From NCBI GenBank assembly GCA_012798795.1, contig JAAZMN010000210.1, forward strand, positions 1 through 32,215: a stretch of 32,215 nt of DNA, read 5' to 3'. A model generated the notes under the pieces. The model did not search any database, had not been told where the DNA came from, and saw only the letters and a program-made list of their open reading frames with translations. Origin of the DNA: Bacillota bacterium (GTDB taxonomy: Bacteria; Bacillota; Limnochordia; Darwinibacteriales; DTU012). This document shows positions 1 to 32,215 of this stretch, piece after piece. Every line of letters starts with the position of its first letter. The stretch's first letter is position 1. Made by a program: the position numbers and the translations under genes.

Positions 1-51
1 GCACCTATGTGGTTAGAATGGAGAAGACGGTCAAAACATAGAGTAAAATAG
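1..51 (+). CDS. secF: C-terminal end of a truncated gene, probably protein translocase subunit SecF
   Basis: Frame 1 is open from the window edge to a TAG and encodes 16 residues, APMWLEWRRRSKHRVK. An aromatic/proline segment (APMWLEW) followed by a basic tail resembles the C-terminus of SecF, where the last membrane helix ends near a conserved P-[LM]-W and a short positive cytosolic tail follows. In Firmicutes secD-secF (or secDF) commonly lies a few genes upstream of recJ-apt-relA, which fits this place, and a terminator-like hairpin follows directly. Only 16 residues are visible, so the assignment is an inference from tail composition and gene order. Confidence 0.45.
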   Translation, partial: APMWLEWRRRSKHRVK

Positions 52-57
52 CAGGAT

Positions 58-96
58 AAACTCCGAAGGGTCCGTATGGTAATCCTTCGGAGTTTT
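58..96 (+). terminator. Rho-independent-type terminator after the truncated upstream gene
   Basis: AAACTCCGAAGG (58-69) pairs perfectly with CCTTCGGAGTTT (84-95), a 12-bp stem with a 14-nt loop whose 3' arm runs into a short T run. It lies 7 nt after the TAG at 49-51 and so probably ends the upstream (secF-like) transcript. The T tract is short, so termination may be partial. A TATAAT at 100-105 just downstream could serve the next gene, but I see no good -35 at the right distance. Confidence 0.6.
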
Positions 97-128
97 GTAT
101 ATAATAGAGGTAAAAAGGGGTGAATATT

Positions 129-458
129 GTGAAATACGAATTGATCAAGAAAATGATTTCAGCAGGATTAGGATTGGCTATTTTTACCAAAGAAAAAGCC
201 TATGAAATAATTCAAGATTGGGTAAATGAAGGACAAATAAGTAAAGCCGAAGGAGAGATACTGCTGGAATCCTGGATAGATAGAATTGAGAGCGAACGGG
301 AGGAAATTGGTTCAAAAATTAACGCAGAAGTTGCGGAAATTATTGATAAGGCAGGTTTCGTAACTCGTAAATGCTACAGTGAACTAGAAGAGAAGGTTCA
401 AAACCTTGAGCTGAGAATCATTAGTTTGGAACAAAAGCAAAAATCAATGTCGGAGTGA
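129..458 (+). CDS. Phasin-like / PhaF-type coiled-coil small protein
   Basis: About 109 residues. An N-terminal amphipathic segment (LIKKMISAGLGLAIFTKEKA) precedes a helical protein with an acidic middle and a C-terminal coiled coil (roughly residues 80-105). The pattern of G-L-G-L-A, T-K-E-K-A, a helix ending in SKAEGE, then G-F-V-T-R and a heptad-rich end is that of the phasin / poly(hydroxyalkanoate) granule-associated-like family, which in Firmicutes often occurs without PHA genes. I prefer the GTG at 129, because AAAAGGGGTG (112-121) lies 7 nt before it; the in-frame GTG at 120 would sit inside that ribosome binding site. It stops 19 nt before ubiB and is probably co-transcribed with it. 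The biochemical role is unknown; an interaction with the UbiB kinase is an inference from adjacency. Confidence 0.75.
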   Translation: MKYELIKKMISAGLGLAIFTKEKAYEIIQDWVNEGQISKAEGEILLESWIDRIESEREEIGSKINAEVAEIIDKAGFVTRKCYSELEEKVQNLELRIISLEQKQKSMSE

Positions 459-477
459 AAAGGAAAGGTGAGGGATT

Positions 478-2151
478 ATGCCTTTAGCAATTAATAGGCG
501 TTATCGTCATTTTAAGAGGTACCGCCAAATCGGGGAAGTTTTACTGCATCACGGATTTGGGTATCTGCTGCAGCAGATTGGTCTAGCTTCACTATTATCC
601 CCATTTAAGCGGCTAAAGGCCATAAAAGTCGAGTCTGCCGAAGAGCTCTCTTTAGGTGCAAGATTGCGTATGGTTATGGAGGAATTAGGACCTACTTTCA
701 TTAAATTTGGTCAATTGATGAGTACACGCCCGGACATTGTGCCACCTAGTATTATAAAAGAGCTTGAGGGACTTCAGGATGATGTAACTCCAATTTCTTT
801 TTCCAAGATTAAAAGTCAGGTGGAACAGGAGTTGAAAAGGCCAATTACAGAGGTCTTTAAAGATTTTCAAATTCAGCCTTTGGCAGCAGCTTCTATTGGA
901 CAAGTTCATCGAGGAACTCTGCTCGATGGGACAGAAGTAGTTGTAAAGGTACGACGACCTGAAGTGGAGACTGTTATTGCTACCGATTTGGAGATTATGT
1001 TTCGTTTAGCTCATGCCATTGAAGAACGTTGGGGTAAGACTGTTATTGATTGTGTGGAGTTAGTCAGTTATTTTTCAAAAATGATTCGCGAGGAACTAGA
1101 TTACAAAAGAGAAGCTAGAAATATTCAGCGATTTAGACATCAGTTCATCAATAATCCGGATGTAATAATTCCCAGGGTGCATTTAGAGTTTTGTACCAAA
1201 AAGATCCTTACTATGGATTATATTGAAGGATTGAAATTGCGAGATCTGACACTGTTGAATGAGTATGGTATTGATCTGCCAAAACTAGCTGATATAGCTG
1301 CAGGTGCTTTTATTGAACAAGTTTTTAAACATGGATTTTATCATGGCGACCCTCATCCCGGGAATTTGTTGGTGACAGCAGACGGGAAACTGGTATTCCT
1401 AGATTTTGGTATTGTCGGGCGGCTTGATGAAAAAACAATGAAATCACTGGCAAAGTTCATTGTAGCTATTACCAAACAAGATGTAGATTCAATTTTAGAT
1501 GTTTTTGAAGAATTGGAAGCTTTTACTCAAAGACCGACACGTGAAATGTATCTTGCAATTAACGAATTAGTTGATGAATATTACGGAAGAACACTTGAGG
1601 AACTGGATTTCAGCATGATTGCCGAGGATTTGCTGGATTTTACACGACAATACCCCATTAAACTGTCCCCTGATTTAACTTTACTTGTAAAATCACTGGT
1701 GACAATTGAGGGTGTCGGTGCACGTTTGGTTCCGGATTTTAATGTTATGGAAGTTATTGAACCATTTGCCAGGGAATGGGTTAAAGAGAATTACAGTGCC
1801 GGGCATTTGGCAGGGTTAGCATGGGAACATACACGTGATTGGGCAAAAATTCTTTTTAGACTGCCGGAACAAGTTGATTCAACATTGGATATTTTAAAAA
1901 ATGGAGAGTTAGAAATCCAGGTGCATTATTCCGGTTTAGATAAATTAATCAACCGATTGGATGTTGCTTCCAACCGGTTGACAGCAGGATTAATTATAGG
2001 TGCTTTAATTGTCGGTTCTTCTTTTATTTTAGTTATGGGACAAGGACCGAAATTGTTAAATGTGCCCTTAATCGGGTTGCTTGGTTACTTGTTAGCTGGA
2101 ATGATAGGAATTTGGTTACTAATATCTATTTTGCGATCTGGGCGGTATTAA
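478..2151 (+). CDS. ubiB: ABC1/AarF (UbiB/ADCK) family atypical kinase
   Basis: 557 residues, full length for bacterial UbiB. Family-specific features are visible: the KxGQ motif (FIKFGQLMSTRPD; K76-Q79), the alanine-rich nucleotide loop (AAASIGQVHRG, about 127-136) replacing the usual glycine loop, the ATP-binding lysine in VVVKVRR (K147), the catalytic HGDPHPGN (279-286) and the metal-binding DFG (299-301). Two hydrophobic C-terminal helices (about 500-555) match the UbiB membrane anchor. Known members act as ATPase/kinase-like factors in ubiquinone or other isoprenoid-lipid homeostasis; no quinone biosynthesis gene is visible here, so the substrate is unknown. The ribosome binding site AAGGTGAGG lies just before the ATG. 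It follows the phasin-like gene and converges on hpt with only 9 bp between the stops. Confidence 0.95.
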   Translation: MPLAINRRYRHFKRYRQIGEVLLHHGFGYLLQQIGLASLLSPFKRLKAIKVESAEELSLGARLRMVMEELGPTFIKFGQLMSTRPDIVPPSIIKELEGLQDDVTPISFSKIKSQVEQELKRPITEVFKDFQIQPLAAASIGQVHRGTLLDGTEVVVKVRRPEVETVIATDLEIMFRLAHAIEERWGKTVIDCVELVSYFSKMIREELDYKREARNIQRFRHQFINNPDVIIPRVHLEFCTKKILTMDYIEGLKLRDLTLLNEYGIDLPKLADIAAGAFIEQVFKHGFYHGDPHPGNLLVTADGKLVFLDFGIVGRLDEKTMKSLAKFIVAITKQDVDSILDVFEELEAFTQRPTREMYLAINELVDEYYGRTLEELDFSMIAEDLLDFTRQYPIKLSPDLTLLVKSLVTIEGVGARLVPDFNVMEVIEPFAREWVKENYSAGHLAGLAWEHTRDWAKILFRLPEQVDSTLDILKNGELEIQVHYSGLDKLINRLDVASNRLTAGLIIGALIVGSSFILVMGQGPKLLNVPLIGLLGYLLAGMIGIWLLISILRSGRY

Positions 2152-2160
2152 TTCTTATCG

Positions 2161-2709
2161 TTAGTCATCATTAGTATAATAACTGGATTTGATTACAAAT
2201 ATATAAGGAATATTGCGGTACAGCTCACTATAATCCAGACCATATCCTACTAAAAACTCGTTAGGCACTGTAAAGCCGACGTAGTCCACGGGAATATTAA
2301 CCTCACGATTGACCTGTTTGTCTAGTAAAGTACAGATTTTTAGACTGGCCGGTTTTCTGATGGATAGATTGTTCAGTAAATAACTTAAAGTTAAACCGGA
2401 ATCTATAATATCTTCAATAATTAAAACGTGTTTGCCTTCTATACTTTCTTCTAAGTCTTTTGTGATTCGAACTACACCAGAAGACTGGGTAGCAGTGCCA
2501 TAGCTGGAAATACCAATAAAATCCATTGATACCGGAACTTCAATGTGCTTAGCCAGATCAGCGAGGAACATTAAACCTCCTTTGAGTATACATAAGAGCA
2601 GTATTTCCTTGCCCTGGTAATCTTCAGATATTTGTTCTGCCAGTTCCCGAACTCGGTTTTGAATTTCTTCTTCACTGATAAGAATGCGTTCAACAATGTC
2701 CATTACCAT
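2161..2709 (-). CDS. hpt: Hypoxanthine(-guanine) phosphoribosyltransferase
   Basis: Converts hypoxanthine or guanine plus PRPP to IMP or GMP (cytosolic purine salvage). From the chosen start the protein has 182 residues, the usual length. It shows the family N-terminus (ILISEEEIQNRV), PRPP loop I (LKGG, 42-45), the mobile-loop SSYG (68-71) and the PRPP-binding motif VLIIEDIIDSGLT (95-107). The frame is open to 2769, but I choose the ATG at 2709: AGGAG (complement of 2718-2722) lies 8 nt before it, family proteins begin here, and a promoter predicted at 2741-2769 would start the transcript near 2734, downstream of the longer starts. It is one of only two reverse-strand genes in the window. In many Firmicutes hpt lies in the tilS-hpt-ftsH locus, so its placement here is unusual. 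Confidence 0.93.
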   Translation of the reverse strand: MVMDIVERILISEEEIQNRVRELAEQISEDYQGKEILLLCILKGGLMFLADLAKHIEVPVSMDFIGISSYGTATQSSGVVRITKDLEESIEGKHVLIIEDIIDSGLTLSYLLNNLSIRKPASLKICTLLDKQVNREVNIPVDYVGFTVPNEFLVGYGLDYSELYRNIPYIFVIKSSYYTNDD

Positions 2710-2740
2710 CCTTGTTTCTCCTTTCCTTGGGCTTTCTTCA

Positions 2741-2769
2741 ATCATACTATTGTCCATTAAGAAAATCAA
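2741..2769 (-). promoter_or_regulatory. Sigma-A-type promoter for hpt
   Basis: Read on the minus strand: -35 TTGATT (complement of 2764-2769), a 17-nt spacer, -10 TATGAT (complement of 2741-2746). Transcription would begin near 2734, 25 nt before the hpt start at 2709, with the AGGAG ribosome binding site between. It lies inside the 5'-extended reading frame of hpt and therefore argues against the longer N-terminus. Confidence 0.65.
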
Positions 2770-2778
2770 GATGGTTCA

Positions 2779-2808
2779 TTGCAGGTTATTGATATATAAA
2801 CATAGAAT
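2779..2808 (+). promoter_or_regulatory. Possible promoter for recJ
   Basis: TTGCAG (2779-2784), an 18-nt spacer and TAGAAT (2803-2808) lie between the divergent hpt promoter and recJ. Four or five bases of each box match the sigma-A consensus. The start point would fall near 2815, just before the recJ ribosome binding site. A promoter is expected here because hpt is divergent. Confidence 0.45.
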
Positions 2809-2831
2809 TTAAAATGGTTAGGGGGAAGACG

Positions 2832-5399
2832 ATGCTAAAGAAGAAATGGTTGATTAGACCTCATAGTAATGAGATAGCTTTGATGAGCAATTCCTTAAAT
2901 GTTTCAGAAATAACGGCTAAGATTTTGATTGATAGAGGGATTCAATCCATAGATCAGGCACGAACTTTTCTTTATCCCAAGTATGAAAATTTACACTCGC
3001 CGTGGTTATTACCTGATATGGAACCGGCGGTTAAACGAATAAAACAAGCATTAGAAAACAATGAACATATTACTATATATGGTGACTATGATGTCGATGG
3101 TCAGACTTCAGTTGCCCTTCTTTTGTATGTTTTACGAAGTCTGGCATCTGATATAAACACTATAGACTATTATGTACCTAACCGAATTGAAGAAGGTTAT
3201 GGTTTACATAAAGAGGCCTTACAGACAATAGCTGAGGTTAGTTCTTTAGTAATAACAGTTGATTGTGGAATTGCAGCAATCAATGAAGCTGATTTTGCCC
3301 GGAGTATCGGTTTAGATTTAATTATTACGGATCATCATGAGCCTGGATTACAACTGCCAGAAGCAGTGGCTGTGATTAATCCGAAGTGCCATGAAAGTAA
3401 ATACCCTTTTACAGAACTTGCCGGTGTAGGAGTAGCTTATAAATTAGTTCAAGCCTTGGCAGAGAGTTATGGAAAAGATTTTTGTCAATGGCTTGATCTT
3501 GTGGCATTAGGAACCGTTACTGATTTAGTACCGTTAGTAGATGAGAATAGGATATTTGTTAAATTGGGTTTGAATCAATTAGAGCATTCTTCAATTCTAG
3601 GATTAAGAGCTTTGCTGCAGGTCTGTAATATTAAACCGCCTTATAATACTTCGGATTTGGGTTTTAAATTAGGTCCAAGATTAAACGCAGTTGGGCGGAT
3701 GGGAGAACCCGCACGAGGGATTGAACTGCTGATCAGCAGCGATAATGAAGAGGCTTTTAAATTAGCCGGCGTGCTTGACTCTGAGAATAAACTGCGTCAG
3801 CATATTGAAGTTGAAATTTTTACTGAGGCAGTATCTATGATTGAAGCTAACGGTTGGAATAAGGAACCGGTAATTGTAATCGCCAATGAAAAGTGGCATG
3901 CAGGTGTAATTGGTATTGTAGCTTCGCGCTTAGTGGAGAAATATTATCGGCCTACAGTAGTAATAGCAATTGAAGACGGTGTGGGCAAAGGCTCTGCCCG
4001 CAGTATTTCAGGTTTTAATTTATATGCCGGACTTGGTGCATGTAAAGAATTATTGTTAGAGTTCGGCGGGCATGAAATGGCAGCTGGACTTTCAATTGAT
4101 GTTAAATGCATTACTGCCTTACGGAAGAAGTTATCTCAATTAGCCGCTGAGACTCTTTCACCTGAAGACTTTATTCCCAAAGTCAGGATTGATTCAAAGA
4201 TCGATCTTAAAGAAATAGATGTTCAGTTGCTTAATGAATTAAAGCTGTTGGAACCATTTGGCATGGGGAACCCTACTCCTGTTTTTAAGGTGTCGGGTTC
4301 GGTATTAAATACAAGAGCTATGGGAATAGATGGTGATCATTTACGCTGTTGTATTCAGGATCAAGACGGTGAAATGATAGAAGCCGTCGGTTTTGGTATG
4401 TATCAGGCAATGCAGGATTATGAGAAATATCGAGAACAGATAGATTTTGCAGTGTATCCTCAACACGGGTATTACGATCCAAACAAATTTGAGCTGATAT
4501 TGAGGGATTTTCGGATTTCTGGTGAGGCTGAAACCTATATTGAAGATTGGATTATCAGCCGCTATCCCTGGGTACTGCCGCAGACTTTTCAAGATGTATC
4601 TCATATTCATACACCACTTGATATAGATAATACTGTAATTAATAGATGCTCAGGAGTTAATATTATAGATTGCAGAGGCAGCTGGGATAAGAAGAAAGAA
4701 TTAATGAATCGCTCCGGTGCTCATAAACATGTACTAATATATACAGCCAGTCCTGAAAGAGCATTAACATTATGCCGTAGTTTACGAATTGCAGTTCCTA
4801 ATGGCAATAAGTTTATCGGTTTTGAGCATGAGTTAATTACTGAAGCTGAACGGCAGGAGTTAAATGAATTAATAGATTTTGGTACTTTGAGATGGATTGT
4901 ATCAACAGGGGTATGGTTATCTAATCGGAAATGGGATCAAATAGTATTATATGATGCGTTTTGCGACGCTAGGTTAATATATAATTTAATTAATCAGTTA
5001 AATACTCAAGGGGAGCTTATATTCCTATATGGGAAGAAAGACTGTCATTGGCTGCAGGGGAAAGTTCAAAGTATGTTTCCTAACCGTGAAATACTGGCAA
5101 GATTTTATCTCGGACTTATAAAGAACAAAAAAGAAATTTCTATGGATGAAATAGAGAATCTTGCTAAAGGATGGCATTTAAGCGAAAGCACCATGTACAG
5201 TCTTGGTATTTTTCAAGAGTTAGCATTAATTGAAAAAGAGGATAATATAGTGAAAATCATGCCGAAGCCGGCTCAAAGACTAGACTTAAATACTTCAGTT
5301 TTGTATAATAAATGTATTACTAAACGCGAACAATGTCTGGCATATTTGCAGCTTTGTTTAGAAAGGGGCTTTATAGATGAATTTAAAGGACAAGATTAG
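2832..5399 (+). CDS. recJ: Single-stranded-DNA-specific 5'-3' exonuclease RecJ
   Basis: Degrades single-stranded DNA 5' to 3' in recombinational repair and mismatch repair. The DHH phosphoesterase core is complete: DYDVDG (85-90), VDCG (D144), DHH (167-169) and D231 in TVTDLV. A DHHA1 domain with KGSARS and FGGHEMAAG (about 411) follows, then the OB-fold region and a long C-terminal extension typical of Firmicutes RecJ (855 residues in all). The ATG at 2832 is preferred because TTAGGGGGA lies 6 nt before it; the in-frame ATG at 2814 has no ribosome binding site and lies upstream of it. Its last 23 bases overlap apt, implying translational coupling. The recJ-apt-relA order is conserved in Firmicutes. 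Confidence 0.95.
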   Translation: MLKKKWLIRPHSNEIALMSNSLNVSEITAKILIDRGIQSIDQARTFLYPKYENLHSPWLLPDMEPAVKRIKQALENNEHITIYGDYDVDGQTSVALLLYVLRSLASDINTIDYYVPNRIEEGYGLHKEALQTIAEVSSLVITVDCGIAAINEADFARSIGLDLIITDHHEPGLQLPEAVAVINPKCHESKYPFTELAGVGVAYKLVQALAESYGKDFCQWLDLVALGTVTDLVPLVDENRIFVKLGLNQLEHSSILGLRALLQVCNIKPPYNTSDLGFKLGPRLNAVGRMGEPARGIELLISSDNEEAFKLAGVLDSENKLRQHIEVEIFTEAVSMIEANGWNKEPVIVIANEKWHAGVIGIVASRLVEKYYRPTVVIAIEDGVGKGSARSISGFNLYAGLGACKELLLEFGGHEMAAGLSIDVKCITALRKKLSQLAAETLSPEDFIPKVRIDSKIDLKEIDVQLLNELKLLEPFGMGNPTPVFKVSGSVLNTRAMGIDGDHLRCCIQDQDGEMIEAVGFGMYQAMQDYEKYREQIDFAVYPQHGYYDPNKFELILRDFRISGEAETYIEDWIISRYPWVLPQTFQDVSHIHTPLDIDNTVINRCSGVNIIDCRGSWDKKKELMNRSGAHKHVLIYTASPERALTLCRSLRIAVPNGNKFIGFEHELITEAERQELNELIDFGTLRWIVSTGVWLSNRKWDQIVLYDAFCDARLIYNLINQLNTQGELIFLYGKKDCHWLQGKVQSMFPNREILARFYLGLIKNKKEISMDEIENLAKGWHLSESTMYSLGIFQELALIEKEDNIVKIMPKPAQRLDLNTSVLYNKCITKREQCLAYLQLCLERGFIDEFKGQD

Positions 5400-5895
5400 A
5401 ATAATTGAGGATTTTCCTAAACCGGGCATTAGTTTCAAAGATATTACTACTTTACTTGAAGATCCTGAGGCGTTTCAGCATTCCATTAAAAAAATGGCTG
5501 AATTTTGCCGCCAAAGGCCCGTTGATATAATCGTAGGAATAGAGTCACGCGGATTTATTCTAGGAGCTCCTTTGGCTTATGAGCTTGGAGTGGGTTTTGT
5601 ATTAGTTCGTAAGTCTGGGAAACTGCCGGGGGAAGTTTTAAGGGTTGAATATGATCTTGAATATGGTACAGATGCATTGGAAATTCATAAAGATTCGATT
5701 AAGCCCGGAATGAATGCTGTTTTAATTGATGATTTATTAGCTACTGGCGGTACTATCAGAGCTGCTGCCGAGCTGGTTGAACAAGTAGGTGCTGCTATTA
5801 CCGGCTTTGCTTTTTTGATTGAACTTGAGTATTTAAATGGTCGGGATAAGCTTAAAGACTATGATATTTTAACACTGGTGAAATATTATAAATAA
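5377..5895 (+). CDS. apt: Adenine phosphoribosyltransferase
   Basis: Makes AMP from adenine and PRPP (purine salvage). 172 residues, exactly family length. Family motifs: IEDFPKPGISFKDIT at the N-terminus, GIESRGFILG (54-63), the RKSGKLPG flexible loop (78-85) and the PRPP-binding loop AVLIDDLLATGGT (114-126). The ATG has AAGGGGC about 8 nt upstream, within the recJ coding region; the 23-nt overlap with recJ and the 22-nt gap to relA indicate one transcript. Apt shares PRPP and purine pools with hpt nearby, and relA next door regulates those pools through (p)ppGpp. Confidence 0.96.
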   Translation: MNLKDKIRIIEDFPKPGISFKDITTLLEDPEAFQHSIKKMAEFCRQRPVDIIVGIESRGFILGAPLAYELGVGFVLVRKSGKLPGEVLRVEYDLEYGTDALEIHKDSIKPGMNAVLIDDLLATGGTIRAAAELVEQVGAAITGFAFLIELEYLNGRDKLKDYDILTLVKYYK

Positions 5896-5917
5896 GTAAT
5901 TTGAAAGAGGTGATACT

Positions 5918-8065
5918 TTGAATCTTGAGTCCTTACTCGAGCGGATAAAATCATATTATCCGGAAGCTGATTTTGCATTAGTGACAAAAGCATACAATTT
6001 TTCAAAGCAAGCTCATGAAGGACAGTTTCGTGATTCTGGTGAGCCTTATTTCAATCATCCATTTGAAGTAGCATGTATCCTTGCAGATTTGGAACTGGAT
6101 ATGGATACTATAGCGGCGGGTTTACTTCATGATGTTATTGAAGATACTCCGGTGACTTGTGAGGATGTTAAAAAAGAATTCGGTGTTCAAATTCTAGCAT
6201 TGGTTGACGGAGTTACTAAATTAGAAAAGCTGCCTTTTACAAACAGATATGAGCAGCAAGCGGAAAACCTGCGCAAAATGATTTTTGCCATGGCTAAGGA
6301 TATTAGAGTCATCTTGATTAAACTCGCCGATAGATTGCATAATATGCGGACGCTGCGGCATGTTGAACCGGAACGTCAGCGGCAGACAGCTCAAGAAACT
6401 TTAGATATATATGCCCCTTTGGCTCATCGCTTAGGTATATGGGCAATTAAGTGGGAAATGGAAGATTTAGCTTTTAGATATCTATGGTCTAAAGAATATT
6501 ACACTTTAGTTAAACTCATTGCAAAGAAGCGGCAGGAACGTGAAGGCGATCTCAATCTGGTAATGGAGATTATTAAAGACAAATTAGACGAACTTAATAT
6601 TCAAGCTGAACTGCAAGGCCGTCCAAAGCATTTATACAGTATTTATCAAAAAATGCAACGGCAGGATAAATCAATTGATGAAATATATGATCTGCTTGCT
6701 TTAAGGGTAATTGTCGACTCGGTCAGGGATTGCTATGCAGTTTTGGGTGCAATTCATACGCTGTGGAAGCCGATACCTGGAAGATTTAAAGATTTCATTG
6801 CAATGCCTAAGTCCAATATGTATCAATCACTGCACACATCAATTATTGGTCCAGAAGGCGAGCATTACGAAATTCAGATCCGCACTTGGGAAATGCACCG
6901 CATTGCCGAAAAAGGTGTAGCAGCTCACTGGTTATATAAAGAAGGCTATGATAAGAAAAATTCTTTTGATGACAAGGTTCAGTGGCTTCGCGAGGCCATC
7001 GAGTGGCTGCAGGAAATGAAAGATCCTCAAGAATTTATGGAAACTTTGAAAATTGATCTATTTGAGGATGAAGTATTTGTATTTACGCCAAAAGGAGATG
7101 TAAAGTGTCTGCCTAACGGTGCAACACCAGTTGATTTTGCTTTCGATGTTCATACAGATATTGGATTAAGATGTGCGGGGGCTAAAGTAAATGGTCGCAT
7201 TGAACCTCTTGATTATCAATTAAAGAATGGTGAATTTGTTGAAATAATTACGAGTAAAACAGCTAATCCCAGTCGAGATTGGTTGTCATTTGTGAAGACT
7301 TCTAAAGCAAAAAATAAGATTAGATCTTGGTTAAAGGAAGAACGCCGCGAAGAAAGTCTTGCTAGAGGTAAAGAATTACTGGAAAAAGAGATCAAAAAAC
7401 ACAATCTTGAGGTAAAAGAGTATATGACTGCAGAAAAGCTGCTGGAAACAGCAAAACGCTATGGTCAAAGTAATTCTGATGATTTATTGGCCAGCATTGG
7501 ATTTGGCAGGGTTACAGCCTTACAAGTTGTTCAGAAATTAGCAGGTAAGGAATTAGAAGAACAGCGCCGGCAGGAATTCTTTAGCAAACAGCCAAAACAA
7601 AGGCGGCGGCGAGAGGTAAGAGGGGTTTCCATTGAAGGAGTAGACAACTTATTAATTCGCTTTTCAAAGTGCTGCACTCCCGTTCCCGGCGACGAAATTA
7701 TCGGTTATATTACTCGCGGTCGCGGAGTGTCGATTCATAGGGTCGATTGTCCAAATATCAAATCTCTGTTCGCAGATAAGGGACGAAAAATTGATGTTTA
7801 TTGGAATACCAATGAAACAGATTCATATCCGGTAGATTTAGAGCTGCGGGTCATTGATAGAATTAACATGCTTTCCACAATTATGAATACTATTGCAGAG
7901 GGTAAAACTAATATTGAGGCGGTTAATACTCGAAAAATGAAAGATGATATTGCTTTAATACTATTAACAGTAGACATTCATAACGTTGATCATATGGAGT
8001 CATTGATCAATCGTTTGCGACAAGTGGATGGTGTGGTGTCGGTACGACGGGCAAGTCCAACTTAA
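5918..8065 (+). CDS. relA: Bifunctional (p)ppGpp synthetase/hydrolase (Rel)
   Basis: The stringent-response enzyme of Firmicutes: synthesises (p)ppGpp on starved ribosomes and hydrolyses it otherwise. 715 residues with the complete order: HD hydrolase domain (H47; HDVIEDT at 71-77, so hydrolysis should be active), synthetase domain with the RFKDFIAMPK and MYQSLHTS block around 285-305 and the IQIRTWEMH stretch, TGS domain (VFVFTPKGDVKCLPNGATPV, about 385-445), a conserved-cysteine/zinc-finger region (KCCTPVPGDEIIGY, about 580-610) and a C-terminal ACT domain. Translation starts at a TTG with AGAGGTG five bases before it; no ATG or GTG fits better, and the HD domain begins immediately after. 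Confidence 0.96.
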   Translation: MNLESLLERIKSYYPEADFALVTKAYNFSKQAHEGQFRDSGEPYFNHPFEVACILADLELDMDTIAAGLLHDVIEDTPVTCEDVKKEFGVQILALVDGVTKLEKLPFTNRYEQQAENLRKMIFAMAKDIRVILIKLADRLHNMRTLRHVEPERQRQTAQETLDIYAPLAHRLGIWAIKWEMEDLAFRYLWSKEYYTLVKLIAKKRQEREGDLNLVMEIIKDKLDELNIQAELQGRPKHLYSIYQKMQRQDKSIDEIYDLLALRVIVDSVRDCYAVLGAIHTLWKPIPGRFKDFIAMPKSNMYQSLHTSIIGPEGEHYEIQIRTWEMHRIAEKGVAAHWLYKEGYDKKNSFDDKVQWLREAIEWLQEMKDPQEFMETLKIDLFEDEVFVFTPKGDVKCLPNGATPVDFAFDVHTDIGLRCAGAKVNGRIEPLDYQLKNGEFVEIITSKTANPSRDWLSFVKTSKAKNKIRSWLKEERREESLARGKELLEKEIKKHNLEVKEYMTAEKLLETAKRYGQSNSDDLLASIGFGRVTALQVVQKLAGKELEEQRRQEFFSKQPKQRRRREVRGVSIEGVDNLLIRFSKCCTPVPGDEIIGYITRGRGVSIHRVDCPNIKSLFADKGRKIDVYWNTNETDSYPVDLELRVIDRINMLSTIMNTIAEGKTNIEAVNTRKMKDDIALILLTVDIHNVDHMESLINRLRQVDGVVSVRRASPT

Positions 8066-8084
8066 TGGATAAGGAATGGTTTTT

Positions 8085-8702
8085 ATGGATATAAAAAGGT
8101 TTTCAACGGAATTGTTTGGTGCAAATTGTTATGTTGTAGTTCATCAAAATTCAGCTGTTGTGATTGATCCGGCAGGAGTTAAAGATGAAGTTATTGCATA
8201 TTTAAAGGCAAGACAAGCCAATTTATATGCAATTATCAATACACATGGTCATATTGATCATATTATGAGCAATTCATGGTTAAAAGCTGAAACTAATGCT
8301 CCTATTTGGATTCATCAAGGCGACAGCCGGTATCTTACGGATCCTGAGTTAAATCTTTCAAGTTTTATTCTAGGCGAAAAGCATATAGGTCCGGCGGCCG
8401 ATAAATTCTTACAAGATCAAGAGAAAATAAAACTTGGAGATTTAGATTTAACGGTAATTCACACTCCCGGACATTCACCCGGCAGTATTTGTCTGTTAGG
8501 TGAGAGCTTTTTATTTAGTGGTGACACTTTATTTGAGTTATCCGTTGGTAGGAGCGATTTCCCTGGCGGCAATGGGAAAGTGTTAAAAGAGAGTTTAAGA
8601 AAACTAGCACGGATAGTGCCAGAAACTACGGTAGTTTACCCTGGGCACGGACAGGAAACGACTATGGAGCGAGAATTAGCCCACAATCCCTTTTTACGCT
8701 AG
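8085..8702 (+). CDS. Metallo-beta-lactamase-fold hydrolase (glyoxalase II-like)
   Basis: 205 residues. Zinc-ligand motifs of the family are present: THGHIDH (53-59, HxHxDH), HTPGHSPG (around 128-135), GDTLF and a C-terminal YPGHG. The GRSDFPGG stretch is typical of the short YcbL/glyoxalase II-like group, which hydrolyses thioesters such as S-lactoylglutathione or an analogue; the true substrate is unknown. I use the ATG at 8085 because AAGGA (8071-8075) lies 9 nt before it; the in-frame ATG at 8076 touches that site. It starts 19 nt after relA and ends on the first base of the hemZ ribosome binding site. Such a hydrolase commonly sits between relA and hemZ/hisS in Clostridia. Confidence 0.88.
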   Translation: MDIKRFSTELFGANCYVVVHQNSAVVIDPAGVKDEVIAYLKARQANLYAIINTHGHIDHIMSNSWLKAETNAPIWIHQGDSRYLTDPELNLSSFILGEKHIGPAADKFLQDQEKIKLGDLDLTVIHTPGHSPGSICLLGESFLFSGDTLFELSVGRSDFPGGNGKVLKESLRKLARIVPETTVVYPGHGQETTMERELAHNPFLR

Positions 8703-8714
8703 GAGTATCTGAAA

Positions 8715-10202
8715 ATGCCAATACCACAGTATCAAAAACCTGTTAAATTTCAGATTGAGGCACCAAGAGCACTGCATCCGATTATTAAAGGAACGTTGAC
8801 AACGTTGTTTCGCAGTGTTGAATTTGATTCAGGGCGTAGGATTAGTATCATATCTCATGACTTGGCTCAGGGTATTTTCACTGCTGTTAAGCTTGAAGGC
8901 AGTGATTATGTATGGAAATATCTGGATCAAGAGATAAATAGTCTTTGTTATAATCGGAATGATCGGGAAAAACGAGTCAAAGAGCGTATACGACTCGGTA
9001 TTACGCGTGTTATCTGCCTGGAATACCAGATTCCTTTTAGCCCATGGGGAATATTAGTTGGAGTAAGACCAACCAAACTTGTCCACCGTTTAATAGACCG
9101 TAGTTTCAGCCTTGAACAGATTAAACACATTTTATCTGATGTCTATCATGTATCGCCTGCACGTCAAAAACTGCTTATCGATGTAGTTTTAAAGCAGCGG
9201 GACTTCTTTCTGTCAGATGTAAATAATCCGATAAGTATTTACGTTGGGATTCCATTTTGTCCGACTCGGTGTGATTACTGTTCTTTTGCCGCATATCCGT
9301 TAAAAACTCACGGACATTTATTACCCCAATTTTTACAAGCATTGAAAAAAGAGTTAATTTCACTAGGAAAGATGTTACAGGAGTTAGAGGTTAAGGTTCA
9401 GTCTGTTTATATAGGAGGCGGAACACCTACTACTATTAGAGGAGAAGATTTAGCTCTGCTTCTAATGATTTTAAACAAATATTTTTCTGCCAATGAGTGC
9501 CAAGAGTATACCATTGAAGCTGGCAGGCCTGAAACAATAACAGCAGATATTTTAAGAATGTTTAAGGATAATGGTGTACAGCGAATCTGTATTAATCCAC
9601 AAACTATGAATGATCATACATTGAGGTTAATTGGCCGGGCACATACTGCCCATCATATTCGCGAAGCTTTTGCTCTTACACGTAAAGCAGGGATTCCCAT
9701 TATTAATTCAGATTTAATTCTTGGATTACCCGGCGAAGATGTAAATGATTTTGAGTACAGTTTAGTGGAACTTGCCAAACTTAGACCGGATAATATTACT
9801 ATTCACAGCTTGGCTTTAAAACGTGCAAGTATATTCGGACAAACACCGAGCGAACTGGATATCCAGCAGCATCAAGGTAAAAAAATGGCCCTATTGGCGA
9901 AAAATTATATGGAAGAACTGGGTTTTGAACCCTATTATCTTTACCGACAGCGGTATACTTTGGGTGATTTAGAAAACATCGGCTATGGGAGAAGGGGCAC
10001 CGAATCCATATATAATATTCAAATGATGGAAGAAAGGCAGACTATAATAGGAATTGGTGGAGGAGCAATGACCAAGCTTGTCAATAATGACCTGAGTCTT
10101 GTTAGGCAGGCAAACCCTAAATGTCCCGCTACGTACAGCAATCAGATCGAGCAGATAATTGCTGCGAAAAAATACCAGATCAGACAGCACTTATCGGTTT
10201 GA
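8715..10202 (+). CDS. hemZ: HemZ-like radical SAM protein (coproporphyrinogen dehydrogenase family)
   Basis: 495 residues. The radical SAM cluster motif is CPTRCDYC (C182, C186, C189), followed by S-F rather than the extra cysteine of HemN; this CxxxCxxCxF form is shared by HemZ and HemW. GGG of the SAM-binding motif appears in YIGGGTPT, with the family stretches NPQTMND, DLILGLPGE and NIGYGRRGTES further on. The roughly 180-residue N-terminal extension before the radical SAM core is characteristic of HemZ of Bacillus and Clostridia. The family is annotated for oxygen-independent coproporphyrinogen oxidation, but the catalytic role of HemZ is less certain than that of HemN. AGGAG at 8701-8705 is 9 nt before the ATG. 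Confidence 0.88.
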   Translation: MPIPQYQKPVKFQIEAPRALHPIIKGTLTTLFRSVEFDSGRRISIISHDLAQGIFTAVKLEGSDYVWKYLDQEINSLCYNRNDREKRVKERIRLGITRVICLEYQIPFSPWGILVGVRPTKLVHRLIDRSFSLEQIKHILSDVYHVSPARQKLLIDVVLKQRDFFLSDVNNPISIYVGIPFCPTRCDYCSFAAYPLKTHGHLLPQFLQALKKELISLGKMLQELEVKVQSVYIGGGTPTTIRGEDLALLLMILNKYFSANECQEYTIEAGRPETITADILRMFKDNGVQRICINPQTMNDHTLRLIGRAHTAHHIREAFALTRKAGIPIINSDLILGLPGEDVNDFEYSLVELAKLRPDNITIHSLALKRASIFGQTPSELDIQQHQGKKMALLAKNYMEELGFEPYYLYRQRYTLGDLENIGYGRRGTESIYNIQMMEERQTIIGIGGGAMTKLVNNDLSLVRQANPKCPATYSNQIEQIIAAKKYQIRQHLSV

Positions 10203-10227
10203 CAGATCATAGACAATAAAGTACAAT
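10199..10227 (+). promoter_or_regulatory. Strong sigma-A-type promoter for the parvulin gene
   Basis: Perfect -35 TTGACA (10199-10204), a 17-nt spacer and -10 TACAAT (10222-10227); start point expected near 10234. The TGA stop of hemZ (10200-10202) lies inside the -35 box, so promoter and upstream coding region are fused. Confidence 0.75.
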
Positions 10228-10268
10228 AATCTTATGCACTTATAGAATACCAGAAGGGAATGGTACCA

Positions 10269-11792
10269 TTGATTAAGAAGTTTAGAGCAATGGCGAAACC
10301 GCTTATAATCATTATTTGTGTTGCTTTTGTTGGAGGAGCGTTATATCTTGGAGGTGCCTCGTTTTTTGGTCGCGGTAATCAGTCGGTCACTTATGCGGCT
10401 ATTGCTACTGTAAATGGCCAGCCTATCAATGAATATGATTTTATGAATGTTTATTATCAGCAAATAGAGTATTACCAATCAATGCTCGGGCAGTTAAATC
10501 GTCAAATGCTTGAGACAATTAGGTATAGTGCTTACGATAGATTAGTTGATAATATGCTGATTATCCAAGAAATTGAAGCACGTAATATAGAAGTACCAAA
10601 AGATGAAATTGAAGCAGAACTTGCCGATTTTAAAGAAGCATATTCACAGGAAGTTCTAGATCAATATGGTTATACTGATGATTACATTAAAGAATCCATA
10701 GCTGTTCAATTAAAGTATAACAAACTAATTTCAGAGATCTCAGGAACTATTGATGTGAGCGAACAAGCTGTTAAGGATATGTATGAGCAAGCACGCGCCA
10801 GTCATATTTTGGTGAAAGTAGACTCTGATGATGAACAAGCATGGGATGAAGCTAAGGAGCGTGCTGAATCTGTTCTTGCTGAGCTTGAACATACGGACTT
10901 TGCCGAATTGGCTAAGATGTATAGTGATGATTCAAGTGCGGAAAATGGCGGAGATATTGGATTCATCAAACGCGGTCAAACTGTGGCACCTTTCGAAGAG
11001 GCTGTTTTTAATATGGAAGTTGGCGAAGTCAGCGATTTAGTAAAATCAGAGTACGGATATCATATTATCATGGTAACCGATGTTAAGCGAGCTGAAGGTG
11101 AAGAATACGAATTAGCCAAAGAACAGTTGAGAGAAGAATTAGAGACTGAACAGCGGTATAAACAGTTTGCAAACTGGCTTACTGAACAGAAAGAACAAGC
11201 TGAAATTGTGATTATAGATCCTAAACTCATTGCGTTTAATCATGTGGTAAACGGTGAATTAGAGGAAGCAATTGCAGCTTATAGAGATGCTGTTGAAGAA
11301 GAACCTGATAATGGATATTTATATGCCTCAATGGGTAATGTCTATTCCGAGCTGGGCCAATTAGATAATGCTGTTGAATCCTACGAACAAGCTGTAGAAA
11401 AACAAGCTAATGATGGTGAACTATTCTTTATATTAGCTGCATTATATCAAGAACAAGAACAGATAGACCAAGCTGTGGAGGCTTATTTAAAAGCTTCAGA
11501 ATTGATGCCCTATGATTTTTATGCTCAATATACCATTTATGTAACATTAACCGATCTTGGTGCAGAAGAAGAGGCTGAAGTAGTAAATCAAAGAATTGCT
11601 GAAATTGAAAAAATGTATGCTGAAGCCCAAGAAGCTCAAGAAGCTCAAGACGAACAAGAAACTGCAGAAGAGGCAGACGACAGCCTAATTGAAGTTGAAT
11701 CAGGCTCTGAAAATGATACTAACGATACGAATGAAAGCGACATGGAAACCGAAAATGCATCAGTCGAAGCAGTTGAAGAAGAAACTGAGTAA
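10269..11792 (+). CDS. Membrane-anchored parvulin-type foldase (PrsA/SurA-like) with TPRs and acidic tail
   Basis: About 507 residues. An N-terminal uncleaved-looking membrane anchor (PLIIIICVAFVGGALYLGGA) without a convincing lipobox is followed by a SurA_N-like helical region (about 45-170). A parvulin peptidyl-prolyl isomerase domain then begins at ASHILVKV and shows GGDIGFIKRG and EYGYHII (about 175-275). Two to three TPR-like repeats (about 320-415) and a low-complexity Glu/Asp-rich tail (last 55 residues) finish the protein. It probably acts outside the membrane, folding exported proteins. Start choice: AAGGGA (10254-10259) touches the ATG at 10260 but is 9 nt from the TTG at 10269, so I prefer the TTG. 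It has its own promoter and terminator and is likely monocistronic. Fusion of parvulin with TPRs is less usual than plain PrsA. Confidence 0.85.
   Translation: MIKKFRAMAKPLIIIICVAFVGGALYLGGASFFGRGNQSVTYAAIATVNGQPINEYDFMNVYYQQIEYYQSMLGQLNRQMLETIRYSAYDRLVDNMLIIQEIEARNIEVPKDEIEAELADFKEAYSQEVLDQYGYTDDYIKESIAVQLKYNKLISEISGTIDVSEQAVKDMYEQARASHILVKVDSDDEQAWDEAKERAESVLAELEHTDFAELAKMYSDDSSAENGGDIGFIKRGQTVAPFEEAVFNMEVGEVSDLVKSEYGYHIIMVTDVKRAEGEEYELAKEQLREELETEQRYKQFANWLTEQKEQAEIVIIDPKLIAFNHVVNGELEEAIAAYRDAVEEEPDNGYLYASMGNVYSELGQLDNAVESYEQAVEKQANDGELFFILAALYQEQEQIDQAVEAYLKASELMPYDFYAQYTIYVTLTDLGAEEEAEVVNQRIAEIEKMYAEAQEAQEAQDEQETAEEADDSLIEVESGSENDTNDTNESDMETENASVEAVEEETE
11622..11648. repeat. Three tandem 9-bp units encoding (EAQ)3
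   Basis: GAAGCCCAA, GAAGCTCAA and GAAGCTCAA lie in tandem in the acidic tail of the parvulin protein, encoding EAQEAQEAQ. The unit length is a multiple of three, so copy-number change would keep frame. It looks like a slippage-derived low-complexity linker. Confidence 0.75.
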
Positions 11793-11818
11793 GATTAGAG
11801 AAAAGAAATTTTACTGAG

Positions 11819-11848
11819 CGAGTGGTGGTTTCCACCACTCGTTTATTA
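11819..11848 (+). terminator. Terminator between the parvulin gene and hisS
   Basis: CGAGTGGTGG (11819-11828) and CCACCACTCG (11832-11841) form a perfect 10-bp GC-rich stem with a TTT loop, followed by TTTATTAT. It lies 26 nt after the parvulin stop. The T run is interrupted, so some read-through into hisS-aspS is possible, and I see no convincing promoter between it and hisS. Confidence 0.75.
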
Positions 11849-11889
11849 TCAGGTATTTGCTTTTTCTTAGGCGTGCTAGGAGGTATATG

Positions 11890-13167
11890 ATGAAGGTAAG
11901 GCGACCGCGCGGCACCAATGACATTTTACCGGCGGAAACAAGTAATTGGCAGTTAATAGAGGCTAAAATACGTGAAATATGCTATCGGTTTGGATATCAG
12001 GAAATTAGAACGCCCATATTTGAGCACACCGAATTGTTTCAACGCGGTATAGGAGAAACTACAGATATAGTGGAAAAAGAAATGTATACTTTTTTAGATC
12101 GGGGTAGGCGAAGTATAACCTTGCGTCCTGAAGGTACTGCTTCAGTGGTGCGTGCGTTTATTGAAAATAAACTTTATGCTGCTCCTTTACCTGCAAAATT
12201 GTATTATTTAGGACCGATGTTTCGCTATGAAAAACCACAAGCCGGTAGATACCGTCAATTTTACCAATTCGGTGTGGAAGCAATCGGAAGTCTCGATCCG
12301 GTATTAGATGTGGAAATGATTATGTTACCGATTGAACTGTACAAAGAATGTGGGTTGTCTAATTTTGATGTACATATTAATAGTTTGGGATGTCCTGAGT
12401 GTCGGCCGCAGTACCGACAAGCTTTACAAGAACGGTTCATGCAGATAAAGGATAGATTTTGTAAAAACTGTCAAGCACGAATTACCCGTAATCCATTGAG
12501 AGTGCTGGACTGCAAATCCACAAAATGTCAAGAATTGGCAGAGGGGATTCCGTTGATTACTGAGTATCTTTGCCAAGAGTGCAGGACTCACTTTGAACAG
12601 GTGATTGAATATCTTAATCAGCTGAATATGGATTATGTTCTTGATCCAAAATTGGTAAGAGGGTTTGATTATTATACAAAAACGGTTTTTGAGATAATTG
12701 TACCGACTTTAGGAGCTCAAAATGCTATCGGTGGCGGTGGGCGTTATGACGGTTTGGTAGAGGAGATTGGGGGAGAGTCATTACCTGCAGTAGGTTTTGC
12801 AGTAGGTTTAGATCGATTAATGTTATCTCTTAATCAACAAGACGCTAGCGTATTTCCGCAGATTAATCCTGAAGTCTATATTGCTCATTTTGGTGGTGCT
12901 ACCAAAAAAATGGCGGTTAGTCTAATTAATGAATTGCGTAAAACAGGATTATGGATAGAAATGGATTATTTGGATAGAAGCTTGCGAGCCCAAATGAAAT
13001 CTGCCGATAGATTAAACTGTAATTGGGTAATTATTATTGGTGAAGATGAATTGGCTGCGAATGCGGTTAAGATTCGTCGGATGGATACAGGCAGTGAAGA
13101 TGAAGTCGGTATGGATGCTGTAATTGAATATTTAATGAAACATAGAGAGGAGAACAGCAATAAATGA
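11890..13167 (+). CDS. hisS: Histidyl-tRNA synthetase
   Basis: Class II synthetase, charges tRNA-His. 425 residues with the family N-terminus ([11 protein letters not shown]), motif 2 region ([13 protein letters not shown] and [17 protein letters not shown]), the histidine-specific [14 protein letters not shown] and [15 protein letters not shown], motif 3 ([12 protein letters not shown]) and a C-terminal anticodon-binding domain. A pair of CxxC-type motifs lies in the insertion region (CPEC, CKNC, CQEC). TAGGAGG (11877-11883) favours the ATG at 11890 (6 nt) over the adjacent ATG at 11887; the frame is open further upstream, but that sequence contains the ribosome binding site. It overlaps aspS by 4 nt (ATGA). 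The leader is too short for a T-box. Confidence 0.96.
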
Positions 13168-14927
13168 GCTGGAAAAGGACACATAGTTGTCAGCGGTTAA
13201 ACTTAGAGCTGGTAGGAGAAAAAGTAACACTCAATGGTTGGGTGAATCGCCGCCGCGATCTTGGAGGTCTGATCTTTATTGATCTGCGCGATCGTTCCGG
13301 TTTGGTTCAAATTGTTTTCAATCCTGAAGTGCTCTCTTCTGAACAGTATAATACTGCTGAATCTCTGAGACAAGAGTATGTTATTTCGGTTACAGGAACC
13401 GTTCAACCACGACCAGAAGGTCAAGTTAATAGTGAATTAGCCAGCGGTGCCATTGAAGTTCAGGTAAATGCGCTCAAAATTTTATCTGGATCAAAAACTC
13501 CACCGTTTCATATTGATAAAACTGTAGATGTAGATGATAGTCTACTGCTGAAATATCGTTATTTGGATTTACGCCATAAACATCTACAGAAAGCACTTGA
13601 AACAAGACATAGAGTTAGTCATATTGTCAGAAATTTTCTTAATGATCACGGTTTTTTAGAGATAGAGACACCGATGTTAACAAGGTCAACTCCTGAAGGA
13701 GCACGTGATTATGTGGTTCCCAGCCGCATACATCCGGGGAAATTTTATGCACTACCGCAGTCACCTCAAATTTTCAAGCAGTTATTAATGATTGCTGGAT
13801 TCGAGCGGTATTTTCAGATGGCTCGTTGTTTCAGAGATGAAGATTTAAGAGCGGATCGTCAGCCTGAGTTTACACAGATAGATGTAGAGATGTCATTTGT
13901 TGATGCCGATGATGTAATGCAGATCATGGAAGAGATGGTTATTAAAGTATTTAAAGAAATTACCGGCAAAGACATTTCCACTCCTATTCCTCGATTAAGC
14001 TATGAACAAGCAATGCTCCGTTATGGCAGCGATCGTCCTGATACACGTTTTGGGTTGGAAATTGTTGGTTTGAGTGACATACTAAAAAACACTGGATTTA
14101 AAGTTTTTTCAAATATAATTGCCGAAGGCGGTGTGGTTTGCGGCATTAATGCAAAGGGATGCGGTGCAGACTTTTCCCGCAGAGAAATCGATCAATTAGT
14201 AGAGAAAGCTAATGAATTCGGGGCTAAGGGATTGGTTTGGATTAATATAGCCGATACCATTAAATCACCGATTATTAAGTTTTTAAGTGAGCAAGAAATT
14301 ACTGCAATCTGCAGTAAAATGGGAGCTGAGTCAGGAGATTTTATTCTATTGGTGGCTGATTCTAAAGAGAAAGCAGCAGATGTATTAGGCAGACTGCGGC
14401 TGCATTTAGGAGGCAAGTTAAACTTAATAGACGATAATAAGTTTAACTTTTTATGGGTGATTGATTGGCCCTTATACGAGTACAACGAGGATGAGGGGCG
14501 TTATACGGCAGCACATCATCCGTTTACAGCCCCTCATGATGATGATTTGGATTTGATGGATACAGACCCGAGTAAAGTACGTGCTAAAGCATATGATTTA
14601 GTGCTTAATGGAGTTGAACTCGGTGGCGGTAGTATTCGTATATCTCAAAGAGAAGTGCAGGAGCGAATGTTTAAATCACTAGGATTTACATCGGAAGAAG
14701 CTGAAGAGAAATTCGGATTTCTCATGGAAGCTTTCGAATATGGTACGCCTCCGCATGGAGGAATTGCATTGGGATTAGATCGATTAGTGATGCTGTTGAC
14801 TGGCTCCAGCTCTATTCGAGACGTAATTGCATTTCCCAAAACTACCAGTGCTCTTGATTTAATGACAGGTGCCCCGGCGTCAGTATCAGATGAACAATTA
14901 ACAGAGTTAAAGATCAAATTAAGCTAG
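13164..14927 (+). CDS. aspS: Aspartyl-tRNA synthetase, bacterial type
   Basis: Class II synthetase, charges tRNA-Asp. 587 residues: N-terminal OB-fold anticodon domain ([19 protein letters not shown]), catalytic core with [32 protein letters not shown] and [19 protein letters not shown], the bacterial GAD insertion (about 300-410) and motif 3 ([13 protein letters not shown]). The residue after RRRD in the anticodon domain is Leu33, as in discriminating AspRS. Its ATG overlaps the hisS stop by 4 nt, with GAGGAG about 11 nt upstream, so the two are translationally coupled, as in many Firmicutes. Its TAG shares CTAG (14924-14927) with the stop of the convergent small gene. Confidence 0.96.
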
Positions 14928-15178
14928 AGGTTGAGTTTCTTGGCAATATCATGGACAATGTTAGCACCTCTTGATATAATAATTCCGGTGAGTATATAGT
15001 CTACGGTCATGAATTTCAGCGGGATACCAAGTGCACTAAAAATACCTACACAAGTCAGCCAAGAAAGCATGATTCCTATTAGACCTGCAGCAGTTGTAAT
15101 ATAATTTTTATCAAGGTTGGGAATTAATGTTTTTACGAGATTAGTGATAACTTCTGCTAATACAGCAAGTATCAACAC
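14924..15178 (-). CDS. Small holin-like integral membrane protein, possibly extended at its N-terminus
   Basis: 84 residues from a GTG start, about half hydrophobic: an N-terminal helix ([19 protein letters not shown]), a central membrane helix (about 30-52) and a third segment (about 58-72) ending in [17 protein letters not shown]. The pattern of a short hydrophobic protein with G-x-x-I-S-R-G-A-N and a basic tail resembles small putative holins of Clostridia; the function is unknown. The strong ribosome binding site AAGGAGG (complement of 15210-15216) is 31 nt before this GTG. It lies 7 nt before an in-frame ATC at 15202-15200, which would give eight more residues. No ATG exists in that interval. 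It is tail-to-tail with aspS and divergent from the 6S RNA gene. Confidence 0.7.
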
Positions 15179-15209
15179 CTTTTGCAGTATTAATGTTTCG
15201 ATAGTAATA

Positions 15210-15216
15210 CCTCCTT
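15210..15216 (-). promoter_or_regulatory. Consensus ribosome binding site of the small membrane protein
   Basis: AAGGAGG on the minus strand. Ideal spacing (7 nt) leads to an ATC codon at 15202-15200, in frame with the small membrane protein. The first conventional start (GTG at 15178) is 31 nt away. This suggests a non-AUG start or a mutated start codon. Confidence 0.6.
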
Positions 15217-15299
15217 TTTATGATTTTGGTAAAGTGTATGAGCTGTCATTTAAATTTAGTACATTTCTAATTTGGGATAAAAATGGATTTTACATTTAG

Positions 15300-15328
15300 T
15301 TGCACATTTGCAGTTTTTATGTTAAGAT
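15300..15328 (+). promoter_or_regulatory. Promoter of the 6S RNA gene
   Basis: -35 TTGCAC (15300-15305), a 17-nt spacer and -10 TAAGAT (15323-15328); start point expected near 15335, just before the closing stem of the 6S RNA. The sequence from 15203 to 15299 otherwise shows only the ribosome binding site of the divergent small gene and AT-rich spacer. Confidence 0.7.
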
Positions 15329-15335
15329 TAAATTA

Positions 15336-15523
15336 AATCGAGCCCTGCTGTGTTCGGGATGATTGTCGGCTTCGTTATGAGCCAACACCATAACAAAGGG
15401 AATTCGGCTCTAACGGTGGAGTACACGCCTGTTAAAACTGGACGTATGAATTCGTTAGGAGAATACCCACCTGCTGAGAGCAGGTTCATTCAAGCCGACA
15501 GAACGACATAGTGGGGAAAGGTG
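15336..15523 (+). ncRNA. ssrS: 6S RNA (RNA polymerase-binding regulatory RNA)
   Basis: About 190 nt of non-coding sequence with the 6S architecture. The closing stem pairs CCCTGCTGTG (15343-15352) with CATAGTGGGG (15507-15516), continuing with TTC (15353-15355) and GAA (15501-15503) across a small bulge. Then TGTCGGCTT (15364-15372) pairs perfectly with AAGCCGACA (15492-15500). These enclose a large, weakly paired interior with a terminal hairpin (CCTGCT-GAG-AGCAGG at 15471-15485). The GCCCTGCTGTGTTCG start resembles Firmicutes 6S RNA. As I recall, 6S-1 RNA (bsrA) of Bacillus subtilis also lies between aspS and tcdA (yrvM). The RNA mimics an open promoter and holds the housekeeping RNA polymerase. 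Ends are approximate: the primary transcript probably runs into the terminator at 15529. Confidence 0.88.
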
Positions 15524-15528
15524 TATTG

Positions 15529-15555
15529 AAGCCTCCTACTTTTAGGAGGTTTTTC
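15529..15555 (+). terminator. Intrinsic terminator of the 6S RNA gene
   Basis: CCTCCTA (15532-15538) and TAGGAGG (15543-15549) form a perfect 7-bp stem with a 4-nt loop, extended by GU and AU pairs, and followed by TTTTT. It lies about 13 nt after the 6S closing stem. Its 3' arm contains AGGAGG, but this is too far from the tcdA start to act as its ribosome binding site. Confidence 0.85.
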
Positions 15556-15576
15556 TTATAGAAGGGTGCGAATAGA

Positions 15577-16296
15577 ATGAGGTTTTGCAGAACGGAATTG
15601 ATTATCGGTAATGATGGAATACGCTGCTTAGCTCAGGCAACTGTCGGAGTTTTTGGGCTTGGCGGAGTTGGTTCGGCAGCTGCAGAAGCATTAGCACGCA
15701 GCGGAATAGGCAGGCTAATTCTAGTTGATTATGATGATGTGAGCCGTACTGATATTAACCGTCAGTTAATTGCGTTCGAGTCTACATTAGATAGATCCAA
15801 AGTTGATGTAATGCAGAATAGAATCAAAGATATTAATCCTGACTGTGATGTTGTTGGAATCAAGGAATACTATAAAGCTGAAAATGCGGATAAGTTTTTG
15901 GCTCATGGTTTTGATTATGTAGTAGATGCCATCGACACATTACCAGCTAAAATTGATTTGATGGCAAGATGTTATCATGAAGGAATACGCATTATATCAG
16001 CGATGGGGGCAGGAAATAAACTGGATCCGACTAAGCTAACAGTAGCAGATATTTCTAAAACACATACCTGCCCGTTGGCACGAAAAGTTCGTTTAGAACT
16101 GCGAAAACGCCGGATAGAAAATGGGATTAAAACTGTATTTTCCAGTGAACAACCTACATATAAGAAAATAATAGAGAATGATAATTCCATGGAAGGGCGT
16201 CGTTTTATCCCGGGTTCAACAGCTTTTGTTCCGCCTGTATCAGGTTATATCATGGCCAGTGTGGTTGTAAGAGATATATTAGAAACTAAGAGGTGA
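15577..16296 (+). CDS. tcdA: tRNA threonylcarbamoyladenosine dehydratase (TcdA/CsdL), ThiF/E1-like
   Basis: 239 residues. Catalyses ATP-dependent cyclisation of t6A37 in tRNA to ct6A. The E1-like fold shows the family start RFCRTELIIGNDGI, the nucleotide-binding GLGGVGS (27-33), the acidic end of the second strand (VDYDD, 50-54) and the TDINRQ motif (58-63). DAIDTLPAK and CPLARKVRLELRKR are typical of TcdA rather than ThiF or MoeB, and the four zinc-binding cysteines of MoeB/ThiF are absent. GAAGGGTG is about 8 nt before the ATG. It lies 5 nt before rarA, with which it forms a probable operon, in the order known from Bacillus (yrvM-yrvN). Confidence 0.93.
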   Translation: MRFCRTELIIGNDGIRCLAQATVGVFGLGGVGSAAAEALARSGIGRLILVDYDDVSRTDINRQLIAFESTLDRSKVDVMQNRIKDINPDCDVVGIKEYYKAENADKFLAHGFDYVVDAIDTLPAKIDLMARCYHEGIRIISAMGAGNKLDPTKLTVADISKTHTCPLARKVRLELRKRRIENGIKTVFSSEQPTYKKIIENDNSMEGRRFIPGSTAFVPPVSGYIMASVVVRDILETKR

Positions 16297-16301
16297 GATA
16301 G

Positions 16302-17615
16302 ATGGATTTGTTTACTAGAGGTTATTTGGATCGGGTTGAACAACCGTTAGCCTTGAGAATGCGGCCGACTAATCTCCAAGAATTTGTCGGGCAGGAGCAT
16401 ATACTCGGTCCAAATAGACTTTTGCGGCGTGCAATAGAGTCTGACCAAATAGGATCGATGATATTATATGGGCCGCCAGGCACCGGGAAGACTACCTTGG
16501 CATATGTTATATCTCAAGTTACGAAAGCATATTTCATCAGAGTAAGTGCCACAACTACCGGAGCAGCTGAATTGAAAAAAATTATCAGTGCAGCACAGGA
16601 TAGGTTGAAATTCAATCATCAAAAGACTATTCTTTTCATAGATGAGATTCAACGGCTGAATAAAGGCCAACAGGATGTTTTACTGCCTGCAATGGAAGCG
16701 GGCGATATATGTCTTATTGCGGCTACTACTGAAAATCCTTATTTTGAGGTGAATGCCGCTTTGCTGAGCCGCAGCCATATATTTCAGTTGAAACCTTTAA
16801 ATAAGCAGGAATTGATTAAAATTATTAAGCAAGCCGGTATATCGGAAAAAGGATTGGCTGGATTCCCCTATGAACTGACTGCTGCGGCCTTGGAACATTT
16901 GGTAGAATCTGCCAATGGAGATGCCAGAGCAGCACTAAATGCATTAGAATTTGCAGTTATGTCCACAAAACCTAATCAAGAGGGAATTCGGATGATAGAT
17001 CTGGAAATAGTGGAGGATGCCGTTCAGATTCGCAGAGTAAATTATGATAAATCCGGTGATTCTCATTATGATATTGTCTCGGCTTTTATTAAGTCAATGC
17101 GAGGTAGTGATCCAGATGCTGCTTTATACTGGTTTGCACGCATGTTATATGCCAGCGAAGATCCGAGATTTATTGTGCGGCGTTTGATAGTCCATGCTTC
17201 TGAAGATGTAGGAATGGCTGATCCTACAGCAATGTTAGCAGCACATGCGGCAGCCAATGCTCTTGAATGGGTAGGTTTACCTGAAGCTCGCATTCCAATT
17301 GCACAGGCAATAATTCATATTGCTACCGCTCCAAAGAGCAATTCTGTAGTAAAAGCTATTGATCAAGCTGTAGCTGCAGTGGAAACTACTGTGGCGGAGC
17401 CTGTACCAGTTCATCTACGTGATGCAAGTTACAGTGGTGCTAAAAAATTACAGCACGGCGTTAATTATAAATATCCTCATGATTATCCCGATCATTATGT
17501 AAAACAGCAGTATTTACCGGATAATTTAAAAGGCAGGACTTTTTATCATCCGGGTAAACAGGGAAGAGAAAAATTTATCAAAGAGCGGATGGATTATTTC
17601 GCTAAAAAGAATTGA
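16302..17615 (+). CDS. rarA: Replication-associated recombination protein A (MgsA/RarA AAA+ ATPase)
   Basis: 437 residues, a clamp-loader-like AAA+ ATPase acting at stalled replication forks. Visible: RPTNLQEFVGQEHILG near the N-terminus, Walker A GPPGTGKT (57-64), Walker B LFIDE (111-115), sensor 1 ATTENP, the arginine-finger region ALLSRS, a lid domain and the C-terminal tetramerisation domain with GSDPDAALYWFARML, EDVGMADP and the end motif YKYPHDYPDHYVKQQYLP. The ribosome binding site AAGAGGTGAG overlaps the tcdA stop, giving tight coupling. Its TGA stop is embedded in the -35 box of the iscR promoter. Confidence 0.96.
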   Translation: MDLFTRGYLDRVEQPLALRMRPTNLQEFVGQEHILGPNRLLRRAIESDQIGSMILYGPPGTGKTTLAYVISQVTKAYFIRVSATTTGAAELKKIISAAQDRLKFNHQKTILFIDEIQRLNKGQQDVLLPAMEAGDICLIAATTENPYFEVNAALLSRSHIFQLKPLNKQELIKIIKQAGISEKGLAGFPYELTAAALEHLVESANGDARAALNALEFAVMSTKPNQEGIRMIDLEIVEDAVQIRRVNYDKSGDSHYDIVSAFIKSMRGSDPDAALYWFARMLYASEDPRFIVRRLIVHASEDVGMADPTAMLAAHAAANALEWVGLPEARIPIAQAIIHIATAPKSNSVVKAIDQAVAAVETTVAEPVPVHLRDASYSGAKKLQHGVNYKYPHDYPDHYVKQQYLPDNLKGRTFYHPGKQGREKFIKERMDYFAKKN

Positions 17616-17641
17616 CAGAGTTATTGATTATATGCTATTAT
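17612..17641 (+). promoter_or_regulatory. Promoter of the iscR-iscS-iscU operon
   Basis: -35 TTGACA (17612-17617, perfect), an 18-nt spacer and -10 TATTAT (17636-17641). The start point would be near 17648, placing the inverted repeat at 17653-17677 just downstream. The rarA stop TGA (17613-17615) lies inside the -35 box. Confidence 0.75.
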
Positions 17642-17652
17642 ATATTAGAAAC

Positions 17653-17677
17653 AATTCCTAGTGAAATACTAGGAATT
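17653..17677. promoter_or_regulatory. Inverted-repeat operator, probable binding site of the adjacent Rrf2/IscR regulator
   Basis: AATTCCTAGT (17653-17662), 5 nt (GAAAT), ACTAGGAATT (17668-17677): a perfect 10-bp palindrome. It lies about +5 to +29 from the predicted start point and directly before the iscR ribosome binding site (AGGAGGA, 17678-17684). The length, spacing and GGAATT half-site fit dimeric Rrf2-family (IscR/CymR) operators, so repression and autoregulation are likely. As RNA it would also fold into a hairpin beside the ribosome binding site, so a post-transcriptional role cannot be excluded. Confidence 0.75.
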
Positions 17678-17693
17678 AGGAGGAAACCAGCAA

Positions 17694-18164
17694 ATGAGGA
17701 TTACAAGTAAAGGAGAATATGGTGTTCGTGCCATGCTGGAGTTAGCTATTCATTATGGACAAGGCCCGATTTCAATCAGTGCGATTGCCAAAAAGCAGGA
17801 AATATCTGAACACTATCTCGAGCACTTATTCGCATCACTGCGGGATGCCGGTTTGATTACTAGTTTTCGCGGTGCACATGGAGGGTATGAATTAGCCAGA
17901 GCTCCAGAAGAAATATCTATCGGTGATATCATTCGCGTTTTAGAAGGTCCGATTGCTCCAATGGATTGTGTTGCAAAAGATCCGGTTTTTTGTACGCGCA
18001 TGGGAAACTGCGCTACAAGAGTTTTATGGAAAAAATTACAGACGAGTATGGAAAAGGTTTTAGAAAGTACAACCCTTGCTTGGCTGTATGAAGAGGCAAA
18101 AAAGTTTGATGCAGAAGATGATTCTTTATGTAATGCATCGATTACTAAATCGAATGAGGAGTGA
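17694..18164 (+). CDS. iscR: Rrf2-family transcriptional regulator, IscR-like (Fe-S sensing)
   Basis: 156 residues. Winged-helix Rrf2 fold: MRITSKGEYGVRAML at the N-terminus, recognition helix region ISEHYLEHLFASLRDAGL, wing FRGAHGGYELAR, then the dimerisation helix. Three cysteines, C92, C100 and C106, are placed in the loop that binds [2Fe-2S] in IscR (CVAKDPVFC and RMGNCATR), so this is more likely an Fe-S sensor than CymR of Bacillus, which lacks them. Spacing of the first two (7 residues between) is longer than in E. coli IscR (5). AGGAGGA precedes the ATG by about 10 nt. First gene of an iscR-iscS-iscU operon, preceded by a matching operator. Confidence 0.92.
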   Translation: MRITSKGEYGVRAMLELAIHYGQGPISISAIAKKQEISEHYLEHLFASLRDAGLITSFRGAHGGYELARAPEEISIGDIIRVLEGPIAPMDCVAKDPVFCTRMGNCATRVLWKKLQTSMEKVLESTTLAWLYEEAKKFDAEDDSLCNASITKSNEE

Positions 18165-18169
18165 TTAAT

Positions 18170-19327
18170 ATGGAACTTATCTATCTTGATCATGCTGCAA
18201 CTACTCCGATACGGTCTGAAGTTATGGAAGCGATGCTGCCTTATTTAACGGATAAATTTGGAAATGCCTCAAGTATATACGGTTGGGGACGCCAAGCTAG
18301 AAAGGCGCTTGATGATGCTAGGGCTTCTGTGGCAGAGATAATAGGGGCTGATTTCAATGAAATTGTTTTTACCAGCAGCGGCACAGAGTCGGATAATATG
18401 GCAATAAAAGGAGCAGCATGGGAATATCGCAATAAAGGCAGGCATATTATTACGTCAAGTATCGAACATCCTGGAGTTTTAAATACCATGAAAAGTTTGG
18501 AAAAGGAAGGCTATGAAGTAACATATCTTCCTGTAAATGCCCAAGGACTTATTTGTGTAGATGACTTTAAGCAGGCTCTACGCGATGATACTATTTTGGT
18601 TTCGATTATGCATGCTAATAACGAAGTTGGCACTATTCAACCGATTGCAGCTATAGGGCAGATAGCCCATGAACACGGAATTATTATGCATACTGATGCA
18701 GTTCAGACTGCCGGTGCTCTTGAGGTCGATGTCAATGAGTTAAACGTAGATCTATTAAGCTTTTCAGCTCATAAATTTTATGGGCCAAAAGGAGTAGGTG
18801 CTTTGTATATTCGCAAAGGTATTCGGTTGGTTCCTTTAATTCACGGCGGAAATCAAGAAAGACGCAGAAGAGCAGGGACCGAGAACACTGCCGGTATTGT
18901 GGGACTTGCAGCAGCTTTAGAATTGGCGGATAAAGAACGCCCAGAATTTACTGGAAAAATGATTCATTTGCGAGATAAATTAATCGACGGTATCCTCAAA
19001 ATTCCACATACAAGGCTAAATGGCAGTAGGACTCAGCGATTGCCTAACAATGTGAGTGTTTGTTTTGAGTTTATAGAAGGAGAATCCTTATTACTGAACC
19101 TAGATATGCAGGGAATTGCTGGTTCAAGTGGTTCTGCATGTACTTCTGGATCATTGGAACCTTCACATGTACTGCTGGCCCTTGGACTAAAGCATGAAAT
19201 TGCCCACGGCTCTCTGCGTTTAACTTTGGGTAAAGATAATACTGAAGCTGAAATAGATTATGTATTAAAAGCATTAGAACCAATTGTTCATAGGCTGCGG
19301 GAAATGTCTCCATTATATCACAGCTAA
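18170..19327 (+). CDS. iscS: Cysteine desulfurase (NifS/IscS family)
   Basis: 385 residues. PLP enzyme that takes sulfur from cysteine and passes it as a persulfide to the scaffold next door. Visible: IYLDHAATTP start, H100 in SSIEHPGV stacking on PLP, N-E-V-G-T motif (MHANNEVGT), D-A-V-Q (TDAVQTAG), the PLP lysine K202 in SFSAHKFYGPKG, the RRAGTEN motif and the active-site cysteine C324 in SSGSACTSGS followed by L-E-P-S-H-V-L. The ATG at 18170 has GAGGA 9 nt upstream; the in-frame GTG at 18161 is adjacent to that site and therefore rejected. Five bases separate it from iscR. Confidence 0.96.
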   Translation: MELIYLDHAATTPIRSEVMEAMLPYLTDKFGNASSIYGWGRQARKALDDARASVAEIIGADFNEIVFTSSGTESDNMAIKGAAWEYRNKGRHIITSSIEHPGVLNTMKSLEKEGYEVTYLPVNAQGLICVDDFKQALRDDTILVSIMHANNEVGTIQPIAAIGQIAHEHGIIMHTDAVQTAGALEVDVNELNVDLLSFSAHKFYGPKGVGALYIRKGIRLVPLIHGGNQERRRRAGTENTAGIVGLAAALELADKERPEFTGKMIHLRDKLIDGILKIPHTRLNGSRTQRLPNNVSVCFEFIEGESLLLNLDMQGIAGSSGSACTSGSLEPSHVLLALGLKHEIAHGSLRLTLGKDNTEAEIDYVLKALEPIVHRLREMSPLYHS

Positions 19328-19357
19328 TTTTATTTGGGCGAAGGAGATGCATAAGTT

Positions 19358-19732
19358 ATGTATTCAAATAAGGTCATGGATCATTTCCAGAATCCACGTA
19401 ATGTCGGTGAAATAGTTGATGCGGACGGTATCGGTGAAATAGGAAATCCGCGCTGCGGCGACATTATGAAATTATGGATTAAGGTGGAAAATGGTTATAT
19501 TGTAGATGCGAAGTTTAAGACATTTGGGTGCGGTGCGGCAATTGCTACTTCCAGTATTATTACTGAACTGGTAATTGGCAAGACAATTGAAGAAGCAGAA
19601 CAAATATCTGATCAAGCTGTTGTAGAGGCCCTTGATGGACTACCTCCGTTAAAAATGCACTGTTCAAACTTAGCAGCAGGTGCTTTAAAAAAGGCAATTG
19701 CAGATTATCGCAATAAACAGAATGTTAGTTAA
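19358..19732 (+). CDS. iscU: Iron-sulfur cluster assembly scaffold (IscU/NifU N-terminal type)
   Basis: 124 residues. Scaffold on which [2Fe-2S] and [4Fe-4S] clusters are built before transfer to apoproteins. The three ligand cysteines C33 (NPRCGD), C58 (FGCGAAIA) and C102 (MHCSNLA) are all present, and D35 follows the first one as in canonical IscU. The start MYSNKVMDHFQNPRNVG is typical of the NifU-like IscU of Clostridia. AAGGAG lies 11 nt before the ATG. Being third after iscR and iscS defines a minimal ISC operon. No hscA/hscB/fdx and no mnmA follow; mnmA usually sits next to iscS in related genomes. A hairpin follows the stop at once. Confidence 0.95.
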   Translation: MYSNKVMDHFQNPRNVGEIVDADGIGEIGNPRCGDIMKLWIKVENGYIVDAKFKTFGCGAAIATSSIITELVIGKTIEEAEQISDQAVVEALDGLPPLKMHCSNLAAGALKKAIADYRNKQNVS

Positions 19733-19733
19733 T

Positions 19734-19762
19734 AGAGGTTGGATAATATCCAACCTCTTGTT
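19734..19762 (+). terminator. Hairpin after iscU, probable weak terminator or attenuator
   Basis: AGAGGTTGGAT (19734-19744) pairs perfectly with ATCCAACCTCT (19748-19758), an 11-bp stem with a 3-nt loop (AAT), followed by only TGTT. It starts one base after the iscU stop. The poor T run suggests partial termination or 3'-end protection of the isc message, leaving some transcription into the permease gene. Confidence 0.6.
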
Positions 19763-19774
19763 AATACTATGGGC

Positions 19775-20800
19775 ATGGATAAGCAGAAATGGTTTTATAT
19801 AATATTACTTCTGATAATAATTATATTTTTGTACCGTGTTAGAATGGTTTTAACACCTTTTCTATTTGCTGTTCTAATTGCCTATGCAGCATATCCGCTT
19901 GTTGTGGTCTTTGAACAACGCCAAGTCCCCAGACATATTGCAATTATTTTAGTCTACATAATTTTTGGAACAGTATTTGGATTGTTGGTTTCGCTGTTAA
20001 TTCCTGAGTTAGCTAAAGAAGTTGATGAGTTATTAAAAGTACTGCCTCGACAAACAGAAAAACTTGAGGATGGATTAGGTGCAGTAAGGATATTGGAAAA
20101 CATAACTGTCCCTAAGGTTTTACAAGGCATCTTTGATTTGGTTACCAGCCGTATTCAGCAGTTATTAGGGGGGTTGGCGGAACGCCTGGCAGGTTTTTTA
20201 GTTAGCATGGTTTCTCAGATTATATGTTTTTTAGCAGCACCTTTTTTAGCCTTTTATCTATTGCGCGATTTGGAGCTGCTCAAGCGCAGGATGATTATGT
20301 CTATTCCTAAAAAATACCGTCTCAGTATATTGTCTTTAACAAAAGAGATTAATCAGGTTTGTAATGGATTTATTCGCGGTCAGTTGGTCAGCGGAATGAT
20401 TGTTGGTTTACTAATTGCAGCTGGATTGGCCATTATCGGTATCAAATACTCTTTGTTTATTGGGTTGTTGGCAGGACTTTTCAATATTATTCCATATTTC
20501 GGACCGGTAATTGGATTTATTCCTGCCTTTATGTTAGCAATTGTCAAATCTCCAATTTCTGTTCTATGGGTGTTAGTTGTATTTATTGCTGCAAATCAAA
20601 TAGAAGCCAGCATTATTGCACCGAAAATAGTCGGTGCACGGGTTGGTTTGCATCCGTTGGCGGTTATCTTTGCTGTTTTAGCCGGGGGAGAAATAATGGG
20701 TATAATTGGAATGTTGGTAGCTGTTCCTACAGCGGCAATTATTAAAATACTATATTTGCATGGAATTAAAAGGCTGGATGAAGATGCTGAGCAAACTTGA
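19775..20800 (+). CDS. AI-2E family transporter (YrrI-like permease)
   Basis: About 341 residues with about seven or eight hydrophobic segments: two near the N-terminus (WFYIILLLIIIIFLY and FLFAVLIAYAAYPLVVVF), one near 60-80, a soluble middle, and a C-terminal cluster containing GLLAGLFNIIPYFGPVIGF. The P-Y-F-G-P and N-Q-I-E (AANQIEASIIAPKIVG) stretches are the family hallmarks. Members export diverse small molecules or exchange ions; the substrate is unknown. A relative (yrrI) sits in the same place upstream of alaS in Bacillus. The start is uncertain: the frame is open from TTG 19739, which lies in the hairpin, and ATG 19769 or 19775 are more likely although neither has a good ribosome binding site. 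Confidence 0.85.
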   Translation: MDKQKWFYIILLLIIIIFLYRVRMVLTPFLFAVLIAYAAYPLVVVFEQRQVPRHIAIILVYIIFGTVFGLLVSLLIPELAKEVDELLKVLPRQTEKLEDGLGAVRILENITVPKVLQGIFDLVTSRIQQLLGGLAERLAGFLVSMVSQIICFLAAPFLAFYLLRDLELLKRRMIMSIPKKYRLSILSLTKEINQVCNGFIRGQLVSGMIVGLLIAAGLAIIGIKYSLFIGLLAGLFNIIPYFGPVIGFIPAFMLAIVKSPISVLWVLVVFIAANQIEASIIAPKIVGARVGLHPLAVIFAVLAGGEIMGIIGMLVAVPTAAIIKILYLHGIKRLDEDAEQT

Positions 20801-20804
20801 AGTG

Positions 20805-20833
20805 TTGACAAGGTTTCCAGCATTGGATAAGAT
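20805..20833 (+). promoter_or_regulatory. Promoter of alaS-ireB
   Basis: Perfect -35 TTGACA (20805-20810), a 17-nt spacer and -10 TAAGAT (20828-20833); start point near 20840, giving an alaS leader of about 40 nt. It begins 5 nt after the permease stop. The leader is too short for a T-box. Confidence 0.78.
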
Positions 20834-20851
20834 AGGAATAGTGAAAAAGAG

Positions 20852-20880
20852 AGGGGGGAACCGCAGTAATTGCGGATTCA
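20852..20880 (+). promoter_or_regulatory. alaS ribosome binding site with a hairpin in the spacer
   Basis: AGGGGGG (20852-20858) is the only strong ribosome binding site before alaS but ends 22 nt from the ATG at 20881. The spacer contains CCGCA (20861-20865) and TGCGG (20871-20875), a 5-bp GC-rich hairpin with a GTAAT loop. If it folds, the unpaired spacing falls to 7 nt (AA plus ATTCA). No alternative in-frame ATG, GTG or TTG lies nearer, and the protein N-terminus matches AlaRS exactly from 20881. Confidence 0.55.
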
Positions 20881-23535
20881 ATGAAGTATTTATCAGCCGA
20901 TCAGATACGGTCATTATTTTTAGATTTTTTTAAGTCAAAAAAACATAAAGTTTTGCCTAGTGCCTCCCTAATTCCGCATGGAGATGCTAGTTTGTTATTA
21001 ACAGGTGCAGGAATGGTACCATTTAAACCATATTTTCTTGGACAAGAAGACCCGGAGTTTACCAGGGTAACTACTTGTCAGCGCTGTATAAGGACACTTG
21101 ATATCGAAAATGTAGGTAAAACAGATAGGCATGGAACATTCTTTGAAATGTTAGGAAATTTTTCTTTTGGTGATTATTTTAAGCACGAAGCAATTTCTTG
21201 GGCATGGGAATTTGTTACTGAACATCTGGAACTTGAAGAAGATAAGATTTGGGTAAGTGTTTATTTGGACGATGATGAAGCTTATCAAATTTGGAATGAA
21301 ACAATTAAAGTTCCCGAAGACAGAATTGTCCGCTTAGGTAAGGAAGATAATTTTTGGGAAATCGGTGTTGGATATCCCTGTGGCCCATGTTCTGAAATGT
21401 ATTATGATCGAGGAAGCGAATTTGGATGCGGTGATCCCAACTGCAGACCGGGTTGTGAATGCGAACGGTTTATGGAGTTTTGGAATTTGGTTTTCATTCA
21501 ATATATTTTAACTGAAGTTGGTAGGTATGAACCACTGGAAAACAAGGGTATTGATACCGGTATGGGAATGGAGCGTATAGCGGCTTTAATGCAGAATGTA
21601 AAGAGTATATTCGAAATTGATTCGGTCCGGCCGGTAATTGATAAAGCTGCAGAGCTGGCAAATACCCAATATGGAGTAATTGATAAACACGATGAATCAC
21701 TTCGGGTTATTGCCGATCATGCCCGCGGATTAACGTTTATGGTTAGTGACGGAATTTTACCCAGCAACGAAGGGCGCGGATATGTTTTAAGAAGATTAAT
21801 ACGAAGAGCGGCAAGACACGGACGGCTGTTGGGGATCCAAGGACAATTTTTACTTGATATTGTTGATGTAGTGATTGAGCAGATGCAAGCACAATATTCG
21901 GAACTAGAAGAAAAACGTGATTATATTCATAAAGTAGTCAGTTTAGAGGAAAATCGTTTTTATGAAACGCTTGATCAAGGCATCGGCATTCTCCAAGGAA
22001 TAATTAAAGATTTAGGTGTGAAAAAGCAGCGGGTCATTTCCGGGAGCGATGTTTTTAGATTGTATGATACTTATGGTTTTCCTGTTGAATTAACCCGTGA
22101 GATCGCGGAAGAAAATGGCCTTACCATTGATGAAACTGGATTTAAAGATGAGATGGAAAAACAGAGAAAACGAGCCAGAGCTGCTCATGTTCAGAAGGAT
22201 TATTTAGATTGGCAGGCTGACTTATATCATGAATTGAGAACACAGATTGCCTGTACTTTTGTCGGATATGAACACACTGAATATTCATCAACTGTAGCTG
22301 CAATTATTAAAGGTGATCAACGTACAGAACGGATTACAGCAGGCGAAGAAGGAATAATCATTCTGTTTGAAACTCCTTTCTATGCCGAGAGCGGCGGTCA
22401 AGCAGCGGATAGTGGTACAATTACCGGAAAAGTAGGGCAGTTTAGAGTTGATGATGTACGACATCCTGTTGACGGTATTATTACGCATAAAGGTAGACTG
22501 ACATCCGGAGAATTAAAAGTAGGTGATTCGGTATTAGCAGCAGTTTACAGTAAAACTAGAATGGATACTGCAAGGCATCACAGTGCAACTCACCTGCTGC
22601 AGAATGCTCTTAGAGATGTTTTGGGCGATCATGTACATCAATCCGGTTCGTCTGTGGATGGAGATAGGCTGAGATTTGATTTCACTCATTTTGAAGCGGT
22701 AACCGATGAACAGCTTTCGTTGATTGAAAAAAAGGTTAACGAAGCTATTATGGCAAATTATTCAGTTAATACGGAAATAATGAGCTTAACCGAAGCCAAA
22801 GCCAAGGGAGCAATTGCATTATTTGGTGAGAAATACGACGAGTCTGTGCGTGTAGTCAAAATCGGTGACTCTATGGAACTATGTGGTGGGACTCATGTGC
22901 AGCATACAGGAGATATCGGTTTATTTAGAATTATTTCGGAGGGCAGCATAGCTTCAGGTGTACGCCGAATAGAAGCTGTAAGCGGCAAACGTGCACTTGC
23001 CTATATGGACCAGCGGGAAAAGGTCTTGCTTAAACTCAGCTCATTACTTGACTCGCCTTGGGAGCAGGCACCCGAGCAGTTAAATCGGTTAATAGAGCGG
23101 CAAACATCCTTAGAAAAAGAATTGAGTAGGCTTAAGTCCAGCGAAGTTAATGATATTGTGGATGAGTTAGTAAAACAAGCCGAATCGATAAACGGTATTA
23201 AGTTGGTTGCAGCAGAAGTGAGTCTTGTTGATGCCGAACAGCTGCGCAATCTAGGAGATCGTTTGCGGGATAAACTAACTCCTGCAGTAATCTTTTTAGG
23301 TGCAAAGACTGATAATAAAGTGTTATTTTTAGCAATGGCCAGTAAAGATATTGCCGGTAAGAAAGTTCATGTTGGCGATGTGATTAAGCAGGCAGCAAAA
23401 ACCTGCGGCGGAGGTGGTGGAGGTCGTGCGGATATGGCTCAGGCTGGAGGAAAATTACCAGAAAAACTGCCTGAAGCATTAAAACAGGCACGGGAAATGT
23501 TTATCACTCAGTTAGAGGAAAAAGAAACTATATGA
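20881..23535 (+). CDS. alaS: Alanyl-tRNA synthetase
   Basis: 884 residues, full length. Class II catalytic core ([20 protein letters not shown] start, [54 protein letters not shown]), tRNA-recognition region, editing domain with the zinc ligands HHSATH (about 565-570) and CGGTH (about 667-671), and a C-Ala domain ending in the glycine-rich [16 protein letters not shown] (about 841). Editing of Ser/Gly-tRNA-Ala should be intact. It has its own promoter and an unusual hairpin-bridged ribosome binding site. It is followed by ireB, as in other Firmicutes. Confidence 0.97.
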
Positions 23536-23578
23536 CGAAATAGTAAAGCAATTAGCTGACCGCAGGGGGGCTTTAAAA

Positions 23579-23848
23579 GTGGTTAATGATAAAACTACGG
23601 TTTTTCGCAGCGGCTTTCGCGATGACAGTAGTAAGGTAGGTCGAGTGCTGGATCAAGTATATAAGGCTTTACAGGAAAAAGGGTATAATCCCATTGGACA
23701 AATAATTGGTTATTTAATGTCTGGAGATCCGACTTATATTACAAGTCATGGAAATGCCCGTAAATTGATCACACAATTAGAACGAGATGAGATCCTAGAA
23801 GAACTTATAGCTAGTTATTTACAGAGTAGGTCGCAGGGAACCGATTAA
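23579..23848 (+). CDS. ireB: IreB / UPF0297 family regulatory phosphoprotein
   Basis: 89 residues, the usual size. Family signature: [32 protein letters not shown] with NARKLI and [10 protein letters not shown]. In Enterococcus, IreB is a small cytosolic protein phosphorylated on N-terminal threonines by the PASTA kinase IreK and controls cell-wall stress and cephalosporin resistance. Here two threonines (T6, T7) lie in the matching N-terminal stretch DKTTVF, so phosphorylation is plausible. GTG start with AGGGGGG about 9 nt upstream. In most Firmicutes ireB is followed directly by ruvX and DUF1292; here three genes intervene and a hairpin closes this unit. Confidence 0.93.
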
Positions 23849-23871
23849 GACTAGTTCCTTGCGCTTGTTTA
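23832..23871 (+). terminator. Terminator-like hairpin overlapping the 3' end of ireB
   Basis: CGCAGGGAAC (23832-23841) pairs with GTTCCTTGCG (23854-23863) over 10 bp with one GU pair and a 12-nt loop, followed by CTTGTTTAT. The ireB stop lies in the loop. It would end the alaS-ireB transcript before the inserted genes. The T run is imperfect. Confidence 0.55.
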
Positions 23872-23913
23872 TAAGTAAGTATTTATATCCCATGAAAAGG
23901 ATTGAGGGTTATA

Positions 23914-25164
23914 ATGCTAAAAGACTTTGTATCTCGTGTTTTACCGTGGCAGTCTGATAATTTAAATGACTCACCTACATATCGCATAGCTTTAGATATT
24001 GGTACAGAGTATGTTAAGGCTGTGTACATTGAACAAATTAGTCAGGTAGCAGCAATAATCGGTGTAGGGCGAGCTCGTCAAGATTATGCAGATATGGAAA
24101 GTGGTGCGGTTGCTAATATTGCCGGGGTTGTACGTTGTTGTCGTCAAGCCATGACTCAAGGTGCCGTAATGGCCGGTGTAAAGCCTACAGAGGTTGTAAT
24201 TGGTATTGCAGGCCAATATGTAACTGGAATAACCCGTACTGTTGTTAAGCAGAGGAAGAAACCAGAAAAAGCACTAACTCGCCGTGAGCTGCTATATTTG
24301 GTTGAAGGAGTTCATCGTCAAGCTTTAAAACAGGCAACGATTGAGATGGCAGAAAGACTCGGCTTTAAAAAATTAGACATGGAGCTGGTTAATTCCGCCA
24401 TTGTGGACATTAGCATTGATGGATATCCGGTCAGCAATCCGCTGGGTTTTTGTGGCAGGAATGTTGAGATTACGGTATTTATGGCATTTGCACCTTTTGT
24501 ACATGTAAGTGCAATGCGAACCATTGCCAAACGTTTAGATTTGGAGCTTGTAGGCTTTGTGGCGGAACCCTATGCAGTAGCCGCTGGCTCTTTTACCGAT
24601 GAATCTTATGAGTTTGGGTCTCTTGTTATAGATATTGGAGGCGGCAGTACTGATATTGCTCTTGTTCATCGCGGTGGTATCGTAAAAACTAAAATGGTCG
24701 CTATGGGTGGCAGGGCTTTTACCAAAGGTATTGCTGCTTATTGCCGCACTACATTGCGAGAAGCAGAACAACTTAAGTTAGATTTTGCTGCAGGAATAAA
24801 TACTGATAAAACATTAAAAACAATTATTGATGCTGATTTAAAAATTTGGCAGGATGCCATGATTCTTGGGCTAAAAGAGTTGAATCAGGAAAATCTACTG
24901 CCACCTAGAATAGTTTTATGCGGCGGTGGTAGCGGTTTACCAGGGATTATTGATACCTTGACGGATAATAAAGTAGTTGAATCAGGTCTGTTTTCAATTA
25001 AACCGGATGTTAAATTACTTAACCCAGAAGATGTTTATGGGATTGCGGATCCGAAAGAATTTTTGGGTGCTGTTCAAGATGTTACACCAAAGAGCATTGC
25101 ATTTCAAGCCGCATTAATTGAACGTGGTACCAGCACTATCCTAGGAGGTGTTCAATTAGGATGA
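23914..25164 (+). CDS. FtsA/PilM-like actin-family ATPase
   Basis: 416 residues. Actin-fold nucleotide motifs in order: phosphate 1 IALDIGTEYVKAV (25-37), an SHS2/1C-like insertion (about 90-190; VVIGIAGQYV and VEITVFMAFA), phosphate 2 LVIDIGGGSTDIAL (237-250) and adenosine motif IVLCGGGSGLPGI (333-345). EPYAVAAGSF resembles FtsA/PilM. The C-terminus lacks the clear amphipathic membrane-targeting helix of cell-division FtsA, and no ftsQ or ftsZ is nearby, so this is a paralogue rather than division FtsA. The start at ATG 23914 follows GAGGG; the TTG at 23902 lies in that site. It overlaps the next gene by 4 nt (ATGA), implying stoichiometric synthesis with its membrane partner. Function unknown. 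Confidence 0.8.
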   Translation: MLKDFVSRVLPWQSDNLNDSPTYRIALDIGTEYVKAVYIEQISQVAAIIGVGRARQDYADMESGAVANIAGVVRCCRQAMTQGAVMAGVKPTEVVIGIAGQYVTGITRTVVKQRKKPEKALTRRELLYLVEGVHRQALKQATIEMAERLGFKKLDMELVNSAIVDISIDGYPVSNPLGFCGRNVEITVFMAFAPFVHVSAMRTIAKRLDLELVGFVAEPYAVAAGSFTDESYEFGSLVIDIGGGSTDIALVHRGGIVKTKMVAMGGRAFTKGIAAYCRTTLREAEQLKLDFAAGINTDKTLKTIIDADLKIWQDAMILGLKELNQENLLPPRIVLCGGGSGLPGIIDTLTDNKVVESGLFSIKPDVKLLNPEDVYGIADPKEFLGAVQDVTPKSIAFQAALIERGTSTILGGVQLG

Positions 25165-26573
25165 TTATCCGTATTGATCCTATGGATGAGCTGAATACAA
25201 TTGTACATAAGATGCGTATGGGACAAGATGATGAAATACTAGTTGTAGTTCCTGAAGACAATAAGATTCTGCACGATCCTATCAATATGAAGTTATTAGC
25301 TAAATACGCTAAAGAGCTTGAAAAAGAAATTGCAGTTCAAACTAATGATCCGGTTATTATAGAGTTAGCAGATGCTAACAAAATTACCACTATTAATGAC
25401 ACTTCTGCAGCAGCAGAAGAGGAAGACGAGGAAAAAGAGGCAGCGTATACTAGGAGACAGCGCAGAGGAACTCGAAAATTTGGTTACGATAAGTTGTTTG
25501 TGCTGCTGATAATTGTAGCTTCTATATTAGGATTGGCATACTATCATCTGCCTAAGGCGATTATTGTAGTTACACCTCAAGTTCTGGATTTTACGCAGGA
25601 CTTGGTTTTTTCAATTTCTGAATTAGATGGAGTTGAAATAGTTTCTGAAAAGCAGGTGTTAACAGGGCAAACTCCAGCTACAGGTAGAAAGACTGTAGGA
25701 GTAACAGCAGCTCGAGGATTTGTTACGCTAATCAATCATGGACAGAATGATGTATTAGTTAAAAAAGGGGCGGTAGTAGAAACAAAAACTGGTATTAAGT
25801 TCACTACCATTAATGAGGTAACGGTGCCTGCTGTAACGGTACATTATTTAGGTGATATACCTATAGGTTCTGCATCGGGAATGGCTGAGGTGGAAATTGA
25901 AGCAGTTGAACCGGGAAGTAAAGGTAATGTAATAAATAGCTCGATTGAAATAATTAAGAAATATGATTTAGATGTGCGAAATGTTAACCCGACTACAGGT
26001 GGAGAAGATATTGCATTTAGAATAGCAGCTAAAGATGATATTGAAAAAGCTCAGGCCATGGCAATTCGCGATGGCGAAAGAAAATTAAACGCTTCTCTGC
26101 AGGAACAGGCAGGTCAGCGCTGGGTTTTAAATGATACATTTGAAGTGAAGACTGAATGGACTGATATGTCTACAGTAGGCGAAGAAACAAGCGACGTTTA
26201 TGTATCCGGTGTTTGTACCGGTCAGGTTTATATGCTTGATTCCTATAAATTGAGCGAGCATGTCAGTGAGAAGCTAAGTGCTGAGATTCCATCTGGCTTT
26301 GTTATAGATGCTGATACTATTGTGTTTGATAATCTCAGACTAATATATGATGAAGATCTTAAGATGGGTATTAGTGCATGGGCAGTTATTCATGGTGCTG
26401 TGGATACTATCAGCTTAGCTAATGAATTAGCAGGCAGAGAACAAAGTGAGCTTGAGACAGTAATGGACAGTCATCCGACTATTGCAGATATATATATTGA
26501 AAGCGGAGTCGGTGATAAGCTGCCAAAGCTGCCAAAATGGTTAAGAATTAAAGTTGAACAGCCGATTTATTAA
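25161..26573 (+). CDS. Bitopic membrane protein with baseplate-J-like extracytoplasmic domain
   Basis: 470 residues in three parts. (1) Cytosolic N-terminal domain (1-80) of alternating strands and helices: EILVVVPEDNKILHDPINMKLLAKYA and EIAVQTNDPVIIELA. (2) A charged linker (85-108) and one membrane helix (about 110-129, KLFVLLIIVASILGLAYYH). (3) An outside region with a stretch like Baseplate J: GFVTLINHGQNDVLVKKGAV, then T-G-I-K-F-T-T, TVPAV, and VEIEAVEPGSKGNV (185-257), then about 200 residues of mixed alpha/beta. Similar proteins are annotated only as baseplate J-like; this one is not in a phage cluster. Positive residues before the helix predict N-in topology. The ATG overlaps the actin-like gene's stop; AGGAGGTG is about 10 nt upstream. 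Function unknown. Confidence 0.72.
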   Translation: MIIRIDPMDELNTIVHKMRMGQDDEILVVVPEDNKILHDPINMKLLAKYAKELEKEIAVQTNDPVIIELADANKITTINDTSAAAEEEDEEKEAAYTRRQRRGTRKFGYDKLFVLLIIVASILGLAYYHLPKAIIVVTPQVLDFTQDLVFSISELDGVEIVSEKQVLTGQTPATGRKTVGVTAARGFVTLINHGQNDVLVKKGAVVETKTGIKFTTINEVTVPAVTVHYLGDIPIGSASGMAEVEIEAVEPGSKGNVINSSIEIIKKYDLDVRNVNPTTGGEDIAFRIAAKDDIEKAQAMAIRDGERKLNASLQEQAGQRWVLNDTFEVKTEWTDMSTVGEETSDVYVSGVCTGQVYMLDSYKLSEHVSEKLSAEIPSGFVIDADTIVFDNLRLIYDEDLKMGISAWAVIHGAVDTISLANELAGREQSELETVMDSHPTIADIYIESGVGDKLPKLPKWLRIKVEQPIY

Positions 26574-26625
26574 TTTATTTTATAATCTATTTTAGAGAAT
26601 ATGAAAATGACTATGAGGTATATTT

Positions 26626-27564
26626 GTGGAATATCGAGAATTGGGAAAGACTAAGATCAAAGTCTCTCGCCTTTGTTTTGGAGCGTTAACCATAGGACCC
26701 CTACAGCGCAATTTATCGCTTAATGAAGGCAGCAGGTTAATTCGGAAAGCATTAGAAGCGGGAGTTAATTTCATTGATACAGCTCAACTGTATGGTACTT
26801 ATTCTTATATCCGCCGGGCACTTGATAATTGGGATAGAGAGGTAATTATTGCAACTAAGACATATGCTTATACCGCGGAGATGATGTGCGAAGCTTTAGA
26901 AGAGGCAAGGCGAGAGCTGGATATGGATGTAATACCCATATTTATGTTGCATGAACAGGAATCAGAGCACACAATTAGGGGACATTGGCCTGCGTTAGAA
27001 TATTTATTAAATGCTAAAGTAAAGGGAAAGGTAAAAGCAGTAGGAATTTCAACTCATCACGTTCAGGGTGTTTTGGGGGCTTGCAGTTATCCTGAAATTG
27101 AGATTATTTCACCGATGATTAATGTTACCGGGATTGGTATTCAAGGAGGAAGTAGGGAAGATATGTTAGCTGCAATTAAGCAGGCTGCTGATTTAGGCAA
27201 AGGTATTTATGCAATGAAACCATTGGGAGGCGGCCATTTAATTGCCCGACAGCAAGAAGCACTTTCATTTTTATTGAATTTATCTGATATTGATGCAATT
27301 GCAGTTGGAATGAAATCAGATATTGAATTGGAAAGAAATTTAGCACATTTTGAGGGGAAACCTATTAAGGTTGATTTGATTGAACAGCCGGACAGGAAAC
27401 TTCACATTGATGATTGGTGTATTCTATGCGGCAGATGTGTGAATACATGTCCTTCCCGAGCTTTAAAAATGACGGAGAAAAAAATTGTAGTTGACCCTGA
27501 AAAATGTGTTTTTTGTGGTTACTGTGGTGCGGTTTGTCCGGAATTTGCCATTAAGGTCATTTAG
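26626..27564 (+). CDS. Aldo/keto reductase with C-terminal 2x[4Fe-4S] ferredoxin domain
   Basis: 312 residues. The N-terminal TIM-barrel has the aldo/keto reductase tetrad D51 (FIDTAQLYG), Y56, K78 (ATKTY) and H109 (MLHEQE), and a GISTH motif. The C-terminal domain carries two CxxCxxCxxxC motifs, C265-C268-C271-C275 and C294-C297-C300-C304, each followed by P, as in bacterial ferredoxins. Such fusions are common in anaerobes and probably exchange electrons between a nicotinamide substrate reaction and a ferredoxin pool; the substrate is unknown. GTG start with GAGGT about 6 nt upstream. It lies 52 nt after the baseplate-J-like gene, with no terminator hairpin visible, and 21 nt before ruvX. 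Confidence 0.9.
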   Translation: MEYRELGKTKIKVSRLCFGALTIGPLQRNLSLNEGSRLIRKALEAGVNFIDTAQLYGTYSYIRRALDNWDREVIIATKTYAYTAEMMCEALEEARRELDMDVIPIFMLHEQESEHTIRGHWPALEYLLNAKVKGKVKAVGISTHHVQGVLGACSYPEIEIISPMINVTGIGIQGGSREDMLAAIKQAADLGKGIYAMKPLGGGHLIARQQEALSFLLNLSDIDAIAVGMKSDIELERNLAHFEGKPIKVDLIEQPDRKLHIDDWCILCGRCVNTCPSRALKMTEKKIVVDPEKCVFCGYCGAVCPEFAIKVI

Positions 27565-27585
27565 TGTCTTTTGAGGAGATGTTTT

Positions 27586-28038
27586 ATGCGTGTTCTTGGA
27601 TTAGATTTGGGTGAAAAGACTATTGGTGTGGCAGTCAGTGATCAGCTGGGGCTGACGGCACAGGGGTTAGAAGTAATTAGAAGAATTAATAAGAAGCGGG
27701 ATTTCAAACGGATAAACCAATTAGTAATTCAGTATAAAGTGGACAAGATCGTAATTGGAATGCCGCGGCGGACAGATGGTTCTTACGGTCCGGAGGCTGA
27801 ACGGGTTAAAGAGTTTGCTCAAGCTCTGGGAAAATTCATAACTGTTCCAATATTTTTTTGGGACGAGAGATTTTCAACTGTAGCTGCAGAGAGAGTTTTA
27901 CTTGAGGGTGATGTTAGTCGGGCAAAGCGAAGAAAAGTAATTGATAAAGTCGCAGCAAGTTTGATTCTACAAGCTTATTTAGATAGAACTGAACAGTGTA
28001 TTACAATAAGAGGAGGTAAAGAGTATGACGGGAAATAG
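27586..28038 (+). CDS. ruvX: Holliday-junction resolvase-like protein (RuvX/YqgF)
   Basis: 150 residues. RNase H-like fold: VLGLDLGEKTIGVAVSD at the N-terminus (first catalytic Asp), VIGMPRRTDGSYG in the middle, and FFWDERFSTVAAERVL with the later acidic residues. The family is linked to pre-16S rRNA 5'-end processing and to Holliday-junction cleavage. The ATG at 27586 has GAGGAG 7 nt upstream; the frame is open from a TTG at 27571 which itself contains the ribosome binding site, so that start is rejected. The last 14 bases overlap the DUF1292 gene. The ruvX-DUF1292 pair usually follows ireB directly. Confidence 0.93.
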   Translation: MRVLGLDLGEKTIGVAVSDQLGLTAQGLEVIRRINKKRDFKRINQLVIQYKVDKIVIGMPRRTDGSYGPEAERVKEFAQALGKFITVPIFFWDERFSTVAAERVLLEGDVSRAKRRKVIDKVAASLILQAYLDRTEQCITIRGGKEYDGK

Positions 28039-28270
28039 GAAAATAACTTTGATTAATGAATCTGAGCAGGAGATTGAATTTACAATTGTAGATTATCTTG
28101 AAATTGACGAGAAACGTTATCTTGTTTTGTTGCCCGATGAAGACCCGGAAGGTGGAGCAGTTATTTTCCGTGTTGAGTTGGATGATGATGGTGAAGATGT
28201 TCTTGTTGAAATCGAGGACGACGATGAGTTTGATGAAGTAGTACGTATTTTAGAGGAGGATGAAGCATAG
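28025..28270 (+). CDS. DUF1292 (UPF0473/YrzB) protein
   Basis: 81 residues, very acidic (nearly one third Asp/Glu, mainly in the second half). The pattern ITLINESEQEIEFTIVDYLEI, then KRYLVLLPDED and AVIFRVE, and a C-terminal DDDEFDEVVRILEE, is that of the DUF1292 family, small cytosolic proteins of unknown function found next to ruvX and ireB in Firmicutes. GAGGAGG is about 9 nt before the ATG, inside ruvX, and the genes overlap by 14 nt, so they are translationally coupled. It is followed by a hairpin and the mltG promoter. Confidence 0.92.
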   Translation: MTGNRKITLINESEQEIEFTIVDYLEIDEKRYLVLLPDEDPEGGAVIFRVELDDDGEDVLVEIEDDDEFDEVVRILEEDEA

Positions 28271-28271
28271 T

Positions 28272-28307
28272 TATTAAGCAGCAGTATGATTTTAGAACTG
28301 CTTAATA
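28272..28307 (+). other. AT-rich hairpin after the DUF1292 gene
   Basis: TATTAAGCAG (28272-28281) and CTGCTTAATA (28298-28307) form a perfect 10-bp stem with a 16-nt loop, starting 2 nt after the stop. There is no T run after it, so it may protect the 3' end or terminate weakly. Confidence 0.4.
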
Positions 28308-28317
28308 TTGATCTGAT

Positions 28318-28346
28318 TTGCATTAATTTCTAGTATGAATTATAAT
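28318..28346 (+). promoter_or_regulatory. Promoter of mltG
   Basis: -35 TTGCAT (28318-28323), a 17-nt spacer and -10 TATAAT (28341-28346, perfect); start point near 28353, about 45 nt before the mltG ATG. A second TATAAT (28366-28371) has no matching -35. Confidence 0.7.
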
Positions 28347-28397
28347 GAATGGGCTTAGATTATTATATAATGCTGATCAGGTTAGGAGGGTGGTACT

Positions 28398-29447
28398 ATG
28401 CCCTATCCATCTTTAACAGCTGAGCGGACCGGAGTTAAAGTGGTCCGTTTTATTTTAGGAGCGGTGCTGGCGGGTATTATTCTAGGGCAAATCGGTCTAT
28501 CTGTTTTAATGATGCTTGCGTATCGTCCTGCAAGCTCAAATGCGATAACTTTTGAGCAAATTGTCACTATCAATCAAGGGATGTCCGGTAAAGAGATTGG
28601 AAAGATGCTTAAAGAAAGCGGACTTATTCTTAATTCACATTTATTCAATCTCATGCTGCATATGACCAAAACCGGAAGTAAGCTTCAGGCAGGCGAATAT
28701 TTATTGAATCCGGCCATGAGTATTTTTGAGGTAATTGAAAAACTGAAGGACGGTATTGTTGTAACCTATCCGGTGATTATTCCGGAAGGCTATAATCTTA
28801 AACAAATTGCAGATTTGTTGGCTGAGAAAAACTTGGTTGATGAGAATAGATTTCTGATGCTGGCACACAATGCTGAGCTTGTTTATGGTGATGATTTACC
28901 CTTAGAGTTACCGATTAAGTCATTAGAGGGTTACTTATTTCCTGATACTTATCAATTTGCCAAAGGCCAGAGTGAGGAAGCGATTATTGGGCATATGGTA
29001 GCACGATTTATTGATCATGTGCTACCGCAAATTGATTTAGACAGTTTTGGCGGAAAATATTCATTACACGAAGTGGTGACTTTAGCTTCTATTGTAGAAA
29101 AAGAAGTGATCATGGATTGGGAAAGGCCTATTGTTGCTGCTGTATACCTAAATCGTTTAGATATCAATATGCGGCTGCAGGCAGACCCAACGGTTCGGTA
29201 TGTGATGACAGAAAATCGCAGTCGCGTATTGTACAGTGATTTGGAAATTGATTCACCATATAATACTTATCGTTATGATGGGTTACCCCCCGGTCCAATT
29301 GCCAGTCCCGGAATAAAATCGATTTTAGCAGTTTTGAATCCGGCTGATGTGGATTATTTGTATTTCGTTAGCAAGCGAAATGGGACCCATCAATTCAGCA
29401 GAACTTTTAGTGAACATGTTGCAGCACGAAGGAAGTTAGGTTATTAA
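28398..29447 (+). CDS. mltG: Endolytic murein transglycosylase MltG (YceG-like)
   Basis: 349 residues. Cuts nascent glycan strands in the membrane and is thought to set glycan chain length. One N-terminal membrane helix (about 15-42, VVRFILGAVLAGIILGQIGL), then a LysM-like domain (about 50-115; ITFEQIVTINQGMSGKEI and MSIFEVIEKLKDG), then the catalytic domain with EGYLFPDTYQF, the proposed catalytic glutamate E234 in LASIVEKE, LQADPTVRYV, and the C-terminal SPYNTYRYDGLPPGPIASPG and YLYFV. AGGAGG lies 8 nt before the ATG. It has its own promoter and leads into the U32 gene 32 nt on. Its neighbour ireB also works in envelope control. Confidence 0.94.
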   Translation: MPYPSLTAERTGVKVVRFILGAVLAGIILGQIGLSVLMMLAYRPASSNAITFEQIVTINQGMSGKEIGKMLKESGLILNSHLFNLMLHMTKTGSKLQAGEYLLNPAMSIFEVIEKLKDGIVVTYPVIIPEGYNLKQIADLLAEKNLVDENRFLMLAHNAELVYGDDLPLELPIKSLEGYLFPDTYQFAKGQSEEAIIGHMVARFIDHVLPQIDLDSFGGKYSLHEVVTLASIVEKEVIMDWERPIVAAVYLNRLDINMRLQADPTVRYVMTENRSRVLYSDLEIDSPYNTYRYDGLPPGPIASPGIKSILAVLNPADVDYLYFVSKRNGTHQFSRTFSEHVAARRKLGY

Positions 29448-29479
29448 TTATATAATAGGGTATCAGGGAGGTGTTTTCC

Positions 29480-30691
29480 TTGAAAATACCGGAATTACTG
29501 GCTCCGGCAGGCAATATGGAAAAAGCAAAGATTGCTATAGCTTACGGTGCAGATGCAATTTATCTGTCCGGCGAACTATATGGTATGAGAGCGGGAGCAG
29601 GAAATTTTGGCAAAGATGAATTGGTACAAGTCATTGATTATGCCCATGACAAAAATGTCAGGGTTTATGTAACTGTAAATATATTTCCTCATAACAGGTA
29701 TTTAGAAGGTTTGCCCAATTACATTAAGTTTTTACAGGATATTAGAGTAGATGCAATTATTGTGGCTGATGTGGGAGTAATCCGCATGGCTCAGCAGGCG
29801 GCTCCTGATTTGCCGCTACATTTAAGTACACAAGCAAATACTGTGAACTGGCAGGCAGCTCAGTTTTGGAGCGATTTAGGAATTAAACGTTTAGTAATGG
29901 CCAGGGAAATCAGTCGCGAAGATATTAAAATGATTCGCCAAAAAGTAACAAGTGAAATTGAAGTTTTCGTACATGGTTCAATGTGTATGGCTTATTCGGG
30001 AAGATGTCTATTAAGTACTGTGATGACCGGGCGGGAGGCAAACTTAGGCGCTTGTGCTCAGAGCTGCCGCTGGAAATATACGGTGATGGAAGAAAAACGC
30101 CCTGGCGAATACTATCCTATCGAAGAAACCCCGGAAGGGACTTATTTGTTTAATTCCAAAGACTTATGTTTATTAGAACATCTTCCGGATTTAATAAGTA
30201 TTGGAGTGGACAGTTTAAAAATTGAAGGTCGGATGAAAAGTGCTTTTTATGTTGGCACAGTAATACGGGCATATCGGCAAGCACTGGATGCTTATGAAGC
30301 TGATCCAAAAGATTATAGCTTAGAGCGAGATCTGCTTTCGGAAGTTTTGAAGGTGAGTCACCGGCCTTATTATACCGGTTTTTTCTTCCATGATGAACCG
30401 GGAATTCATTATGAAAGCTCAGCATATGAAAGAAGTTATGACTTTGTAGGTTTGGTGGAAGAATATGATGAGAGTAGTGGTGAAGCGTTAATTGAAGTAC
30501 GCAATCGTCTGCCGGTTGGCACACATGTGGAAATCATTCAGCCTAAGGGTAAGATGGTTGAAACAGATGTCAATCAAATAATAAATCAGGCAGATGGCGA
30601 ACTGCTTGATGCAGCTCATGCCAACTATCATGTACGGATCAAGATGCCTCCGGTTAAACCAATGTCAATGTTAAGATGTTTAAAGGAATAG
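29480..30691 (+). CDS. Peptidase U32 family protein, probable tRNA hydroxylation protein (TrhP-like)
   Basis: 403 residues. It contains the U32 signature exactly (EVFVHGSMCMAYSGRCLLS, E-x-F-x-x-G-S-M-C-x4-G-x-C-x-L-S), followed by LGACAQSCRW and SLKIEGRMKSAFYVG. A TIM-barrel start PELLAPAGNMEKAKIAI and LHLSTQANTVN complete the picture. Despite the name, related proteins (TrhP1/TrhP2 of Bacillus, RlhA of E. coli) act in prephenate-dependent 5-hydroxyuridine or 5-hydroxycytidine formation in RNA, probably with an Fe-S cluster on these cysteines. In Bacillus two such genes follow mltG; here only one, matching the longer (TrhP2/YrrO) form. TTG start at 29480 with GGGAGGTG 6 nt upstream; GTG 29471 lies inside that site. 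Confidence 0.88.
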   Translation: MKIPELLAPAGNMEKAKIAIAYGADAIYLSGELYGMRAGAGNFGKDELVQVIDYAHDKNVRVYVTVNIFPHNRYLEGLPNYIKFLQDIRVDAIIVADVGVIRMAQQAAPDLPLHLSTQANTVNWQAAQFWSDLGIKRLVMAREISREDIKMIRQKVTSEIEVFVHGSMCMAYSGRCLLSTVMTGREANLGACAQSCRWKYTVMEEKRPGEYYPIEETPEGTYLFNSKDLCLLEHLPDLISIGVDSLKIEGRMKSAFYVGTVIRAYRQALDAYEADPKDYSLERDLLSEVLKVSHRPYYTGFFFHDEPGIHYESSAYERSYDFVGLVEEYDESSGEALIEVRNRLPVGTHVEIIQPKGKMVETDVNQIINQADGELLDAAHANYHVRIKMPPVKPMSMLRCLKE

Positions 30692-30748
30692 GAGTTGTAG
30701 CACACCGTGTCTCTTGCAAGATTCGGGTATGGGAGTTGTAATCAATTA

Positions 30749-32122
30749 ATGGAAATTCAGCAAGAATCGAAGATAATAATCGGTGAGAGTTATCAAATTG
30801 ATATTATTGGTCTTACTCATGACGGTGAAGGTGTAGGCAGGATAGGAAAAATGGTTGTGTTTGTTCCCCAGGCAATCCCTGGGGACTTGGTGATTGCTAA
30901 GGTTATTTCTGTTAAAAAAACTTATGCTCGTGCTTTGATTAATCAGATGATAAAATCGTCATCGGATCGAATTGAACCTAGTTGTTCACTGGTAAAACAG
31001 TGTGGAGGCTGTCAATTAGCACATCTGCAATATGATAAGCAGTTATATTGGAAACAGCAGCATGTGAGCGAAGCATTAAAACGTATTGGTAAAATAAAGG
31101 CCAATGTTTTACCAATTATTGGAATGGAAAATCCGACAGCATATCGTAATAAAGCACAGATTCCAGTAGCTTTTCAGAATCAAGAGTTGGTTATGGGTTT
31201 TTATCAAAAACGGTCCCATAATATCGTCGATTTAGAGTATTGTCAAATTCAGCATCCGCTGATTTCCAAAGCAGTACAAGTAATGAAAAGGATACTCGTT
31301 GAATTGGGTATTGCTCCTTATGATGAGCAAAATCATACAGGGGTTTTAAGACATGTGGTTATTAGAGTAAGTTTCAGCGAAAAGGCCCTAATGATTTTGA
31401 TGGTTACTCGTACGAGAAAAATACCGCAGCTAAATGAGTTAATTAGTCGTTTACGGCATGAGATTCCTGAGTTGGAAAGTATCATGCAAAATGTTAACCC
31501 GGCAGTAACCAATGTGATCTATGGATCGGAAACTAGATTACTATGGGGCAAACCTTACTTAATTGATGAAATAGGGAAACTCAAATTCGTTATCTCTGCC
31601 CGTTCATTTTTTCAAGTAAACCCGATTCAGACTAAAATTTTATATGATGTTGTGAAAAAGGCTGTTTTCTTGACAGGAAAGGAAACAGTCTGGGATTTAT
31701 ACTGCGGTATCGGAACAATCGGTCTTTATCTAGCAGAAAATGCGGGCCAACTTATCGGTGTAGAGATTATTCCGGAAGCAGTTGAAGATGCCCGGCTCAA
31801 TGCCAAATGTAATGGCATTGAACATGCAGTATTTTACTTAGGTAAGGCAGAAGTAATTGCACCAAAACTAGTAAGGCAGGGACTGCGTCCCGATGTTATT
31901 ATTGTGGACCCACCACGTAAGGGGTGTGAGCTGAGCTTGCTTCAAACGATTAGTCAGGTAAAGCCTGCTCAGATAGTATATGTATCATGCAATCCTGCAA
32001 CTTTAGCCAGAGATTTGGAAATATTGAATACTATGGGTTACGCTATTGATATGGTACAACCAGTTGATGTTTTTCCGCAGACTTATCATGTTGAGACCAT
32101 TTGCTTGATGTCTAAGAAATAA
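30749..32122 (+). CDS. rlmD: 23S rRNA (uracil-C5)-methyltransferase, RlmD/TrmA family
   Basis: 457 residues from ATG 30749. N-terminal TRAM domain (about 8-65; GLTHDGEGVGRIG), Fe-S cluster cysteines C79, C85, C88 and C165 (CSLVKQCGGCQ and LEYCQIQ), then a Rossmann methyltransferase with the SAM loop VWDLYCGIGTIGLYL (about 315-329), VDPPRKG, and the catalytic cysteine in VYVSCNPATLARD, ending HVETICLMSKK. RlmD methylates U1939 and related enzymes U747 of 23S rRNA; the exact position here cannot be told. The start is uncertain: an in-frame GTG at 30707 also has GGAG 12 nt upstream, and the 9-mer GGAGTTGTA occurs before both starts. The TRAM domain favours the ATG. Confidence 0.92.
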   Translation: MEIQQESKIIIGESYQIDIIGLTHDGEGVGRIGKMVVFVPQAIPGDLVIAKVISVKKTYARALINQMIKSSSDRIEPSCSLVKQCGGCQLAHLQYDKQLYWKQQHVSEALKRIGKIKANVLPIIGMENPTAYRNKAQIPVAFQNQELVMGFYQKRSHNIVDLEYCQIQHPLISKAVQVMKRILVELGIAPYDEQNHTGVLRHVVIRVSFSEKALMILMVTRTRKIPQLNELISRLRHEIPELESIMQNVNPAVTNVIYGSETRLLWGKPYLIDEIGKLKFVISARSFFQVNPIQTKILYDVVKKAVFLTGKETVWDLYCGIGTIGLYLAENAGQLIGVEIIPEAVEDARLNAKCNGIEHAVFYLGKAEVIAPKLVRQGLRPDVIIVDPPRKGCELSLLQTISQVKPAQIVYVSCNPATLARDLEILNTMGYAIDMVQPVDVFPQTYHVETICLMSKK

Positions 32123-32215
32123 AGCTCGGTAAGCATTGAAAATACTGGGTTTCATAAAATAAAAGTAAATCTGTCAACTCGACTTAAACCCTCGATATGG
32201 GTACGTGGAAACATA
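32123..32215. other. Downstream tail of rlmD at the window edge
   Basis: 93 nt without a supported gene. No clear terminator is visible; ACCC (32189-32192) and GGGT form at most a 4-bp stem. The last bases, GTGGAAACA, would read V-E-T in one frame, like the V-E-T near the end of rlmD, which may be chance. The window stops before this can be resolved. Confidence 0.3.

Follow-up and report, generated by a model that had tools for sequence, protein, structure and literature searches.

In type 4 filament systems, the actin-like protein PilM binds the cytosolic end of the bitopic membrane protein PilN, and PilMN is treated as an orthologue of GspL, in which the actin-like and outer parts form one chain (PMC4471445). 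In division, FtsA filaments form upon the binding of bitopic FtsN (PMC7613929). The type 4 pilus loci of Saccharibacteria have their own pilM, pilN, and pilO (PMC12206443), and the ftsA gene of TM7x is TM7x_02800, the locus tag of which is distant from those of ftsZ and of the two type 4 pilus loci (PMC10768705, PMC12206443).

The locus described here lies in a 32,215-nt stretch of Limnochordia DNA (the window, i.e., the whole stretch analyzed), and consists of two adjacent genes, which encode an FtsA-fold ATPase and a bitopic membrane protein. The pair resembles PilM-PilN and GspL in joining an actin-like cytosolic protein to a bitopic partner, and some lineages fuse the two into one protein with a degenerate actin-like part, in a manner similar to GspL. 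On the other hand, the outer part is baseplate-J-like, whereas those of PilN and GspL are ferredoxin-like, a folded N-domain stands where PilN has a short peptide, no filament genes adjoin the pair, and the ATPase scores below the PilM cut-off. FtsA has the nearest fold (TM ~0.7), shares the intact nucleotide motifs, and has a bitopic partner in FtsN, but the ATPase falls below the FtsA cut-off, lies away from ftsZ, and is missing from relatives that bear FtsZ. Other actin-fold proteins, such as EutJ, MreB, and those of the DnaK type, share the fold, with scores far under the cut-offs and lower structural similarity.

The outer part has a beta domain like that of the phage baseplate J/wedge proteins (PF04865, PHROG_6) and passes the gathering score, but the profile matches only ~100 residues, and the protein is membrane-anchored, cellular, and outside any phage cluster. 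In phage baseplates, the baseplate-J-type domain builds rings. A literature search, with most subscription journals outside its reach, found no paper joining “baseplate J” with FtsA or “FtsA-like” with Patescibacteria, the main text of a Saccharibacteria genetics paper mentions neither FtsA nor the baseplate, and no description of the module was found in the searched literature, the coverage of which is incomplete. What is new is a module without a name, ancient and fused in one group of lineages, in which the membrane protein is the component that is always kept.

Genomic Context of the Pair

The order of the genes in the window is alaS, ireB, ATPase, membrane protein, aldo/keto reductase, ruvX, DUF1292, mltG, and a U32-type peptidase, the last of which was called by sequence likeness only. 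The principal neighbors are as follows:

20881-23535, + strand: alaS, the upstream landmark common to the related loci (sequence)
23579-23848, + strand: IreB (YrzL) regulatory phosphoprotein (profile match)
26626-27564, + strand: aldo/keto reductase with a 4Fe-4S domain, the next gene in most Limnochordia loci
27571-28038, + strand: ruvX, the conserved downstream landmark (profile match)
28398-29447, + strand: mltG, endolytic transglycosylase, found downstream of the pair in all three phyla

The ruvX and DUF1292 reading frames share 14 nt (28025-28038), and a 6S RNA is found at 15339-15521 of the window (RF00013, 73.4 bits). The preliminary description saw no pilus, division, or phage gene nearby, and pilus, ftsZ, tail, and sheath genes are indeed absent from the window genes read, with the caveat that an envelope gene, mltG, lies a few genes downstream. 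No eut genes were found among the window genes read.

The position between alaS and ruvX-mltG recurs in other Limnochordia, in L024 from Chloroflexota, and in L025-L029, which are from Saccharibacteria or otherwise CPR-like. L099 and L100, two complete genomes that belong to other families of Bacillota, have the order alaS, a large membrane protein, ATPase, membrane protein, ruvX, DUF1292, and mltG. The large protein, directly upstream of the pair (L099 8974-11118, L100 8189-10222), has many helices, resembles by eye an enzyme of the alkaline-phosphatase type, and is without a Pfam match. Nearly all of the Patescibacteria loci directly follow alaS, with exceptions that include L095, L096, and L141. 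Some loci hold another protein in the place of the ATPase, between alaS and the membrane protein (L088 5901-6728, L089 5102-5905, L112 5751-6917, and L132 6063-7229), and that of L088 matches the cupin-type glucose-6-phosphate isomerase (PF06560).

The arrangement in Bacillus subtilis, alaS-yrzL-yrrK(ruvX)-yrzB-yrrL(mltG), is without the pair, so that an old operon would either have gained the pair by insertion or have lost it. As this linkage exists without the pair, the proximity of mltG is weak evidence of function.

The ATPase

The first gene of the pair encodes an ATPase of the FtsA fold, with 416 aa if started at the ATG at 23914. This start is favored over the TTG at 23902 because a GAGG-like ribosome site is found immediately 5' of it, as the preliminary description had assumed. 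The features of the gene are:

23914-25164, + strand: reading frame of the actin-like (FtsA-fold) ATPase (longest form from TTG, 23902-25164, 420 aa)
23992-24021, + strand: phosphate-1 motif LDIGTEYVKA, conserved in 15 homologues
24628-24663, + strand: phosphate-2 motif IDIGGGSTDIAL (homologue alignment)
24706-24732, + strand: family signature GGRAFTKGI, invariant over 15 aligned rows
24916-24945, + strand: adenosine motif LCGGGSGLPG (homologue alignment)
25161-25164, + strand: ATGA stop/start overlap with the membrane-protein gene, 4 nt

The reading frames, the alignment, and Pfam agree with the earlier claim of intact phosphate and adenosine motifs and a 4-nt ATGA overlap, and the three motifs are largely kept across the 15 homologues. 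The protein matches PF14450 (FtsA) with an E-value of 4e-16, and its AlphaFold2 model (pTM 0.83, with a low-confidence C-terminus) finds FtsA as the nearest PDB structures in Foldseek (TM 0.69-0.71), followed by PilM (TM 0.52-0.61), and then by EutJ and MreB.

The ATPase scores below the cut-offs of FtsA, PilM, and EutJ, at 128 bits against 175.85 for FtsA (TIGR01174; 121.5 bits in the genome search), 26.7 against 133 for PilM (TIGR01175), 19.7 against 27 for PF11104 (PilM), and 26.5 against 152.1 for EutJ (TIGR02529). These scores reject an identity as EutJ or PilM, and membership of the FtsA family is rejected both by the score and by a presence that does not track FtsZ. A role in a defense system was also discarded, as the PADLOC matches are weak and local only. 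An amphipathic N-terminal helix is plausible by eye, and its hydrophobic moment is clearly above that of shuffled sequences in few members only, so that this candidate was set aside as well. A second FtsA-like family of long proteins (650-990 aa) is found in most of the relatives G001-G030, including those without the pair.

The Membrane Protein

The second gene encodes a bitopic protein, as the preliminary description had read it, and the domains below follow the AlphaFold2 model (mean pLDDT 86):

25161-26573, + strand: bitopic membrane protein with a baseplate-J-like outer part, 470 aa (Pfam and AlphaFold2)
25161-25397, + strand: cytosolic N-domain, residues 1-79, b-a-b-a-b-a-b (AlphaFold2), without a Pfam or PDB relative
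25398-25478, + strand: charged disordered linker, residues 80-106 (pLDDT < 50 for 81-106)
25479-25544, + strand: predicted membrane helix, single and long, residues 107-128 (AlphaFold2; hydrophobic sequence)
25557-26030, + strand: outer beta-rich core, residues 133-290 (PF04865 covers 182-284)
26031-26570, + strand: outer C-terminal alpha/beta part, residues 291-470, the fastest evolving of the structured parts

The baseplate-J-like character of the outer part is upheld by PF04865 (Baseplate_J), with 24.2 bits where its gathering score is 21.1, and by the baseplate wedge family PHROG_6, which matches residues 182-284 with an E-value of 6e-10. PF04865 also matches all 13 members of the membrane-protein set A1 at E <= 0.1, and is undetected in the membrane proteins of L024, L025, and L029. 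In Foldseek, the model finds phage baseplate J/wedge proteins, with a best PDB E-value of 6.6e-7 and 46 viral models below 1e-3, while the TM over the full chain against these proteins is ~0.2, which places the likeness at the level of the domain. PilN and GspL are absent among the 50 matches listed. The N-domain has no convincing relative in Pfam or the PDB, and a weak match to a SpoIIAA complex was also seen (Foldseek E 0.18).

Distribution and Descent

The relatives of the pair were located through an alignment search of the contigs with the ATPase, and a single-sequence search of the contigs with the membrane protein returned no relatives. The two genes co-occur widely, in Limnochordia, Chloroflexota, and Patescibacteria, in agreement with the preliminary description, which had treated them as parts of one possible system. 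Within the class to which the window belongs, 27 of 73 genomes carry the membrane protein and 13 the ATPase, and all 13 have the membrane protein as well. The ATPase is undetected in the other 14 carriers, as in many Patescibacteria, and balanced synthesis, suggested earlier from the overlap, is thus not supported in the sense of an obligatory pair.

Over Bacillota as a whole, the ATPase is present in six of the 199 genomes of a spread sample. It is also present in 56 of 201 Chloroflexota genomes, and all 11 of the further Chloroflexota loci examined (L101-L111) have the membrane protein beside it. Of 192 Patescibacteria genomes, 102 have the ATPase (E<1e-40) and 175 the membrane protein (E<1e-8), and the membrane protein lies directly downstream, on the same strand, in 88 of the 102 with a clear ATPase.

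A 4-nt overlap is in itself common in operons. In the 71 loci that hold both genes, an NTGA overlap of this length is possible in 22, and the genes lie within 100 nt of each other in a further 43. The pairs with such an overlap include L015-L023 and L030 from Limnochordia, as well as some from Chloroflexota and Patescibacteria. It is the conservation of the pair across phyla, and not the overlap alone, that takes the adjacency beyond chance.

In the ATPase tree, there is one change each for Patescibacteria, Chloroflexota, Limnochordia, and the other Bacillota, and a single well-supported branch separates each of Patescibacteria, Chloroflexota, and Bacillota. Such a clean split fits long inheritance by vertical descent better than repeated transfer between lineages, and points to an ancient pair. 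Searches of the viral contigs of IMG/VR for the ATPase, and of phage records for the membrane protein, found no relatives, and neither gene of the pair is phage-borne. The two genes have been kept together in three phyla and are fused in some lineages.

Fused, Diverged, and Solitary Forms

A fusion protein of ~690-790 aa is encoded in 12 Patescibacteria loci, in which a degenerate actin-like domain (the first ~300 residues) precedes the helix and the outer part:

Fusion loci: L080 5774-7996; L081 6887-8962; L086 6143-8527; L090-L093; L114-L117; L124

The N-terminal part of the fusion matches the ATPase profile with an hhalign probability of 97 (E 1.6e-11), against 0.5% for the control comparison with the membrane-protein profile, and its phosphate motifs are unconserved. 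A sortase gene (PF04203) directly follows the fusion gene in all seven loci tested (L080, L081, L086, and L090-L093). These GspL-like single chains strengthen the PilM/PilN-like logic put forward in the preliminary description and, together with the linkage in three phyla, make it very probable that the two proteins work together.

In other loci, a strongly diverged ATPase still adjoins a membrane protein with the N-domain (L079, L082-L085, L094-L096, L118, and L122). The remaining Patescibacteria forms have either a membrane protein with the N-domain and no adjacent ATPase, or only a short cytosolic tail, which often starts with MRDIKP and may be a linear motif comparable to the N-terminal peptide of PilN. 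Starts of this kind, without the N-domain, are found in L120, L125, L128, L131, L134, L136, and L142, and several of these genes have alaS on one side and the rpsM-rpsK-rpsD-rpoA cluster on the other.

In Limnochordia, the genomes read from family f6 have kept the N-domain while the ATPase is gone, and G621, G622, and G003 are without both, which are found in G623, a relative of the first two. Given that the ATPase gene and the N-domain are contiguous, their joint loss may be one deletion. The ATPase of G002 (L158, 2150-2551) is a decaying gene, with an in-frame internal deletion that leaves 133 aa, and overlaps an intact membrane-protein gene. Of the two proteins, the membrane protein is the constant one, and the ATPase is an optional part that has disappeared on several occasions.

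Of the 71 loci in which an ATPase is adjacent, 69 have the N-domain, as against none of the 12 fusions and 17 of the 33 loci that have neither an adjacent ATPase nor a fusion (Fisher p 9e-13 and 4e-8 among the locus classes, values that overstate the contrast, as the loci are related and not phylogenetically independent). This pattern fits a docking site that would become needless once the two proteins are one chain, and the N-domain is probably the docking site of the ATPase. A strict rule tying the N-domain to the ATPase was rejected because of the 17 loci that hold the N-domain without an adjacent ATPase, where it would have another role or partner.

Discussion

We give about half of our credence to an ancient envelope module of the PilM-PilN/GspL kind, outside type 4 filaments, in which an ATPase regulator docks on the N-domain and the outer part scaffolds wall enzymes. 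The core of this module would be the membrane protein, with its N-domain, its one helix, and an outer part of the baseplate-J beta type. By analogy with PilM, the FtsA-fold ATPase would be a cytosolic regulator, most likely docking on the N-domain, and its ATP-dependent self-association may cluster or position the copies of the membrane protein. Outside the membrane, the outer part would form or hold a scaffold that localizes enzymes acting on the wall, such as MltG and, in the fused lineages, sortase. With mltG nearby, and a sortase gene next to the fused forms, a part in the assembly of the wall or of surface proteins suggests itself, although the mltG linkage comes down with the operon and says little, and our best guess, by analogy, is an envelope scaffold tied to cell-wall enzymes.

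The division machinery offers another reading, in which the ATPase would serve these organisms as their division FtsA, with the membrane protein as an FtsN-like bitopic partner. FtsA does provide closer solved structures than PilM, no FtsA passes the cut-off in any of the 31 relatives, and TM7x_02800, named ftsA and distant from ftsZ and the pilus loci, could be this ATPase (PMC10768705, PMC12206443). The ATPase itself, however, also fails the FtsA cut-off, FtsZ passes its own in 29 of the 31 relatives, many of which are without the ATPase, and ftsZ was not recognized beside the ATPase in the loci read. As a separate long FtsA-like protein is found in many of the same genomes, and many lineages have lost the ATPase, have it in degenerate form, or carry it joined to a membrane anchor, we do not file it as FtsA, and consider this reading unlikely. 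An alignment subcomplex of the PilM/PilN type, serving a type 4 filament encoded elsewhere, would share the architecture of the pair, with the fused form mirroring GspL. It is made very unlikely by the low score of the PilM model, by the lack of any pilB, pilC, or pilin gene recognized beside the pair in the window and the related loci read, by structural matches of the outer part to baseplate proteins in the PDB, with no PilN or GspL among those listed, and by the pilM, pilN, and pilO that the Saccharibacteria pilus loci already have (PMC12206443).

The adjacency may also be mere synteny, with a membrane protein that acts alone and an ATPase that merely travels, functionally unrelated, in the same old operon, and the ATPase is indeed undetected in about half of the carriers of the class and in 33 of the loci examined. 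Set against this are the 12 fusions, the association with the N-domain, the adjacency in three phyla, and its persistence even where the ATPase is strongly diverged, which leave a simple passenger decidedly unlikely. The baseplate-J fold of the outer part could, finally, mark a domesticated component of a phage tail or contractile particle, and the preliminary description had listed a docking site for such a particle among the possible functions. This gains no support from the searches of IMG/VR and the phage records, no tail, sheath, or phage gene is found nearby, and the protein is membrane-anchored and sits in a housekeeping operon, so that a phage origin is hardly credible and already largely refuted.

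A broader form of the envelope-module reading, put forward tentatively as a possibility that we find somewhat doubtful, is that the membrane protein is a near-universal, unnamed core of the Patescibacteria envelope, which these bacteria, Chloroflexota, and Bacillota would owe to a common ancestor. The protein would form a ring or lattice on the outer side of the membrane, positioned by the FtsA-like ATPase, or by the fused pseudo-ATPase, and couple the cytoskeleton to the assembly of the wall or of surface proteins.

Patescibacteria make up a large part of the diversity of bacteria, and little is known of the biology of their envelope. The membrane protein is found in about nine in ten of the sampled genomes of this group, with its actin-like partner separate, fused, or absent according to the lineage, and lends itself to study with the genetic systems that now work in Saccharibacteria. 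Genes annotated as ftsA in these phyla may not be the division FtsA, and the coupling of an actin-like protein to an outer scaffold, in the style of PilM-PilN and GspL, would extend beyond type 4 filaments.
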